Assembly (NCBI RefSeq): GCF_963665355.1
Contig: NZ_OY762229.1
Span: 3,658,001-3,722,000 of the forward strand
Origin: an uncultured Desulfobacter sp.
GTDB lineage: Bacteria > Desulfobacterota > Desulfobacteria > Desulfobacterales > Desulfobacteraceae
Length of the DNA: 64,000 nt
Reading direction: 5' to 3'
The translations under genes and the position numbers were made by a program. Numbering within the stretch: the stretch's first letter is position 1; each line of letters starts with the position of its first letter. The notes below the pieces were generated by a model, which made no database searches, was not told the DNA's origin, and was given only the letters and a program-made list of their open reading frames with translations. Positions 1 through 64,000 of the stretch are shown one piece after another.

Positions 1-102
1 GGATTAAGATATTGCATTAACTCGGCATCCCTGGAGTTTATCCCCAAAGAAAAACTTGCTGACCGGGGGTATGGAGAGCTGGAAAAGCTCTTTGAGTCTT
101 AG
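1..102 (+). CDS. msrB: Peptide methionine-R-sulfoxide reductase, C-terminal end (partial)
   Basis: The window opens inside this gene; the last 33 codons and a TAG stop are visible. The tail reads [19 protein letters not shown] and ends [11 protein letters not shown]. This matches the conserved end of MsrB, where the catalytic cysteine lies in the R-Y-C-x-N segment and is followed by the FIP motif. MsrB reduces methionine-R-sulfoxide in proteins and is often fused to MsrA; the 5' part is outside the window, so a fusion cannot be judged. Confidence 0.85.
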
Positions 103-149
103 ATTAGTGCCCGACTGAAAACCGCAAATTTTGCCGGTTACGGCGTTGG

Positions 150-227
150 TCTAAAATTTTAATCCTCGAAATACTTCATGTATTCCTCCGGTTAAAATTT
201 CAGCCCGCCTTGTACTTGACAAAATTT
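150..227. repeat. Dispersed intergenic repeat, copy 1
   Basis: This stretch has an imperfect palindrome: a TTTTAATCCTCGAAATAC arm pairs with GTATTCCTCCGGTTAAAA around a short loop. It recurs at 45832-45909 with the same flanking text (a CCGCCTTG.ACT stretch followed by ACAAAATT). On the minus strand copy 1 also spells a GGAGGAAT-ATG start and a six-residue ORF, but copy 2 has lost the ATG. A structural repeat is therefore likelier than a peptide. Confidence 0.7.
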
Positions 228-290
228 CCAGGTTTTCGGTCAGACACTATATTAGAACTTAGAATAGAAGACGCAATGCTGTCTTGGAAA

Positions 291-328
291 AATAAGAGCA
301 CACGTTTTAGGGCGTGCGCTCTTATTTT
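291..328 (-). terminator. Hairpin terminator downstream of the repeat-bearing PG-binding gene
   Basis: AATAAGAGC-A-CACG pairs with CGTG-C-GCTCTTATT around a TTTTAGGG loop. It is followed by T's on the plus strand and preceded by A's, so it could work in both directions. It lies about 50 bases past the stop of the minus-strand gene at 381-980. Confidence 0.75.
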
Positions 329-380
329 TTAACGTTTTTATCAACTATTGCTGCTGGACGGGCATATCGGTTCTTTGTTG

Positions 381-980
381 CTACTGATCCATGGGCATAC
401 GCTTCTGGTCGGGATGCTGGGTGTTCTGGTTTTCCAACAATTCCTGCTGCCCTTGATTTTTATCCTTTGCGGAAGGAAGATTTCTCTGGGGCAGTCTTTT
501 TGCCTGCTTGGCCTGGTCCGTCCTGTTTGTTTGATGTTTCTGCTTTTCTGAAATCTTTTTTTGTATGTCTTTCAATTCCTGCTGCCCTTGGTTTTTATCC
601 TTTGCGGAAGGAAGATTTCTCTGGGGCAGTCTTTTTGCCTGCTTGGCCTGGTCCGTCCTGTCTGTTTGATGTTTCTGCTTTTCTGAAATCTTTTTTTGCA
701 TGTCTTTATTGTTCATCGGCGCGTTTTGCATCTTTTGCAGCGTATCATTATCCAATGTCCCGGTGACGGGCAGGTTTTGATCTTTCTGAAATTTTTTAAT
801 TGCTGTCCGGGTTGTATTTCCCATCTTCCCGTCCGAAGGCCCTGGCGTATAGCCCAGTTCAGTGAGTTTTTCCTGGGCCTGACGGGTCATCTGATTCTGG
901 TTGTACCCTTCCGCAAACGCACCCGATACACTCATCAAACAGAACAGCATACAAGAAAGGATCATTAAGGTTTTTTGCAT
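381..980 (-). CDS. Exported peptidoglycan-binding-like protein with two 45-residue tandem repeats
   Basis: The 199-residue protein starts with a clear signal peptide (hydrophobic residues 5-20, cleavage near AFA-EG). Residues about 28-85 match the PG_binding_1 fold, with the usual L-x-x-L-G-Y and D-G-x-x-G-x-x-T-x-x-A-I-x-x-F-Q pattern. Residues 92-136 and 137-181 are a nearly exact tandem repeat rich in K, Q and R, with no known fold seen. An AGGAG ribosome site precedes the ATG. It probably sits in the periplasm or cell wall. The basic repeat could be disordered or bind a polyanion; that is inference. The enzymatic role, if any, is unknown. Confidence 0.75.
   Translation of the reverse strand: MQKTLMILSCMLFCLMSVSGAFAEGYNQNQMTRQAQEKLTELGYTPGPSDGKMGNTTRTAIKKFQKDQNLPVTGTLDNDTLQKMQNAPMNNKDMQKKISEKQKHQTDRTDQAKQAKRLPQRNLPSAKDKNQGQQELKDIQKKISEKQKHQTNRTDQAKQAKRLPQRNLPSAKDKNQGQQELLENQNTQHPDQKRMPMDQ
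438..707 (-). repeat. 135-bp direct tandem repeat inside the PG-binding-like gene
   Basis: Two 135-bp units (573-707 and 438-572) encode the 45-residue segments starting KDMQKK and KDIQKK. They differ at only two residues in translation (M/I and D/N), which points to a recent duplication. Confidence 0.85.
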
Positions 981-1017
981 TTGTATTTCTCCTTTTATTT
1001 TTCGTCCAAATTCAATT

Positions 1018-2394
1018 TTACAACGTCTCTTTTGCCTTTAAAGGACAACTTATATGGATGGCGGTGGTTTTGCCCGCAAACTGCTTCACCGAGCTTGAGC
1101 TGAGCAGAGCCGAGTCGTTACCTTCGGCCCGGATGGCGGTTGGTGTTTCCATAAACCGCACACCTGCCAGGTCCAGTCGGCTCTGATTGGTAACGATCCC
1201 GGTATGGCCATGTATATCGGCACCTGTCACGGAGAGGCGGGACTGCTGGACACGGATGGCGGGCTGTTCACCCTGTGCCGTAATGTCGGCATGCATGATC
1301 TCAACCTCGGACTGACGGATCTCAATGTGTTGCGCTGCAATGTTGACAAGACGGATATTTTTACACCCGGTAATGCGGATGGTACCATAGCTTCCCTGGA
1401 GAATCTGGCCGTTTTTATTGCTGCATGACAGATCTTGGGTCTGGTCCTTTTGCATGACCCTTTCAAGACCATGGGGCAGCGTGGACAACGCCCTGGCTAA
1501 TACAGCCAGAAAGCCCTGTGCATCTTCAAGCATGGGACAATGACCCTGGCCGCTGAAAAGGGTCAGTTCCGTCCGGGGAAGGTTCCATTGAAGAACTCTT
1601 GCCATGCGCATCGGTGCCACCTTGTCCTTATCGCCCCACAAAAGCCATGTCGGGGTGGTGATGCGGCCAAGCATCAGGGAGTAGTCTGTCTGGACCAGGG
1701 CCAAAGCGGCAATACGGGTGGGATTTGCGCCCAGGGCTTCCTTGCGCATGGTCTCTGAGTTAAGGGCAACATCCGGGTCAACCGGCAGGCGCGATGATTT
1801 TTCAAGCAAAAGATCGGAGAACCTGCCAAGGGTGTTTCCTATGCCTGAAGGGATAAAGGGTAGATTCTGATTAATCTGTTCTTTGGTATGATATTGACTG
1901 ACGGCCAGGCGGTGAAGCACACCCACACTGTCCACAATCACCAGCCGCTTGAGGTCCCGGCCGTAGAGTGCCGCATAAACCAGGGAAATACCGCCGCCCA
2001 TGGAGTGTCCCACAAGATACAAAGGCTTGGCCGGCATGGACATCACCAGGATATTGAGAGCCTGGGCATAGGCTGCAGGAGAGTACAGGTGGTTGCCCTT
2101 GGACGATTTTCCGAAACCGGGCAGGTCCGGGGCAACCACATGGTAGTGCAGGGCCAGATCACCAATAATACCGTCCCATGTCGTGCCGGCCTCGTCTCCC
2201 AGGCCATGGACCAGCAATACCATCTCAGGGTTCTTCTGGCCTGCCTCACGCACCAGCATCTCACCGCCGAAGACGGGCTCGGGGACCATTTTTTGTATTG
2301 CGGTTTCCCCGGCTGACAGCAAAGGAGCCTGCACCAGAACCATGACCAGTGGCAGAAAGGTTTTCAATAATTTTTTTATGCTGTGTGTCATCAT
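1018..2394 (-). CDS. Exported alpha/beta-hydrolase with C-terminal beta-helix-like region
   Basis: The hydrolase half shows an oxyanion HGLG, nucleophile elbow GHSMGG, acid in WGDKDKVAP and histidine in GQGHCPMLED, so the Ser-Asp-His triad looks complete. Such enzymes hydrolyse esters, amides or C-C bonds; the substrate is unknown. About 140 more residues follow, with short repeating strands (IRITGCKNIRLVNI, IEIRQSEVEIMHADI, RLSVTGADI) resembling a right-handed beta-helix. The start is uncertain. ATGs at 2424, 2394 and 2391 are in frame and none has a strong ribosome site; I chose 2394 because it gives the cleanest signal peptide (KK, then a hydrophobic run ending LLSAGE). It follows the ICMT-like gene closely and is probably co-transcribed with it. 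Confidence 0.8.
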   Translation of the reverse strand: MMTHSIKKLLKTFLPLVMVLVQAPLLSAGETAIQKMVPEPVFGGEMLVREAGQKNPEMVLLVHGLGDEAGTTWDGIIGDLALHYHVVAPDLPGFGKSSKGNHLYSPAAYAQALNILVMSMPAKPLYLVGHSMGGGISLVYAALYGRDLKRLVIVDSVGVLHRLAVSQYHTKEQINQNLPFIPSGIGNTLGRFSDLLLEKSSRLPVDPDVALNSETMRKEALGANPTRIAALALVQTDYSLMLGRITTPTWLLWGDKDKVAPMRMARVLQWNLPRTELTLFSGQGHCPMLEDAQGFLAVLARALSTLPHGLERVMQKDQTQDLSCSNKNGQILQGSYGTIRITGCKNIRLVNIAAQHIEIRQSEVEIMHADITAQGEQPAIRVQQSRLSVTGADIHGHTGIVTNQSRLDLAGVRFMETPTAIRAEGNDSALLSSSSVKQFAGKTTAIHISCPLKAKETL

Positions 2395-2428
2395 CACCAG
2401 AAATAAATATGTTACGGTTTTCATGGGG

Positions 2429-3058
2429 TCAAAATAAAAAAGGGATGAACATCTTGGAACGGGTGCAATACTCTCCGTATTTGGGTCCGAAAAAGACAAG
2501 GTTTTCTTTTTCCTCCACCTTGGCCGTTGCCACAAGAAAAAGAGTTGTACCAAGGGCAATCATAAATGTTAACGGGGGCATATGTTTTAGGAACGCCCCC
2601 CAGGCAAGCAGCAGCAGCGAAGCGTACATTGGATGGCGGATGAACCGGTACAGGCCTACATCCACCAGGTGAACGGTGTTTTCAAAGGCAAGGTTTTCCG
2701 GCATCTCTTTGCGGTGTGCCTGCCCCCCCATAATCCGCAAAAGATTTAGACCGTTTACAACAAAACAGACAGAACAGATCAGCAATGTCCATGAAATCAT
2801 CTGTCTGAACGAGAACGGATTGTCAAACCAGTAGGGGTGGTTGAGCATCAGCAATGCGACAACCCCTTCAAAGGCGAAGAAACGATAAAAACCGTGGCTG
2901 CGGTAATTACGCAGCGAATGTCGAGAAAACCACACCAAACCCAGGCTGATCAAAACAAAAAAAAAGCTCACAACAACTCCAGTGCAAAAATCCAGCACAC
3001 CACGTTTCTTGCCAAGAAATCTGTTTATCCTGCACAGCTTATCTACCGTCATGGGCAT
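2429..3058 (-). CDS. Isoprenylcysteine carboxyl methyltransferase (ICMT/PEMT)-like membrane methyltransferase
   Basis: A 209-residue multi-spanning membrane protein with about five hydrophobic segments. Its C-terminal half carries the ICMT/PEMT signature: RFIRHPMY, then a hydrophobic helix, then an EE pair (KVEEKENLVFFG), and finally G-x-x-Y-x-x-Y (PKYGEYC). Family members methylate small or lipid substrates with S-adenosylmethionine inside the membrane. The bacterial substrate is usually unknown and is not indicated here. The stop lies a few bases before the possible starts of the downstream hydrolase gene, so the two form a likely operon. Confidence 0.75.
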   Translation of the reverse strand: MPMTVDKLCRINRFLGKKRGVLDFCTGVVVSFFFVLISLGLVWFSRHSLRNYRSHGFYRFFAFEGVVALLMLNHPYWFDNPFSFRQMISWTLLICSVCFVVNGLNLLRIMGGQAHRKEMPENLAFENTVHLVDVGLYRFIRHPMYASLLLLAWGAFLKHMPPLTFMIALGTTLFLVATAKVEEKENLVFFGPKYGEYCTRSKMFIPFLF

Positions 3059-3215
3059 AGAAAATCAAACCAAAAGTTCAACACTGATTATCCCTCATGC
3101 CCCCTGATCAGCAGAAGAAATGGTCTTGACACCTGACTGTCCTATATATTACAGGATCATTTAACTTTGCCCAGAAGGGCAGACAAGATAAAAACAGTTG
3201 TACAAAATAAACAGT

Positions 3216-3278
3216 AACGGCCACGAAGGCTTTGCAAAAACCCTAGGTTTTTTTGCAGATTCTTTGTGGCCGTTTTTT
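3216..3278 (+). terminator. Long hairpin with T-tract in the leader of the uptake operon (terminator or attenuator)
   Basis: AACGGCCACGAAG pairs with CTTTGTGGCCGTT (13 pairs, one of them G-T) around a loop that itself contains GCAAAAACC...GGTTTTTTTGC. A run of T follows. It ends about 120 bases before the permease start, and a smaller hairpin (TGCCCAGAAGGGCA) precedes it. The neighbouring upstream gene runs the other way, so the hairpin does not end a known plus-strand gene. This suggests attenuation of the operon, but no known riboswitch class was recognised. Confidence 0.5.
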
Positions 3279-3396
3279 ATGGGAAAGATTTGTGTAATGC
3301 CAATATTTTTCAACATTTGTTGCGGGTTCAGTCCGGCAGTTGATATGTCATATCAGCCCATGGCTGTATGTCATGAATGGGGGAGACGCGGGGAAA

Positions 3397-4413
3397 GTGC
3401 GTAAAATTTTACTTGGTCCGGGGGGACTGATCCTTGCCCTGGTCTGCACAGGGCTGTGCTGCATCCAGGCAGGCACCTGCCAGGTGCCGTTTTTCATGGT
3501 GGTCAAAACCATTTTTTCCCACCTGTTCCACTGGCCTGACCCGGCCACCATTCCAGCCCTGAACCACACCATTATCTGGGATATCCGACTGCCCCGGACT
3601 CTTCTGGCCATGGCCGTGGGGGTGTGTCTGTCTGTTTCCGGCGCGGTATTCCAGGGGTGTTTTCGAAACCCTCTGGTGGAGCCTTATGTATTGGGTGCGT
3701 CTTCGGGTGCAGCATTGGGCGCGGCATTGGGGATTGTGTTTCCGGCATTTTTCCTGTCTGTTCAGATCCTGGCGTTTGTATTTTCAGCCCTGGCCGTGGC
3801 CATGGCGTATAGCATGGCCCGAACCGGGCCCGACACTCCGATGATCACCCTGGTCCTTTCCGGCATTATCACGGGCTCGGTGTTTTCCTCCCTGGTGGGC
3901 CTCCTGAAATACCTGGCCCAGGATACGGCCCTTCGGGAAATTGTGTTCTGGCTCATGGGCGGATTCTATTATGCCGGGTGGCAGGAGGTCAGGATACTGT
4001 TTTCCGTGGCCGCATCAGGCTTTGGCATCGTCTGGGTGTCAGGCTGGAAACTCAATGTCCTGTCCATGGGGGAGCAGGAGGCCAAAAGCCTTGGCATCAA
4101 CCCCGGACAGACCCAGTTCATACTCATCAGCCTCGCCACCCTGATGACGGCAGCCGCAGTCTCGGCCACGGGGATCATCCCCTGGGTGGGGCTGATGATC
4201 CCCCATGCCGCCCGGCTGATCACAGGCCCGGACCATCGCCGGGTGGTACCGGTATCCGCCATTCTGGGCGCCGCCTACCTTATTATATGCGACACCCTGG
4301 CCCGGACATTGACCAGTGCCGAAATTCCCATCGGCATCATTACCTCCCTGGCAGGAGCCCCTTATCTGTTTTACCTGGTCAGAACCCGGGGCCGCCAGAT
4401 GTTTGGACGATAG
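3397..4413 (+). CDS. BtuC/FecD-type ABC transporter permease
   Basis: A FecCD-family inner-membrane permease for siderophore, haem or corrinoid import, with about ten hydrophobic helices. Family marks include RLPRTLLAMAVG near the N-terminus, GAVFQGCFRNPLVEP, and the late segment VGLMIPHAARLI with its G-x-x-x-P-H ATPase-contact motif. I chose the GTG at 3397 because GGGGGAGA lies about 10 bases upstream, giving 338 residues, close to BtuC. ATGs at 3340 and 3373 are in frame but lack a ribosome site. It is the first gene of a compact operon: the ATPase starts one base after its stop. The ligand cannot be read from the sequence. Confidence 0.9.
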   Translation: MRKILLGPGGLILALVCTGLCCIQAGTCQVPFFMVVKTIFSHLFHWPDPATIPALNHTIIWDIRLPRTLLAMAVGVCLSVSGAVFQGCFRNPLVEPYVLGASSGAALGAALGIVFPAFFLSVQILAFVFSALAVAMAYSMARTGPDTPMITLVLSGIITGSVFSSLVGLLKYLAQDTALREIVFWLMGGFYYAGWQEVRILFSVAASGFGIVWVSGWKLNVLSMGEQEAKSLGINPGQTQFILISLATLMTAAAVSATGIIPWVGLMIPHAARLITGPDHRRVVPVSAILGAAYLIICDTLARTLTSAEIPIGIITSLAGAPYLFYLVRTRGRQMFGR

Positions 4414-4414
4414 C

Positions 4415-5239
4415 ATGCTTAAAGTCTGCAATCTTTCATTTTCCTACGGCCGGGTTCCCATACTCCAGGATATCAGCTTTCAAGTGGGAAAAGGGGAGTT
4501 GTGCGCTCTGTTTGGCCCCAATGGTACGGGCAAGACCACCCTGTTCAAGTGCTGTCTTAAATTTCTGGCTGCCGGCAGCGGAACGGTTCACATCAACGGC
4601 AGGGATATCCGGGCACTGAATCCAAAACAGATGGCCCGGTCCGTGGCGTACGTGCCCCAGGCCCACCATTGTGCCTTTCCCTTTACGGTGCACCAGATGG
4701 TGCTCATGGGCCGAACCCCGCACCTGAACCGCTTTTTTATCCCCGGGGCCAAAGACCGCCGACTGGCAGACCATGCCATGCAGGCCCTGGGAATCAGCCA
4801 TTTGGCACAGACAGCCTATAACCAGCTCTCCGGGGGACAGCAGCAGATGGTGCTCATAGCCAGGGCCATTGCCCAGCAGGCCGGGCTGATTTTTCTGGAT
4901 GAACCGGCTGCGGCCCTGGATTTTAAAAACCAGATCAATCTATGGCAGACACTCCAGGACATTGCCGCACAGGGAACAGCCATCCTGGCCTGTACCCATG
5001 ACCCCAACCATGTTTTATGGTTCTGCCACGCCACGGTGATTCTGGACAGCTCCGGCATTCTTGCCCGGGGAAAACCCGGTCAGGTCATGACCCAGGAGAT
5101 GATGGACCGCATCTATGGCAACAGCTGCAAGGTCAAAGAGTTAAACGGGCTTAAAATTATGGTTCCCGGAAAGGTGGCAGCACAACCAGCCAATATTGTC
5201 ACATTCCCCGGGAACAGGAAAGGAACACATCACAAGTGA
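4415..5239 (+). CDS. ABC transporter ATP-binding protein (FecE/BtuD type)
   Basis: A 274-residue cytoplasmic ATPase. Walker A is GPNGTGKTT, the signature is LSGGQQQ, Walker B is LIFLDEP and the H-loop is CTHDPNH. The region between Walker A and the signature contains GRTPHLNRFF, typical of iron-chelate importers. It starts one base after the permease stop and its own stop overlaps the GTG start of the binding protein, so translation is probably coupled. It powers import by the neighbouring permease. Confidence 0.92.
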   Translation: MLKVCNLSFSYGRVPILQDISFQVGKGELCALFGPNGTGKTTLFKCCLKFLAAGSGTVHINGRDIRALNPKQMARSVAYVPQAHHCAFPFTVHQMVLMGRTPHLNRFFIPGAKDRRLADHAMQALGISHLAQTAYNQLSGGQQQMVLIARAIAQQAGLIFLDEPAAALDFKNQINLWQTLQDIAAQGTAILACTHDPNHVLWFCHATVILDSSGILARGKPGQVMTQEMMDRIYGNSCKVKELNGLKIMVPGKVAAQPANIVTFPGNRKGTHHK

Positions 5240-6477
5240 GAAACGCCATGAAAATTTACGTTGAAAACAGATCAAAAAATGTCCTTGATATATTTTGTTA
5301 TTTTACAACAGCCGTGATTTGGGCCGTGTTCTTTGCCGCCCCGTTATGGGCCGGTCCACAAAATACCTTCACCATCACTGATTTTGAAGGCCGGCAGGTG
5401 GAGATCCCTGCACGAATCAACCGGGTGGTCACCATCAGTGACGGCATGATCGCGGGCGTCATGACCTGCCTGGGGCAGGCGGAAAAAATCGTGGGCATCG
5501 GATCAGCCTGTCTGCCCAAGATCTGGGAGTATGACATCCCTTCCAGCACCGGCACCGCACATGAATACAGGCAGGGCATGAACCCGGTGTTCTTTCTTAA
5601 CCCGTTTCTGGCTGACCTGCCCGTGGTCAGCCAGTTTGGTTCAGGAATTAATTTTGAGGCCATTGCCAGGCTGACCCCGGATCTGATCATTGTACGCACA
5701 GGCTCCTGTCCCCTGTGCGCCTCAAAGGATGTTCAGGCAAAAAACTTGAAGCTTCTGGCATCCCTGGGCGCCCCCCTTGTGGTGCTCCACGGGCCCAATA
5801 CCTTTGACCGGCCGGACATCGGCAGTATAACCCGGGAAATAGAACTTCTCGGCGCGGTTTTCCAAAAACAGGCAAGGGCAAAGGAGATTGCGGATTTCCT
5901 CCTGGAACTGGTCAACGACATCAAAGCCCGGACAGCAGATATTCCACCGGACAAACAAAAACGGGTGCTGATGCTCGGGCTTTCCCCCACGGCCCGGGAA
6001 AACGGCGGTGCCGGGCACGTCAAGGGGGAGAAAACCGTCCAGACCTATCTTCTCAACGAATTTGCCCATGCCCGAAATGCCTATTCCGGCACAGGGGCCT
6101 GGAATATTCTCAATGCCGAACAGCTCATTGCCCTGGACCCGGATCTCATTGTCCTGGTCACGGCCTGGGGATACCATCCCCCCGAAGAGCTGTATGACGC
6201 CCCATATTATAAAAATCTGGTTCACATGCGCGCTGTGGAGAACCGGGCCATAACCGCGCTGCCCTGGACCCCCTGCAATTGCGAAAAACGGCTGGAATAT
6301 CCCATTGATGTCATGGTTATGGCCCGGGCCGCATATCCCCAGCGTTTCACCGACATCGATTTTTGTGACTGGCTTCATCAATTTTATATGACCGTTTACG
6401 GCGTAAGCCGGGATACGGCCTCCCGGCTTGTATCCTGCCAGTGGATGGGCTGGGCCTGTAAAGGAGAAAAGAAATGA
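5236..6477 (+). CDS. Class III periplasmic substrate-binding protein (iron-chelate/corrinoid type)
   Basis: A 413-residue binding protein with an N-terminal hydrophobic export segment (residues about 18-40, ending APLWAG). The mature part opens FTITDFEGRQVEIPARINR, as in FepB/BtuF-type proteins, and has two lobes with DPDLIVLVTAW in the second. Unusual for the family are several cysteines: a CPLC motif in the first lobe, CNC near residue 350 and two more near the C-terminus. The GTG at 5236 overlaps the ATPase stop; an ATG at 5248 is an alternative start. It should deliver ligand from the TonB receptor to the permease. Confidence 0.88.
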   Translation: MRNAMKIYVENRSKNVLDIFCYFTTAVIWAVFFAAPLWAGPQNTFTITDFEGRQVEIPARINRVVTISDGMIAGVMTCLGQAEKIVGIGSACLPKIWEYDIPSSTGTAHEYRQGMNPVFFLNPFLADLPVVSQFGSGINFEAIARLTPDLIIVRTGSCPLCASKDVQAKNLKLLASLGAPLVVLHGPNTFDRPDIGSITREIELLGAVFQKQARAKEIADFLLELVNDIKARTADIPPDKQKRVLMLGLSPTARENGGAGHVKGEKTVQTYLLNEFAHARNAYSGTGAWNILNAEQLIALDPDLIVLVTAWGYHPPEELYDAPYYKNLVHMRAVENRAITALPWTPCNCEKRLEYPIDVMVMARAAYPQRFTDIDFCDWLHQFYMTVYGVSRDTASRLVSCQWMGWACKGEKK

Positions 6478-7103
6478 ATGCATTAAATGCACAGCGAAAA
6501 CAATTTTTCAACCAGCGGGCAGAAACCTGGCTGGACAATCACTATAAAAACCCGGATACGGATTTGCATGACCGGTATGCAGACCGGATTCGCACCATTG
6601 TCTCTTTTCTCGGCCTTGGTCCGGACAGCCGGATTCTGGATGCAGGCTGCGGCTCCGGTGTGCTGGTGCCCTATCTTCTTGAGCACCTGTCTGACAAAGG
6701 GCGGCTGATAGAGATGGATTTTTCCGACCAGATGATTCTGGCCAACCGGAATCGTCATACAGATGAACGCATCAGTTTTATCTGCTGTGATGCCGCACAG
6801 ATGAAATTTGAGACCCAAAGCCTGGATGCCGTGATCTGCTTTGCCGCTTTTCCCCATTTCAGCGATCCCGAACAGGTGCTTAACCGGATGTCAAAAAGCC
6901 TGAGACCCCAAGGGCGGCTAGTGATCGGTCATTTGATGTCCTCTTCCCAGCTGGCCGCGCACCATCATTCCCATACGCCTGTCAGCCGGGACCGGCTTCC
7001 GGAAAAGGAGACCATGTTTGAATGGATTACCGGCAGCGGACTTGACATCGACGTTTTTAAAGATGAACCCGGCCTTTACCTGCTGGCCGCAGTGAAACCC
7101 TGA
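6474..7103 (+). CDS. Class I SAM-dependent methyltransferase in the uptake operon
   Basis: A 209-residue methyltransferase. Motif I is ILDAGCGSGVLVPYL, the acidic residue after strand 2 is in LIEMDFSD, and the post-II region reads FICCDAAQMKF. A histidine-rich stretch (AAHHHSHTPVSRDRLP, about residues 161-176) follows the fold. The start overlaps the binding-protein stop (ATGA), with AAAGGAG upstream. Placement between binding protein and TonB receptor suggests it modifies the imported ligand or its released form; that is inference. The histidine cluster could bind metal. Confidence 0.85.
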   Translation: MNALNAQRKQFFNQRAETWLDNHYKNPDTDLHDRYADRIRTIVSFLGLGPDSRILDAGCGSGVLVPYLLEHLSDKGRLIEMDFSDQMILANRNRHTDERISFICCDAAQMKFETQSLDAVICFAAFPHFSDPEQVLNRMSKSLRPQGRLVIGHLMSSSQLAAHHHSHTPVSRDRLPEKETMFEWITGSGLDIDVFKDEPGLYLLAAVKP

Positions 7104-7131
7104 AATGCTGTTTGAAAAAGGAGAGAGATAC

Positions 7132-9102
7132 ATGACCCATCGTTATTCCAGCTATATCCTGATTTGCACCCTGTTGTTTTTTCTGGCTGTTCCCCCCCTG
7201 TCCATGGCCGACGAAGCCGGGGATGGTACCAGCGGCGCCACAGTCCTGGAAGAGCTCACCATCACTGACCGGCCCATTATCCAGGGCAACCAGACCGATA
7301 TCTACGGCAGCACAAAAACCATTATTACCCAGGAGCAGATTGATGACCTCAATGCCCAGGATCTTGAAACCGCCCTTAGGATGACACCGGGTGTAAGCAT
7401 GTCCAGGTACAATCCCGTCGGCTCTTTCGGCGGTGGAGACGGTGGCGGTGTGTTTATCCGGGGCATGGGCTCCAGCCGTCCGGGAGCGGAAATTAAAACC
7501 ATGGTGGACGGGGTTCCCATGTTCATGAGCGTATGGAACCACCCCCTGCTGGACCTGATGCCCATTGATTCTTCCCAGGCCATTGAGGTTTATAAAAGTC
7601 CGCAGCCCCAGTATTTCGGCAATGCTGTGGGGCTGGTCAACATTGTGCCCAAACGGATCACTGAACCGGGTTTTTTTACCTCGGCCGAAGTTGCTGCGGG
7701 CAGCTATGACACACACATTGCCAAGGCCGAGCACGGCGGTAACATCAATGGCTGGGATTATTATCTGGGCGGGGGATTCCGGGAATCCGACGGGCACCGG
7801 GACCATGCCGAAGGTGAGCTGAAAAATATCTATGGCCGTATCGGGCGCAAGCTGTCCGACAACTGGGATGTAAGCATATTCGCCATGGCCAATGACAACT
7901 GGGCCAATGATCCGGGCGCGGAAGGGGCTGATGTTTCCCAGCGCCAGGGCACCTACGAGACCCGGGTCTGGATGGGCACGGCCACCCTGTCCCATGAATA
8001 TGAAAAAGCCAGAGGCGAAATTAAACTGTACCGCAGCCAGGGCGAAGGCGACTGGCTGGACCAGCCCACGAGCACAACCGGTGTGACCGAAGACCTGTTC
8101 AATGATTTCCTTTTCTACGGTGCCAAAGTCAAGGAGATCCTGACATTGGGCAAAGGCATATCACTTCTGGCCGGTGCGGACTGGGATTACACCCAAGGGG
8201 ATTACACCCAGGAGTACAGTGACGGCAGTTCCGATGTCTGGGACGGGGAAAATTTTGATATCCTGTCTCCCTATGCCGCGCTAAGCTGGCAGATCAATGT
8301 GGCCGAATTAATCACCATCACGCCGTCGGTTGGCGCCCGATTCTATGCCCACAGCCAGTACGCGGATGAATTTGCTCCCCATGCCGGTTTAACCGCAACC
8401 ATCGGGCGGTTTGAAGCTCACGTGGGCTATTCCCGGGGCGTGGTTTATCCCGGGCTTGAGGTGGTGGCCATGAGCCAGGATGTCCTGCCTGCACTGGGTG
8501 AATCCTGGAAAGACTTGGACCCGGAAACCGTTGACCATTATGAAATCGGATTCAGTGTATCCCCCACCCGCCAGACCCTTCTGGACCTGGTTCTCTTTTA
8601 TGAGGACGGACAGGACCGGTACGTGATTGTTCCATTTTCCAGCGGCGTTATGCCCCACTACGACAATGTGGAAGAATATACCATTAAAGGTCTTGAAGCC
8701 ACAGCCACCTGGCAGCCGGTTTCCAGTTTTTCCATGTTTGCCGGCCTTACCCTTCTGGACCCGGATCCCGGGGATCTGCCCTATGCGCCGGAAACCACCA
8801 TCACTGCCGGTCTGACATACCGGTTTCTTGGGCGGTTCAAGCTTGATCTAAATGGCTCCTATATTTCATCCATGCATGTCAGTTCCCAGGTCCGGAAAAA
8901 AGATTCTGAAAACGCCACCACGGTGGATGACTTCTTCCTTGTGAACGGTAAACTCACCTATGATCTGGCGCTTAAAGGTGCCGATTATAAAATCAAGCTG
9001 TTTCTGGCCGGTGAAAACCTGACCGACCAGGATTACGAATACCAGTCCGGCTATCCCATGCCGGGGATCAACGGCATGGCGGGTATCCGGTTTGAGTTGT
9101 AA
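7132..9102 (+). CDS. TonB-dependent outer-membrane receptor
   Basis: A 656-residue receptor with a signal peptide (hydrophobic YILICTLLFFLAV, ending PLSMADEA). A likely TonB box, TVLEELTITD, follows. The plug domain (about residues 55-170) contains ALRMTPGVSM, GVFIRGMGSS and the usual IEVYKSPQ. The remaining 480 residues alternate short strands as in a 22-strand barrel. It ends GMAGIRFEL rather than in a terminal aromatic residue. I chose the ATG at 7132 because AAAGGAGAGAG precedes it at good distance. It is the last gene of the operon and should move the ligand across the outer membrane. Confidence 0.92.
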   Translation: MTHRYSSYILICTLLFFLAVPPLSMADEAGDGTSGATVLEELTITDRPIIQGNQTDIYGSTKTIITQEQIDDLNAQDLETALRMTPGVSMSRYNPVGSFGGGDGGGVFIRGMGSSRPGAEIKTMVDGVPMFMSVWNHPLLDLMPIDSSQAIEVYKSPQPQYFGNAVGLVNIVPKRITEPGFFTSAEVAAGSYDTHIAKAEHGGNINGWDYYLGGGFRESDGHRDHAEGELKNIYGRIGRKLSDNWDVSIFAMANDNWANDPGAEGADVSQRQGTYETRVWMGTATLSHEYEKARGEIKLYRSQGEGDWLDQPTSTTGVTEDLFNDFLFYGAKVKEILTLGKGISLLAGADWDYTQGDYTQEYSDGSSDVWDGENFDILSPYAALSWQINVAELITITPSVGARFYAHSQYADEFAPHAGLTATIGRFEAHVGYSRGVVYPGLEVVAMSQDVLPALGESWKDLDPETVDHYEIGFSVSPTRQTLLDLVLFYEDGQDRYVIVPFSSGVMPHYDNVEEYTIKGLEATATWQPVSSFSMFAGLTLLDPDPGDLPYAPETTITAGLTYRFLGRFKLDLNGSYISSMHVSSQVRKKDSENATTVDDFFLVNGKLTYDLALKGADYKIKLFLAGENLTDQDYEYQSGYPMPGINGMAGIRFEL

Positions 9103-9109
9103 TTCATAT

Positions 9110-9130
9110 GCACTGTCTTTCGGGCAGTGC
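9110..9130 (+). terminator. Hairpin after the TonB receptor (weak terminator candidate)
   Basis: GCACTG pairs with CAGTGC around a TCTTTCGGG loop, just after the receptor stop. No T-tract follows. Two CATATG sequences flank the hairpin. Confidence 0.4.
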
Positions 9131-9172
9131 GTCCGTCTCATATGACTTGGAAATCAAATGAATTTATTTTTT

Positions 9173-9188
9173 TGTCAGGCAGCTGACA
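9173..9188. promoter_or_regulatory. CooA/Crp-type operator palindrome upstream of the CODH-like gene
   Basis: TGTCAG-GCAG-CTGACA is a perfect palindrome with TGTCA half sites six bases apart, the geometry of Crp-family sites. The CooA consensus is close to TGTCA-N6-CGACA. It lies 77 bases before the CODH-like start. The CooA-like regulator encoded at 9950-10612 is the obvious candidate to bind it (inference). Confidence 0.6.
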
Positions 9189-9264
9189 GACAAACTGGTT
9201 TTCCCATTGTAGTTTCTGATAGAAGCAATAAAGTCAACAGGTCGAAAAAAACCGGAGGAAAACC

Positions 9265-9906
9265 ATGAACAGACAAGTGCATTTATCAGATCCATCACCT
9301 GATATTATAGAAAAAAATAGTTTTTTAACACCAGCGCCATCAGATCAAAACGCCTGGGCCGCATTGGACAGCGCCCGGGATCTGTTTTTCAAATCCCTGG
9401 CATTTGGAAGGGTCCGGGGCGTCGTGGACATTATTGTTCCTCCGGATTCTGAGCAAAAAGACGACCTGGCGTACAGCCAATTAATCCATGAATTGCTCCA
9501 GCATGACATCCTGGTAACAATATCCGGGCGTGGAACAGAAAAGACCGATCCGGTGGGAATGATACCGGCCCCTGACCTCTTTCAGTCTGCGGAAAACGGC
9601 CTGTCTGAATTCTGTGATTTCATCGGCGTACAGCCGGTTCTGCACATCGGCCGGATCGATGATGCTGAAGTTGTTGATTTCTACAATGAGATCGCACAAC
9701 GCGCCGGTGTAAATATTGGGGATTTGCCTGTGGCCACAATTTCACCGGATCAATATCTGGGAGAAACACAAAATTTCGGAAATATTTTTACCATGGACAA
9801 GGGGCCCGGCATGACAGCGGATCTCATTAATGCCCGGATACACGAACAACGGCTGGCCCTGAAGTGGTGTGACCGCTGCGGCGGAGCTTTTTCAGCCTTT
9901 TCATAA
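9265..9906 (+). CDS. CO dehydrogenase (CooS)-like fragment lacking metal-binding cysteines
   Basis: The 213 residues align with the C-terminal half of Ni-CODH catalytic subunits. SLAFGRVRGVVDII corresponds to the KSGKIRGVA segment, LIHELLQHDILV to LTKELIKNDVLV, GLSEFCDFIGVQPVLHIG to GLKAVCEALGIPPVLHMG, and NIGDLPVATISPDQ to DISDLPVAGAAPEW. Yet the C-cluster cysteines are absent: VGC becomes IVP, TGC becomes SGR and GSC becomes GRI. The N-terminal half with the B and D clusters is missing too. A strong ribosome site (CCGGAGGAAAACC) and a Crp-type palindrome precede it, so it looks expressed rather than dead. It cannot be a working CODH; a regulatory or scaffold role is possible. A remote Hcp relationship is less likely. 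Confidence 0.65.
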   Translation: MNRQVHLSDPSPDIIEKNSFLTPAPSDQNAWAALDSARDLFFKSLAFGRVRGVVDIIVPPDSEQKDDLAYSQLIHELLQHDILVTISGRGTEKTDPVGMIPAPDLFQSAENGLSEFCDFIGVQPVLHIGRIDDAEVVDFYNEIAQRAGVNIGDLPVATISPDQYLGETQNFGNIFTMDKGPGMTADLINARIHEQRLALKWCDRCGGAFSAFS

Positions 9907-9949
9907 TCCGTTCATGGGTGGGGAAAGATTTTATCTGAAAGTCGGTATA

Positions 9950-10612
9950 TTACACAGACCCGGAATTTTGCAAGGTTTCCAGTCCGGCCAGGTCTGAAAT
10001 AAAAAACTTGCCCCGTCCCATTTTTTTGATCACACCCTGGCGGGAAAGTTGATTTAAAAAGGTGGATACCGTCTGCCGGGTGGAACCCACCAGAAAGGCA
10101 ATTTGTTCCACCGAAAGATCAATTTTAATGATGATGCCCCCGTCTGCACCGGGAGTCCCGTGTTTTTTTGCCTCGTTGACTAAAAGCCCGACCAGCCGGC
10201 TGTTGACGTCTTTAAAGATCAGGTTCTCGATAATGGTAAATGAGTTTTTCAGCATGCTGCCCAGTATGCCCACCATGGCTTTTGCCACTTCCGGATCATC
10301 CAGCATTTTTTGCCCGAAGGTTTGAGTATCTGCGGCCAGTACGTCAATGTCATCCAGGGCCTGCACAAAGGCACGCGTGTGAGAAGAGTAGATATCGCCT
10401 TGGGAGAGAATGCCGATATTAAATTCTTTATCCTCATATCCCAGATATACCCTGGCTCGTCCCCCGGCCACGATAAAAATCTGGTTTTCACCGCCGTCGG
10501 GCTGACAGATAAAAGCCCCTTTGGGATAGCTGCGTTTTTTCAAAACAGCATACAACTCAGCAAATTCCGGTCGCTGGAGGTGTGCCAGAAGATTTTCTTC
10601 CAATAATTTCAT
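9950..10612 (-). CDS. CooA-like Crp/Fnr-family haem regulator
   Basis: A 220-residue regulator: cNMP-type sensor domain (about 1-120), long dimer helix, and winged HTH (about 165-210) with GSTRQTVSTFLNQLSRQG. That helix is very close to the recognition helix of Rhodospirillum CooA. The sensor also matches CooA closely (IFIVAGGRARVYLGYEDKE, LAADTQTFGQKM). CooA binds haem through Cys75 and His77 in GDMFCMH; here the site reads GDIYSSH, so the histidine (His78) is kept and the cysteine is Ser76. No Fnr-type cysteine cluster is present. It converges on the CODH-like gene. Likely function: CO- or NO-responsive activation, with altered redox ligation. Confidence 0.78.
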   Translation of the reverse strand: MKLLEENLLAHLQRPEFAELYAVLKKRSYPKGAFICQPDGGENQIFIVAGGRARVYLGYEDKEFNIGILSQGDIYSSHTRAFVQALDDIDVLAADTQTFGQKMLDDPEVAKAMVGILGSMLKNSFTIIENLIFKDVNSRLVGLLVNEAKKHGTPGADGGIIIKIDLSVEQIAFLVGSTRQTVSTFLNQLSRQGVIKKMGRGKFFISDLAGLETLQNSGSV

Positions 10613-10668
10613 GTGGTGGTGTGGGGTGAGCCTGGATGTTGATAAGCCAGGCCAAGCCCGCGATACTG

Positions 10669-11061
10669 TTACGCGCCCATAATTGTCACATTGACTTTTC
10701 TGGTTCTGGGCCCGTCAAATTCGCAGAAATAAAGACTTTGCCAGGTTCCCAGAACCAGATTTTTATTTTCCAGGGCAACGGTTTCAGACGGCCCGAAAAG
10801 GCTGACCTTTATGTGGGCCGCTGAATTGCCTTCCATGTGCTTGAAATTGTCATCAAAGGGGATCACCTTGTTGATGCAGGATAAAATATCCGCAGTCACG
10901 GCAGGATCTGCATTTTCATTAATGGTCACAGCGCCTGTGGTGTGCATGGAAAACACATGCACAAGCCCGTTGCTGATGCCGGACTGCCGGACAATGTCCC
11001 GGACCTGGTCCGTGATGTCTATCATCTGGGTCCTGGCACTGGTTTTAATTGAAAACTGCAT
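10669..11061 (-). CDS. yjbQ: YjbQ/UPF0047 family protein
   Basis: A 130-residue single-domain protein with the family signature SMHTTGAVTINENADP and the later GTWQSLYFCEFDGPR. YjbQ proteins form trimers with a conserved His/Asp/Glu pocket, and some show thiamine-phosphate synthase activity; the physiological role is unsettled. I chose the ATG at 11061 because AAAGGAG precedes it; an in-frame ATG lies 24 bases upstream without a site. It is downstream of tkt, separated by a hairpin. Confidence 0.85.
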   Translation of the reverse strand: MQFSIKTSARTQMIDITDQVRDIVRQSGISNGLVHVFSMHTTGAVTINENADPAVTADILSCINKVIPFDDNFKHMEGNSAAHIKVSLFGPSETVALENKNLVLGTWQSLYFCEFDGPRTRKVNVTIMGA

Positions 11062-11089
11062 CTGTATCTCCTTTATTGATTCCATTCCC

Positions 11090-11137
11090 GTGTTGGGGCG
11101 TAAAGTTGCCCGGATGGGTGATTTTACGCCCCAACAC
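11090..11137 (-). terminator. 15-bp perfect hairpin between tkt and yjbQ
   Basis: GTGTTGGGGCGTAAA pairs perfectly with TTTACGCCCCAACAC around an 18-base loop, right after the tkt stop. No T-tract follows on the minus strand. It may be a weak terminator or an RNA-stability element that lowers yjbQ expression relative to tkt. Confidence 0.55.
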
Positions 11138-11140
11138 TAT

Positions 11141-13144
11141 CTACAGCTCTAAAGCGGTTTTCACTATGTTCTCCACGGACATGCCAAACTCTTTGAGAAC
11201 CGTACTGCCGGGGGCTGATGCGCCGAACCGGTTGATGCTGATGCACTTGCCCTGGCTGCCCGCATATTTTTCCCAGCCCATGGAGATACCGGCTTCAACG
11301 GTCAGACGTTTGGTGACAGCGGCCGGGAGCATCCTCTCTTTATATGCGGCCGGTGCTTTCTCAAATAATTCCCAGGAGGGCAGGGACACCACAGATGCCT
11401 TGATATTGTGCTCTTTTTCCAGGATGTCTGCTGCGGCAACACTGATGTGAACTTCTGAACCCGTGGCGATAATCAGCATATCCGGGGTTTTGCCTGCACT
11501 TTTTACGGTGTAGCCGCCCCATTCCATATCTCCGTCGGAGTTGGACAGGTCCAGGGTGGGCAGTTTCTGCCGGGAAAGGATCAGTGCCGTGGGACCGTTC
11601 AGGGTGCCCAATGCCTTTTTCCAGCCAAAGGCCGTCTCATTGGCATCGGCAGGGCGGATGACGGTGAGGCCGGGGATGGCCCGCAGCGCCGCCACATGTT
11701 CCACCGGCTGGTGGGTGGGGCCGTCTTCGCCCACAGCCACGGAATCATGGGTAAACACGTAGATGATGGGCAGCTTCATCAGGGACGCAACCCGGATGGC
11801 CGGCCGCATGTAGTCGGCAAACACCAGGAAGGTTCCGCCAAAGGGTCGGACACCGCCGTGCAGGTACATGCCGCTCATGATGGCGCCCATGGCGTGCTCC
11901 CGGACCCCGAACCGGATGTTTCTGCCGGACCACGCTTCTTTCTGGAACTCTTCGGCACAGGCCATGTAGGTCTTGTTGGAGGGTGCAAGGTCGGCTGATC
12001 CGCCCATTAAAGTGGGCAGTTTCGGCGCGATGGCGTTAAGCACCTTGCCCGAAGCCGCCCGTGTGGCCACAGGTCCGTCCTCGGGTTTGAACACAGGGAT
12101 ATCCTTGTTCCATCCGTTGGTTAAAAATCCTGTAATGGCATCCACAAACAGATTGGCATCTTCGGGGTACAGGGTTTTAAATTTTGTGAAGGTCTCCTGC
12201 CAGGTTTTTTCACGCTGCTCACCATAGGCAACGGCTTTGCGCGTATTGGCCAGAACTTCGTCAGGCACATAAAAATCCTTGTCTTCGGGCAGGCCATAGA
12301 ATTTTTTAACTATTTTGATCTCTTCTTCGCCCAGTGGGGAACCGTGGGCATCCGGTGAATCCTGTTTGCTGGGGCTGCCGTAGGCGATATGGGTGGAGAT
12401 TTTAATCAAAGAGGGTTTGGATACGGCATCTTTGGCCGCCTGAACCGCCTTTTCAATGGCATTAAGGTCGTTGCCGTCGGCCACCTCAACCACATGCCAG
12501 TTCATGGCCTCGAATTTGGCCTTGGTATTTTCGGTGAATGTGATGCTGGTTTTGCCTTCGATGGTGATTGAATTATCATCGTAAAGGAGGATCAAACGCC
12601 CGAGCCCCAGATGCCCTGCCAGGGAAACGGCTTCCATGGCCACCCCTTCCATGAGATCCCCGTCGCCGCAGATGGCATAGGTGTAATGGTCAATTAAATT
12701 CTGGTTATCCTTGTTAAAGCGGTCTGCCATATGACGTTCGGCCATGGCCATGCCCACGGCATTGGCCACACCCTGGCCCAGGGGGCCGGTGGTGGTTTCC
12801 ACGCCGCTGGTTTCTCCATACTCGGGGTGTCCCGGGGTTTTGGAGCCCCACTGCCTGAAATTTTTCAAGTCATCCAGGGTCAGTCCGTAGCCAAACAGAT
12901 ATAAAAGAGAGTACAACAGCGAAGAGGCATGCCCGCCGGACAGAACAAAACGGTCCCGGTTGACCCAGGACGGATTGGTGGGGTTCTGTTTCAGAAAGTG
13001 TTTGAAAACCACATAGGCGGCAGGTGCCAGGCCCATGGGGGCTCCGGGATGCCCGGAGTTGGCTTTCTGGACCATGTCCATGCACAGGGCACGGATGGTG
13101 TTGACGGTGAGCTGGTCTTGGTTGTTGGTTTCGGCGTCAGCCAT
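11141..13144 (-). CDS. tkt: Transketolase
   Basis: A full-length 667-residue transketolase. It moves two-carbon units between sugar phosphates in the non-oxidative pentose phosphate pathway, using thiamine diphosphate (TPP) and Mg2+. Visible marks are the N-terminal [16 protein letters not shown], the TPP motif [13 protein letters not shown] through [18 protein letters not shown] in the Pyr domain, and [18 protein letters not shown] with its catalytic histidines. The C-terminal domain is complete. AGGAGAGATATCC precedes the ATG. No other pentose phosphate gene adjoins it. Confidence 0.96.
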
Positions 13145-13174
13145 GGATATCTCTCCTGTAAAAAATTTAAAAAA

Positions 13175-14044
13175 TTATAAAGCTCTCATATGTTCGGGTG
13201 TCAACGCAATTTTGCCGTCCAGGGCCAGGGATATAAGCTCAAGGGTTTTTTCCTTGTCCCGGGGCAGGCGAGCCCGTACGGGCAAATAGTTGGAGGCATG
13301 ATTGGCGTGGAAAAGGCCGTTCGTCAGGTTGGTGGCCGCAATCATGGCGCCAAGTTCGGTGAGCATCTCCCGGGGCCCGGGCAGCTCAAACTCTCCATTT
13401 TCATACTGGTCAAACAGTTCGGTGCCGGGAATGAGCATCAGGCTTAGGGCACCCACAAAGTCAGGGTCCATGGCCGTGAGCACCCGGCCGGTTTCCCGGG
13501 CATGGTCCAAAGATCCCTTTCGGCCCCCAAGCCCGAGCAGCACAGTGACCGAAAGTTTGATGCCGGCCTTTTTGAGCTTTTTGCCCATGGCGATCATTGT
13601 AGCCGCATCCGCACCCTTGCGGATGGCTTCAAGTACCTTGTCGTCACCGGATTCAAGGCCCATGTAGGCGATCTTGATGCCAAGGTCGTGAAGCAGGGCC
13701 AGCTCCTCATCGGTTTTCATCTTTATGCTTTTGGTATTGGCGTAACCCCCCACCCGTTCCACCCAGGGCAGCCGGTCCCGGATTCGTTCAAGGATGGGAA
13801 CCAGGCGTCTCATGGGAATAATCAGGGCGTCGCCGTCACACAAAAACAGGCGGGTCTGGCGTCGGCAGTATTTCCGGGCAAATTCGATATCTTCAAAGAT
13901 CACCTCATCTTTTTTGATGTTGAACCGTTTTCCCCGATAGGTCCCGCAAAAGGTGCATTTATTATGGGAGCAGCCCAGCGTGACCTGGAGCAGTATACTG
14001 TCCGCCTCGCTGGGCGGCCTGATAACCATACCTTCTAAGTGCAT
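13175..14044 (-). CDS. Radical SAM protein
   Basis: A 289-residue radical SAM enzyme. The 4Fe-4S/SAM motif is CSHNKCTFC (Cx3... spacing C-S-H-N-K-C-x-x-C) near residues 30-38, followed by the barrel with GLESGDDKVLEAIRKG, which resembles the SAM-binding strand region of Elp3/HemN-like proteins. There is no B12-binding domain or TRAM domain. The spacing in the cysteine motif is one residue longer than the canonical CxxxCxxC, as in several Elp3-like groups. The substrate is unknown. It ends 30 bases upstream of the tkt start and may share its transcript. Confidence 0.78.
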   Translation of the reverse strand: MHLEGMVIRPPSEADSILLQVTLGCSHNKCTFCGTYRGKRFNIKKDEVIFEDIEFARKYCRRQTRLFLCDGDALIIPMRRLVPILERIRDRLPWVERVGGYANTKSIKMKTDEELALLHDLGIKIAYMGLESGDDKVLEAIRKGADAATMIAMGKKLKKAGIKLSVTVLLGLGGRKGSLDHARETGRVLTAMDPDFVGALSLMLIPGTELFDQYENGEFELPGPREMLTELGAMIAATNLTNGLFHANHASNYLPVRARLPRDKEKTLELISLALDGKIALTPEHMRAL

Positions 14045-14180
14045 TGTTTATCCTTGTTAAAAATTAAACCTCTATATTTAGCAGTTATTAGTTAATAATT
14101 CAACATTCACAAAAATTTCCAGCTGGGGTCATCTTACTCTTTCCAACGTGCCGTTTGATGAATTCAGCCGGGGGCACCTC

Positions 14181-14354
14181 CCTATCGCTATCGGTATCGC
14201 TATCGCTATCGAGCGGTCCTGAAATCAATTTTGATTTTGACCTATCCATCCGGGTAAGGAAAAATTCGGTTTCAGTGCTGGGCACTGAAATTTTTTCGAG
14301 AGCGAGAGCGATCCCGATAGCGATAGCGATGGAGACGCGGGGTGGAAAATTTGA
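14181..14354. repeat. GATAGC-type repeat element flanking the DGR, left copy
   Basis: An inverted-repeat element. The left arm is made of CTATCG units (14181-14212) and the right arm of CGATAG-like units (14297-14330). The centre holds TTTCAGTGCTGGGCACTGAAA, itself a hairpin, and the tail reads GCGGGGTGGAAAATTTGA. The right copy at 19131-19300 has the same architecture, orientation, central hairpin and tail, with several substitutions. Confidence 0.75.
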
Positions 14355-14520
14355 ATTGGAGATTTGATTTTGAATGTTTTTGGCGGTAATATTCATTCCC
14401 ATAATTTCCTTTGTTTTGATATGTTGCCTTTTCCTTTAACGAAAATTGAATGGCCTTCTTCATGGATTGATATGTTATGCCTGGGAAGCTGCCGAAATTG
14501 CTGCACAAGGAGGTATGTGG

Positions 14521-17118
14521 ATGCGCAGGTTTATTTCTGTTTTCACGACATTTTTATTTTTAGTCTCTACGTCTGAATGTATGGCATATGACTGGGTGGT
14601 TTTACCTTCTGATTCAAAAGATAAAATCCATGGTGCTGTGGAAAAGGAGGTCGGCAAAAAGAAAAATTATGATTCCGGAAGCTTTAAGAGGGATGCCATC
14701 GAAAAGGCAGAGGAAGAAGTTTATCTGAAAAACAAGGAGATCAGTGATAACCTGATAACTCTCAGAAATAACTATAATCACTATAAAGACAGACGGGACG
14801 CGCAAAAAACCATTTGTGACAATCTAAAAAGCGTACTGGATAAAGAGGATGTAAAATATAAAACCGCCATTGACAGCGTTGAAAAACTTAAAGGGCAGCA
14901 AGAGGAATATATCAAGGAGATCTTTCTTCAAAAGGGTCATTTGGAAAACAGATTGTTAAACGAACCTGTGGGAGAAGTCGTCACCGCCACGCTCTACAGT
15001 ACCGGATGGAATAAGAAAAAATCCGATCTTGAAACCCAAGCGGATGCAGCGGCAGCGGAAACAGCCGTTGAAACCCTGATGACATATATTGAATCTTTTT
15101 CCACACAAAAAGAGGGCATACTTTCAAACGATGTTATTACCAGCCATAAATCCGGGAGGGCTGATGCCGTCAAAAAAATCCTGGAACATAAAATCGCAGC
15201 CGGAAAATATCTAAGGATAAAAAGCTTTAGAATTTATCCCCTTAAAGAAACGGTTCATCGCTCAAAGATGGATTCAATGAATTCTTCCTGTGAAACCACC
15301 ACAGTCTTGAATGAGTCGATGCTCCATGATTTTTTAAAAAAGAATAACATTGAACTGCCTGAAAATTTTAAAAAACGCATTCGTTTGAAGGTTACGGATT
15401 CACAAACCACCACCGAAAATGATCAAAAGAACACCCATAGCATCATTACCACTCAACAGGCTGTTATCAAAAGCAAGGAAGGCTGCCTTCAAAACGTTAT
15501 TGACAATATTGCCCTTCAGAATCGCGTGATAAAACAGAGCGAAGAAACCAGGAAAAGCCTGGCCCTGGAATTAAAAAACGCTCGGGATCATTTTAAACAA
15601 TGCCTGGGTGATTTGAGTATAGCTGAGCAGGCATATAACAGTGCCAAAAATAATTTAATATACTATACGTTTGAGTCCGGAAGAGAACAGTTGAAAAGAG
15701 ATAAATTGCCGCCTGAAATCGCTGCCGATGCTGTTCTTAGCACACTGAGCCGGGTCAAAGACTCCTCCCGTAAATTCTACTCGGATGTTTTTGAAGAGAC
15801 AAACATGGGCGTTTTGACAATTTCAGAGAAAGGTTCGAAAGAAGTACCTTTAAAAATTGAAAATTTTAAACTTGTTTACATATCAGAAAGCAGTACATCT
15901 GATGATATTGAGATCGGAGCTATTTTTGGGGTTAAAATGGGTAGTCTGCCTGTGGAGAAGGTCGGGGGGGTGCAGTCTTCCGGTTCCCGGATGCAGGCGG
16001 CTTCCCTGCCGCCGGCCAAAGGGTCCCTGGCTGTTGATGCTGTCCCAAAGGATGCGGATGTCAAGATTATGAATATCAAAGAAAAATACCAAAGGGGAAT
16101 GGAACTTGATCCGGGCAGCTACCATGTCCGGGTGGTGGCCCCGGGATATGATACCCAAAATCTTTGGATAGAGGTGGGTCAGGGTGAGGATAAGACCATA
16201 GCTGTGTCTTTGGAGAAGAGCCGAGGGGCGCAGATCGGCTCCCTGCCGCCGGAACCCGGAAGCCCTGAACCTGGAAGAAAGATCTGGACCGAACCGATTA
16301 CGGGCATGCAGTTTGTCTGGGTGCCCGGGGGGTGTTTTCAGATGGGGCAGACCCAGGAGGAAAAGGATTATCTGATCAAAGATGCGGGACAGGAAACCTA
16401 TGATAAGTATTATAAAGATGAATTGCCTCGCCACCCGGTTTGTGTGGACGGCTTTTGGGTGGGCAGAACTGAGGTGACGCTGGGGCAGTTTCGAAAATTT
16501 GTAAAAGCCCGGAGATACAAAACGGACGCGGAAAAGAAGGGGAACGCCTGGATTCTCAATAAATCCACGGGCTGGCAATGGAAAGAAACAGCGGGGCATA
16601 ACTGGATGGATCCGGGGTTCAATCAGACCGATACCCACCCGGTTGTCACTGTCTCCTGGAATGACGCCAAGGCTTTTGCAGGATGGCTGTCCCAGCGTTC
16701 AGGCCGAACCATAACCCTTCCCACGGAAGCCCAGTGGGAATATGCCGCCAGGGCCGGAACCACTTCCATGCGTTTCTGGGGTGACAACAATGCCTGTCTC
16801 TATGTCAATGCGGCTGATCAGACTGCGTTTCCAGGGGATTCCGGTCAAAAGTGGAGCAAGCGGTTTGAGTGCAATGACGATTATTTTTTTACAGCACCCG
16901 TGGGCAGTTTCCGGCCCAACGCCTTTGGTCTTTATGACATGCTGGGCAATGTCTGGGAGTGGTGTGAGGATGTGTATGATAAAAATGCATATGACAAACA
17001 TTTAAGGAATAATCCTGTAATTACCTCCGGGTCTTCCCGTCGCGTGGACCGTGGCGGCAGTTGGGGCCCTTTACCCCAGGTACGTTCGGGCGGCCTACCG
17101 GTGCAGGCGCTCGGCTGA
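14521..17118 (+). CDS. DGR target protein: exported coiled-coil/PEGA-like/FGE (C-type lectin) protein, frameshifted in VR
   Basis: Translation starts at 14521 after AAGGAGG with a signal peptide (FISVFTTFLFLVSTSECMA). Residues about 35-130 and 300-400 are rich in charged heptads (coiled coil). Residues about 500-570 resemble a PEGA domain (GSLAVDAVPKDADVKI). From about 595 an FGE-sulfatase/C-type-lectin domain follows: MQFVWVPGGCFQMG, VTVSWNDAKAFAGWL, LPTEAQWEYAARAG, FGLYDMLGNVWEW. The end lies in the DGR variable repeat. One extra base in CCCTTTACCCC, relative to the template, shifts the frame so the protein ends early at 17118. Without it the frame would continue through RSADGRGSL and FRLCFAPESGRQQ to a TAA at 17180-17182 (886 residues). 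A periplasmic or surface ligand-binding role is likely. Confidence 0.88.
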   Translation: MRRFISVFTTFLFLVSTSECMAYDWVVLPSDSKDKIHGAVEKEVGKKKNYDSGSFKRDAIEKAEEEVYLKNKEISDNLITLRNNYNHYKDRRDAQKTICDNLKSVLDKEDVKYKTAIDSVEKLKGQQEEYIKEIFLQKGHLENRLLNEPVGEVVTATLYSTGWNKKKSDLETQADAAAAETAVETLMTYIESFSTQKEGILSNDVITSHKSGRADAVKKILEHKIAAGKYLRIKSFRIYPLKETVHRSKMDSMNSSCETTTVLNESMLHDFLKKNNIELPENFKKRIRLKVTDSQTTTENDQKNTHSIITTQQAVIKSKEGCLQNVIDNIALQNRVIKQSEETRKSLALELKNARDHFKQCLGDLSIAEQAYNSAKNNLIYYTFESGREQLKRDKLPPEIAADAVLSTLSRVKDSSRKFYSDVFEETNMGVLTISEKGSKEVPLKIENFKLVYISESSTSDDIEIGAIFGVKMGSLPVEKVGGVQSSGSRMQAASLPPAKGSLAVDAVPKDADVKIMNIKEKYQRGMELDPGSYHVRVVAPGYDTQNLWIEVGQGEDKTIAVSLEKSRGAQIGSLPPEPGSPEPGRKIWTEPITGMQFVWVPGGCFQMGQTQEEKDYLIKDAGQETYDKYYKDELPRHPVCVDGFWVGRTEVTLGQFRKFVKARRYKTDAEKKGNAWILNKSTGWQWKETAGHNWMDPGFNQTDTHPVVTVSWNDAKAFAGWLSQRSGRTITLPTEAQWEYAARAGTTSMRFWGDNNACLYVNAADQTAFPGDSGQKWSKRFECNDDYFFTAPVGSFRPNAFGLYDMLGNVWEWCEDVYDKNAYDKHLRNNPVITSGSSRRVDRGGSWGPLPQVRSGGLPVQALG

Positions 17119-17160
17119 TGGCCGTGGCAGTCTTGTGTGTTTTCGTCTCTGCTTTGCCCC
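17043..17160 (+). repeat. DGR variable repeat (VR)
   Basis: 118 bases at the end of the target gene align with the TR at 18801-18917 (117 bases). By hand I count 19 substitutions at TR adenines, one non-adenine change (G to T near the 3' end) and one inserted base. All 11 AAY codons of TR are altered, giving D, G, P, Y, Y, Y, C, R, G, G and L in the repaired frame. The 3' part (TTTTCGTCTCTGCTTTGCCCC) is unchanged, as expected for an initiation-of-homing segment. Confidence 0.93.
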
Positions 17161-17198
17161 CGAGTCCGGCAGGCAACAGTAAGAGCTGTAAAGCAGCA

Positions 17199-17273
17199 GG
17201 GCCTTCGGACTGACAGGGGCGCACGGCCAGAGGGCAATAGCCCCGGCCGTGCCGCCTGTCAGTCCGAAGGCCC
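17199..17273 (+). other. Long composite hairpin just downstream of VR (IMH-associated cruciform)
   Basis: GGGCCTTCGGACTGACAGG (17199-17217) pairs perfectly over 19 bases with 17255-17273. Inside, GCACGGCC pairs with GGCCGTGC, capped by GGGCAATAGCCC. It begins 17 bases after the repaired target stop. DGRs often carry a hairpin just after the homing site that increases retrohoming. It could also end transcription, though no T-tract follows. Confidence 0.8.
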
Positions 17274-17299
17274 CGGCGTTAAGGGATAATGAACATCCA

Positions 17300-17776
17300 A
17301 TGAAATTTAAAATTTTTACCTATCCGGTACCTCCGCCGGAAGATCCGGCAGAGCTGAATTCCTTTTTGTCTTCGGTCAGGGTGCTGTCCGTAAGCCAGTA
17401 CAAGTGCCGGTCGGGCAGTTCTTCCTGTCTGGTTTTTGTTGTGGAGTATCTTGAGGGAAAACCCGCCGGGCAAAAAGGGAAGCCTCAACCCCGGGTAGAC
17501 TATCGGGAAACCCTGTCCGATGGGGATTTTACTCTTTTTTCCCGGCTTCGGGATCTGCGGAAAACCATTGCGGAAAAAGAAGGTGTGCCGGTATATGCCG
17601 TGTTCACCAATGCCCAGCTCTCAGGTATAGTTGAAAAAAGGATAAATGATATGCCGGGCCTGCTGGCCCTTGAAGGCGTGGGCCAGGCCAAAGCGGATAA
17701 GTACGGTCAGGATTTTATCCGGTTGTGCAGGGAAATTTTTCCGGCTCCTGATCCGGGCGGAAGCGCTGCGCCATGA
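17300..17776 (+). CDS. DGR accessory protein with HRDC domain
   Basis: A 158-residue protein. Its C-terminal 70 residues form an HRDC domain: RLRDLRKTIAEKEGVPVYAV, FTNAQLSGI, and MPGLLALEGVGQAKADKYG. This matches the nucleic-acid-binding domain of RecQ helicases and RNase D. HRDC proteins are a known alternative to Avd as accessory factors in some DGRs. The N-terminal half (residues 1-80) has no recognised fold. I chose the ATG at 17300; the longer frame would begin inside the hairpin. Its stop overlaps the RT start (ATGA), implying coupled translation. Confidence 0.85.
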   Translation: MKFKIFTYPVPPPEDPAELNSFLSSVRVLSVSQYKCRSGSSSCLVFVVEYLEGKPAGQKGKPQPRVDYRETLSDGDFTLFSRLRDLRKTIAEKEGVPVYAVFTNAQLSGIVEKRINDMPGLLALEGVGQAKADKYGQDFIRLCREIFPAPDPGGSAAP

Positions 17777-18771
17777 ACCAAAGCGCATGTGCCATGGAAG
17801 CTGTCCTTGAATGGGACAATCTGATGAACGCCTTCCACAACGCAGCCAAAGGCAAAGCCGACAGAAAAGAGGTGATTGCCTTTCGGAAAAATCTGGACCG
17901 CAATATTTTTGCTCTGCAGAAGGATCTGGAAAATCTCACCATGGCATTCGGCAGGTATAGCTTTTTCAGGATACATGACCCCAAAACACGGGATATCTGT
18001 GCGGCTGCTTTCAGGGAGCGGGTTGCCCACCATGCGTTGATCAATGTCTGCGGTCCTGTTCTGGACCACTGTCAGATTCGTCACTCCTATGCCTGCCGGA
18101 AAGGAAAGGGCCAGCACAGGGCTCTGAAAACAGCATCCCAGTGGGCCTGCCATCATGAATTCTTTCTGAAAATGGACGTGGCCCGGTTTTTCGATACTGT
18201 TGATCATGCTGTTCTGAAAAAAATGCTTGCCGGAAAAATCAGGGATGCCAAGGCGAGAGCATTATTCTCAAAAATTATAGATTCATATGAATCTGTGCCG
18301 GGAAAAGGTTTGCCTCTGGGAAATCTTACCAGCCAGTATTTTGCCAATTTTTACCTGACCGGGTTTGATCATTGGATCATCCAGTCGACCGGAGCGGGAA
18401 GATATCTAAGATATATGGATGACATGGTTGTTTTTGCAGATCGTCTGGATCTTAAAAAGCTTAGCAATGAAATTGAATATTACCTTGATGCCAATCTCAA
18501 ATTACGCTTGAAACCAAACCACCAGATTAATCGGACGGAAAACGGCCTGGGGTTTTTAGGGGCCGTGGTTTATCCCGGCCGGTTAAGGTTGAGCCAGGCA
18601 GCCAAAAGGCGGGTCAGCCGTAAATTCAAGGCCAGGGAAACGGCTTTTCAAAAAGAGATCATTTCCGAAAAAGACCTGGCCCATGGCGTTCAGTCTTTGT
18701 GGGCCGGGCTCTGCCACACCCAAAGCCGTGGATGGCGGAAAAATCTGGCCGTGAAAAGCAGAATAGCATGA
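17773..18771 (+). CDS. DGR reverse transcriptase
   Basis: A 332-residue group II-intron-like RT without maturase or endonuclease domain. Motif 3 reads FLKMDVARFFDTVDH (Asp135). Motif 4 is LPLGNLTSQYFANFYL, the LGxxxSQ form diagnostic of DGR RTs. The catalytic YMDD is at residues 214-217, and a thumb-like basic region follows. It copies TR RNA into cDNA with errors at adenines, and the cDNA replaces VR. It lies directly between the HRDC gene and TR, the usual order. The ATG at 17773 overlaps the preceding stop. Confidence 0.95.
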   Translation: MNQSACAMEAVLEWDNLMNAFHNAAKGKADRKEVIAFRKNLDRNIFALQKDLENLTMAFGRYSFFRIHDPKTRDICAAAFRERVAHHALINVCGPVLDHCQIRHSYACRKGKGQHRALKTASQWACHHEFFLKMDVARFFDTVDHAVLKKMLAGKIRDAKARALFSKIIDSYESVPGKGLPLGNLTSQYFANFYLTGFDHWIIQSTGAGRYLRYMDDMVVFADRLDLKKLSNEIEYYLDANLKLRLKPNHQINRTENGLGFLGAVVYPGRLRLSQAAKRRVSRKFKARETAFQKEIISEKDLAHGVQSLWAGLCHTQSRGWRKNLAVKSRIA

Positions 18772-18800
18772 ACCAAGGGATATACCAGGCAAACCCTTCA

Positions 18801-18917
18801 CGTGAACCGTGGCGGCAGTTGGAACAATAACCCCAGGAACGTTCGGGCGGCCAACCGGAACAGGAACTCGGCTGATAACCGTAACAGTAATATGGGTTTT
18901 CGTCTCTGCTTTGCCCC
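18801..18917 (+). repeat. DGR template repeat (TR)
   Basis: A non-coding template 29 bases after the RT stop. It is rich in AAC/AAT codons when read in the target frame (11 AAY codons), the usual way DGRs place mutable adenines. Homology to VR starts at CGTG and continues past 18917 with a few differences into CCCGGCA. A short hairpin (TTTCCC...GGGAAA) follows at about 18955. It has no extra T, so retrohoming from it would restore the target reading frame. Confidence 0.93.
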
Positions 18918-19130
18918 GAGCCCGGCAAAGTCTGCCGGACAGCGTATATTCCTGTTTCCCTGGAAAGGGAACAAAGAGGGCGGGTTAAGATCCGGAACAA
19001 AATAGAGTTCTTGGCGATTACGGACTTGATGTTTCGGATTCTTTCCCGCCTATTTGGGTGACACAAGGAAGGAAAATAAATGATTATCAACCTGAAGGGG
19101 CAGTAAAGCATAAAATGCCCAGGGGGTGGC

Positions 19131-19300
19131 TCGCTATCGCTATCGGGATCGCTATCGAAAAATGATCCTGAAATCGATTTCGATTTCGACTTAAATGTCC
19201 AGCCTTAAAATCACAGCAGAGTTTCAGTGCTGTGCACTGGAATATTTTCGATAGCGATAGCGATCCCGATAGCGATAACGATGCGGGGTGGAAAATTTGA
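19131..19300. repeat. GATAGC-type repeat element flanking the DGR, right copy
   Basis: Same design and orientation as the element at 14181-14354: CTATCG arm (19131-19158), GATTTCGATTTCGA centre, GTTTCAGTGC..GCACTGGAA hairpin, CGATAG arm (19248-19282) and GCGGGGTGGAAAATTTGA tail. The two copies bracket the DGR cassette about 4.95 kb apart. Confidence 0.75.
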
Positions 19301-19499
19301 AAGGCGGTCGAGAATATTGGAGATTGATTTCTCTGATTAGGAAGGAGAAATAGGGTTGAAAAGAAGGCTGGCTTTCTATACGTCCTATACAGCTCCCCCC
19401 AAAAAAAATGTTTATTCAAACCAGGATCGTTTAACGTTTGATATGGATTGTTACCGATGAAATCGACAGTTTTGGGTGTTCTGTCTCAAAATCACCACC

Positions 19500-19528
19500 T
19501 TGACGATACGTACGCCATGGCGTACTAT
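19500..19528 (+). promoter_or_regulatory. Promoter and palindromic operator of the toxin-antitoxin operon
   Basis: TTGACG and TACTAT are 17 bases apart. Between and overlapping them lies the perfect 16-bp palindrome GTACGCCATGGCGTAC (19510-19525). This is the expected place for autorepression by the YefM-like antitoxin alone or with toxin. Confidence 0.65.
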
Positions 19529-19557
19529 TATATAAATTAAGATTCAAGGAGGTACTC

Positions 19558-19800
19558 ATGACAATATTATCCGCTACAGAGGCCCGTTCCAATCTTTACA
19601 GGCTTATTGACCAGACATTATCATCCCATGAACCAATTATTATCACAGGAAAGAGAGGAAATGCGGTCCTTCTTTCTGAAGAAGACTGGAAATCAATTCA
19701 AGAAACAATGTTCTTACTAAATATTCCTGGAATGCGCGAATCTATACAGGAAGGACTGTCAACGCCAGTGGAAGAATGCAGCGAGGATCTTGACTGGTGA
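19558..19800 (+). CDS. yefM: Antitoxin, Phd/YefM family
   Basis: An 80-residue protein with the YefM N-terminal DNA-binding fold: ILSATEARSNLYRLIDQ, then EPIIITGKRGNAVLLSEEDW. The short acidic C-terminus (EECSEDLDW) is the part that would wrap the toxin. A strong AAGGAGG ribosome site precedes the ATG. Its stop overlaps the toxin start. It should neutralise the toxin and repress the operon at the palindrome upstream. Confidence 0.9.
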   Translation: MTILSATEARSNLYRLIDQTLSSHEPIIITGKRGNAVLLSEEDWKSIQETMFLLNIPGMRESIQEGLSTPVEECSEDLDW

Positions 19801-20060
19801 TGTGGAAGGTTGTTTACACAAAGCAAGCACAGAAGGATGCGAAGAAACTTTCTTCATCAGGGTTAAAGTTAAAAGCAAAGGGAATCATAGAGATTTTAAA
19901 GGAAAATCCATATCAAACTCCACCGCCTTATGAACGCCTCATAGGTGATCTATCTGGTGCATATTCAAGAAGACTAAATATTCAGCATAGAATCGTTTAT
20001 CAAATCATAGATGCTGATAAAATTGTGAAAGTCCTTCGTATGTGGACACATTATGAATGA
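19797..20060 (+). CDS. yoeB: Toxin, YoeB/Txe family ribosome-dependent mRNA endonuclease
   Basis: An 87-residue RelE-fold toxin with WKVVYTKQAQKDAKKL at the start, PPPYERLIGDLSGAYSRRL in the middle and HRIVYQI...MWTHYE at the end. YoeB proteins cut mRNA in the ribosomal A site, using conserved Glu, Arg and a C-terminal His-Tyr; here E (in PPYERL), R (in YSRRL and QHRIVY) and the H-Y pair are present, so it looks intact. The start overlaps the antitoxin stop. Confidence 0.9.
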   Translation: MMWKVVYTKQAQKDAKKLSSSGLKLKAKGIIEILKENPYQTPPPYERLIGDLSGAYSRRLNIQHRIVYQIIDADKIVKVLRMWTHYE

Positions 20061-20081
20061 CAGAACAAATTTATCTTTTGG

Positions 20082-20110
20082 TTGACAAGAAATACCATTC
20101 TATCTTAATT
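20082..20110 (+). promoter_or_regulatory. Candidate sigma-70 promoter of the acyl cluster
   Basis: TTGACA and TTAATT are separated by 17 bases, about 130 bases before the first gene of the cluster. The -35 is perfect and the -10 is weak. Confidence 0.35.
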
Positions 20111-20238
20111 TCCGTAAATTATGCGTTTATTCAAAATTTGTTCAATTTTCAATGCCTCTTATGGGCGTGTATTATATATGGATACAGTGATCAATACCGA
20201 TATCTGCCCAAACACCACTTTTTTATCCCTGATGAACA

Positions 20239-20670
20239 ATGAAAATTAAAGACGTTCCCCAACATCCCGGAATTCTGGAAGACTATGGCCATGAGGTGTG
20301 CTATGCCGTTGATGCCGAAGGCAACTATAATCTTGTGCCCAGTATCGGCTGGATGCCCAAAAATATTGCCAACGAACAGGCATGGGAAGTGATTGAGGCC
20401 AATATCAGCCGGGCGGCTGAAAGTATCCTCAGGGGAAACTTGAGCCCCCTTGGGTATTATATGGCCTGCCATCAGATGGATATCAGGCTTTTGGCCAAAT
20501 ATATGGGGCTTTATGGCTGGCAGGTGAAACGCCACCTGAAACCCAAGGTGTTCAGTTCTCTTAAGCCCAGCCTTCTGGAAAAATATGCCGGTTTATTTAA
20601 AGTCCCGGTGGATGACATGACAACACTTGCGGATAAATTGGCCTTGGGCCGCCCAGAAACAGATAAATGA
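20239..20670 (+). CDS. HTH-like protein, first gene of the acyl/BtrH cluster
   Basis: A 143-residue cytoplasmic protein. Residues about 67-130 read like an XRE-type helix-turn-helix domain (LGYYMACHQMDIRLLAKYMG, then LKPSLLEKYAGLFKVPVDDM). The N-terminal 60 residues (HPGILEDYGHEVCYAVDAEG) are not recognised. It overlaps the BtrH-like gene by four bases (ATGA), so it belongs to that operon. It may be a pathway regulator or a substrate-recognition protein; I cannot decide. No strong ribosome site is seen before the ATG. Confidence 0.7.
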   Translation: MKIKDVPQHPGILEDYGHEVCYAVDAEGNYNLVPSIGWMPKNIANEQAWEVIEANISRAAESILRGNLSPLGYYMACHQMDIRLLAKYMGLYGWQVKRHLKPKVFSSLKPSLLEKYAGLFKVPVDDMTTLADKLALGRPETDK

Positions 20671-21680
20671 GAATAGATTTTCAACATGTCCAGTCCGCGC
20701 ACTGTGAGTGCGGGGTGACCTCCAACCTGATCAACCATGCCTTTAACAATCGTGAACGCCGGATCACCGAAGCACTTTCCTTTGGCATCGGCCAGGGGAT
20801 CTTTTTCGGATACCTGCCTTTTATCAAGGTCAACGAACTTCCTTTGACCACCTTCCGGTGCCCGGTGGGAAAAATATTCAAAGGGGTGACCGGTTCCCTG
20901 GGCATTAAAGTCAAATGGAAGAAGTTCCACAGTGTTGCCAAGGCCATGGATGCCCTGGACCGTGAGCTTGACATGGGCCATCCCGTGGGCTGCCGCACCG
21001 GCGGATACTGGCTGCCCTATTTCCCGCCGGCCTTAAGGTTCCACTTTAACATGCATAATCTTGTGGTGATCGGCAAACAGGGGGATAACTATATTATCAG
21101 CGATCCTGTCTTTCCCGAGGTGGTGGAGTGTCCGGCCAAGGATCTGGCCCTGGCAAGATTCGCCCGGGGGGCACTGGCACCCAAGGGCAGTATGTACCGG
21201 ATTACCGGCGTGCCCGACTCCCTGGATTTCAGGCCCGCCGTGGTTTCAGGGATCAAGGGCGCTGCTAAAAACATGGTGAAAACCCCTGTCCCTTTTCTGG
21301 GCGCCAGAGGGATTCGTCTTTTAAGCAGGTGTGTGGATGGCTGGCGTAAAAAATTTGACACCCATAAAACAACCCTTCTGCTTGGCCAGCTCATACGCAT
21401 GCAGGAGGAGATCGGCACCGGGGGCGGCGGGTTCCGGTTCATGTATTCGGCATTCCTCCAGGAAGCATCAAAACTGTTAGAAGATAAACGGCTGCTTTCA
21501 GTTTCCGAGCAGTTGACCGAATCCGGGGACACCTGGCGCAAATTTGCCGTGCAGGCGGCACGGTATTGCAAAGGCCGGGCCACCGGTGATGACTCTTTTG
21601 AAGTGATGTGCAGCCTGCTTAACACCTGCGCCGATATCGAAACCAACGCTTTCGGGGAGCTGCTGGATATTGTCGGCTGA
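20667..21680 (+). CDS. BtrH N-terminal-domain protein (putative acyl-ACP-dependent acyltransferase)
   Basis: A 337-residue protein. The N-terminus (HVQSAHCECGVTSNLINH) and GIGQGIFFGY match the BtrH_N domain, and residues 100-180 carry the NMHNLVVIG and YIISDPVF segments typical of this cysteine-protease-like fold. In butirosin biosynthesis BtrH transfers an acyl group from the carrier protein BtrI to the antibiotic core. The cysteine in HCECG is the likely nucleophile. A C-terminal helical region of about 120 residues follows, as in BtrH-plus-DUF4872 proteins. The partner carrier protein is encoded downstream. The product acylated here is unknown. Confidence 0.75.
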   Translation: MRIDFQHVQSAHCECGVTSNLINHAFNNRERRITEALSFGIGQGIFFGYLPFIKVNELPLTTFRCPVGKIFKGVTGSLGIKVKWKKFHSVAKAMDALDRELDMGHPVGCRTGGYWLPYFPPALRFHFNMHNLVVIGKQGDNYIISDPVFPEVVECPAKDLALARFARGALAPKGSMYRITGVPDSLDFRPAVVSGIKGAAKNMVKTPVPFLGARGIRLLSRCVDGWRKKFDTHKTTLLLGQLIRMQEEIGTGGGGFRFMYSAFLQEASKLLEDKRLLSVSEQLTESGDTWRKFAVQAARYCKGRATGDDSFEVMCSLLNTCADIETNAFGELLDIVG

Positions 21681-22449
21681 TCAATTTCCACCTGGCCCAC
21701 CAGACACCCCGGCCCTTGAGGTGATCCACTTGGGCAAACGGTATAAAGGCGTTTCAACCGATGTTCTTGCCGATCTTACCTTCAGCGTTGAAAAAGGCGA
21801 GATCTTCGGGCTCTTAGGTCCCAATGGTGCCGGGAAAACCACCACCATTTCAATTCTGGCCACCCTGATAAAACCCAGCCGGGGCAGGGTGGTGATATCC
21901 GGGGTTGATGCCCTGAAGCATCCTGTCAAGGCCCGGCGGCTCATCAGTCTCATCCCCCAGGAAATTGCCCTTTTCCCCACATTGACAGGCCTGGAAAATA
22001 TGAACTATTTTGGCACCTTGTATGGGCTTAAAAAAAAAGAGCTGGCTTCCAAAATTCCCGAGGTGCTGGATCTGTTTGAGCTTCATGGGTTTGCCAACCG
22101 CCTGGTTCAGCGGTGTTCCGGCGGCATCCAGCGCCGGTTTAATATTGCCTGCGGCATTTTGCATGACCCGGCACTGATACTTCTGGATGAACCGGCTGTG
22201 GGCATGGATATCCACTCCCGCAATGCCATGCTGGCCCAGATTCAGCAGTTAAGCCGGAAGGGCAGCAGTCTGATCTATACGACCCATTACATGGAAGAGG
22301 CCCAGAAAATATGTTCCCGGGTGCTGATCATGGATAAAGGCGTCACCCTTGCCGAAGGATGCCCCCATGACCTGGTGAAAGGAAATGACAAATGCCGTAA
22401 TCTGGACGAGTTGTTTTTAACTGTCACGGAAAAAGGGGCAGACTGCTGA
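21670..22449 (+). CDS. ABC-2 type exporter, ATP-binding protein
   Basis: A 259-residue ATPase of the drug/polysaccharide-export class. Walker A is GPNGAGKTT, the signature reads CSGGIQRRF (Cys for Leu at the first position), Walker B is LILLDEP and the H-loop is YTTHYMEEA. It starts with TTG at 21670, overlapping the BtrH-like gene, with GGGGAG about 10 bases upstream. A GTG at 21721 is the alternative start. It pairs with the permease that follows and probably exports the cluster product. Confidence 0.87.
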   Translation: MSADQFPPGPPDTPALEVIHLGKRYKGVSTDVLADLTFSVEKGEIFGLLGPNGAGKTTTISILATLIKPSRGRVVISGVDALKHPVKARRLISLIPQEIALFPTLTGLENMNYFGTLYGLKKKELASKIPEVLDLFELHGFANRLVQRCSGGIQRRFNIACGILHDPALILLDEPAVGMDIHSRNAMLAQIQQLSRKGSSLIYTTHYMEEAQKICSRVLIMDKGVTLAEGCPHDLVKGNDKCRNLDELFLTVTEKGADC

Positions 22450-22450
22450 T

Positions 22451-23677
22451 ATGGTTCAGATCGCTGCGACATTGAAAAAAGAGTTTCTTCTGCTCATAAG
22501 AGACCGGGCTGGCCTTCTTCTCTTATTTGTGATGCCGGCCCTGCTGGTGCTGATTATCTGCCTTGTGCAGGAAAAAGTGCTCAACCCCACCACCAGGGTT
22601 CTGATTATTGACAATGATACCGGGATCATCGGCAAAAGTATCGTCAAGGGACTGAAAGCCTCGGACAATATTCTGGCCGTCAATGGAAAGGATATTGGCT
22701 GCACAGACGTAGAAAAAGCAAAGTCCCTTGTGAATAACGGCAAGTACCAGTTCAGTATTGTGATCCCGGAGGGCAGCACCGGTTTTGCCTTTAAAAAGGC
22801 GGAGCAGTTTTTCATGGCTGAAGCCTCGTCCCTCGATGCATCCAGACAGATTACCGTTTATTTTGATCCTTCGGTGCAGGGCGGATTTCGGGCGGCTGTG
22901 TCTAACGCCATCTCCAAAGTGCTGCTGTGCATAGAATACGAAATCAAGCTCAGCCAGGCCGCTCCCGGCCCGGACAGCGGGCAGGAGATCTCACTTCCGC
23001 AACCTTGGTTTGATATTAAGGAGGTGTGGGCCACACAGTTCGGGTTTGTCAAAATGCCCACGTCGGTGCAGCAGAACGTACCGGCCTGGGCATTGTTCGG
23101 TATTTTCTTTATCTGCGTGCCCCTTTCAAGTTCCCTGATCCAGGAGCGGGAAAATAAAACCCTGGACAGGTTAAGAAGCATGCCCGTTTCAAGACTCACA
23201 TTGGTTGCCGGAAAAATCATCGCTTACATCGGTGTCTGCCTGTGCCAGTTCCTCCTGGTTTTTCTCATCGGGAAATATCTTTTTCCCCTTATAGGGCTGC
23301 CGGCCTTTGTTCTGGGGGAAGAGATCGGCGCTGTCCTGGTTATTCTGACGGCCTGTGCCGTTGCTGCGGCCAATTACGGCATTATGCTGGGGGCTCTGGC
23401 CGGCAGTCATGAACAGGCCCTGGTCATTGGCCCGGCCTCCATTGTTATTGCCGCAGCCCTGGGCGGTATTATTGTGCCGGTGTATCTGATGCCCGAACCC
23501 ATGCAGCTCATCAGCAGGCTCTCTCCCCTGGCCTGGGCACTGGATGGGTTTTATGATATTCTTTTACGGGGAAGAAAGATCAGTGCGGTTCTGCCCAGGG
23601 CCGGCTGCCTGATCGCGTTTGCAGCGGCGGCATTTGCGATCTCACATATGTCGCTGTCATATAAAAGACGAGGATGA
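22451..23677 (+). CDS. ABC-2 type exporter, permease
   Basis: A 408-residue membrane protein of the YhhJ/DrrB-like ABC-2 family. It has one N-terminal transmembrane helix (LLLLFVMPALLVLIICLV), a periplasmic domain of about 170 residues and about five C-terminal helices. ERENKTLDRLRSMPVSR is the conserved cytoplasmic coupling segment. It begins one base after the ATPase stop and overlaps the ACP start, so the operon is tight. It should export the acylated product or a lipid. Confidence 0.85.
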   Translation: MVQIAATLKKEFLLLIRDRAGLLLLFVMPALLVLIICLVQEKVLNPTTRVLIIDNDTGIIGKSIVKGLKASDNILAVNGKDIGCTDVEKAKSLVNNGKYQFSIVIPEGSTGFAFKKAEQFFMAEASSLDASRQITVYFDPSVQGGFRAAVSNAISKVLLCIEYEIKLSQAAPGPDSGQEISLPQPWFDIKEVWATQFGFVKMPTSVQQNVPAWALFGIFFICVPLSSSLIQERENKTLDRLRSMPVSRLTLVAGKIIAYIGVCLCQFLLVFLIGKYLFPLIGLPAFVLGEEIGAVLVILTACAVAAANYGIMLGALAGSHEQALVIGPASIVIAAALGGIIVPVYLMPEPMQLISRLSPLAWALDGFYDILLRGRKISAVLPRAGCLIAFAAAAFAISHMSLSYKRRG

Positions 23678-23946
23678 AAATTATGTTGGAACAGGAACTG
23701 CTCAAAGCCATTGTGGATATTTGCGATATCCAGGAAATAACAGACGACTTCCCTGTGGATGATCCCCTCATCGGGCCGGACTCCTGCCTGGGGCTGGATT
23801 CCCTGGATGCCATTGAAATTGTGGTCATGGTCCAGGACGTCTATGGTATACGGCTCCAGGGCAAGGACCAGGCCCGGGAAATTTTGTCAACCCTGAAGAC
23901 CCTTGCTGATTTTATCCGGTCCAAGCAGGAAGAGGGTGTTGCCTGA
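23674..23946 (+). CDS. Acyl carrier protein
   Basis: A 90-residue acidic carrier protein. The phosphopantetheine site is GLDSLDAIEIV with Ser43, and the four-helix ACP pattern surrounds it (VVMVQDVYGI in helix III, LADFIRSKQ at the end). It starts inside the permease stop (ATGA). The adjoining BtrH-like protein and three ketosynthase-type genes mark it as a dedicated carrier, not the housekeeping AcpP. A strong hairpin terminator follows at once. Confidence 0.93.
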   Translation: MKIMLEQELLKAIVDICDIQEITDDFPVDDPLIGPDSCLGLDSLDAIEIVVMVQDVYGIRLQGKDQAREILSTLKTLADFIRSKQEEGVA

Positions 23947-23947
23947 A

Positions 23948-24006
23948 AATAATGGGAGTCAGGGTAAATTAAATGTCCAATTTACCCTGACTCCCATTAT
24001 TTTTTG
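23948..24006. terminator. Bidirectional terminator between the ACP and KAS III genes
   Basis: A perfect 23-bp stem (23948-23970 with 23979-24001) with an 8-base loop. AATAATGGG starts one arm and CCCATTATT ends the other, followed by a T-tract. It separates two convergent genes and could end transcription from both. Confidence 0.95.
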
Positions 24007-24022
24007 ATTATGGTTGTACCCG

Positions 24023-25171
24023 CTACACCACGGTGAGCAGCATAAAGCAGTGGGAAAAACGACCGCTTTCGGGAATAAAACAGAGCAGCTTCTCTCCTTT
24101 TTTCAGCCTGCCGGATTTAAACAGCTCTTCCATGATCACGTAAATGGATGCCGAACCGATGTTTCCGGTGTAGGGCAGGTTGGTGAACCATTTTTCGTAG
24201 GGGATTTTAAAACCGACTTCTTCCATGACCTGGTAGAATTTATCCCTGAAAAAATGGGAGGAGTAATGGGGCAGGTACCAGTCAATGTCTTCGGGTTTTA
24301 TTTGCCGCTTCTCTGCTGTCTGACGAAGGGTTCTGCCCATGGTTTTGACAATGTTGGCGCCCAACAGCCGGGTATCCTGCTTTACAGCCAGAAGGTTTTC
24401 AGCGGCGGCGGCCGCACAGGAGTCTGCTTGGCGCCAGCCGAAAATGGAGCCGTCCTGGTTCTGTTTGCCGCCGGCATACATGCAGGTGGGCAGTTCGCCG
24501 GCATAGGAGAGCATATCAATCCACTCAATCCTTAATGAAATGCCGTTTTCATTGGGTTTGTTGGAGATAAATGCGGCACCGGCTCCGTCCGAGAGCATCC
24601 AGCGAAGAAAATCCGCGTTAAATGCCAGTATGGGCTGGTCAGCGATGTTGGCCCGGGGATCCACCTCCAGGGCAAAGAAATTGGCTCTCATGAAAGAGGA
24701 GGCAAGTTCCGACCCCGTACACACGGCGTTTTCCGATGCGTTGCTTGCCACAGCCATCTGGGCGTATTTCAATGCATTCATTCCGGAAAGGCAGATGCCG
24801 GCCATGGAAGCCACCTCACAGGGAGGTACTTTAAGCTCTCCTGCCACCATCATGCCGTGCCCGGGCATGATGACATCTGGACTTGTGGTGCCGCAGCACA
24901 GCATCTGGATGTCGTCAATCTTAAAACCGTCATAGGGCTTAAGGCCTTTTACGGCCCGGGCACAAAGCTGGGCATTGGTATGGGTGAATGTGCCGGTTAA
25001 AGGGTCAATGGCATAATACCGTTGTTCTATTTTATTATTGGCCAGCATTTTTGCTTTGGTCAGGGAGGGGATATCATTGATCCTGCCCAGTACATCTTCA
25101 ATTTCACTGTTGGACACAGGTGCGTTGGGTAAAAAGATTGATAAATCATTGATATATGCAGATTGGGTCAT
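24023..25171 (-). CDS. 3-oxoacyl-ACP synthase III (KAS III/FabH-like)
   Basis: A 382-residue thiolase-fold enzyme with the Cys-His-Asn triad of KAS III: Cys127 in MAGICLSGMNA, His302 in WYLPHYSSHF and Asn337 in YTGNIGSAS. It would start acyl chains by condensing an acyl-CoA with malonyl-ACP. I chose the ATG at 25171 because ACAGGAA precedes it; an upstream in-frame ATG (25213) has no site. It converges with the ACP gene and is likely part of the same pathway. Its divergence from housekeeping FabH (longer, extra internal segments) suggests a specialised starter unit. Confidence 0.87.
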   Translation of the reverse strand: MTQSAYINDLSIFLPNAPVSNSEIEDVLGRINDIPSLTKAKMLANNKIEQRYYAIDPLTGTFTHTNAQLCARAVKGLKPYDGFKIDDIQMLCCGTTSPDVIMPGHGMMVAGELKVPPCEVASMAGICLSGMNALKYAQMAVASNASENAVCTGSELASSFMRANFFALEVDPRANIADQPILAFNADFLRWMLSDGAGAAFISNKPNENGISLRIEWIDMLSYAGELPTCMYAGGKQNQDGSIFGWRQADSCAAAAAENLLAVKQDTRLLGANIVKTMGRTLRQTAEKRQIKPEDIDWYLPHYSSHFFRDKFYQVMEEVGFKIPYEKWFTNLPYTGNIGSASIYVIMEELFKSGRLKKGEKLLCFIPESGRFSHCFMLLTVV

Positions 25172-25458
25172 TTGATTTTTTCCTGTATCATCGGGTCTTA
25201 TCACTATATTCATAGAAATGTTTATATAACTTTCTGGAAAAGATCAAAATAAAGGGTCAAAAAAACTCTTCTTTTTCCAGCATCAGTTCCATAAAGGCAA
25301 GTGATCATAAAGTTCATCCATTGCTTTGAGTGGAAAAGAATATCAGTGATAACATGATAAAACGCAAGGAAAAAATCAGTTTGGTATTACAAAAATAGTC
25401 CTTTAACGGCTGTTTTTTCTTTCACCGGTGTACTATTTAAAAATACACGGCGTGCAGG

Positions 25459-26376
25459 CTATTCCTTTTGATTCCAGAGCATTTGGGCCTGGGGCGCAAA
25501 GCCTTTTTTCTGGGCCAGGTCCTCCAGTCCCATCATACCCATGGCCGCAACATCCATGTTTACCGAATCCGTTTGCCTGGTCAGGTCTATGGTCAAAAGA
25601 TAACTGTTGCATACCTGACAGGCGTCAACCCGTTCTGTGTCCCTGGCAGGGCTGTTCTGGTCGACAATGGATTCAATAGTGCGCTGGTTGTTATTTTCGC
25701 ACCGGGGGCAGGTGTGGGCCCTGAAATGCCATTCATGGGCGCACACGGAACACTGCAGCCAGGTCTGCTCCCCGTCATCCATAAGCCCTGCAACAGCCGG
25801 GAATGATCCGCACATGGGGCAGTGCCCGTGGGGCCACGGGTGCTCCTTCAACAGCGGGGCAAAGGCCCGGGCCTGAAGCTGTTTGAATGGTTCGGCAATC
25901 TGGGCCAGGGCAAACCTGAAGATGTCCGGACTGGTGACTGACTGTAGGGCCAATGCCGACAGGTTCCCGGAGTAGTTTGTCACAAACGCCTGGACGCAGT
26001 CGTCGGCATCAAGGCTGTCGTCCTCAATGTTGCGATGAATGGCTTCAATGTCCGACCCGATGTCCGGAAATGCCTCTGCAAGGGGCGGCAGAATCATGTG
26101 GGCGGCCTGTTTAAACTCCCGGCAGAAGTCCATGAGACCTGTGATGGCAAACAAATGCACCCCTTTGGAGAACCGGACCCATTCAGATTCGGGAATATCT
26201 GGTATGTTTACCTGGTTTTCGGACAGACATGCCGTTACTTCAGCCTTTGCCACCAGCACCGGACCAAATGCCTGGGCCAGTGAAGATAGCGATGGCTTGT
26301 TCATCGCCAGGGAATCAAGGGCCGTTTGAATACCCTGGGGCGTTTTTTCATGGCAGATACGTTCATTTTGATTCAT
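25459..26376 (-). CDS. fdhE: Formate dehydrogenase accessory protein FdhE-like
   Basis: A 305-residue protein with the C-terminal rubredoxin-like zinc/iron region of FdhE: four pairs of cysteines (CPMCGSF, CSVCAHEW, CPRCENN, CQVCNSY) between residues about 190 and 270. FdhE binds the twin-arginine-exported formate dehydrogenase during maturation. No formate dehydrogenase subunit is encoded in this window, so its partner lies elsewhere. It splits the acyl cluster without an evident functional link. A purine-rich AAAGGAGGTC precedes the ATG. Confidence 0.85.
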   Translation of the reverse strand: MNQNERICHEKTPQGIQTALDSLAMNKPSLSSLAQAFGPVLVAKAEVTACLSENQVNIPDIPESEWVRFSKGVHLFAITGLMDFCREFKQAAHMILPPLAEAFPDIGSDIEAIHRNIEDDSLDADDCVQAFVTNYSGNLSALALQSVTSPDIFRFALAQIAEPFKQLQARAFAPLLKEHPWPHGHCPMCGSFPAVAGLMDDGEQTWLQCSVCAHEWHFRAHTCPRCENNNQRTIESIVDQNSPARDTERVDACQVCNSYLLTIDLTRQTDSVNMDVAAMGMMGLEDLAQKKGFAPQAQMLWNQKE

Positions 26377-26521
26377 GGTGTTTGACCTCCTTTACTCATG
26401 GTTTGGGAGAATTTCGCATGTTCCCGGATTTTCGCCTGGGGCATTATATTGCAGGAGTTATTATATGCCAACCTAAATTGCGTATATTCACATTTCCGGG
26501 GTTCTGTCATGGGACTGCTGT

Positions 26522-27109
26522 TTATGATAATTCAAATTGAATACCCCAATAGATCTCAGACAACGGCAATTCACAATTAATGGATTTTATTTTCAATATC
26601 TGGTCCGCACCCTTGTATGAACAATATTCCCACTTACCGTATTCACGGCGTATGTACTGTTCAACATGGTATTCATCCTGGGAAACAAGGAGATACTCCT
26701 GAAGCGTTGAGATTGTGCGGTAATAGGCAAATTTTTTCCCTCTATCAAAGGCTTCAGTTGACTCTGAAAGAATTTCCATGATGACCACAGGGTTTGTCAG
26801 GGTGTCAAAGGCGTTATCCTCAAATTTTGCATCGCCGCAGGAAATTGCGATGTCGGGGTAAACATAGCCAGTCTCGATTTTCACCCGCATATCATTGGGA
26901 AGAACTTCACAAGAAGAGTTCTCTTCTTTAAACTTGTTTCTCAATTCTCCTGTGAGGTTAACATTGATACGGATATGGTTTATTTTAGCCCCGACCATGG
27001 CGAAAATTTCACCATTGAAAAATTCATGTCTGATATCAAGGGAACTTCGTTCCATCTCCAAATATTGCGCCGGTGTCATCTTATTTTCTTCTTTGGGTTG
27101 CACGGTCAT
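26522..27109 (-). CDS. Uma2-family (DUF820) putative restriction endonuclease-fold protein
   Basis: A 195-residue PD-(D/E)XK-like protein. It begins with the family pattern M-T-x-x-x-Y-L-x-x-E (MTPAQYLEME), then RHEFFNGEIFAMVGA. The nuclease core has YVYPDIAISCG, VVIMEILSEST and the Y-x-x-I-x-x-L-x-E-Y-L-L-V segment. Uma2 proteins are abundant in cyanobacteria and in deltaproteobacteria, often as lone genes linked to mobile DNA; the function is unproven. CAGGAG lies before the ATG at 27109. It is divergent from the KAS gene. Confidence 0.85.
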   Translation of the reverse strand: MTVQPKEENKMTPAQYLEMERSSLDIRHEFFNGEIFAMVGAKINHIRINVNLTGELRNKFKEENSSCEVLPNDMRVKIETGYVYPDIAISCGDAKFEDNAFDTLTNPVVIMEILSESTEAFDRGKKFAYYRTISTLQEYLLVSQDEYHVEQYIRREYGKWEYCSYKGADQILKIKSINCELPLSEIYWGIQFELS

Positions 27110-27357
27110 TGTTTTTCTCCTGTTTTGGCTTTTCAGTTACCCAGGTGACCATCCTGGGCTATTATACCAACCCGGTTTTTTTTGGGTATCTTAAATATTT
27201 AGTGTTTGGACAAAAGTTTGCCAGATTAATCAAAGATGTCCTGGATGTGGGATGCTTGCTGCCCTGGCACCGGGCTTTCGCATCTTGTGAACAAATAAAA
27301 AAAAATGTAATATCTGTCGCACAGTTTAAATGACAAGGCGGCACCGGATTATACTCT

Positions 27358-28581
27358 ATGAAATGTTCAACTCAAAAGAGCAGAAAGACGATTGTGATAG
27401 GCATGGGTTGTGTTACGGCCGCAGGGCTGACACTTGAGCAGAATCTGGAACATCTGTTTTCCAAAGATCAGAATATCTGTCTTCCTTCACGGTTTTCCAC
27501 CGACCACAACCCGCCGTACCCTGTTTTTGAGGTCAGACCTCTTGACTCCAATTCCATTTATACCCCTGAACAGCAGGGCATGATATCGGGCCTGTCTCTC
27601 ACCTGCAGGTTTATGATTGAGGCGGCCGCCATGGCCATTGTCCAGGCCGGGTTGTTGCCCGATTGGTTTGAAAGCAAGCGCGTGGGGGTCTGCGTGGGAA
27701 CTTCGGTGGGCTGCACCCCCAATTCCGTGCCGTTCTACCGGGATTTCCGCCTGGGTAAAAAGCCGGATACGTCTGATTTCCAACGATATCTGAGAAGTAA
27801 CCCGGCTGCAAGCCTGTCTGATCTGCTTAATCTGAACGGCCCTGTCCAGACCGTTAACAACGCCTGTGCTTCGGGGACCGACGCCGTCGGCATTGCTGCA
27901 GGCTGGCTCCGGCAGGGGCTGTGTGATATGGCCCTGGCCGGCGGGGCCGATGAACTTTCCCGGGTGGCCTACAATGGATTTGCATCCCTGCAGATTCTGG
28001 ATCATGCCCCGGCCAGGCCCTTTGATGAAAACCGTGGCGGTCTGAATCTGGGGGAGGGGGCCGGTATGCTGCTGATGGCATCTGAAAATATATCGAAAAG
28101 ATTTCCTTGTCTGGGAAAGGTGGCAGGTTACGGAATCTGCAATGACCGGTATCATCTGGTGGCCCCGCATCCCCAGGGACGTGGACTTCAAGCCGCCCTT
28201 GACCAGGCCCTTTACTTCGCAAAATTCAGACCCGGGGATATCAGTTTTGTAAATGCCCATGGTACGGGCACCAGGGACAATGACCTTGTGGAGAGCCGGG
28301 TTCTTGCGGAAAAGCTGCCGGGGGTTCCTTTTTTTTCCACAAAGGGCAGTACCGGTCATACGTTGGGTGCTGCCGGTGCCATTGAAGCCATTTATACCCT
28401 GGCCTGCCTGAGCAGAGGGGAAATTGCGCCAAGCAAGGGGTTTGAACAGCCCGATTCTGATCTGCCCTGTTCTCCGGTTCGATCATGCCAGTCTGTTTCA
28501 GGACACATGGCCATCTCTGAATCCCTGGCCTTTGGCGGGCACAACAGCGTACTGGTTCTGGAAAAAGGAGACGACATATGA
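27358..28581 (+). CDS. Beta-ketoacyl-ACP synthase (KAS II/FabF-like), catalytic
   Basis: A 407-residue ketosynthase with an intact Cys-His-His triad: Cys170 in VNNACASGTDAVG, His301 in NAHGTGTRDND and His334 in STGHTLGAAG. It elongates ACP-bound chains by decarboxylative condensation. Sequence and the following cysteine-less partner recall the KS/CLF pairs of aryl-polyene and type II polyketide systems rather than primary FabF. It overlaps the next gene (ATGA). The ribosome site is weak. Confidence 0.88.
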   Translation: MKCSTQKSRKTIVIGMGCVTAAGLTLEQNLEHLFSKDQNICLPSRFSTDHNPPYPVFEVRPLDSNSIYTPEQQGMISGLSLTCRFMIEAAAMAIVQAGLLPDWFESKRVGVCVGTSVGCTPNSVPFYRDFRLGKKPDTSDFQRYLRSNPAASLSDLLNLNGPVQTVNNACASGTDAVGIAAGWLRQGLCDMALAGGADELSRVAYNGFASLQILDHAPARPFDENRGGLNLGEGAGMLLMASENISKRFPCLGKVAGYGICNDRYHLVAPHPQGRGLQAALDQALYFAKFRPGDISFVNAHGTGTRDNDLVESRVLAEKLPGVPFFSTKGSTGHTLGAAGAIEAIYTLACLSRGEIAPSKGFEQPDSDLPCSPVRSCQSVSGHMAISESLAFGGHNSVLVLEKGDDI

Positions 28582-29564
28582 CGATCTCCATCCGGGGAAT
28601 CGGACCCCTGGGCGCTTTTGGCGCCGGAAGGTCAAGCCTTGCGGCAGCCCTGGATCTGAACGACACATCACAGGAGCCCCAAAACAGCCCCAAGGTTTTT
28701 AAAACAGATACCTCTGCTTTGTCAGGTTTTATTCCGGTTAGAAAGATGCGGCGTCTGGATCATTATGCCAACATGGTTCTGCTGTCCGCAGGCCTTGCCC
28801 TGGAAGATGCAGGCCTGACCAGCGAAGAAAAAAAACAGACCGGCATTATTCTTTCCACAGGGCACGGCCCCATTGAAACCGGCTTTTCCTTCCTGGAATC
28901 CTTTTTAGACAAGGGGGACAGCTTAAGCAAGCCCACGCGGTTTTCAACCTCGGTGCATACCTTTGCCGCGTCATCTTTGTCCTTGATTTTCGGCATTGAC
29001 GGTCCTGTGCTTAATGTGGCGGATTTTAATCTGCCCTTTGTGTCGGCCATCATGACCGCTGTGACCTGGCTGAAAGAAGGACGGGTCTGCCATGTGCTTG
29101 TGGGTGGTGTGGATGAATTGAGCAATGCCGCCATGTACGCAGCACCTTGTCCGATGCCCGGAGAGGGGGGATGTTTTTTCGTCCTGTCCCGGGATTCGGA
29201 TAGTGGGGTTCATCTGGCCCATGCCGACATTTTTAAGCCCGGAGCCACGGACCTGTCCTTTTTGAAAACCGGCTGTTTAATCGGCCGGGAACGGGATCGG
29301 GATACGCTTGGGGGCGTTTCAAGCCATGCGGTCCTCACCCATGAAACAATCTACGGCAGTTTTCCTTCGGCCACAGCCCTTGACCTTGCCTGTGCCGTAA
29401 TTTTCCAGACCCGGTCCAATGCCGTTGAAGTGCACACCCCGGATGCCGGCCGGCAATTCGGCGCCATCCGCACCGGGCGTCTGTGGGGGGCACTCATGCT
29501 TTCCTGGGGTAATGCATGGAAAGGGCAGGGCAGTCGCAGCTATCCAAACCGCCCGGTGATATAG
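28578..29564 (+). CDS. Ketosynthase-like protein without active-site cysteine (chain-length-factor-like)
   Basis: A 328-residue thiolase-fold protein related to the KAS upstream. The segment expected to hold the nucleophile reads [20 protein letters not shown], with no cysteine, and the second half is short with no NAHGTGT or GHTLGAAG motifs. It therefore should not condense substrates itself. Such proteins pair with an active KS as a chain-length factor. The 4-base overlap with the active KAS supports a heterodimer. Its end overlaps the convergent pstB gene by 25 bases. Confidence 0.75.
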
Positions 29565-30397
29565 TCCTCGGTGAGCTGGTGCAAAGGATTTAAAAATATC
29601 TGGTCCGTGGGCCCGATTTCAATGAGATCGCCCTTGTGGAAATAGGCCGTACGCTGGGAAATCCGGGATGCCTGCTGCATGGAGTGGGTCACAATGGCAA
29701 TGGTGTAATCCTGTTTGAGCTCATCGATAAGTTCCTCGATAATGGCCGTGGCAATGGGATCCAGGGAGGAGCAGGGCTCATCCATGAGAATCACCTCCGG
29801 ATTCACCGCAATGGTCCTTGCGATGCACAGGCGCTGCTGCTGCCCGCCGGACAGGCTGGTGCCCGGCATGGCCAGGCGGTCCTTGACTTCGTTCCACAGA
29901 CCGGCCCTTTTCAGGGAGCCCACAACCAGCTCATCTGTTTCGTCCCGGTTCTGGACAAGGCCGTGGATTCTCGGGCCATAGGCAATGTTGTCATAAATGG
30001 ATTTGGGAAAGGGATTGGGTTTCTGAAACACCATGCCCACCTGGGCCCGTAACGGCACCACATCCACATCGCTGTCATATATGTTTTTTCCGTCCATCAG
30101 GATTTGTCCTGTGACAACACATCCTTCAATGGTGTCGTTCATCCGGTTCAGGCAGCGCAGGAATGTGGATTTGCCACACCCGGACGGCCCGATCATGGCA
30201 ATCACCTCGTTGCAGCCGATATCAAGGGAAATATTGCTGATGGCTTTTTTTGAATCGTAATACACAGCCACATTTCGACAACTCATCCTGGGGTTTTCAA
30301 CGACACTCTGCCCTACGGTTTCCCGCTCTGTCCGCTCGACCAGCGGATGCCGCCCGGGTCTTCTGGGCGGATTGGATGTAGTTTTTTCCTGATTCAT
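29540..30397 (-). CDS. pstB: Phosphate ABC transporter ATP-binding protein
   Basis: A 285-residue ATPase. After a basic N-terminal extension of about 38 residues, the PstB core shows Walker [10 protein letters not shown], the PstB-typical [17 protein letters not shown], signature LSGGQQQR and Walker [14 protein letters not shown]. It energises high-affinity phosphate import with PstA/PstC. It is the last gene of the pstC-pstA-pstS-pstB order. No phoU follows; the next gene is convergent. Confidence 0.96.
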
Positions 30398-30416
30398 CTT
30401 TATGTACAGTTATCCT

Positions 30417-31481
30417 TCAATTGAGATCTTCCAAAGTTAAGGGGATAAGTTCTTCAACGACTTTTCTGTAATGCTGCCGTTCTTTCACAGACATGGGAAT
30501 CAACCCTTTGGACGTCAGATACCCTTCATCTCCCCAGGCATTTTCATTTGTGAACTCTTCCAGATATTCCCTCATGCCGGGAATGGTATCCACATGGGCC
30601 TTTTTAACATAGAAATACAAGGGCCGGGACACGGGGTAGAAGCCGTCGGCAATGGCCTCAAATGTCGGCTTCACGCCGTCAATGAAAGATCCCTGGATCT
30701 TGTCGGTATTCTGATCCAGGAAGGAAAAGCCAAAAATACCTAAGACTTCAGGCGCTTTGCTCAATTTGTCCACAATCAGGTTGTCGTTTTCTCCGGCCTC
30801 AATATACGCCCCATCCTCCCGGATGGTATGGCAGATCACCTTGTATTTTTTTTTATCTGTTTTTTTCAATTTCGCTATCCACGGAAACGTATTGGCCCCG
30901 CCCTCCATGACCAGTTCCACAAAAGCATCCCGGGTACCCGAGGTGGGCGGCGGCCCGAACACTTCAATTTTGGTGTCCGGAAGAGATGGATTTATCTGCT
31001 TCCAGGATGTGTAGGGGTTGGGACGCAACTCACCTTTGGCTCTTGGCACAGGCACCTGCTTTGCCAGGGCCAGAAACAGATCTTTTCTGTTCAGCCTGTA
31101 CACCTGGGTCAGCCTGGAATTGGCCACAACAATACCGTCATAGCCGATTTTTACCTCAACAACCTCTTTTACACCATTTTTAAAGTCTTTTTCCAGCTGA
31201 CTCTTGGTAATTCGGGCAGAGGCGTTGGTAATATCCGGATGGTCTATGCCGATTCCGGCCCCAAAAAGCTTGTGCCCGCCGCCGGATCCTGTGGATTCTA
31301 TCATGGGGGTTTTAAATCCGGTTTTTTTTCCAAAATTTTCCGCAACAACCGTGGCAAAGGGATAAACCGTTGAAGATCCCACAATGAAGATATAGTCCCT
31401 TGCACACCCTTCACGGACCTGGATCATCCCGGAAATCATCAGCAAAACCAGAATAATCGAAGTGATAGTCAGTTTTTTCAT
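30417..31481 (-). CDS. pstS: Phosphate ABC transporter substrate-binding protein
   Basis: A 354-residue periplasmic protein. The signal peptide (LTITSIILVLLMISG) starts at the ATG at 31481, which has AGGAGC upstream. The phosphate loops are visible: VGSSTVYPFATVVAENF near the N-terminus, STGSGGG, and GPPPTSGTRDAFVELV in the second lobe. It captures phosphate for PstCAB. Its place after pstA rather than at the start of the operon is unusual for enterobacteria but common in this lineage. Confidence 0.94.
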   Translation of the reverse strand: MKKLTITSIILVLLMISGMIQVREGCARDYIFIVGSSTVYPFATVVAENFGKKTGFKTPMIESTGSGGGHKLFGAGIGIDHPDITNASARITKSQLEKDFKNGVKEVVEVKIGYDGIVVANSRLTQVYRLNRKDLFLALAKQVPVPRAKGELRPNPYTSWKQINPSLPDTKIEVFGPPPTSGTRDAFVELVMEGGANTFPWIAKLKKTDKKKYKVICHTIREDGAYIEAGENDNLIVDKLSKAPEVLGIFGFSFLDQNTDKIQGSFIDGVKPTFEAIADGFYPVSRPLYFYVKKAHVDTIPGMREYLEEFTNENAWGDEGYLTSKGLIPMSVKERQHYRKVVEELIPLTLEDLN

Positions 31482-31532
31482 AGGTAGCTCCTGAATCAAT
31501 ATTCCTGCAACAAGACAAATAAAAACTAAATG

Positions 31533-32819
31533 TCAGTGTCTGTGTTCAAATATTTTTCTTAAAATAATAGCGGCACTGTTCATGACCATCAAAAAAACAA
31601 GAAGCACCATGATGGCGGCTGAGGTTTTTTCCAGAAATGCCCGTTCCGGACTTCCTGACCACAGGTAGATCTGTACGGGCAGCACCGTGGAGGGATCTGT
31701 AAATCCGCCGGGAATATCCACAATAAAGGCCACCATGCCGATCATCATCAGCGGCGCTGTTTCCCCCAGGGCATGGGCCATACCGATGATGGTGCCGGTG
31801 AGCATGCCCGGCAGGGCCTGGGGCAGGACATGGTGGGCAATCACCTGGACCTTGGAGGCCCCGATGCCGAAACCTGCTTCACGAATGCAGAACGGGACCG
31901 ATTTAAGGGAGGCCCGGCTTGCAATGATAATGGTGGGCAGCGTCATCAGGGTTAAAACCAGTCCGCCCACAAGGGGGACAGATCTGGGAAGACCGAAAAA
32001 ATTTAAAAACACGGCCAGGCCCAGCAACCCGAATATAATGGGAGGTACGGCGGCCAGGTTATTGATGTTCACCTCAATGATATCTGTCCATCTGTTTTTA
32101 GGGGCAAACTCTTCCAGGTAGATGGCGGCAGACACCCCGACGGGAAAGGAGAGGGCCAGGGTGATAATAAGAGTGTAGAATGATCCACACACCGCACCCC
32201 AAATGCCGGCAAGTTCAGGCTCACTGGATCCCCCTGCGGTGAAAAAGGTTTTGTTAAATACCTTTTTGATTTTTCCCTGCTTGACCAGTTCATTGATCCA
32301 GGCAAGCTGCCGGTCATTGATCCGTCTTTGGGATTCGGGCAGGTTCCGGTCAATGTGTCCTTTCATGAGCATGTCCACATCATCATCGGCAGGTACCCAT
32401 ATTTGAATGGTGGTTCCGATGTCCCCCCGGTTTCTGGTGACAAAATCCTGGAGCATGTAGGCGGCGCTTGTGCTCACAAGCCCGAATAATCTGTGTTGAT
32501 CACCGTGTTCTGTCACATCGGGGAAATCAGCCAGCAACGCGCCATGGACCAGTTTTGAATAGTTGGCATCAGCCAGGGCATCCTTGTCTATTGTGCTGGG
32601 ATCCAGAAATACATCCAGCCGGACAATGGTCTGCTGAAACGCAGTATATCCGTTGGAAATAATGGAGATAAACAGCAGGGACAAAAAGCCCAGACTGATC
32701 ATGACGGCGGCAAACCCGAAAAGACGAAACCTGAGTTCCTTGCGGTAACGTCTGTTCATTCCCTTTTTGACAATATCTATGGTTCGGACACTGCTTTTTG
32801 TATGTTTTGAATTATTCAT
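31533..32819 (-). CDS. pstA: Phosphate ABC transporter permease PstA
   Basis: A 428-residue permease, longer than the usual 290 or so. One N-terminal helix is followed by a periplasmic domain of about 140 residues, then the five-to-six-helix PstA core (VCGSFYTLIITLALSFPVGV, ALPGMLTGTIIGMAHALGE). The EAA-type loop near ALPGMLTG contacts PstB. It overlaps pstC by eight bases. The enlarged periplasmic region is shared with pstC and may help dock PstS. Confidence 0.92.
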   Translation of the reverse strand: MNNSKHTKSSVRTIDIVKKGMNRRYRKELRFRLFGFAAVMISLGFLSLLFISIISNGYTAFQQTIVRLDVFLDPSTIDKDALADANYSKLVHGALLADFPDVTEHGDQHRLFGLVSTSAAYMLQDFVTRNRGDIGTTIQIWVPADDDVDMLMKGHIDRNLPESQRRINDRQLAWINELVKQGKIKKVFNKTFFTAGGSSEPELAGIWGAVCGSFYTLIITLALSFPVGVSAAIYLEEFAPKNRWTDIIEVNINNLAAVPPIIFGLLGLAVFLNFFGLPRSVPLVGGLVLTLMTLPTIIIASRASLKSVPFCIREAGFGIGASKVQVIAHHVLPQALPGMLTGTIIGMAHALGETAPLMMIGMVAFIVDIPGGFTDPSTVLPVQIYLWSGSPERAFLEKTSAAIMVLLVFLMVMNSAAIILRKIFEHRH

Positions 32820-34200
32820 AATGTTCTCTGTACTTTCTGACCACCATCAGGGCCACCACGTTCAAACTCAGGGTAATGACAAACAGCAGAAGGCCCAAAG
32901 CAAACGCGGCCAGGGTTTTGGCGCTGTCAAATTCCTGATCCCCCATCAGCAGGGTGACAATCTGAACCGTAACCGTTGTCACGGCCTGGAAGGGATTGGC
33001 AGTGAGGTTGGCTGACAGCCCTGCCGCCATCACAACAATCATAGTCTCTCCAATGGCCCGGGATACGGCCAGCAGTACCCCGCCCACAATTCCGGGCAGG
33101 GCTGCAGGCAGCACGACATTTACAATGGTTTCGCTCCGGGTGGAGCCAAGGCTCAAAGCTCCGTCCCGTAAAGACTGGGGAACCGCACTGATCACGTCAT
33201 CGGATAAGGATGATACAAAGGGAATGATCATAATGCCCATGACAACGCCTGCGGCCAGAGCACTTTCCGATGATACGGAAAATTTCAGGATATCTCCTGC
33301 GCTCCTTATGGCCGGGGCCACAACAAGCGCTGCAAAAAAACCGTAAACAACCGTGGGAATGCCGGCAAGGATCTCCAGGAGCGGTTTGGCAACACTTCGA
33401 AACGTTCTGTTGGCATATTCGGATAGATAGATGGCGGCCATCAGTCCCAGGGGAACGGCTACGCACATGGCGATGCCGGCGATGAGCATGGTCCCCAGGA
33501 TCACCGGAACCGCCCCGAAGGCACCCGAAGAGCCGATCTGCTCCTCGTGAATGGCCAGCTGGGGACTCCATGTAAGACCGAATAGAAATTTATGGATGGG
33601 AACAATGTTGAAAAACCGGATCGCCTCGTAAAGCACAGAAAGCACAATGCCGATGGTGGCGAAAACCGCCAGGGTGGAACAGGCGATAAGCAGGATCTCA
33701 ATCACCTTTTCCACCTGGTTTCTGGCCCGAAGCTTTGGTGTGATTTTAAAGTATACGCCGGCAATGGCAGCCAGGCCCATTGCCGTTACAATAACGGTTA
33801 ATGCTGCCTGGCTGGTCATTTCAAGGCTTTTGTAATGGTCGGCTGCCGCCTGGATGGCAGGGCTGATGGTGTCGCCTGCAATATCAACGGCCATAAGATT
33901 TTTGATATCATTGACAACAAGATTGAGGTTGGCGTCGGGCAGGGTGCGGATCTGGTCCGGAAGACCGGCGATCACCAGATTCGTGATAATGGTGGACTTG
34001 AAAAACATCCAGAAGGAAAAAACGATCAAGGCCGGCAACGCACACCAAAGGGATGTCAGGATTCCGTAATAGCACGGTTTGGAGTGAAGTGCCCGTGGAC
34101 CGCCCTGGGGCACGGAGACAGCAAGGGCTTTGCTGCGCCCCAGGAAAAAGCCCGCCACTGTCAGCGCCAACAGATTGAAAAGTAAATGAATCGGTGTCAT
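32812..34200 (-). CDS. pstC: Phosphate ABC transporter permease PstC
   Basis: A 462-residue permease, also longer than usual (about 320), with a periplasmic insert of about 100 residues after the first helices. The core includes GVPLGLMAAIYLSEYA-like and LPAALPGIVGGVLLAVSRAIGET segments. It is the first pst gene on the minus strand. No clear Pho box was recognised in the upstream 400 bases, so phosphate control is likely on family grounds only. Confidence 0.92.
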   Translation of the reverse strand: MTPIHLLFNLLALTVAGFFLGRSKALAVSVPQGGPRALHSKPCYYGILTSLWCALPALIVFSFWMFFKSTIITNLVIAGLPDQIRTLPDANLNLVVNDIKNLMAVDIAGDTISPAIQAAADHYKSLEMTSQAALTVIVTAMGLAAIAGVYFKITPKLRARNQVEKVIEILLIACSTLAVFATIGIVLSVLYEAIRFFNIVPIHKFLFGLTWSPQLAIHEEQIGSSGAFGAVPVILGTMLIAGIAMCVAVPLGLMAAIYLSEYANRTFRSVAKPLLEILAGIPTVVYGFFAALVVAPAIRSAGDILKFSVSSESALAAGVVMGIMIIPFVSSLSDDVISAVPQSLRDGALSLGSTRSETIVNVVLPAALPGIVGGVLLAVSRAIGETMIVVMAAGLSANLTANPFQAVTTVTVQIVTLLMGDQEFDSAKTLAAFALGLLLFVITLSLNVVALMVVRKYREHYE

Positions 34201-34627
34201 TTATAATCCTTAAAATATGGGATGCTTTGGCTTTTAAGCATACAATAAAAACTTTAGTCAAATTTATTAGATTCGGTTTAATATTGTATGAGCAAAAAGT
34301 TAGGATTGTGTTTCGGTGCGCAGATTTTTCTTTATATACTCCTTTTTATGGTGAATCCTGCCCCGGGACAGTCGTCACGGAGCACCTTTGCAAAAAGTAG
34401 AGGTGCTTTTGCCATAATCCGATCTTCAGCCGCATCTCCAATGATAACGCACTGGGATCATCAATGGTAATATAAAATAATTAAAATTGTATTAAAGTTT
34501 GATGGGGATTCAGGAGGGAGATGAACGATTTGCCGGACAGCGGAACATGAAGAGCTGTGAGCAATATGCCGACCCGATATATCCCGGGCCGGCACAAGTG
34601 AAAGTTGTTTACTGTTTTGTCCAGGCT
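34201..34627. other. Intergenic region between pstC and mlaC
   Basis: 427 bases without a supported gene. A hairpin (TGCCG-A-CCCG with CGGG-C-CGGCA, 34567-34594) lies just past the mlaC stop and may be its terminator, though no T-tract follows. An ORF at 34288-34470 has a signal-peptide-like start but no ribosome site and is not called. Confidence 0.4.
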
Positions 34628-35257
34628 CTAGTTGGAGCTGTTTTTTGCGTCCAGATCTTTGAGAAGCGCCGCAAATGATTTCTGGCTGAGAAATTCCCCG
34701 AATTGGGAACGGTAATTATTAACCATGCTCACCCCTTCGATGTTGATGTCAAACACCAGCCAGGGCTCTGTCCACTGTCTGTGCATCATATAGGCAATGG
34801 GGATTTCAGTACCATCCACGGTAAGAAGCTGGGTCTGGACTTTTGCGTATTCCCGGTCATTTTTGGTTTTGAGCTGCTCATCAAGGTAGAGCACCTTTTC
34901 ATTGGTATAGGTTTCAAGCTTGGATATGTAAGTGTTTTCAATCAGACGCTGAAACCGGACCGTGAAATCCTGTTTTTCTTCAGGGGTTCGCTCTCTCCAG
35001 TATTTTCCAAGACTGGACTGGGCCATGCGCTCAAAATCAAAGCGGGACAGGACAATGTCACGGATTTGCTGTCTTCGGACTTCCTTGAACGCATCTCCTT
35101 TAAATTCCGGTTTCTTGAGCACATCGATAATCTGGTCAATGCTGACTTTAAGGGTTTGTGTGGCCGATGGCATATCTGCTGCCGGGGCCTTGTGGGTAAA
35201 CGCAGGCATGACAGAAAACATCAAGGCAAATAAAGTCAGTGTTCTGATTGTTTTCAT
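34628..35257 (-). CDS. mlaC: MlaC/Ttg2D-family periplasmic phospholipid-binding protein
   Basis: A 209-residue protein with a signal peptide (LTLFALMFSVMPAF). The MlaC pattern is clear: VLSRFDFERMAQSSLGKYWR, TPEEKQDFTVRFQRLIENTYI and a C-terminal WLVFDINIEGVSMVNNYRSQF. MlaC shuttles phospholipids between the outer-membrane MlaA complex and the inner-membrane MlaFEDB transporter. The other mla genes are not in this window. The preceding minus-strand gene ends 13 bases upstream of it and is probably co-transcribed. Confidence 0.9.
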   Translation of the reverse strand: MKTIRTLTLFALMFSVMPAFTHKAPAADMPSATQTLKVSIDQIIDVLKKPEFKGDAFKEVRRQQIRDIVLSRFDFERMAQSSLGKYWRERTPEEKQDFTVRFQRLIENTYISKLETYTNEKVLYLDEQLKTKNDREYAKVQTQLLTVDGTEIPIAYMMHRQWTEPWLVFDINIEGVSMVNNYRSQFGEFLSQKSFAALLKDLDAKNSSN

Positions 35258-35270
35258 CCGTTTTAATCCT

Positions 35271-35828
35271 TCAAATATCGCCTGTTTTATTTACAATGGC
35301 GTCAATATCCTGGAAGGGAAAAGGGGAAGAGACATTTTTTGCACCCTGGGCATCGGCCTTGGGTTTATGGCCGGAACCTGAAAATAAAGCCATCCGGCCG
35401 TCCTGGAACTCAACCTGGTAGTTGGGACGGATTCCCTTGCCCGAAGTGCCGAAAAAAACCTTAGATCCCGGATCGCCTGCCATGTTTTCCAGTACTTTTT
35501 CAAGGAATGATTTTGATAGTTGTGCCACCCGGTCAATGTCCCATTCAATGCTGTTTTTACCCCGGGAAGCCGTTCCGGATGCAGACGTCCCCTTGGTCTT
35601 CAATTTGGAAATCCTGGTTTCCATCCCCTTGAGCTTCATTGCCAGATTTTTGACCGAACGTTTCTGGATATCCCCTGAAGCCTTGGGCTTCAACTCGTCC
35701 AGTTCACCAAAAGCCCGATCAAAACAGGCCTTGGATTCATCCACCGCCTGGTTTTCTATAAGCTGGTCCATTTGCTCACACAAGCGGTTGATGGACAGTC
35801 TTGATTCACGGAATTTACTAGGTTCCAT
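35271..35828 (-). CDS. Uncharacterised protein upstream of mlaC
   Basis: A 185-residue, mostly helical and charged cytoplasmic protein with no signal peptide and no recognised domain. Residues 1-80 (FRESRLSINRLCEQMDQLIE) look like a helical bundle or coiled coil. The C-terminal third (PNYQVEFQDGRMALFSG) may be a small beta fold. AGGAGG precedes the ATG, and it is closely followed by mlaC, so it is a real expressed gene of unknown function. Confidence 0.65.
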   Translation of the reverse strand: MEPSKFRESRLSINRLCEQMDQLIENQAVDESKACFDRAFGELDELKPKASGDIQKRSVKNLAMKLKGMETRISKLKTKGTSASGTASRGKNSIEWDIDRVAQLSKSFLEKVLENMAGDPGSKVFFGTSGKGIRPNYQVEFQDGRMALFSGSGHKPKADAQGAKNVSSPFPFQDIDAIVNKTGDI

Positions 35829-36052
35829 TGTACCTCCTTTATGGTTAATGCAAAATATTTAACCGCCTGTTTTATTTGCCCCCTCCCCCTGTGTTTTAGG
35901 TTCGGGGACCTGAAACCGACGGCAACATATTGCAATTGATCCGTTATTGTTTCAGTACTCTACACCGCCTGCAAATTTATTTCAAGAAACAGCCCAATTT
36001 TGATACACAGATGTTTCTTTACATCCATATTTTTTGCTCCTATAGTCGGACT

Positions 36053-36772
36053 ATGAAATTTTATGCAGTGGCCAGGGGCCGAAAAACAGGAATATTTAAA
36101 TCATGGCCCGAGGCCGAGCGCCAGGTCAAAGGGTTTGCCGGTGCCCGATTTAAAAGTTTTAAAACGGAACAGGAGGCCTTAGCCTTTCTTGAGGATCCTT
36201 CCTGCACCAATGTTGAATCTTCGGCCAAAAAGGTATCTGCCTGGTCAAAGAAAACAAAGATTGATGAAAATCATGCCGCCAATTGTGATGATCTGGAAAA
36301 TGCCGTGGTGGTATATACGGACGGCGGGGCCATCGGAAATCCCGGTCCCGGGGGGTATGGTGTGGTGTTTGAAACAGGGGAAACCTTTAATGGCGGGTTT
36401 AATCTGACTACCAATAACCGCATGGAACTTTTGGCTGTTATCGTAGCCCTTGAGGCCCTTGAAGGGGAGACCCGTCCCGTCTGCCTGCATTCGGATTCCC
36501 GGTATGTTGTCAACGGTATTACCAAAAACTGGGCCAAGGGATGGCAGCGCAGGGGGTGGAAAAAATCCGACGGGTCGCCTGCCATGAATCCTGATCTGTG
36601 GCAGCGTCTTCTGGACCTGCTCCCGGGCCGTGATATCCGGTTCATCTGGGTCAAAGGCCATGCCGGAAACCCTCTGAACGAAGCCTGCGACCACCTTGCT
36701 AATTCAACCGCACGCATGTCCGGTCTGCCGGACGATGCCGGTTATCTTAAAAGCCGCCAGGACACTCTGTAA
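36053..36772 (+). CDS. rnhA: Ribonuclease HI with N-terminal hybrid-binding domain
   Basis: A 239-residue RNase H. The N-terminus (MKFYAVARGRKTGIFKSWPE through FKTEQEALAFLED) is the viroplasmin-type RNA/DNA hybrid-binding domain found in eukaryotic RNase H1 and some bacteria. The catalytic domain carries the DEDD residues: VYTDGGA, RMELLAV, HSDSRYV and ACDHLAN. It removes RNA from RNA-DNA hybrids. I chose the ATG at 36053 because it starts exactly at the domain; upstream codons have no family match. Confidence 0.93.
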   Translation: MKFYAVARGRKTGIFKSWPEAERQVKGFAGARFKSFKTEQEALAFLEDPSCTNVESSAKKVSAWSKKTKIDENHAANCDDLENAVVVYTDGGAIGNPGPGGYGVVFETGETFNGGFNLTTNNRMELLAVIVALEALEGETRPVCLHSDSRYVVNGITKNWAKGWQRRGWKKSDGSPAMNPDLWQRLLDLLPGRDIRFIWVKGHAGNPLNEACDHLANSTARMSGLPDDAGYLKSRQDTL

Positions 36773-36843
36773 TGTTCGGTCCACGTGTTTTCCGGGTACT
36801 GAAGAACATGGGCCTTCAAGAAAAATTTAAAAAAGCAGCAGAC

Positions 36844-38190
36844 TTAAAAATACCAGGTGAGCCACGCCGACACCGTGTCCGCCGATGCCGTGGTCAAGTC
36901 GGTGTCCGGGATGCTGTAGCCGCCGTATTCCGTACCGGATGATCCCCAGTTTAACATGGCAGTCAGGGTGATGCGGATATTGTCGGACAAATCATAGACG
37001 ATCCGGGGCAGCAGCATACCCGATCCGTCGTGGAGATTGATAACGGGCGAGAGGTACGCGTTGACCAGGGGGTGTATCTCCAGATTGACATTGGCCGCGG
37101 CATACCACCTCCCCATGGCAAAAAGTTCGCCCCTGTCCAGTCGCTCTGAAACAGCCGGGTCCTGTAATTCCCGGCTGTAATCATTGTCGGCAAGTCCGTT
37201 GTAATAAAGTTCCACATACCCGTACCAGTTTTTATCGAGCCAAATCCAGGAATAATCAAGATTGGCCATACCGGAGATGTAAAATGATCGTCCCCGGCTC
37301 TTTTGATCAAGAAAGGTGCCGGTCAGATCCAGGCGGAAAGCAGCCTCTTTTAAGTTGCCCGTTGCGCCGATGCCTGTGACAATGTCTCTATAGTGCCGGG
37401 CCGCCATCACATCGGTATCCAGCTGGCCAAGTCTGGTGTGAAGCTTTACACCCAGGGAGGCCTGATCTATTCCTGCCTGATCTGTGTCCGGATCTCTGTG
37501 GGCGGCATAGATCAAATCCATGTCTGCGTCTTTGACCGGAATTTGAACAAGAATAAGATCGTCTCCGGTTTTGTAATCGCGTTCAAGATCTGTGGGGGAG
37601 AAGGGGTTGAATAGATCCATGGGATTAAAGGTAAATCCATGCCCCCAGGTCACGGCCTGGCGTCCGATGCGAACCTGCCCCCAGGAAGGTGAAAAACATA
37701 AAAATGCCCTGTCCAGGCGATGGTAAATGACAGAATTGTCTGTCTGGTTCAGGGTGGCTGTCAGGTCAAAAAGACGCCTGTCATCCCTTACCGGGGCAAA
37801 CAGGCCATCGGGGAAAAGGGCAGGGTAGAGCGCTTTGAGTTTTTCCCCGTCCGAGCGGGTATCGCCGCCTCCGGCCAAGGCTTCATAGTTAACCTCCATA
37901 TAGAGTTCATCGCCCAAAAAGGTTTTGTTATTCAGGCGCAGTTCTTCATAACCGTCATAGTTGGGGGACAGACCTACGGACTGGTATGCGGAATGGGATT
38001 TTGGAAAAAGAACCCGGCCGTAAAGTTTAAGATGGCCATCCCATTGCATTTCCGGAAGAGATGTCCCCTTTTGTGCGTACCCTGGAAAAACAGGGGTAAT
38101 CCAGAACAGAAATAAAAAGCAGACCATGACCAGGGACTTTGTGGCAATATGTATCCGCTGGGTGCATTTTTTTTTATTTGGTATGGTCAT
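36844..38190 (-). CDS. Outer-membrane beta-barrel protein linked to an ABC ATPase
   Basis: A 448-residue protein with a signal peptide (SLVMVCFLFLFWITPVFPGYAQ) and alternating amphipathic strands to a terminal WYF, the signal for outer-membrane insertion. RIGRQAVTWGHGFTFNPMD resembles the DUF1302/porin-like segment in proteins tied to lipid or drug export. It starts inside the ABC ATPase gene (16-base overlap), so the two are co-expressed. The transported substrate is not evident. Confidence 0.75.
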   Translation of the reverse strand: MTIPNKKKCTQRIHIATKSLVMVCFLFLFWITPVFPGYAQKGTSLPEMQWDGHLKLYGRVLFPKSHSAYQSVGLSPNYDGYEELRLNNKTFLGDELYMEVNYEALAGGGDTRSDGEKLKALYPALFPDGLFAPVRDDRRLFDLTATLNQTDNSVIYHRLDRAFLCFSPSWGQVRIGRQAVTWGHGFTFNPMDLFNPFSPTDLERDYKTGDDLILVQIPVKDADMDLIYAAHRDPDTDQAGIDQASLGVKLHTRLGQLDTDVMAARHYRDIVTGIGATGNLKEAAFRLDLTGTFLDQKSRGRSFYISGMANLDYSWIWLDKNWYGYVELYYNGLADNDYSRELQDPAVSERLDRGELFAMGRWYAAANVNLEIHPLVNAYLSPVINLHDGSGMLLPRIVYDLSDNIRITLTAMLNWGSSGTEYGGYSIPDTDLTTASADTVSAWLTWYF

Positions 38191-38857
38191 CAACCACCAC
38201 CCCGTCCTTGAGCTGGATGATTCTTCGGGCAAAGTCCATCACCATCCTGTCATGGGTGGAAAAGATAAAGGTCACCTTTCGCTCTTCATTCATCCGGGTC
38301 ATCATTTCCAAAAGTCCGTGGCCGGTCTGGGAATCCAGGTTGGCCGTGGGTTCGTCCGCAAGGATGATGGCCGGATTGGATACAAGAGCCCTTGCCACGG
38401 CTACCCTTTGCTGCTGGCCGCCTGACAGCTCCGACGGCCGTCTGTCGTGCATGCCCGAAAGCCCCACGTCATCCAGAACAGCCCTGGCCCGCTGTGTTCT
38501 TTGTTTTCCAGGAACCCCTTGCATGAGCATGACATATTCCACGTTCTCCCGGGCCGACAGCACCGGAATGATGTTATATGCCTGGAATACGAAGCCGATT
38601 TTGTTCAGGCGAATATCTGCAAGTTTTGACTGGGACAATCCGGTGATTGTCTCTGCATCCAGGATGATTTCTCCCCGGGTCGGGTTGTCAAGACCACCAA
38701 TGAGATTGAGCAGGGTGGTTTTGCCTGATCCTGAAGGTCCTGCCAGCGCACAGAACCCGCCCTTTTCAATACAAAGGGAGACGCCGTCCAGGGCATGAAC
38801 CAGAACCTTGCCCTGTTTATAGGTTTTGCTGACATCTTTGACTTCAACCATATTCAT
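38174..38857 (-). CDS. ABC transporter ATPase, LolD/MacB type
   Basis: A 227-residue ATPase of the LolD/MacB/FtsE group. Walker A is GPSGSGKTT, the Q-loop is GFVFQAYNIIPVLSA, the signature is [15 protein letters not shown] and Walker B is IILADEPTANLD. These ATPases drive mechanotransmission permeases of the LolC/MacB type. No such permease is next to it: thpR lies upstream and the barrel protein downstream. It is therefore an orphan here or works with a permease encoded elsewhere. Confidence 0.9.
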   Translation of the reverse strand: MNMVEVKDVSKTYKQGKVLVHALDGVSLCIEKGGFCALAGPSGSGKTTLLNLIGGLDNPTRGEIILDAETITGLSQSKLADIRLNKIGFVFQAYNIIPVLSARENVEYVMLMQGVPGKQRTQRARAVLDDVGLSGMHDRRPSELSGGQQQRVAVARALVSNPAIILADEPTANLDSQTGHGLLEMMTRMNEERKVTFIFSTHDRMVMDFARRIIQLKDGVVVDDHTK

Positions 38858-38908
38858 AGGCTGCCCTCGCTTTTTGGGTCAGTGTTTCACTTGGGGGATA
38901 TCCCTTTT

Positions 38909-39496
38909 TTATTGCAGGTTAGCACAGAATAAAGAAGAATGGACAGCCCCCGAAGGGTTGAGCTGGCTTTTTATCAGATGAACCTGGTGTACAGGGATTG
39001 ATATGGAACCTGCGTCAATTTCAAGTGTTTGGGTTAAGAGATCCGGTTTTACGTAATGGCGCACCCGGGACAGTGTAATGTGGGGTGAAAAATTTTTATC
39101 TTTGGCAAAGCTGTGGCATTGATTCAGTTTTGAATCAATGTGTTGCTGTAAAAGTAATATTTCTGGACATACCTTGTCCGGTCCAATCCAGATGACCTTG
39201 GGATGGCGTATGTTTGGAAAAACACCAAGCCGGTTCAATGTGATATGAAATCGGGCTTTATCGGCAACCGCTTCAGATAACACTGTTTCTATGCAGGGAA
39301 CAGCCTGCGGGGAAATATTTCCAAGAAATTTCAGGGTCAGATGAAAATTTCGGGCTGCAGGCCATCCCGCATGGATGCCGGTGGCACGAAGTGCAGTCTG
39401 GATCCGGCCCAGCCGGTTCTTCACATGGTCATCAAGAACTACTGCTATGAAGCATCTGATGGTGGCCTCAGCCTTATGGTTTCTATCTGGATTCAA
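38909..39496 (-). CDS. thpR: RNA 2',3'-cyclic phosphodiesterase (LigT/2H family)
   Basis: A 195-residue 2H phosphoesterase with its two catalytic motifs: HLTLKFLG in the N-terminal lobe and HITLSRVRH in the C-terminal lobe. RCFIAVVLDD at the start and LSGAVHS-like tail (NPSGAVHSSL) fit the ThpR family. It opens RNA 2',3'-cyclic phosphates. It lies 52 bases upstream of the ATPase gene on the same strand. Confidence 0.9.
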   Translation of the reverse strand: MNPDRNHKAEATIRCFIAVVLDDHVKNRLGRIQTALRATGIHAGWPAARNFHLTLKFLGNISPQAVPCIETVLSEAVADKARFHITLNRLGVFPNIRHPKVIWIGPDKVCPEILLLQQHIDSKLNQCHSFAKDKNFSPHITLSRVRHYVKPDLLTQTLEIDAGSISIPVHQVHLIKSQLNPSGAVHSSLFCANLQ

Positions 39497-39772
39497 ACAG
39501 ATCTTTACCCATCTTCTTTAGGTTGTTGTGGTGAAATATAGGCATTAAAAATTATATTTCGACACCCAATAATTATATGATCATATCTCGTTATCACTTC
39601 ATTTTAAATTTTGGAACTTAAAAGACGCTCAAACAGTGGCTTTTGAAGTTGTGCTTTTTTAAATTGTCAGTTGATACCCTTGGCACGGTTCATGTCTTAA
39701 CTATTTTCTTATCAATGGCAATTCACAACATATTGCTTGAATTCTAAAAAAAATAAGGGGATAGGGAGATCC

Positions 39773-41185
39773 ATGACTAAGCCGCAGGAATCAATAATCA
39801 ATGAGGAGCTCCTTTCAGCTTTCAACGCCATGGAGTCAGTCGTCTGGATTATTGATAAAGACAATTTTATCCTCCTATCCAATAATTCGGTCAAGAATCT
39901 GTTCAACAAAACTACATTTGAAGTGATAGGTAAAAGATGTTGGAAGGTTGCGCATGGTGCAGACCAACCGGTTGAAGGGTGTCCCGTTTTAAAGGCAAGG
40001 CATAGTTTGCAACGGGAATCCATGGAGTTTCAGATTGGGGAAAAATGGTTTGAGGTTGTGGTAGACCCGATCCTTAATGCTGAAGACCGGCCAATCAAAT
40101 ACATTCATATCATTACAGATATTACCAAAAGCAAGCAGATATATACAAAATTGAGACAAAACCAAAGACTGCTTGCCAATTCCCAGCGCCTGGCAAAAAT
40201 AGGTGGATGGGAATGGGATGTCGAGTTGCAAAAGATGTATTGGACAAAAGAACTGTATCGTATACATGGGTTTGACCCTGGGAATTTTGATTCTGGTTCG
40301 CCTTATCATATTGAAGCAAGTCTCAGATGCTATAAACGTGAAGACCGTGTAATTATATCGGATGCTTTTTTCAGATGCGTGGAAGAGGGGATTGCTTATG
40401 ATCTCGAATTTGAGTTTAAAAAACTGTCCGGGGAAAAAATATGGATCAGGAATGCCGCCGAAGCCATTTTAAAAGGTGATAAGGTTAAAAAGGTTATTGG
40501 AAATATAATAGATATTACCGAATTTAAAATGGCCAATGACGCATTGCTCATTCAATCTGAAAGAATAAAAACTTTTTTCAACTCAATTAATGAGGCAATA
40601 TTTGTTCATCCGCTCAAAGAAGAGGGAGAGGGTTTTGCATCGTTTGTGGAAGTTAATCACATTGCCTGTAAACAATACGGGTATACCTATGACGAATTTT
40701 TGAATATTTCTGCATCTGATATAACAGCCAAATCTGATGTAAACGAGCATGGAAAAGGAGATTTCAGAAAGGAACTCATTAAAAAAGGGCAACTTATTTT
40801 TGAAACAATTCATGTGAAAAAATCGGGTGAAACCTTTCCGGTTGAAATAAATTCAAACATTTTCTATCAAAATAAAAAACCTTATATTCTTGCCCTTGTC
40901 CGGGATATTACAGAACGTAAACAAAGTGAAAAAAAACAAGAGTTTCTTATAAATGAACTCCAGGAGGCTCTTGAAAACATTAAGACTCTTAAAGGTCTTC
41001 TGCCTATCTGCTCCATATGTAAAAAAATTCGGGATGACAAAGGATACTGGAACATTTTAGAAGGATATATTGAAAAACATTCAGAGGCTTTTTTCAGTCA
41101 TGGCATTTGCCCCGAATGCTCTGATAAACTTTACGGAGATAAAGATTGGTATATCGAAATGAAAAAGAAAAAAGATAAGACATAA
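39773..41185 (+). CDS. Triple-PAS sensor protein with C-terminal CKKIRDDKGYW cysteine module
   Basis: A 470-residue cytoplasmic protein without transmembrane segments. Three PAS domains follow each other: about 10-115, 125-240 (PAS_3 type: GGWEWDVEL, then GEKIWIRNAAE) and 250-380 (ALVRDITERKQ at its end). A coiled linker leads to a C-terminal module: ICSICKKIRDDKGYWNILE, then HSEAFFSHGICPECSDKLYG. The four cysteines could bind metal. There is no kinase, GGDEF or HD output, so this module is the likely output or partner-binding part. The same module ends the sensor at 55939-57267. GGGAG precedes the ATG at 39773. An imperfect sigma-54-like TGGCACG lies at 39681. Confidence 0.83.
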   Translation: MTKPQESIINEELLSAFNAMESVVWIIDKDNFILLSNNSVKNLFNKTTFEVIGKRCWKVAHGADQPVEGCPVLKARHSLQRESMEFQIGEKWFEVVVDPILNAEDRPIKYIHIITDITKSKQIYTKLRQNQRLLANSQRLAKIGGWEWDVELQKMYWTKELYRIHGFDPGNFDSGSPYHIEASLRCYKREDRVIISDAFFRCVEEGIAYDLEFEFKKLSGEKIWIRNAAEAILKGDKVKKVIGNIIDITEFKMANDALLIQSERIKTFFNSINEAIFVHPLKEEGEGFASFVEVNHIACKQYGYTYDEFLNISASDITAKSDVNEHGKGDFRKELIKKGQLIFETIHVKKSGETFPVEINSNIFYQNKKPYILALVRDITERKQSEKKQEFLINELQEALENIKTLKGLLPICSICKKIRDDKGYWNILEGYIEKHSEAFFSHGICPECSDKLYGDKDWYIEMKKKKDKT

Positions 41186-41264
41186 TTCTCAACTCCCAAT
41201 TCCTGACTTTGTTGTCCTGAGCTTTAATTGCCCCAGAAGTAGATCCATGTCAGAGAACATCACT

Positions 41265-41702
41265 TCAAAACAGTTCATCTGTTTGCTGTTTCAATTCTTC
41301 CACGGTTTTGCGTAATTCTTTGTTCTCAGAGATCACGTCACGCATTTTAGTGAAGATTCGTATAATCTGGATGTTAACTTGGATGGCCCGATCGCTTCTC
41401 AATATGCTGGAAAGCATTGCTACTCCTTGTTCGGTAAAAGCCATAGGTGCAGAACGTAAATTCTTATCATCAGAATCGGAGACTGCAATGTGTGACTTCA
41501 AAGCTGCAAACTCCTCTTTTGATAATTTAAACATAAAATCCTCAGGGAAGCGGCTTATATTTCTTCTGACAGATTGTTTTAAGTTTTTTCTTTTAACCCT
41601 ATAAAGATCTGCCAGGTCCCAGTCCAACATAACTTTAGAACCCCGGATGAGATAAATTTTTTTTGTGATTTGTTCAACAGTAACAAGATCTTTTTCAGCC
41701 AT
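41265..41702 (-). CDS. ORF6N domain DNA-binding protein
   Basis: A 145-residue protein. The ORF6N domain (about residues 8-95) shows IYLIRGSKVMLDWDLADLY, RRNISRFPEDFMFKLSKEEF and APMAFTEQGVAMLSSILRS, with a short coiled C-terminus. It occurs in phages, plasmids and as single chromosomal genes and is taken as a DNA-binding regulator. No phage genes lie nearby. CAGGAGAC precedes the ATG. Confidence 0.9.
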   Translation of the reverse strand: MAEKDLVTVEQITKKIYLIRGSKVMLDWDLADLYRVKRKNLKQSVRRNISRFPEDFMFKLSKEEFAALKSHIAVSDSDDKNLRSAPMAFTEQGVAMLSSILRSDRAIQVNIQIIRIFTKMRDVISENKELRKTVEELKQQTDELF

Positions 41703-41885
41703 TTTGTCTCCTGTCTTAATACTTCAATTTGTTACCTCTAAGTTTATTCATAATCTAATATAACAGCCATGGGCTGACCTGACATATCAGCTACCGGGTT
41801 CAGCCCACAACAAAGTTTGAAAGATCTTGGTAAGTTACCCAGTCTTTCATATAAACTTGGGGTGTGTGAACCGGCGGCCCAACGG

Positions 41886-42509
41886 CTATTGGGTCAAACG
41901 GCCTATTTTTGCCGTTAAAAGGTTGATGACCGGATCATTCTGGCTGCCGCCGGGGACAATGATGTCCGCGTATTCTCTGGAAGGAGCCACAAACCGGTCG
42001 TGCATGGGTTTGACCGTTTCAAGGTATTGGCTAACCACCGATTTACGGGTGCGGCCCCGGTGCTCAATATCCCGGGTCATTCTCCGGATGAAGCGGATAT
42101 CCGGGTCGGCATCCACATAGACCTTGAGATCCATCATCGCCCTTAAGGCTGGGTCAGTAAAAATTAATATACCATCAATGATGATGACAGGGCAGGGATG
42201 AATGGTGACAGTCTGCCCCAGCCGCAGATGGGTATTATAATCATATTGGGGCGCTTTTACAGTCTTCCCGTCAAGAAGCGTCCTAAGTTGTTTGACCAAA
42301 AGAGCTGTGTCCAGGGCATCGGGGTGGTCATAATTCACCTGGGCGCGGTCGGCCAGTGGCATGTGAGGATGGTGTTGATAATACCAGTCATGCCGGATAA
42401 CGGCAACACGGTCAGGTCCTGTGTGCTGTAGTATCCTGTTGATAAGCGTGGTTTTCCCTGCCCCAGAGCCACCTGCAATACCGATCACATACGATTGCGG
42501 TCTGTTCAT
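41886..42509 (-). CDS. udk: Uridine kinase
   Basis: A 207-residue P-loop kinase of pyrimidine salvage, phosphorylating uridine and cytidine. Walker A is GIAGGSGAGKTTL; the substrate loop shows RHDWYYQHHPHMPLADRAQ and NYDHPDALDTALL; the lid holds RFIRRMTRDIEHRGRT. The length is that of bacterial Udk. It stands alone with an intergenic gap on each side. Confidence 0.93.
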   Translation of the reverse strand: MNRPQSYVIGIAGGSGAGKTTLINRILQHTGPDRVAVIRHDWYYQHHPHMPLADRAQVNYDHPDALDTALLVKQLRTLLDGKTVKAPQYDYNTHLRLGQTVTIHPCPVIIIDGILIFTDPALRAMMDLKVYVDADPDIRFIRRMTRDIEHRGRTRKSVVSQYLETVKPMHDRFVAPSREYADIIVPGGSQNDPVINLLTAKIGRLTQ

Positions 42510-42870
42510 GTCATGATTTCCTGTGTGCTGCCCAGTGTTGTAAAACCTTTTACAGTGTAAAAAAGGTAAACTGGTATCCTGCCAAAATCAATTGTTTTTC
42601 AGGGTTGTCAAAAGATGCACCAATCTGTTGTCTTGTAATAATTCCTAAACCACATAGCAGAGGGGTATTCTTTCGGGATTTCAACAATGACCTGACAGTC
42701 CGTTCAAAGGGTGGCAATTTATCCAGACAACCATACATTTTCCTGCAAACAAATATGTCTCTATATAACTGTCTCTTTATTGTCTCATTATGTGGTCTTC
42801 ATAGAATATGTTTAGTTGTTAAAAGTATATAACTATTTATTATATATGGTGATATTCAATATTTTATGAT

Positions 42871-42886
42871 TTGGTACAAAACATGC
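42871..42886 (+). promoter_or_regulatory. Sigma-54 promoter of the nifENB operon
   Basis: TTGGTACAAAACATGCA fits the -24/-12 consensus (TGGcAC-N5-tTGCa) with two mismatches. It lies about 60 bases before the small leader ORF and 110 before nifE. No perfect NifA site (TGT-N10-ACA) was found upstream by eye. Confidence 0.65.
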
Positions 42887-42943
42887 ACTTCCCGGGATTG
42901 AAGAGTTCTCCGCTCATACTTAACAGCAAAACAGGAGGCATAT

Positions 42944-42997
42944 ATGAGGCTCAAAGACATAAAAAAAGATTATAACCTGATAATTAAGGATAAATAA
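42944..42997 (+). CDS. Possible 17-residue leader peptide directly upstream of nifE
   Basis: The ORF encodes MRLKDIKKDYNLIIKDK and has the strongest ribosome site of the area (ACAGGAGG, 5-6 bases before the ATG). Its TAA ends one base before the nifE ATG, which itself has no good site. Translational coupling is therefore likely. It might be only a coupling device, or a degenerate remnant of a longer gene. No known family was recognised. Confidence 0.5.
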   Translation: MRLKDIKKDYNLIIKDK

Positions 42998-42998
42998 A

Positions 42999-44375
42999 AT
43001 GACCTCCATATCGGTACTCAAACAGCGGGAAAAACAAATTTACCAGAAGGGGAGTCAGCCCTTTGACATGGCATGTGATACCAAAAGTCTGGCCGGCGCA
43101 GTCAGTCAGAGGGCCTGTGTGTTCTGCGGCTCCAGGGTGGTGCTCTACCCCATTGCCGACGCCTTGCATCTCATTCACGGTCCCATCGGATGCGCCTCCT
43201 ATACCTGGGATATCAGAGGGGCCCAGTCTTCGGGTCCGGAGCTTCACAGGATGAGTTTTTCAACAGACCTGTCAGAGACTGATATTATCTATGGCGGGGA
43301 AAAAAAGCTTAAAAAAGCATTGCTGGAGCTGATTGACAAATATTCACCCAAGGCCGCCTTTGTGTACTGCACCTGCATTGTGGGCATCATTGGTGATGAC
43401 GTTGACGCGGTTTGCCGCCAGGTGGAAGAAGAGACCAACATTCCTGTCATCGCTGTCCATTCCGAAGGATTTAAAGGTACCAAAAGAGACGGGTACAAGG
43501 CGGCCTGTGACGCCTTGTTCAGTCTGATCGAAAGAAACAGGGAACCCCAAATTACCATCCCGGACTCCATAAATATCCTTGGTGAGTTCAATATTGGCGG
43601 AGAGACATGGATCATTAAGAAATATTATGAGGCCATGGGGGTCAAGGTGGTCTCCGTGATCACCGGTGACGGCCGGGTGGAAGAAGTGATGCAGGCGCGC
43701 AATGCCGCTTTGAACGTGGTGCAGTGTTCAGGGTCTGTCACGCATCTGGCAAAGCAGATGGAAAAAGAGTACGGCATCCCCTTTATAAGGGTCTCCTACT
43801 TCGGTATTGAAGACACGTCGGATGCCCTGTACCGGGTGGCGGTACACTTTAACAAAAATACGGAAATTTTGAAAAAGGCCCGGGATCTGATCAAAAAGGA
43901 AGTCCAGGCCATTGTTCCCCGCCTGGAGACCATGAAAAAAGATCTCGAAGGCAAAAAAGCCGCTATATACGTGGGCGGTGCCTTTAAGGCCTTCTCCCTG
44001 ATCAAGGCACTGAAAACCATTGGTATGGAAGTGGTCCTGGCCGGCTCCCAGACGGGTACCAAGGAAGATTATGAGGTGCTCAGGCAGATGTGCAACGACG
44101 GCACCGTAATTTTGGATGACTCAAATCCCCTTGAACTTGCCAAATATGCCGTTGAAAAGGACGCGGATCTGTTCATCGGCGGAGTAAAGGAACGACCCAT
44201 TGCCTATAAAATGGGCATCGGGTTCTGCGACCATAACCATGAACGAAAAATTCCTTTGGTGGGATTTGAAGGCATGGTCAATTTTGCAAAAGAAGTTCAC
44301 GAAACCGTGACAAGCCCGATATGGGATCTTGTACCCAGGCGGCAGAATCCCGCCGGAAAGGAAAGTGCGATATGA
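42999..44375 (+). CDS. nifE: Nitrogenase FeMo-cofactor scaffold protein NifE
   Basis: A 458-residue alpha-type scaffold subunit. With NifN it holds the NifB-cofactor while it matures to FeMo-co. Cys residues for the P-cluster-like site are in RACVFCGSR, HGPIGCASYTWDIRG and VYCTCIVGIIGDDV. The start is coupled to the leader ORF, and the stop overlaps the nifN start (ATGA). It is close to NifE rather than NifD: it lacks the NifD cofactor-ligand histidine context and pairs with nifN and nifB. Confidence 0.93.
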   Translation: MTSISVLKQREKQIYQKGSQPFDMACDTKSLAGAVSQRACVFCGSRVVLYPIADALHLIHGPIGCASYTWDIRGAQSSGPELHRMSFSTDLSETDIIYGGEKKLKKALLELIDKYSPKAAFVYCTCIVGIIGDDVDAVCRQVEEETNIPVIAVHSEGFKGTKRDGYKAACDALFSLIERNREPQITIPDSINILGEFNIGGETWIIKKYYEAMGVKVVSVITGDGRVEEVMQARNAALNVVQCSGSVTHLAKQMEKEYGIPFIRVSYFGIEDTSDALYRVAVHFNKNTEILKKARDLIKKEVQAIVPRLETMKKDLEGKKAAIYVGGAFKAFSLIKALKTIGMEVVLAGSQTGTKEDYEVLRQMCNDGTVILDDSNPLELAKYAVEKDADLFIGGVKERPIAYKMGIGFCDHNHERKIPLVGFEGMVNFAKEVHETVTSPIWDLVPRRQNPAGKESAI

Positions 44376-45784
44376 CCACGAGCAAAATTAAGAAAGAGAT
44401 ACCCTCATATACCCCCACCCAGAATGCGTGCAAAATGTGCACGCCTTTGGGAGCCACCCTGGTGTTCCAGGGGATTGAAGGCTGTGTGCCCCTGCTCCAC
44501 GGCTCCCAGGGATGTTCAACCTACATGCGGCGTTACCTGATCTCCCATTTCAAGGAGCCCGTGGATATTGCCTCATCCAACTTCACCGAAGAGACAGCTG
44601 TATTCGGGGGCGGGGCCAACCTGAAACTGGCCATTGAAAACGTGGCGCGCCAGTATGCACCGGCCATGATTGGTATCGCCACGACCTGTCTTTCCGAAAC
44701 CATAGGGGATGATGTGCAGTTAATTTTAAACAGCATGGGCAATGCCATCGGGGACACGGCCCTGGTTCATGTCTCCACTCCGTCCTATACCGGCACCCAC
44801 GTGGACGGATTTCACGGTGCCGTGGCCGCCGTGGTGGACCGCTTCAACCCGCCGGGCACAAGGACCGTAAACGGGTCTAAAGAAAAGGAATCAATTAACC
44901 TGTTTCCCGGTATGCTTTCCAATGAAGATTTGCGGTATCTGAAAGACATTTTTGAGGATTTTCAAATCCCTGTCACCATTCTGCCCGATTATTCGGAAAG
45001 GCTGGAAGGGCCGTCATGGGAGGAATACCAGGCTATCCAGAAAGGGGGGACAACTATTTCGGCCATTGAAACTATGAATGTGGCGCATCACAGTATGGAA
45101 TTCGGTGCTGTGCTGGCCCTGGCCGCAGAAAAGGGTCAGGAGACTGCTGGGGAAATTTTGAGCAAGCGCTTTGGCGTTCCCTGCACCCGCCTTCCCATCC
45201 CCATAGGAGTTAAGGCCACGGATCATTTCCTGGATATCCTGTCCCGGATTTCTGGCAGGCCTGTTCCTGAGCGTTACAGAAAAGAGAAATGGCGGCTGGT
45301 GGATACCTATGTGGACGGCAATAAATATGTATCGAAAAAACGGGCACTGATTTACGGGGAAGAGGATTTTGTGGTCTCCATGGCCGGATTCCTTGCCGAA
45401 GTCGGCATTGTTCCGGTCCTGTGCGCATCCGGCGGTAAAAGCAAAACATTTAGAGCGGCCCTTGAAGCGATGTTGCCCGAAAAAGTCATTGACCAGATCA
45501 TTATCCAGAATGACATGGATTTCACCTGCATGGAAGAGACCGCCGCGGCCATGCCCGAAGATCTGAGGCCTGAACTCATCATCGGCAACTCCAAGGGATA
45601 TGCCATGGCAAGACGGCTGAAAATCCCCATGGTCCGGGTGGGATTTCCCATCCATGACAGGATAGGCGGCTCACGTATCCTGCACGTTGGTTACAAAGGG
45701 GCCCAGCAGCTGTTTGACAATATTGTAAACACAATTCTTACGGCAAAACAGACCGCGTCCAGAATAGGATATTCATACATGTAA
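44372..45784 (+). CDS. nifN: Nitrogenase FeMo-cofactor scaffold protein NifN
   Basis: A 470-residue beta-type subunit. Visible marks are NACKMCTPLGATLVFQGIEG, LLHGSQGCSTYMRRY and FTEETAVFGGGANL at the start, then IATTCLSETIGDDV, typical of NifN/NifK. NifE pairing makes NifN the best call. I chose the ATG at 44372, overlapping the nifE stop; upstream codons belong to nifE. The intergenic repeat copy 2 lies between its stop and nifB. Confidence 0.92.
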   Translation: MTTSKIKKEIPSYTPTQNACKMCTPLGATLVFQGIEGCVPLLHGSQGCSTYMRRYLISHFKEPVDIASSNFTEETAVFGGGANLKLAIENVARQYAPAMIGIATTCLSETIGDDVQLILNSMGNAIGDTALVHVSTPSYTGTHVDGFHGAVAAVVDRFNPPGTRTVNGSKEKESINLFPGMLSNEDLRYLKDIFEDFQIPVTILPDYSERLEGPSWEEYQAIQKGGTTISAIETMNVAHHSMEFGAVLALAAEKGQETAGEILSKRFGVPCTRLPIPIGVKATDHFLDILSRISGRPVPERYRKEKWRLVDTYVDGNKYVSKKRALIYGEEDFVVSMAGFLAEVGIVPVLCASGGKSKTFRAALEAMLPEKVIDQIIIQNDMDFTCMEETAAAMPEDLRPELIIGNSKGYAMARRLKIPMVRVGFPIHDRIGGSRILHVGYKGAQQLFDNIVNTILTAKQTASRIGYSYM

Positions 45785-45831
45785 ATATTTCCCGTAGCAA
45801 AACTGCCCCTTTTGTCCGATTTCTTCGTTGG

Positions 45832-45909
45832 GCAAAAATTTTAATCCTCGAAATATTTTATATATTCCTCCGGTTAAAATTTTTGTCCGCCTTGAACTCC
45901 AACAAAATT
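45832..45909. repeat. Dispersed intergenic repeat, copy 2 (between nifN and nifB)
   Basis: Shares with 150-227 the core TTTTAATCCTCGAAATA...TATTCCTCCGGTTAAAAT and the trailing CCGCCTTG.ACT..ACAAAATT. Its hairpin lies in the nifN-nifB spacer and could affect mRNA processing or partial termination ahead of nifB. Confidence 0.7.
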
Positions 45910-45951
45910 GACTATTTTTCTACAGAAACTAAATAAGGAAAATTGTAAATT

Positions 45952-47274
45952 ATGATGAATTTAGATAACCATCCCTGTTTTAACAAAAAATCCTGTAAGG
46001 ATTTCGGTCGGGTCCACCTTCCGGTTGCGCCGGCCTGCAATATCCAGTGCAATTTCTGTAACCGAAAATTTGACTGTGTCAACGAAAGCCGTCCAGGGGT
46101 CTCCTCATCCCTTTTGACCCCGGATCAGGCCATGGCCTACCTGGCAGAGGTGGTTGAGGCCAAACCCAACACCTCGGTGGTGGGCATTGCAGGCCCGGGC
46201 GACCCCTTTGCCAACGCCGGCAAAACCATGGAGACATTGACCCGGGTGCGCGCCGCCTATCCGGAAATGCTGCTTTGCGTGGCCACCAACGGCCTGAACA
46301 TCCATCCTTACCTGGATGAACTGAAAGCCGTCAATACCACCCATATCAGCATCACCATCAATGCGGTGGACCCTGAAATCGGTGCAAAAATGTATTCCTG
46401 GGTAAGGGACGGCAAACGCTCCATAGGACCGGCCCAGGGCGCAAAACTGATTTTGGAGCGTCAGTTTGCCGCTGTCAAAGGCCTTAAAGAACGCGATATT
46501 ATGGTCAAGGTGAATTCCATTCTTTTGCCCGGCATCAATGATGAGCATATGGTAGATGTGGCCAAAAAAATGGGTGAAATGGATGTGGATATTTTTAACA
46601 TCATGCCCTATTTCCCTACCAAGGACTCAAATTTTGAAGATATGCCGGAACCGTCCAAAGATCAGCTCAAGGAACTTAGAAAGGCGGCCCAGGTCTTTGT
46701 GCCACAGATGACCCATTGTAAGCGCTGCCGGGCTGATGCCGTCGGCCTGCTGGATGATCCCTTGAACCAGAATCTCATGGATCGGCTGACCCACCACGAC
46801 ACGTCCCCGGATCCCGGGTCCGGAACGGCGAAAGATAGTCATGAAATGCCCGGTATAAAGGATACGTTTGCGTTCAATGCTACCGAACCGAGGCCGTATG
46901 TGGCCCTGGCCACCCGGGAAGGTGCGTTGATCAATCAGCACCTGGGTGAAGCTACGGAAATGCATATCTATGACTTGAATCAGGACACGCCGGCGTTTGT
47001 GGAAACACGAACCTTGCCCCGGCCAGGCGGCGGAGAGATCAGATGGTACAATTTTGCCCGGTCCATTAAGGATTGCCACACCATCCTTGTGTCCGGTGCC
47101 GGGGATGCGCCTAAAAAGAAGTTGAGCTCCATGGGATTTACCATCCATGAAGTCAACGGCATGATTGACCTTGTACTCATGTCCTTAAAAAAAGGGGAGT
47201 CGCTAAACCATCTGATTGTCCGGAAACAGGCGTCTTGCGGGGAGTGCAGGGGATCTGGCACCGGTTGTATGTAA
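45952..47274 (+). CDS. nifB: Nitrogenase cofactor biosynthesis radical SAM protein NifB
   Basis: A 440-residue protein. The radical SAM motif is CNIQCNFC (residues about 25-32), preceded by the NifB-typical HPCFN and followed by NRKFDCVNESRPGV. The SAM domain runs to about residue 290. A C-terminal NifX/NafY-like domain (about 310-430) begins YVALATREGALINQHLGEA and ends in CGECRGSGTGC. NifB builds the 8Fe-9S-C NifB-co that NifEN receives. It is the third gene of the operon. The start is the first of two adjacent ATGs, with AAGGAAA upstream. Confidence 0.95.
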   Translation: MMNLDNHPCFNKKSCKDFGRVHLPVAPACNIQCNFCNRKFDCVNESRPGVSSSLLTPDQAMAYLAEVVEAKPNTSVVGIAGPGDPFANAGKTMETLTRVRAAYPEMLLCVATNGLNIHPYLDELKAVNTTHISITINAVDPEIGAKMYSWVRDGKRSIGPAQGAKLILERQFAAVKGLKERDIMVKVNSILLPGINDEHMVDVAKKMGEMDVDIFNIMPYFPTKDSNFEDMPEPSKDQLKELRKAAQVFVPQMTHCKRCRADAVGLLDDPLNQNLMDRLTHHDTSPDPGSGTAKDSHEMPGIKDTFAFNATEPRPYVALATREGALINQHLGEATEMHIYDLNQDTPAFVETRTLPRPGGGEIRWYNFARSIKDCHTILVSGAGDAPKKKLSSMGFTIHEVNGMIDLVLMSLKKGESLNHLIVRKQASCGECRGSGTGCM

Positions 47275-47340
47275 CCTGTGTTTATGGGCCCAAGCCTGAT
47301 TGATACATCAGCGCAGAAAGGAGTATGTATTATAAGGTAT

Positions 47341-49221
47341 ATGAATATTGAATTACAGGAAATACGCAGCTTTCTGGCAAACAACCATCCATTTGACCTA
47401 TTGTCTGAAAAAACATTGTCCGACTTGTCGGAAAAGCTACAGATACGCTATTTTCCCACAGGTTCAGAGATTCCCGATGCCGGAACCCTGTTTGATCACC
47501 TTTACCTGATCCGTACGGGAAAGGTGGAACTTAACACAGCAGACGGTGAGCTGCAGGCCCGCCTCGGTGAAAATGATATGTTTGGATATCGTTCATCCCA
47601 CGTCGGCAGCCGGGACAAGCTCAAAGCATTTGCCGTGGAGGACACCGTGGTATATCGTCTCCGCGCTGCTGATCTATACAGGATTTGCGATCAAAATGCC
47701 CAGCTCGACGGTTTTTTCGACAGCTGCGATGACGTGCAAAGCAGACGGCAGCGTGAAGACGCAAGCCTGTTCAGTCAAAGTGATCTAACCCAGCTCAACT
47801 TGATGCTTACACCGGTCAGGGAACTGTTAAGCCGCACCCCGGTCAAAGTGCCGGTTACAGCCACCATACAGGAGACTGCCCAAATCATGAGCCAAAAGGG
47901 TGTCTCTTCAATCCTTATATACCACGAACCGGAACGCCGCGAACAAAAACTGATCGGGATTGTTACCGACCGTGACCTGCGCAACCGGGTGATTGCCCGG
48001 GGGCTGGACCTTAACGACAGGATCAGTGAAATCATGACCGAGAACCCGGCTACTGTTAACAGCAGCGATTTTGCTTTTAAGGCCCAACTTCAAATGGCCC
48101 GTTACAACGTCCATCATATGCCGGTGATGGCCAACAACCGCCTGGCGGGCATGATTACCACCACTGATCTCACCAGGCAGTACACCTGCTCTACGGTCGA
48201 TATTATTGGTGATATCTACAAGCACACTGATATTGACAGGATAAAGGCGGTAACGGCAAAGATTCCCGAGCTGCTGGTCAATCTGGTGGCTGCCGGGGCA
48301 ACAGCCATGGGCCTAGGGCACCTGATTACGTCCATCACAGACGCCGTCACTACCCGCCTGCTTCAGTTGGCCGAAGAAAGACTGGGGCCTGCTCCCGTGG
48401 CCTACGCCTGGGTCGCCGCAGGCTCCCAGGCGCGAGAGGAACAGATTGCCAAGACGGATCAGGATAATATCCTGATCCTGGCGGATGATTACATTCCAAA
48501 AGAGCATAACAAATACTTCCGTCTGCTGGCCGGACATGTCTGTGACGGACTCAACGACTGTGGTTACATCTACTGCCCCGGCGACATGATGGCGACCAAC
48601 TATGATTGGCGCCAACCCCTGAAAGTCTGGAAAAAAAATTTCAGCCAGTGGATTGACCGGCCTGAACCCGAAGCCCTGATGCTGACCAGTGTTTTTTTTG
48701 ATCTACGCTGCATATACGGCAACCGCAGCCTGTTTCAAGACCTGCGTGATCATGTACTAGGAAAGACCCGCGACAATAGTATTTTCCTGGCCCATATGAC
48801 AATGAACGCGCTTTCCCGCCAACCACCGCTGGGGTTTTTCCGTAATTTTATATTAATCAAAGGAGGAGAGCACGACCATACATTTGATATCAAGCTTAAC
48901 GGTATTGTTCCCATTGTGGACCTTGTTCGTGTCTATGCCCTTGCCCAGTGCAGCAGCGCAATCAATACCCTGGATCGCCTTGATTTGATGGAAAGTAGCA
49001 ACTCTATCTCTAAAGACAGTGCCGGGGAACTGCACGATGCTCTTGAGTTTATAAGCAAGCTGCGCATTCAGCACCAGGCAAGACAGGTCAAGGCCGGCAA
49101 GGAAATGGACAACTTTGTGTCACCTGACAACCTTTCCCTCGTTGATCGCAACCGCCTTAAAGATGCATTCCTGGTGGTTCGTAACATGCAGTCAGTGATG
49201 AAGTATCGATACCAACGGTAG
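47341..49221 (+). CDS. Cyclic-nucleotide-binding/CBS/DUF294 nucleotidyltransferase-like signalling protein
   Basis: A 626-residue cytoplasmic protein. Domains in order: cNMP-binding (about 15-130), two CBS domains (about 160-290, with GVSSILIYHEPE and HHMPVMANNRLAGMITTTDL), a DUF294 nucleotidyltransferase domain (about 315-450, with GSQAREEQIAKTDQDN) and its C-terminal helical domain (to about 610). The G-S and DQD residues of the transferase motif are kept. Related proteins resemble GlnD in part and sit near acetate transport or 3'-5' exonuclease genes; neither is here. I chose the ATG at 47341 with AAGG just upstream. It could sense adenine nucleotides, and it follows nifB by 66 bases. Confidence 0.88.
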   Translation: MNIELQEIRSFLANNHPFDLLSEKTLSDLSEKLQIRYFPTGSEIPDAGTLFDHLYLIRTGKVELNTADGELQARLGENDMFGYRSSHVGSRDKLKAFAVEDTVVYRLRAADLYRICDQNAQLDGFFDSCDDVQSRRQREDASLFSQSDLTQLNLMLTPVRELLSRTPVKVPVTATIQETAQIMSQKGVSSILIYHEPERREQKLIGIVTDRDLRNRVIARGLDLNDRISEIMTENPATVNSSDFAFKAQLQMARYNVHHMPVMANNRLAGMITTTDLTRQYTCSTVDIIGDIYKHTDIDRIKAVTAKIPELLVNLVAAGATAMGLGHLITSITDAVTTRLLQLAEERLGPAPVAYAWVAAGSQAREEQIAKTDQDNILILADDYIPKEHNKYFRLLAGHVCDGLNDCGYIYCPGDMMATNYDWRQPLKVWKKNFSQWIDRPEPEALMLTSVFFDLRCIYGNRSLFQDLRDHVLGKTRDNSIFLAHMTMNALSRQPPLGFFRNFILIKGGEHDHTFDIKLNGIVPIVDLVRVYALAQCSSAINTLDRLDLMESSNSISKDSAGELHDALEFISKLRIQHQARQVKAGKEMDNFVSPDNLSLVDRNRLKDAFLVVRNMQSVMKYRYQR

Positions 49222-49409
49222 GCACGAATGCCCTTACAGGACAATTACCCGCAGCTGGGAAATAAAAAATCATCCAGGGCGCCGGCGTGTTTTGCGCTGT
49301 GAGGAATAATCCAAAATAACCTTGGATCCGTTTCATACCCGGGCTGCTCCCGTATGGCGAAAACTGTCCGTATAAATTTTTCAGCCGGTGTGGGGCAAAG
49401 TGTGGGAGG

Positions 49410-49566
49410 GTGCAATTCAATAATCTATGTTTTGACCTGATCACGGGTATTTTGCATGGAAAGTCAAAATGTGACATTCGTAACCACTTTATTTTATAGG
49501 ACCTGAATTTTATGATTTGTCTGTTATGTTGCCAAAAAGTATCAAATCTAAATTATTGAATTGCAC
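49410..49566. repeat. 157-bp MITE-like element with 15-bp inverted repeats
   Basis: GTGCAATTCAATAAT at 49410-49424 is matched perfectly inverted at 49552-49566. The same terminal sequence, continuing TTTAG, forms the left end of the transposase copies at 52151-52168 and, with changes, 58930-58948. No gene lies in it. The stretch 49222-49409 before it holds nothing I recognise. Confidence 0.65.
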
Positions 49567-50243
49567 CCCTCAAATAGATAACTGTTTCAACAAAATTCAA
49601 CTTCCAAAACGAGCCAGGAGATTTTACTCGCATGTTGATTACTCTGCGGATAGCTCTTTCAATCACTCCAGAGCGGGTTGGCAATTTTATAGCCCGACTT
49701 GCTTCGTACTGCATGCGGGTGCTGTTTGATACGAAGTAGCTTTTAAGTTTTTTCATGATTTTGTTTGATGCCCGAACATTTAGACGAGACTTAACTTCGG
49801 TCACTATTTCATTGATTTTGCCTGAAAACAAAAGGCCTTGAAATGGTTGAAATCTACCTTCTCACGCTTTTTCTTTGGAAGCATCTCAAATGCCTTGTTT
49901 AAATTTTGTTTTGCGTGCGTCCAGTCTATAATTTCGGTAAGTTTCAATTCATCACCACCAATAGAATGGATAAGTTTTGGGATTCGTTCCCATATCCATG
50001 GAGCACCACCGCCAACGAGAACAACTTCCGAGGCATCCTCTATTTTAAAACGCACAAGATATTGTTCGAGCAAGGTTATAAATTCATCCACTTTGCCTGT
50101 AGTACCATCAACAAAAGGAGCTATGTCCTTAACAATATTCCCGTCCTCATCAAGGACATAAAGGGTGAACAGTTTGGGTTCAATATAGTCAGTATGGAAT
50201 CCGCACCTTTTGTGTCAGTCGGAATGAAAGGAACGTAATCCCA
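49567..50243 (-). pseudogene. Truncated, frameshifted transposase (copy 1)
   Basis: On the minus strand, segments in successive frames match one transposase. YVLDEDGNIVKDIAPFVDG continues to VDEFITLLEQYLVRF, VVLVGGGAPWIWERIPKLI and IIDWTHAKQNLNKAFE; after a frameshift near 49815 come TEVKSRLNVRASNKIMKK and SGVIERAIRRVINMRVKSPG. The 5' half is missing. In GGGAPWIW a catalytic-type aspartate (usually GDGA) is replaced by glycine. The fold resembles the ISKra4/ISLre2 group of DDE transposases, but I cannot fix the family. Confidence 0.75.
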
Positions 50244-50479
50244 GATTTTAAGGGTTAAGAGGCCAAATCATGAGTAAACTAAACCAGGGCATTTAGACAC
50301 CCCAAGCTTAACCACTGGAAAACCACTCAAATTTTCAAATCTTAGAAAGACGGTTTCTAAACGGGCCGAGGAGATTGTTGAAAAGCGTCAAGCAGGAAAA
50401 ATAAAATACTCCTTGCATGATTCATGTTTGAGTGCCTTTTTGTTATTCAATTTATCGACTTTATTTATGAAAACAAAAA

Positions 50480-50509
50480 AGCCCCTGAGTAAAGAGCTAC
50501 TCAGGGGCT
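50480..50509 (-). terminator. Terminator of the cold-shock gene
   Basis: AGCCCCTGAGTA pairs perfectly with TACTCAGGGGCT around a 6-base loop; a T-tract follows on the minus strand. It lies 27 bases beyond the csp stop. Confidence 0.9.
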
Positions 50510-50536
50510 ATAATGTCACTGGGATAAAATGGTATG

Positions 50537-50740
50537 TTAAATCACGGTCACATTTGCAGCTGACGGGCCTTTGGGGCCCTGTTCAATGTCGAATGATACT
50601 TGATCACCCTCATTGAGAGTTTTAAAACCAACTGCATTGATGCCTGAATGATGGACAAATACATCTTTGCCACCACCTGCATGTTCAATAAATCCAAAAC
50701 CTTTTGACTCGTTAAACCATTTTACGATACCGTTTGCCAT
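50537..50740 (-). CDS. Cold-shock protein (CspA family)
   Basis: A 67-residue single OB-fold protein. RNP1 is KGFGFIEH and RNP2 is VFVHHS, the nucleic-acid-binding motifs. It begins [18 protein letters not shown] as usual and ends SAANVTVI. Csp proteins melt or chaperone RNA. It has its own promoter about 125 bases upstream, a long 5' leader and a clean terminator. TAGGAGAACGCC precedes the ATG. Confidence 0.96.
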
Positions 50741-50864
50741 GTAGGCGTTCTCCTAAGTAAGAATAAAAATAAATCGTCTCGATCTTAAAGAATAATCACT
50801 GATTTCTCTGAGAAAATATCTAAGGAAGAAACTCAAGCACTTCAATGTAGTGCAATGGGTATAA

Positions 50865-50892
50865 AGCATACAGGAAAGATTGAGTATGTCAA
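50865..50892 (-). promoter_or_regulatory. Promoter of the cold-shock gene, with long 5' leader
   Basis: On the minus strand, TTGACA and TATGCT are separated by 16 bases. Transcription would start near 50858, leaving about 118 untranslated bases before the ATG. Cold-shock mRNAs often have such long leaders that refold with temperature. Confidence 0.7.
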
Positions 50893-51068
50893 GGGAATTA
50901 AATTATTATTGCAAAATAAATAGCTTCTGCCGGCATCTACCGAAAGCAGATTAATAGAGAAAGCAAACTGCGCAATCATATTATGAAATGCCGCTTTTGA
51001 CCGGAGTTTTCTGAATACAACATATTGTATCTGGGTTGATCTCAGAAAAAACGAGCCCTAATTGCTAT

Positions 51069-52052
51069 CTACATGAAATTACAGCGTAATGAATGCGTCC
51101 AATTCCTTATAATGTTGCCCCAGCGACCATACAGAACTTGAGCCCTCAAATAGATAACTGTTTCAACAAAATTCAACTTCCAAAACGAGCCAGGAGATTT
51201 TACTCGCATGTTGATTACTCTGCGGATAGCGCTCTCAATCACTCCAGAGCCGGTTGGCAATTTTATAGCCCGACTTGCTTCGTACTGTATGCGGGTGCTG
51301 TTTGATACAAAGTAGCTTTTAAGTTTTTTCATGATTTTGCTTGATGCCCGAACATTTAGACGAGACTTAACTTCGGTCACAGGGGGCAATCGGCCGCCGT
51401 CTGCGGCAAGAAGAATGCGCCGATTTTTAAAAATAAAGGCATCATCATTGCTCAATAGCCTGTCAACTCTGGAGCCCAAGTCCGGACGTCCCATTTCAGA
51501 GACCAATCGTCTGATTTGATTAGCACTAAGGTTTATTCCTTCTTGTTTAAGGGTGTTAGAAGCTATGTCAAAAGAAGGCGACAGTATTGATAATTGAATC
51601 ACACGGAAAGCCAAGTCCGGGGCAATTTTATGAACGAACCCTATTACCGAAAGCAGCAAATGCTCTCCTCGCTTTTGTGGCCCACGCTTCTTTCTTCCTT
51701 TTTTAGGAGATGCTTTGACGAAGAACGGGCTCCTGATCTGAATTTTTGTTCCCGTTGGTAGAGTGACCCAGATTGTTTGATAAGAAGCCAGGCGCATTCC
51801 TTTTTTAGCACCGAGCTTCCGAATCCATGAGAGGATTATTGTCGTTTGGAATAATGAAGTTAGATAAGCTTCCCAGGCCAAATCTTCAAACCATGATGAC
51901 AAATCACGTATAGTTTCAGAAACAGAATCAATGGCGCCATTGATTAACGCATCGTGAATTTTATCTCCCGTATGTTCAATTTTCTCAGGTAAGGCTTGTT
52001 TAATTCGGTCAATAATCATATTTTTAGTCTGGGTTATGCTTGTGGCTTTCAT
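51069..52052 (-). CDS. Internally deleted transposase derivative (copy 2)
   Basis: A 327-residue open frame. The N-terminal half (ITQTKNMIIDRIKQ through ILLAADGGRLPP) joins in frame to the C-terminal part (TEVKSRLNVRASSKIMKK onward). Copy 1 shows that about 110 central residues, including the GDGA-type catalytic segment and IIDWTHAKQ, are missing. It cannot transpose itself but keeps an intact frame. It also keeps the full C-terminus (YLRAQVLYGRWGN) lost from copy 1. Its upstream end sequence is intact up to 52168. Confidence 0.75.
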   Translation of the reverse strand: MKATSITQTKNMIIDRIKQALPEKIEHTGDKIHDALINGAIDSVSETIRDLSSWFEDLAWEAYLTSLFQTTIILSWIRKLGAKKGMRLASYQTIWVTLPTGTKIQIRSPFFVKASPKKGRKKRGPQKRGEHLLLSVIGFVHKIAPDLAFRVIQLSILSPSFDIASNTLKQEGINLSANQIRRLVSEMGRPDLGSRVDRLLSNDDAFIFKNRRILLAADGGRLPPVTEVKSRLNVRASSKIMKKLKSYFVSNSTRIQYEASRAIKLPTGSGVIESAIRRVINMRVKSPGSFWKLNFVETVIYLRAQVLYGRWGNIIRNWTHSLRCNFM

Positions 52053-52168
52053 TATTCCCTTTCTTTTTGGTGTTATTAGGTTTGGGGAAACCGTAACTTA
52101 ACTCAAACAAGAATAAAAATGGAAGCCATTTCACCGTTTTTTTAGAAAACCTAAATTATTGAATTGCA
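52053..52168. repeat. Left end of the transposon of copy 2
   Basis: Read on the minus strand it runs from TGCAATTCAATAATTTAGG to the transposase ATG. It is nearly the same as 58930-59045, ahead of copy 3 (shared GTTACGGTTTCCCCAAACCT and GAAATGG.TTCCATTTTTAT). Confidence 0.8.
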
Positions 52169-52310
52169 GCCTGTTGAGAGTGCAATACGCAGGGTTACCA
52201 ACCTTCGTATGAAATCACCTGGTATATTTTGGAAGCCGGAGACATCCGAATCAATGTTGTGTTTAAGAAGCCAGCTTCTGTCCGGGAGATGGAATATGTT
52301 AACTAACAAT
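52168..52310 (+). pseudogene. C-terminal transposase fragment, opposite strand
   Basis: VESAIRRVTNLRMKSPGIFW and LCLRSQLLSGRWNML match the end of the same transposase family as copies 1 and 2, but from a more distant member. It abuts the left end of copy 2 on the plus strand and has no start region or N-terminus. Confidence 0.65.
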
Positions 52311-52349
52311 ATATTCATGCAAAATCGGTCACTTTGCTCATGCCACTAA

Positions 52350-53065
52350 ATGGGAATGCACCCATGCACAGGGAATGTTACTCCGGCATCAAGATTAAAA
52401 TTGATGATTTTGAAAAATTCTGAAGTTTGAACTAAAAAGAATCTCTTCATAGCCCCAGGGATGAACTCGGTGGTTTCTGTAAGTTTTAAAACTTTCATAG
52501 TATTTTATCCTTTTCTGATAATTGTACGATAAATCCTGTTTCGGAAGATTCCTGCCAGGCAACCTACCAAATTCTTAGGTTTATTTTATATCATTGGCGA
52601 ACGATTTCCTTGATATAGATCAATATGGGGATTACTCGAGCCATAATTTTTATTGGCTAAAATTGCCAAAGAGACCATTTGAATTTCTGACAATCTTATA
52701 GGGGAATTCGAGGAATTTTAAAGCGATACTTATGGATATACATAAACGCTGTGATGCTTGTTATTGCATGCTGCGCTCAGATAGGCTTGAGTAAGCCTGT
52801 ATACCTGTACTCTCCATGAGGGGAAATAATGTAATCTGGAAAATGTGGTTTAACCCGATCTCCTGTTTATCGGGGCAGGATCGTCTTTTCTTTCACAAAA
52901 GACTGTCCGGCCGAAGGCCTTCCCAAAGGTATCTGCAGGCAGGAGCAAGCTCCTGCCTGGCAGGCGCCACAAGTTATTGAAAATTTTCGGGGGTTAAGAT
53001 ATAAGACCTTAATTTGTTAGGATTTAGTTAGCTAAGTATAAACCTGATTTAAAAGGTGTAACACA
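52350..53065. other. Gene-poor spacer before the Na/Pi cotransporter
   Basis: 716 bases without a supported gene, next to transposon remnants. A perfect 10-bp hairpin (CAGGCAGGAG-CAAG-CTCCTGCCTG, 52936-52959) is present, without a T-tract. AAGGTGT just before 53066 is the ribosome site of the next gene. Confidence 0.5.
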
Positions 53066-54739
53066 TTGGATATTGTAGGAATTCTGATCGAAACCCTGGG
53101 AGGATTAGGCCTTTTTATCCTGGGAATGAAGACCATGACAGAGGGACTTCAGGCCACGGCCGGCCAGAAGATTCGGAGGGTTCTCGAGGCCATCTCCTCA
53201 AACCGTATCATGGGGTGTTTAACCGGGGCCGGGGTAACGGCTATGGTTCAGTCATCATCGGCTACCACGGTGATGCTTATCGGGTTTGTAAGTGCCGGTA
53301 TCATGTCCATCGAACAGGCTGTCGGGGTGGTCATCGGTGCGAATATCGGTACCACCATTACGGGGCAGATGATTGCCTTTAAGCTTACAAAGGTAGCCCT
53401 TCCGGCCGTGACCCTCGGGGTGGGACTGAAATATTTTTCCAAAAAACGGACCTACCGCCATATCGGAGACATCATCCTTGGCTTCGGTATCCTGTTTTAC
53501 GGAATGGCCGTAATGAAACAAGGGCTGACTCCCATCAAGTCAGATCCCCAGTTCATCTCTTTTTTTACCACCTTTTCCACGGAAACCATGGGCGGTATCC
53601 TGCTCTGTGTCTCAATGGGGACCATTTTAACCATCATGGTGCAGTCTTCCTCGGCCACGGTGGGTCTGACCATGGCCCTGGCAACTTCGGGACTGCTGAC
53701 CTTTCCCACGGCAATGGCTCTGGTGCTGGGAGAAAACATCGGTACCACCGTGACCGCCCAATTGGCCACCATCGGTTCAAAAAACCCAGACGCGCACAGA
53801 ACGGCCAATGCCCATACGATTTTCAATGTAGCGGGCGTGGGCATCATTCTCCTGATTTTTCCCCTTTTTATAACGGTGGTTGAAACCGTTACCTTGAAAT
53901 TGGGGGCCGGTCCTGTGGACATGATGGTCAACAACGAGTATATCAACTGTTCCCGGTATATTGCCAACGGCCATACCCTCTTTAACGTCATCAATGCCGT
54001 TGTATTTCTGTTCTTCCTGCCCAGGCTGGTTCAGCTGACCATGCTGATTTCACCCCGGCTCGAGAAATCCCGGGAACGGTATCAGCTCCCCAAGTTTGAT
54101 TCCAGCTTCATCGACTCCCCCATCGCCGCTCTGGCCCAGGTCAAGGGGGAGATCATCAACAATGCCCAATTCGCCTTGATGTCCCTGACAAAGGTTGCCT
54201 CCTGCATAGAAAAGAGGGATGATGATATCCTCGGAGAACGAGAGGCGGTGGAAGAGCATCTGGACGAAACCCAGAAGGTCATCATCAAATATTTAACCAC
54301 CATCTACCAGGGGGATGTGAATGAGCCCGAAGCCAAAGAGATCTCGGAGATGATGCGGATCACAAATAATATTGAACGGATCGGAGATTCCATGGAAAAT
54401 GTCTCCAAGACCATCGAACGGATCTATAACAACGAGATCGGACTCAGCGACCAGGCAAAGTCGGATCTGACCAAGATTGCAGACAAGGCTGTGGCGTTTC
54501 TCCAATTGGTGGTGGATCAGATGAATGAAAAAACCGAAGGCTTTTACGAAAAGGCCTTGAACATGGAGGAGACCATCGACCAGATGCGTGAAGAGATGCG
54601 CTTCCAGCATATTGAACGCCTCCGGGCCGGCGATTGTTCCGTGGATGCCGGGGTGCTCTTCATCGCCCTGGTGTCCAACTTTGAAAAGATGGGGGATTAC
54701 TGCTACAATATTGCCACCGGGGTGAACCGGATCATCTAA
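53066..54739 (+). CDS. Na/phosphate cotransporter family protein with PhoU-like C-terminal domain
   Basis: A 557-residue NptA/YjbB-type protein. Two inverted transport repeats show the signature QSSSATTVM (first) and QSSSATVGLTMA (second), plus GANIGTTITGQ and GENIGTTVTAQ. Eight to ten helices span residues 1-330. Residues about 345-550 are a cytoplasmic PhoU-like helical domain (EAKEISEMMRITNNIERIGD, NFEKMGDYCYNIATG). It likely exports or imports phosphate with Na+. It starts with TTG after AAGGTGT. It complements pstCASB in the same window, but no regulatory link is visible. Confidence 0.92.
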   Translation: MDIVGILIETLGGLGLFILGMKTMTEGLQATAGQKIRRVLEAISSNRIMGCLTGAGVTAMVQSSSATTVMLIGFVSAGIMSIEQAVGVVIGANIGTTITGQMIAFKLTKVALPAVTLGVGLKYFSKKRTYRHIGDIILGFGILFYGMAVMKQGLTPIKSDPQFISFFTTFSTETMGGILLCVSMGTILTIMVQSSSATVGLTMALATSGLLTFPTAMALVLGENIGTTVTAQLATIGSKNPDAHRTANAHTIFNVAGVGIILLIFPLFITVVETVTLKLGAGPVDMMVNNEYINCSRYIANGHTLFNVINAVVFLFFLPRLVQLTMLISPRLEKSRERYQLPKFDSSFIDSPIAALAQVKGEIINNAQFALMSLTKVASCIEKRDDDILGEREAVEEHLDETQKVIIKYLTTIYQGDVNEPEAKEISEMMRITNNIERIGDSMENVSKTIERIYNNEIGLSDQAKSDLTKIADKAVAFLQLVVDQMNEKTEGFYEKALNMEETIDQMREEMRFQHIERLRAGDCSVDAGVLFIALVSNFEKMGDYCYNIATGVNRII

Positions 54740-54984
54740 GCCTGATCCGGGCATCCTTTTGCAGACCACACTGAAGCCCCTGTCGTCAATAGTGGCTATC
54801 TTATCTTTTTTTTCCTGGGGAAAAGTGGTACTGCTTTTCGGCTCAGTGACCACCTGAATAACAATTATATATTAAATCAAGTCCATATTTTTACCGGAAT
54901 TCTGATTTTTGTTACAGGGTGTTTTATGAGTGTTGTTTCAACCCCGGTTTGAGTTGATGTTGACCGGCAGATTCATCCAGGGTA

Positions 54985-55130
54985 GAGCGTATTACACGAA
55001 AACCCCAAAGAGCGTTTGTTGACAGAGGTTATAGGGCATGGCTATGGAGGTGATGTTGAGGTCCACGTTGATAAAGTCCGAAGAGGCCGCACACCCAAAA
55101 GCCTATGGCGGGGGCTGGCGATATTATTTT
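54985..55130 (+). pseudogene. Remnant of an IS5-like transposase
   Basis: In two overlapping frames it reads NPQRAFVDRGYR-like (from the KPQRAFVDRGYRAWLW frame) and then GYGGDVEVHVDKVRRGR and TPKSLWRGL. This resembles the AFVDRGYRG...VHV...RRGR segment of IS5-group transposases. About 50 codons with frame disruption survive. The rest of 54740-55269 holds no gene. Confidence 0.45.
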
Positions 55131-55269
55131 AATTCTTCATGCACCATATTTTTTTCCTGTAGATTTTGGTCGGATAAGGATATTATCTTTATTTCCTTTT
55201 TGGGGATAACCTTTCCATAAAATGGTTGGATAGCAATACTATGAGACTTGCTAATACCGGCGTAAAAAA

Positions 55270-55584
55270 ATGATAAAATATAATGAGATAGTTGAAGCAA
55301 GAGGAATATTGAATTTGCCTGAGCGGGCATCAATGGAAGAAATCAAATCAAGTTACAGAAAACTTATCATGCAGTGGCATCCAGATAAACACCCCGACGA
55401 TAATGAGAAATGCAATGAAATGACAAAAAAATTGACCACTGCATATAAGACTATTCTTCATTATTGCAATCAATATAAATATTCTTTTACAAAAGAAGAG
55501 GTTGAACGATATTTGTCGGCTGAAGACTGGTGGTTTGAGAGATTTGGCAATGATCCTTTATGGGGAAATACCAAAAAACCTTAA
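55270..55584 (+). CDS. Small J-domain protein
   Basis: A 104-residue protein. Residues about 10-72 form a DnaJ domain: ARGILNLPERASMEEIKSSY, then WHPDKHPDD with the HPD triad needed to stimulate DnaK ATPase. Residues 73-104 (FTKEEVERYL..WWFERFGNDPLW) form a short unknown tail. There is no Gly/Phe or zinc domain, so it is a type III J-protein that would direct DnaK to a special client. The ribosome site is weak. Confidence 0.82.
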   Translation: MIKYNEIVEARGILNLPERASMEEIKSSYRKLIMQWHPDKHPDDNEKCNEMTKKLTTAYKTILHYCNQYKYSFTKEEVERYLSAEDWWFERFGNDPLWGNTKKP

Positions 55585-55938
55585 AATAATAACGGCAGAG
55601 AATGAAATTTAATAAAAACAGCATCGCCTTGATACTAATCCATGGTTCAACAGACCATAATTCTGCCGGACACAAAAAGCCTCATAAATGATTAGCGTCG
55701 TTGGCACCGCCTCATGCAAAGCTTCGGTGGCACAATGCTGAAGTAGTCAACGCACTGCCTGGAAAGGTTCTCAGGGTTCAATTATAGACTTATGTCGCTC
55801 TGCTATTCCTCAAAAGTTCTGATTATTTGCGCACTTTAACGATCCGCGCAACCTGGCCTCTGACCAGTTTGCACCCAATTTCCCGGTGAGGAAAGGTTTG
55901 AATTGCCACTGAAGACCGGCAGGTCTTGCGGGGTAATG
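55585..55938. other. Intergenic region without a recognised gene
   Basis: About 350 bases between two convergent genes. No ORF with support, no clear terminator hairpin and no repeat shared with other parts of the window was seen. Confidence 0.5.
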
Positions 55939-57267
55939 TTAACGAGATTGTTCGGTTTCCTTTTGTTCTTTGTCCAGATCCTCTATTTGTTTTTTGTAAC
56001 ATTCTGGACATACCCCATGGCTAAATTGTGCTTCAGAGTGATTGCATATATAAGCTTCTAATATATCCCAAGCTCCTTTATCATCACGAATTTTTTTACA
56101 ATAACTGCAAATAGGGATAATTCCGCGTAATGTTTTAATCTCATCAAAAGCTTTATTGAGTTCTTTAACATGTTTTTTTAGTTCCGCTTCTGCTTGTTTA
56201 CGTGCGGAAATTTCTTTAGAAAGAGTGATGTTTGAGAGAGATATCTTTAATGACATTAGTAAGATTGAAGTTGCAAGGACAAAAATGATTACGGTCTCGG
56301 TCATATGCTGGGCGATGAAGCCACGTACAGTGATTATGCCGTAATCCTTATAAGGCTCGACGTGCAATTCTTTTAAAAGCTTATGAACCGGTTGATAGTC
56401 GTAGGGAAGCGTCCATTCCTGGAACCCTGCCTTTTGAGTTACCGGGCTGTCTTTTTTCAGCGAAAGCAGAGCTATCGCAACAGCCTTGCTTAACTCATTT
56501 GTTGAATTGCGGGTCTTCGCGAAAGCCCATTCCGGATAAAGCTCTGAGCTTACCACCAGGGGAAAGTCAGGATAATTCTTGGGTGCTAAAACACGAAAAT
56601 CATCAAGATTAATTCGGTTCGATTCTGAGAACTTCTCCAACATACCAGTTCTAATAACCGCGACATCTACAACTCCATCCAATACAGCCTGTATCTCCTT
56701 GATCTGGTCGCCAAGAAACTTCACTTTTTTGGCATCTTTATAAGGATCAAAGCCATGAGCCAGCATCTCCTTGTAGCCGATCAACCAACCGCCAAAACCA
56801 AGCTTGGCAGCACCACAGATGGTTTTGCCGTGTAAGTCTTTTATTGTTTTTATCCCACTGTCAGAACGGGTAATCAATGTTGAGCCGAACTCGGACAGGC
56901 CTTCTTTTTTTACCATTGTGAGGATGCGGGATATGCCAAAGTTCAACTCGAGATCCACATAGATTGCCGGTTGGGTGATAACAAAATCTATTTCCCGGCT
57001 TGCAACAAGTTCCTTGATGCGGTGGAGTTCAATCGGCGGAACAGGAATTAACTTGAATTCATATTGCGGCAGAGACGATTGGAGATGGTCGATGGTCGGT
57101 TGCCATTCAACCTTGGCGATTTCAACGCCATAGAGTGCAATAACCAGAACGGTTATCTTTGTCTGTTCATGGCCCTCAATTTGTTTAAATCCGGTAAACA
57201 AAAAGAACAAGATTAATGCAATTGAACTTGCGATAAGACGTTCTATAATAGTTGTTTTCCTTGGCAT
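55939..57267 (-). CDS. PhnD-like periplasmic-sensor protein with the CKKIRDDKG cysteine module
   Basis: A 442-residue membrane protein. A signal anchor (LIASSIALILFFLFTGF) leads to a PhnD/TauA-type binding domain in the periplasm (about 32-300: ITVLVIALYGVEIAKVEWQP, IKTIKDLHGKTICGAAKLGF). A transmembrane helix (TETVIIFVLATSILLM) and a coiled coil (about 350-390) follow. It ends with the cytoplasmic module ICSYCKKIRDDKGAWDILE...HSEAQFSHGVCPECYKK. It has the plan of a transmembrane receptor whose output is this cysteine module instead of a kinase. The ligand may be phosphonate- or phosphite-like by fold only. Confidence 0.82.
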   Translation of the reverse strand: MPRKTTIIERLIASSIALILFFLFTGFKQIEGHEQTKITVLVIALYGVEIAKVEWQPTIDHLQSSLPQYEFKLIPVPPIELHRIKELVASREIDFVITQPAIYVDLELNFGISRILTMVKKEGLSEFGSTLITRSDSGIKTIKDLHGKTICGAAKLGFGGWLIGYKEMLAHGFDPYKDAKKVKFLGDQIKEIQAVLDGVVDVAVIRTGMLEKFSESNRINLDDFRVLAPKNYPDFPLVVSSELYPEWAFAKTRNSTNELSKAVAIALLSLKKDSPVTQKAGFQEWTLPYDYQPVHKLLKELHVEPYKDYGIITVRGFIAQHMTETVIIFVLATSILLMSLKISLSNITLSKEISARKQAEAELKKHVKELNKAFDEIKTLRGIIPICSYCKKIRDDKGAWDILEAYICNHSEAQFSHGVCPECYKKQIEDLDKEQKETEQSR

Positions 57268-57313
57268 AGTATAAATTTTAAGATTATATTATACATCTTC
57301 TTAAATAAACTTA

Positions 57314-58570
57314 TTATTGATTCAGTGAACTCAAGTTATATTCACCAAAGGTGTGTGCCTGGCACTGCAAAACCAAATCGTTGATTTGTTCTTTGTGCTT
57401 CTCGATTTCGTCAAACATTTTAGTTGAAATTTTGGGAGCTATTTTTTTCTTAATCATATCCATAGCAACATCAATGGATTGACTTTTTCGATATGGCCGT
57501 TCCTCCATTAAAGCAGATATTACATCTGAATAAGCCAATATTTTAACACCAAGATCCAAGTCTTTATCCTCTAAGGCATATGGATATCCAGACCCATCTG
57601 CCTTCTCGTGATGTCTTTCAGACCAAATAACAATTTCACTAAACCAATCAGACGTATTTAATTCATTTAAGATTTGTCCCGTATAATAGGTATGTAATTT
57701 CATAATATTGCACTCTTCATCAGTGAGGGGACCATTCTTTTCGATTAAACCTGGATCAATTCCTATCTTTCCAATATCGTGCAGGTAGCCTGCCACCATT
57801 AACTTTTTGCATTTTTCTTCAGATAAACCAAAATATCCCCCGATTAAATAGGATAAATGTGCAACAGTATATGAGTGTGAGGCTGTAAATTTACTTCTAA
57901 AATCTATTATTCTCGACATTGTCAAAGCAAATTCCACAATATTGTCAATTGTGAGGTTAATATTAATGGAAAAATTAATTTTTCTAAAAAGCTGATACAT
58001 ATCTAAATTATTAATTTCAATCCAAAATATATCTGCTTTTGACGTTCTTAAAAATGCTTTGAAGATTTCTGGATGGAGAAGATTTCTTCCTACCTTTTCT
58101 TGAATTTTATCCGTAACGTTGTTTTTCTGATTTAAAATAAATTCATCAGGTAAAATTAATATATCAACCCTATCAGCAAGATGGATAATATGGCTTTGAA
58201 ATAACACCTCGCCTTTTTTTGCTTTTAATGAATCTATATATTTGATGTGATGATGCTTTATAATTTGGGCAATATCCTTAAAGGCACTAAATGATGACAG
58301 CATGCGATAGCCCATTATGCAATGAGGAGTCGGATTTACAACGTCCTCTTCAACGAGCATATCTCTTTCTTGAACAGATAATGCGCCAATATCGTGAAGG
58401 GCGGCAGCTATAATCAGTTGAAATAGATCATCATCGTTTAACTTTAATTGTTTCCCAATATAATATGAAATTACGGCAACCCTTCTGTGATGGGATTTAA
58501 GCAAATAATTAAAACTATCTATTGCTTTAATCATTGGCACAGCGAGTTCTTTTAAAGACATTTTTCTCAT
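57314..58570 (-). CDS. HD-GYP domain protein (c-di-GMP phosphodiesterase-like)
   Basis: A 418-residue cytoplasmic protein with two HD-type domains. The first (about 20-130: HHRRVAVISYYIGK, ALHDIGAL, HHHIKY) keeps the HD pair. The second (about 235-400) is a full HD-GYP: ASHSYTVAHLSYLIG, YLHDIGKIGI and HHEKADGSGYPYAL, with the GYP loop intact. HD-GYP enzymes degrade cyclic di-GMP or related dinucleotides. I chose the ATG at 58570 because GAGAGGG lies just upstream; a longer frame to 58618 has no site. It ends 47 bases from the PhnD-like sensor and may share its signal path. Confidence 0.88.
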   Translation of the reverse strand: MRKMSLKELAVPMIKAIDSFNYLLKSHHRRVAVISYYIGKQLKLNDDDLFQLIIAAALHDIGALSVQERDMLVEEDVVNPTPHCIMGYRMLSSFSAFKDIAQIIKHHHIKYIDSLKAKKGEVLFQSHIIHLADRVDILILPDEFILNQKNNVTDKIQEKVGRNLLHPEIFKAFLRTSKADIFWIEINNLDMYQLFRKINFSININLTIDNIVEFALTMSRIIDFRSKFTASHSYTVAHLSYLIGGYFGLSEEKCKKLMVAGYLHDIGKIGIDPGLIEKNGPLTDEECNIMKLHTYYTGQILNELNTSDWFSEIVIWSERHHEKADGSGYPYALEDKDLDLGVKILAYSDVISALMEERPYRKSQSIDVAMDMIKKKIAPKISTKMFDEIEKHKEQINDLVLQCQAHTFGEYNLSSLNQ

Positions 58571-58929
58571 AGCGCCCTCTCTTTTCGGTAAAGAAGTCAC
58601 TTTATCATCGGTGCCCATTATCTTTATTTTTTAAGCATGAACTTATTTTACAGAAATCAATGTTAAAAAACAACGAATTAGAAAAATGCTGGAACCAAAG
58701 ATAGTCAACATAATGGTATCTATGAACGTCTAGGCGTTTCTTGAGCGGGTGTTGACTTCTTTTGTTATTGAAGACTGTCTTTAAATTGGCTTGGGCTACA
58801 GATGATACCATTATGACCTTGGTTTTCCTTGTTTGCTCCATGGATACGGTCCAATATCTGAGTGTCCAGAGAATATAAGCTGATACAAAAACGGTTAACT
58901 TTTCGTGGTACAAATTGTCATGGCAACGG
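58571..58929. other. Spacer upstream of the HD-GYP gene
   Basis: About 360 bases before the transposon end. An open frame on the minus strand (58605-58979) crosses into the transposon end, has no ribosome site and matches no family I recognise. I do not call it a gene. Confidence 0.45.
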
Positions 58930-59045
58930 GTGTAATCCAATAATTTAGATTTTTTGAAAAACAGTGAAATGGTTTCCATTTTTATTCTCGTTTGAGTAAG
59001 TTACGGTTTCCCCAAACCTAATAACATCAAAAAAGAAAGGGCATA
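58930..59045. repeat. Left end of the transposon of copy 3
   Basis: Runs from GTGTAATCCAATAATTTAG to the transposase start and matches, inverted, the end at 52053-52168 with a few changes in the outermost bases (TGTAATCC for TGCAATTC). Confidence 0.75.
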
Positions 59046-59555
59046 ATGGAAGCCATAAGCATAACCCAGACTAAAAGTATGATCATTGACCGAATAAGAC
59101 AACCCTTGTCTGAAAAAATGGAGTGTGCTGGAGTCAGAATTTACGATGTATTAATCAATGGAGCCATTGACTCTGCTTCGGAAGCTATCCGTGATTTGTC
59201 TTCCTGGTTTGAAGATTTGGTCTGGGAGGTTTATCTAACTTCATTATTTCAAACGACAATGATCCTGTCATGGATTCGGAAGCTCGGTGCTAAAAAAGGA
59301 ATGCGTCTGGTTTCTTATCAGAAAATCCAAGTCACTCTACCAACGGGAACAAAAATTCAAATCAGGAGCCCGTTCTTCATTAAAGCGTCTCCTAAAAAAG
59401 GAAGAAAGAAACGTGGATCACAAAAGAGAGGAGAGCATCTGCTGCTTTCATTAATGGGGTTTGTTCATAAAATTGTTCCGGACGTGGCTTTCCGTGCGAT
59501 TCAATTGTCTATTTATGTAGCCGGTTTTTTTATGTGGCGAGATTTTCTTCTATGA
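59046..59555 (+). pseudogene. Truncated transposase, N-terminal third (copy 3)
   Basis: The first 155 residues match the N-terminus of copy 2 almost residue by residue (ITQTKSMIIDRIRQ, LSSWFEDLVWEVYLTSLFQT, SPKKGRKKRGSQKRGEHLLL). After FRAIQLSI the match stops and an unrelated tail (YVAGFFMWRDFLL) ends the frame. The catalytic region is absent. Confidence 0.8.
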
Positions 59556-59746
59556 AAATTTCTAAATGAGTCATTTTCTTTAAATCTTTTTTTACTTATT
59601 AAGAGATGTTATGTTCTATCGTCAAATTCACATGAATAGTATCAACAGTTGCCAAAAATCGATTCTCAGTTTATTGCCGTGATGTTTTATATATGTTCAA
59701 CTACATTCATAACAGGAAAACAAACAGGATCATAAAGGGACGCTAT

Positions 59747-59947
59747 ATGCAGATAACTTACATCGGCACAATACAGACACCGTTTGAAGACCGCGAAGGC
59801 ATGCCAATCCAGCCCACCGGCGGCAAAGATGTTCAGGGCCGGGTTATCATCCACCGGAGTAGGAACACTGAAAATGTCCGATCGGGGAGGTTGGAGGAAA
59901 ACCAGGTCAAAGCCCGAACCGTGACCTCAGATAGCAGATTTATCTAA
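59747..59947 (+). pseudogene. N-terminal stub of a TrmO-like protein
   Basis: YIGTIQTPFEDREGMPIQPTG followed by KDVQGRVIIH matches the start of TrmO/YaeB (tRNA threonylcarbamoyladenosine methyltransferase family). The match ends after about 36 residues and the tail (RSRNTENVRSGRLEENQ) is unrelated. A stand-alone 66-residue product would lack the SAM site. It lies just ahead of the metal-uptake operon, where TrmO-like genes occur in some anaerobes. Confidence 0.6.
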
Positions 59948-60038
59948 TGGATGCAGCAGTGACCAGGATCGAAAAGCTGGTAAAGAATTTTGAAGTGATG
60001 TACGAATTTTCAAGCGATTGCTTAAAAAGGAGAGTCTC

Positions 60039-60980
60039 ATGAAATTTTTATTCAAACCATTCCCATTGTTTTTGCCCTTCCTGATTTTCAACTTGATCAT
60101 ATTTTTCTCAGGATCAGCAGGGGCTATTCTGCCCCAAAAGCCTGTGATCGTGTCATCGACCACCCAGATTGCCGATTTTGTCCGGCAGGTAGTAGGAGAC
60201 CAAGCCGTGGTCAAGAGCATTCTGGCTCCCGGGGCTGATCCCCATATCTATAACGTCACCCCGGCTGATGTCCAAATCGTGCTTGGTGCCGATCTTTGTA
60301 TCGAAAACGGCCTTCATCTGGAGGGCAAAAACTGGATGGGGTCATTGGCAAAGGATGCCCAAAAGCCCCTGATTACCGCCACCGACGACATCCAAGCCCT
60401 TACCATCAGCGAGGGCGGTCAATCTATCCCCGATCCTCATTCCTGGTTTTCTTTGAGAAATGTCGCTGTATATATCAATAATATCACCAAGGCTGTCATT
60501 GCGCTGGATTCCGAGCATCAGCAACAGTACCAAGCCCGGGCTAAGCTTTTTCTTCAACAGTTGCGGGTTCTGGACGCCTGGATTCGGGAGCAGATCAACA
60601 CCATTCCTCCCCAACGGCGAATTCTTGTGACCACCCACGATGCCTTCAACTATTTCTGCCGGGAATACCGGCTTAATGAAAAAAATAATTTTCTTTCCAT
60701 TGCCCCTGTGGGATGGTCCACCGGTGCGGAAGTCGGTGCAGGCATTACCCCGGAGCGCCGCCGTAAGGTGGTGGACTCCATTAAGACTTCCGGAGCCCCG
60801 GCCATCTTTGTGGAAACCACCATCAACCCCAAGCAAATTCGGGAGATCGCCAAGGAGACCGGGGTAAAAATCGGTGGCGAGCTCTACTCCGACTCAATGG
60901 GGCCTGAAGGGACTGCAGAGGAAACCTATATCGGCATGATGCGGGAAAATACCCTGCTCATGGTCAATGCGTTAAAATAA
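60039..60980 (+). CDS. Metal ABC transporter substrate-binding protein (ZnuA/TroA family)
   Basis: A 313-residue cluster A-I binding protein. After a signal peptide (LFLPFLIFNLIIFFSGSAG), VSSTTQIADFVRQVVGD begins the mature part. Likely metal ligands are His in GADPHIYNVTP, His in IPDPHSWFS, and the late Asp in LYSDSMGPEG, with THDAFNYF in between. It captures Zn2+, Mn2+ or Fe2+; the metal cannot be decided. AAAAAGGAG precedes the ATG at 60039. It leads an operon whose ATPase and permease are damaged. Confidence 0.88.
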   Translation: MKFLFKPFPLFLPFLIFNLIIFFSGSAGAILPQKPVIVSSTTQIADFVRQVVGDQAVVKSILAPGADPHIYNVTPADVQIVLGADLCIENGLHLEGKNWMGSLAKDAQKPLITATDDIQALTISEGGQSIPDPHSWFSLRNVAVYINNITKAVIALDSEHQQQYQARAKLFLQQLRVLDAWIREQINTIPPQRRILVTTHDAFNYFCREYRLNEKNNFLSIAPVGWSTGAEVGAGITPERRRKVVDSIKTSGAPAIFVETTINPKQIREIAKETGVKIGGELYSDSMGPEGTAEETYIGMMRENTLLMVNALK

Positions 60981-60989
60981 GTAGGTATT

Positions 60990-61499
60990 ATGCGATTTTT
61001 ACTCTGTATACTCATCTGGATTTTCTTTGTCGGCGGGCTTTGGGCCTACACGGCACAGAGGGATGCTTCCCTGCCCAAGGGCACTGCACCAGTAGCGGAT
61101 CGGGATGTGCTCACCGGGGAGTACGTCCTGGAGATTACCCCCGGTTTTTCCATTGATAAAGATCCTTTTGCCCTATCCCTGGATGATGCCCCCCAGTCTC
61201 CAGGTCTTGAGGTTCGCCTTAACGGCCAGGCCCTGACTGTGGGCTCAGGTGAGATATCCCGGGGGAAAGTTATACGGATCACAGAGGGCCTTACCCCGAC
61301 TGCCGGATTCAACGAGTTTTACGTCCAGGCCAGTCCGCCCATGTCCGAAACCCATCTGGATCATGGCTTGAAAATACGCTTTCTGGACAGGGGGTCGCCA
61401 GTGATTGACCAGACAGTCTGGGGAAGCCGGGGGGCATTGGTAGCCGGGACGGTAAGCTTTTCCCTGACTGCGCACAAGGAGGATAACCATGACCACTGA
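60990..61499 (+). CDS. Small exported protein of the metal-uptake operon
   Basis: A 169-residue protein with an N-terminal hydrophobic segment (FLLCILIWIFFVGGLWAY) and a predicted beta-rich periplasmic domain (EYVLEITPGFSIDKDPFALS). It ends in HKEDNHDH, a possible metal-binding tail. No family is recognised. It overlaps the ATPase start by 11 bases, so it is part of the operon and may help metal handling in the periplasm. Confidence 0.7.
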   Translation: MRFLLCILIWIFFVGGLWAYTAQRDASLPKGTAPVADRDVLTGEYVLEITPGFSIDKDPFALSLDDAPQSPGLEVRLNGQALTVGSGEISRGKVIRITEGLTPTAGFNEFYVQASPPMSETHLDHGLKIRFLDRGSPVIDQTVWGSRGALVAGTVSFSLTAHKEDNHDH

Positions 61500-62257
61500 C
61501 ACTCCTTTTGCCATTGAAGTATCGAACCTTACCGTCAGCTACAATGCCAGACCCGCTCTCCTGGATGTCAGTGTCAGGATTGAGAAAGACCACCTGATCG
61601 GGGTCATCGGCCCCAACGGTGCCGGCAAATCTACCTTTATCAAGGCGGTCCTGGGGTTTGTAAAACCGGACCTGGGTACGGTAAAAATCAAAGGTGTTCA
61701 TGCAAAAAACGCCAAAGGCCAGGTGGCCTATGTGCCCCAGCGTGGGGCAGTGGACTGGGATTTTCCCATCACGATCCGGGAAGTAGCCCTTATGGGACGG
61801 TACCAGCAGATCCCCTGGTATCGTTCGCCTCGTAAAAAAAGATCTGGATGCCGCCATGCAAGCCCTGGACATGGTGCGCATGGCCGACTTTGCCCACCGG
61901 CAGATCGGCGAACTTTCCGGCGGACAGCAGCAGCGGGTTTTCATGGCCCGGGCCCTGGCCCAGGGCAGCGACATCCTTCTGTTGGACGAGCCGTTTGCCG
62001 GGGTGGATGCGGCAACAGAGCGGGCCATTCTGGATGTACTGGAGCGCGCAAAAAACTCGGGTAAAACGCTGGTGGTCGTTCACCACGACCTGTCCACTGC
62101 CGCAGAGTACTTTGACAAACTGCTGATCGTCAAACAGCGTCTCTACGCCTCCGGAGAGCCGGATATTGTCCTCCAGGAAGATCTGCTCAGCCAGGTCTAT
62201 GAGGGTCGGCTCAAAATTTTCAAGGATGTAATTAAAAAGGAAGAGACGGATGTTTGA
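61489..62257 (+). pseudogene. Metal ABC transporter ATPase, broken by a +1 frameshift
   Basis: The first part (61489 on) has Walker A GPNGAGKSTFI and YVPQRGAVDWDFPI, typical of Zn/Mn ATPases. The frame breaks in CGT-AAAAAAA-GAT at 61834-61840. Removing one A joins it to KKDLDAAMQALDMV and the second part with [26 protein letters not shown] and HHDLSTAA, ending at 62257. Both halves are otherwise intact. The cause may be a real mutation, slippage on the A7 tract or a sequencing error. A canonical -1 programmed shift does not restore the frame. Confidence 0.85.
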
Positions 62258-63257
62258 TCTTTTTTTTGCCCCCCTGGCGGAGACCTATTTTCAGAAAGCC
62301 CTGATCTCCTTTGTCTCAAGGATTTCTCGTATAAAGGAGGATGCCGCCATCGGTATCATGTACACAGGTATCTTTGCCCTGGGTGTGGTTGCTGTCTCCA
62401 TTTTCAGACACTACATCCATATTGATCTGATGCATTTCATCATGGGCGATATTCTGGGGGGAGCAGACACAGATCTCTGGGCCTCAGCCTTTGTCGCCGC
62501 CGGAGTTCTGACGGTCATCATCCTCTTTTTTCGTCATTTTCAACTGGCCACCTTTGATCCGATCATGGCCGCCTCCATCGGCCTGCCCGTGGTCCTTCTG
62601 GATTATCTGTTTACCACATGCGTCTCTCTGGTCGTGGTCTCTGCCGTGAGCATGGTGGGGGTGATCCTGGTGGTGGGGCTTCTTATCACCCCGGCGGCAA
62701 CAGCCTATCTTCTTTCAGACCGCCTGGACAAAATGATGATGCTTTCAGCTCTGTTCGGGGTATCCTCGGTCATTGGCGGACTATATCTCTGCGTCTGGCT
62801 GGATTCGGCGGGAGGAGGTGCCATCATGCTCTTTTGCACCCTGCAGTTTCTGGTGGTATTGACCGTGGCACCCAAATACGGTTTGCTTGCCAGATGGATT
62901 CGGCTGAGAAACATAGTGCCGCAACAGGTTGTTGAAGATGTTCTGACCACAGTGCTGCGAAACGGAAAAGCCGCATCCCCAAGCCTTATTCACAAATATG
63001 TCGGACAGGGAAAGGGCCTGCATAAAACCCTTCGACGGATGATCCAGGATGGTTTGCTTAGGCATGAGGGTCAAGCCTTGGCTCTGACGGACAAGGGGAG
63101 AAAAGAGGCCAGTACGGTACTGCGGGCCCATCGCCTCTGGGAAACTTACCTGAAAAGCATCGGCACCCCGGAAAAAGAAGTCCATGCCACTGCCCATCAA
63201 CTGGAACATCTCGATCAGACCCAGACCCTGGCTTACCTTGATAAAAAAATTGGGTAA
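62250..63257 (+). CDS. Metal ABC transporter permease (ZnuB/TroC type) fused to a DtxR-like domain, N-terminally deleted
   Basis: A 335-residue fusion. Residues about 30-215 are the C-terminal helices of an ABC-3 permease (RIKEDAAIGIMYTGIFALGV, VGLLITPAATAYLL). Residues about 235-330 form a winged helix and dimer helices of the DtxR/MntR type (KGLHKTLRRMIQDGLLRHEG, WETYLKSIGTP, HATAHQLEHL). Family permeases have about 70 residues, including the ALLGDALSHAVLPG segment, between FQKAL and the SRISRIKED region. Here FQKALISFVSRISRIKED is contiguous, so the first helices are missing. It overlaps the ATPase stop. Confidence 0.82.
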   Translation: MFDLFFAPLAETYFQKALISFVSRISRIKEDAAIGIMYTGIFALGVVAVSIFRHYIHIDLMHFIMGDILGGADTDLWASAFVAAGVLTVIILFFRHFQLATFDPIMAASIGLPVVLLDYLFTTCVSLVVVSAVSMVGVILVVGLLITPAATAYLLSDRLDKMMMLSALFGVSSVIGGLYLCVWLDSAGGGAIMLFCTLQFLVVLTVAPKYGLLARWIRLRNIVPQQVVEDVLTTVLRNGKAASPSLIHKYVGQGKGLHKTLRRMIQDGLLRHEGQALALTDKGRKEASTVLRAHRLWETYLKSIGTPEKEVHATAHQLEHLDQTQTLAYLDKKIG

Positions 63258-63393
63258 CCCGAAAGCAGATCCTCACGGTAAAACCATTCCTGCAACACAA
63301 AATAATTCAGGGGTTGTTAAAATATGAAGACATATCAGCGTCTGTGAATGATGTTGGCATGATTGTTATGGTGAACGGTTTGATTCGTTTTGC

Positions 63394-64000
63394 ATGATCA
63401 GTAAATCTTTTTATTTTTTAAACAACAGGATGCAACAAATTAACTTTTATTTCTTAACTGTCATTGTGTTTCCGGTTTTATTATTTTTATCGGCTAAACC
63501 AGTTGCTGCACACCCACATGTATTCATTGCACAGGACACTAAAATTGTTTTTGATGAGAAAGGGTTGGCAGGCTTTAAAATATACTGGGCCTTTGATGAG
63601 ATGTTCTCCGTTATGATTGCCGAGGATTTTGACAAGGACCAAAACGGCACTTTAGGTGAGCAGGAGATAGCCACGATCAAGGAAAAAGCTTTTAGTTATA
63701 TTGCCCCCTATAATTATTATATCCACATAAAAATTGAAGGAAATCCATTTACTGTCAAGTTTATCACAGACTTTAACGCAACACTTAACAAGGGCAAACT
63801 CAGCTATGAGTTTTTTATCCCCTGTCATGTGACAGCTGAAAAAAATCCCAAGAATATCGTCCTTTCACCTTATGACCCGGAGTATTATTCCGATATTTAT
63901 TTTCCGAATGAAAAACTTATGCCTTTCGAAAAGGCAGAGGCGTTTATCATTGAAACAAAAATTAAAAGAGACATGTCCACATTGATTTATTACGAAACTG
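63394..64000 (+). CDS. DUF1007-family periplasmic protein (partial, runs off the window)
   Basis: About 200 residues are visible with no stop. A signal peptide (LTVIVFPVLLFLSAKPVAA) is followed by HPHVFIAQDTKIVFDEKG and IYWAFDEMFS, the start of DUF1007 proteins. These normally precede a NicO-type nickel/cobalt exporter. An EF-hand loop (DKDQNGTLGEQE) is intact and may bind Ca2+. The start is uncertain: an in-frame ATG at 63430 gives a shorter signal peptide with no basic residue, so I prefer 63394. Confidence 0.82.
   Translation, partial: MISKSFYFLNNRMQQINFYFLTVIVFPVLLFLSAKPVAAHPHVFIAQDTKIVFDEKGLAGFKIYWAFDEMFSVMIAEDFDKDQNGTLGEQEIATIKEKAFSYIAPYNYYIHIKIEGNPFTVKFITDFNATLNKGKLSYEFFIPCHVTAEKNPKNIVLSPYDPEYYSDIYFPNEKLMPFEKAEAFIIETKIKRDMSTLIYYET

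What the first reader, a model, noticed from the sequence alone, without database searches (positions are those of the whole stretch)
14521..18929. Complete DGR with HRDC accessory and FGE/C-type-lectin target
Target gene, VR, post-VR hairpin, HRDC gene, RT with LGxxxSQ and YMDD, and TR are all present in canonical order. By hand alignment, 19 of 20 VR/TR substitutions lie on TR adenines and all 11 AAY codons are changed. The target is an exported protein with long coiled coils and a PEGA-like domain, an uncommon scaffold for display of a variable lectin-fold tip.
Basis: partly seen in the sequence, partly recalled or inferred. Interest (0 to 1): 0.88.

Follow-up and report, generated by a model that had tools for sequence, protein, structure and literature searches.

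The report
Protein-diversifying retroelement with frameshifted target gene

Summary
The cassette is real: target gene, VR, hairpin, HRDC gene, DGR-type reverse transcriptase and TR lie in that order at 14521-18927. VR/TR substitutions fall on TR adenines far beyond chance (20 of 23; P 3.5e-13). It belongs to a common HRDC-type DGR group: 68 of 80 related loci have a homologous HRDC gene before the RT; the nearest RT is in a Desulfobacula MAG, 56% identical. So the kind is known.

The target frame breaks there and stops at 17118, before the lectin fold's conserved end. The target is not complete in this assembly. Of 83 genome TR/VR pairs, five carry such one-base indels inside the mutated block, against none in 33 kb of HRDC genes of the same loci. 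I read it as a by-product of mutagenic retrohoming, which the next round could overwrite; a consensus artefact at a hypervariable site is not excluded.

The target's N-terminal part resembles a protein without the lectin domain; the nearest relative carries caspase heads.

The parts
14521..17118 (+). DGR target gene as it stands in the assembly (865 codons from 14521; the open frame can start at 14446)
   Evidence: ORF; Pfam PEGA and FGE-sulfatase
14521..15840 (+). N-terminal part: hydrophobic leader and long, probably coiled-coil helices; related to proteins in 4 of 388 other genomes of the order
   Evidence: the single-sequence model is too poor to use
16027..16221 (+). PEGA domain (borderline match)
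   Evidence: 20.9 bits against a cut-off of 20.8
16309..17067 (+). FGE-sulfatase / C-type-lectin-like domain, without its last ~30 profile positions
   Evidence: profile 4-223 of 255; Foldseek to FGE and PvdO, and to TvpA 2y3c
17036..17160 (+). VR (variable repeat); alignable to 17171
17063..17073 (+). stretch of the VR that has one base more than the TR; exact place ambiguous; breaks the target frame
17199..17273 (+). inverted repeat, 19-nt perfect arms, 37 nt between them (which fold further), 27-38 nt past the VR
17300..17776 (+). HRDC-domain accessory gene (158 codons from ATG 17300; open from 17249)
17773..18771 (+). DGR reverse transcriptase, LGNLTSQ and YMDD
18794..18917 (+). TR (template repeat); alignable to 18927
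14170..14354 (+). left copy of a dispersed element with inverted repeats (TATCGC units)
19115..19300 (+). right copy of the same element, about 76% identical, same orientation

Best explanation
This is a chromosomal, HRDC-type diversity-generating retroelement. The RT copies the TR RNA with errors at adenines, probably helped by the HRDC protein, and the cDNA replaces the VR at the 3' end of the target gene, which codes for the end of an FGE/C-type-lectin domain on a coiled-coil, probably exported protein. In the cell that was sequenced, the last cDNA most likely gained one base in the adenine-rich block (template slippage), which put the target out of frame. The TR, RT and HRDC gene are intact, so a new round of homing could overwrite the defect. 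Shown: parts, adenine bias, frame break in the assembly, RT and accessory kinship. Inferred: activity, export, slippage as the cause, reversibility.
For: Adenine bias 20 of 23 substitutions (hypergeometric P 3.5e-13). The RT profile matches PDB 8ub7 at 1.6e-69, against 3.4e-34 for the best group II intron RT (that 8ub7 is the BPP-1 DGR RT is recalled). HRDC homologue before the RT in 68 of 80 related genome loci; TR after the RT in 80 of 83 pairs. Frame-changing one-base indels inside the mutated block in 5 of 83 genome pairs; no frame break in 33.0 kb of HRDC (Fisher 0.0009) nor in 63.7 kb of RT genes of the same 65 loci; the detector found 62 of 62 planted breaks. The RGGS start and GFR end of the VR-coded part lie in one frame in 68 of 83 genome pairs; they are split between frames in L060, L082 and L101; 11 pairs show no recognisable motif, L068 among them. 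The window was also scored 'split', but there the GFR hit is by chance; its own downstream frame reads CFR, and the break is shown directly. Slippage by the BPP-1 DGR RT, and 3n indels in AAC repeats, are discussed in PMC12875486 (passages).
Against: The extra base lies beside short runs (GGGG, CCC, TTT, CCCC), where read errors also occur, and its place is ambiguous: 11 placements fit. The other four indel cases (L060, L068, L082, L101) are all MAGs by title, where a mixed VR population can give a false consensus at VRs alone. RT genes were found by a search that favours intact ones, so that control is biased; the HRDC control is less so. 0 of 37 viral pairs has a frame-changing indel inside the block. 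Two viral pairs (L160, L206) were scored 'split' by motif without an indel and were not followed up. No reads were available.
Confidence: 0.6

Rival explanations
1. Same DGR, but the extra base is a sequencing or consensus error, and the real target gene is intact.
For: Short homopolymers at the site. In assemblies of a diversifying culture the VR is the place where reads disagree. All four other one-base cases are MAGs. PMC3521204 (passages) warns of sequencing errors for apparent DGR RT mutations.
Against: The genome is 3 contigs, completeness 100, contamination 2.94; the two neighbouring genes checked match relatives over their full length without stops. HRDC genes in the same 65 loci show no frame breaks.
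Confidence: 0.3
2. The element is dying: a lasting frameshift has inactivated the target, and the cassette is no longer used.
For: Another FGE gene in the genome (G000:C2:2803771) is a broken one that ends at the same RVDRGGSW motif.
Against: RT, HRDC gene and TR are intact, and only 3 non-adenine substitutions and 2 extra bases separate VR and TR over 134 TR bases.
Confidence: 0.08
3. The frame break is bypassed during translation (for example by slippage on the C run that follows), so a full-length protein is still made at some level.
For: Past the break another frame keeps the lectin-fold end (CFRLCFAP) with no stop before it. A DGR RT spread over three frames, yet apparently active, is described for Quimbyvirus (PMC8008677 passages).
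Against: No signal was sought or found; 68 of 83 genome pairs keep both motifs in one frame.
Confidence: 0.02

Closest known systems
HRDC-type DGRs (Treponema denticola; Prosthecochloris plasmid pPAES01)
   Same: HRDC accessory gene next to or overlapping the RT (T. denticola, PMC4891356 passages; pPAES01 annotation); FGE-type gene upstream in pPAES01. TvpA of T. denticola, 2y3c, matches the target domain.
   Different: That paper puts the T. denticola HRDC gene between TR and RT; here the TR follows the RT. pPAES01 also has avd between HRDC and RT, for which there is no room here (HRDC ends 17776, RT starts 17773). The window's VR is out of frame.
Desulfobacula MAG cassette (L055, L054)
   Same: RT 56% identical, 158-codon HRDC gene, TR after the RT; in L055 the same C/T difference between TR and VR near the 3' end.
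   Different: L055 has three VRs for one TR; two of the three targets carry caspase domains, one of these with PEGA; all three VRs keep the frame.
BPP-1 phage DGR
   Same: Adenine-directed VR/TR differences; RT family; hairpin after the VR (PMC3240598 passages).
   Different: TR follows the RT here (in BPP-1 it precedes it: recalled; the viral loci mostly show that order). HRDC in place of avd. The stem is 19 nt plus an inner stem with loop AATA, where that paper gives 7-10 bp and GRNA loops for phage DGRs.

Membership tests
Diversity-generating retroelement | TR/VR pair with substitutions confined to TR adenines | tested here: met
   20 of 23 on adenine, P 3.5e-13
Diversity-generating retroelement | RT of the DGR clade with (I/V/L)GxxxSQ in motif 4 and YxDD | tested here: met
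   LGNLTSQ, YMDD; 8ub7 far above group II RTs. No tree was built; the motif rule is recalled, and PMC3521204 names the SQ motif (passages)
Diversity-generating retroelement | VR at the 3' end of an open target gene with a C-type-lectin or Ig-type fold | tested here: inconclusive
   FGE fold yes; the VR is not in frame to its end in this assembly
Diversity-generating retroelement | accessory protein (Avd, HRDC or other) | tested here: met
   HRDC 1e-17
Diversity-generating retroelement | hairpin just after the VR and not after the TR | tested here: met
   19-nt arms after the VR; best arm in the 100 bases after the TR is 6. But the three VRs of the nearest relative L055 have arms of only 4-5 nt
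Diversity-generating retroelement | VR varies among cells while the TR does not | not testable with these tools
   no reads, no close relative
HRDC-type DGR group | HRDC gene directly before the RT and TR after the RT | tested here: met

The most novel reading that the evidence does not exclude
HRDC-type DGRs leave single-base indels in the mutated block at a few per cent of homing events, so besides changing the binding tip they switch the whole target off, and the next homing event, copied from an in-frame TR, switches it on again: diversification and phase variation in one device.
Probability: 0.12. Interest if true: 0.7.

Novelty: new member of a known kind. Interest (0 to 1): 0.36.

Why it matters
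The cassette itself adds one more HRDC-type DGR, probably in a sulfate reducer (from the kinship of its nearest RT). What could matter is the frame break: if DGR reverse transcription makes single-base indels at a measurable rate, a share of every diversified population is null for the target, which bears on how DGR targets are selected and on models of RT slippage. The target also shows scaffold swapping: a PEGA/FGE end sits on a caspase in the nearest relative and on a coiled-coil protein here.

Tried and rejected
Mobile island between flanking repeats: the two elements at 14170-14354 and 19115-19300 bracket the cassette. Homology with same-genus loci stops at 14103-14106 in 16 of 17 (one of them, L215, close to its contig end; L231 stops at 14063; two paralogous loci, L232 and L233, were left out) and resumes at 20237-20239 in 8 of 8 (one, L236, at its contig end). 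But the two flanks lie 0.78-1.05 Mb apart in the 4 relatives where both lie on one contig, a toxin-antitoxin pair lies outside the right element, and the element is dispersed. So the bracket is no proof of mobility; I did not find an empty site.

Extra VRs in the genome: none beyond the one and a 29-nt match in a broken FGE gene.

Phage or plasmid origin: all RT matches in both collections are under 60% identical, and the 10 listed in each are under 38%; the TR pattern has 0 matches in viral contigs.

Rfam: 4 hits, all far under their gathering scores. Structure of the N-terminal part from a single sequence: useless, mean pLDDT 34. FGE model: good core, last 32 residues under pLDDT 50.

Reading both +1 cases as a duplicated cytosine was rejected as unprovable, since many placements fit. 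My first indel tally used too wide an alignment and counted edge gaps; one search replaces it. One search stopped at adenine mismatches and is replaced.

Rows dropped: L049 (on) and L056 (on) as duplicates, identical TR/VR pairs, and scan hits with fewer than 9 adenine differences. Gaps not counted as inside the block, with fewer than two adenine changes on one side: L063 +6, L122 -1, L140 -1, L170 -3.

Full report
What is there. The window (G000:C2:3658001-3722000 of a 5.64-Mb, 3-contig genome) holds a DGR cassette on the + strand: target gene to 17118, VR about 17036-17160, an inverted repeat 17199-17273, an HRDC gene 17300-17776, an RT 17773-18771 and the TR about 18794-18917. Pfam finds FGE-sulfatase (4.8e-53) and a borderline PEGA in the target, HRDC (1e-17) and RVT_1 (5.5e-11). 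The RT has LGNLTSQ and YMDD.

Adenine bias. Over 17036-17171 the VR differs from the TR at 23 aligned positions, 20 of them TR adenines (31 adenines among 134 TR bases), and has 2 extra bases; P is 3.5e-13 under a hypergeometric model. The bias is as strong over the whole set: 1451 adenine against 62 other substitutions in 83 genome pairs, the window's included, and 545 against 25 in 37 viral pairs.

The frame break. The VR has one base more than the TR between the conserved GGCAGTT and CCCCAGG. Upstream the target reads in the TR's frame; downstream it does not, and it stops at 17118. The lectin-fold end, GFRLCFAP in the TR, is CFRLCFAP in another frame of the VR. In an alignment of 51 lectin domains the G-F-R columns are nearly invariant and the window protein does not reach them. 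Its FGE profile match ends at 223 of 255, and the model has pLDDT under 50 in its last 32 residues. The second extra base, a C near 17161, lies at the 3' end of the block and does not bear on the argument.

Is that unusual, and is it more than bad assembly? I scanned the window, 14 order-level loci and 80 genome-contig loci for TR/VR pairs, and 80 viral loci. After filters 83 genome pairs (in 65 loci; 61 of the 80 genome-contig loci gave one) and 37 viral pairs remain. Inside the mutated block, with at least two adenine changes on either side, there are 11 indels: 5 of one base (window +1, L101 +1, L060 -1, L068 -1, L082 -1) and 6 of a multiple of three, 2 of these viral. The one-base cases are all in genome loci; the four besides the window are MAGs by title. 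In the same 65 loci the HRDC genes (33.0 kb) and RT genes (63.7 kb) show no frame break, while the detector found all 62 planted ones. Fisher tests give 0.0009 for HRDC alone and 1e-5 with the RT, the latter biased because the search favours intact RTs. So generic assembly error does not explain them well; consensus trouble special to hypervariable sites could.

Mechanism. PMC12875486 (passages seen) proposes template slippage by the BPP-1 RT at AC contexts and says that register must be restored to avoid insertions; it cites an earlier survey, not held here, for 3n indels in AAC repeats. The window's extra base lies in or beside an AACAATAA stretch, which fits, but 11 placements are possible, ten of them equally good. 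The searches that joined DGRs with frameshifts or indels were 16,745 papers with 2 of 3 terms, 20 listed; 7 papers, 6 listed; 0. I looked into passages of two papers and saw no report of one-base indels in VRs: PMC3521204 reports frameshifts in RT genes, and PMC8008677 an RT spread over three frames. The others listed were not opened, and subscription papers are mostly not held, so this is no proof of absence from print.

Relatives. The nearest RTs are in a Desulfobacula MAG (56%, L054 and L055); within the genus the closest full-length ones are 34% identical and in 389 genomes of the order the best are 42-46%. HRDC homologues stand before the RT in 68 of 80 genome loci. Prosthecochloris pPAES01 shows the same kind with both HRDC and avd; T. 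denticola DGRs have HRDC genes overlapping the RT, there placed between TR and RT (PMC4891356 passages).

The target. The N-terminal ~440 residues match proteins in 4 of 388 other genomes of the order. The one compared pairwise (L256) gives 29% over 228 residues, E 9e-21. It is a 704-residue frame without an FGE match in Pfam; the other three were not scanned. For two of the four (L258, L259) a frame that I read as a mechanosensitive channel lies beside it (name recalled). In L055 the FGE end sits behind caspase domains in two of three targets, in one with PEGA. The scaffold is thus swapped; PMC10907252 (passages) describes recombination of DGR target ends with distinct N-terminal domains.

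Hairpin. The repeat after the VR folds at -75.6 kcal/mol for 95 bases. Over 80 pairs the best arm after the VR is longer than after the TR (mean 7.85 against 6.86, P 0.004; arms of 8 or more in 39 against 23), but the three VRs of L055 have arms of only 4-5 nt. So the hairpin is plausible as the homing element, not proven.

Verdict. A known, HRDC-type kind of DGR with an overlooked frame break in its VR. The break is worth a cheap sequencing check.

Noticed in passing
window 17160-17171 / 18917-18927 and the genome TR/VR pairs: Near its 3' end the TR/VR homology of this DGR group tends to break at one point: TR reads AGC where the VR has T (31), G (17) or A (1) in place of C, in 49 of 83 genome rows (L060 counted twice, L054 not scored) against 4 of 37 viral rows. 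The window (GAGCCC/GAGTCC) shows it too, though its first non-adenine break in that scan was an earlier G/T. It may be a clade-wide mark that tells donor from recipient.
   Followed up: partly
L007 (G000:C2:2803771-2804292): A broken FGE gene whose last codons are RVDRGGSWF-stop, matching the start of the VR: perhaps a relic of another DGR target.
   Followed up: partly
window 14170-14354 and 19115-19300: Two same-orientation copies of a ~165-185-nt element with TATCGC/GATAGC inverted repeats bracket the cassette; further copies or parts are dispersed in the genome.
   Followed up: partly
window 14104-20238: Same-genus loci share no DNA here; the two flanks lie 0.78-1.05 Mb apart in 4 relatives, so the cassette sits at a rearrangement point.
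   Followed up: partly
window 19558-20060: Phd/YefM-type antitoxin and YoeB/ParE-type toxin pair beside the cassette.
   Followed up: no
L055 4470-6374 and 8260-10011: DGR targets with caspase (Peptidase C14) heads, one TR serving three VRs.
   Followed up: no
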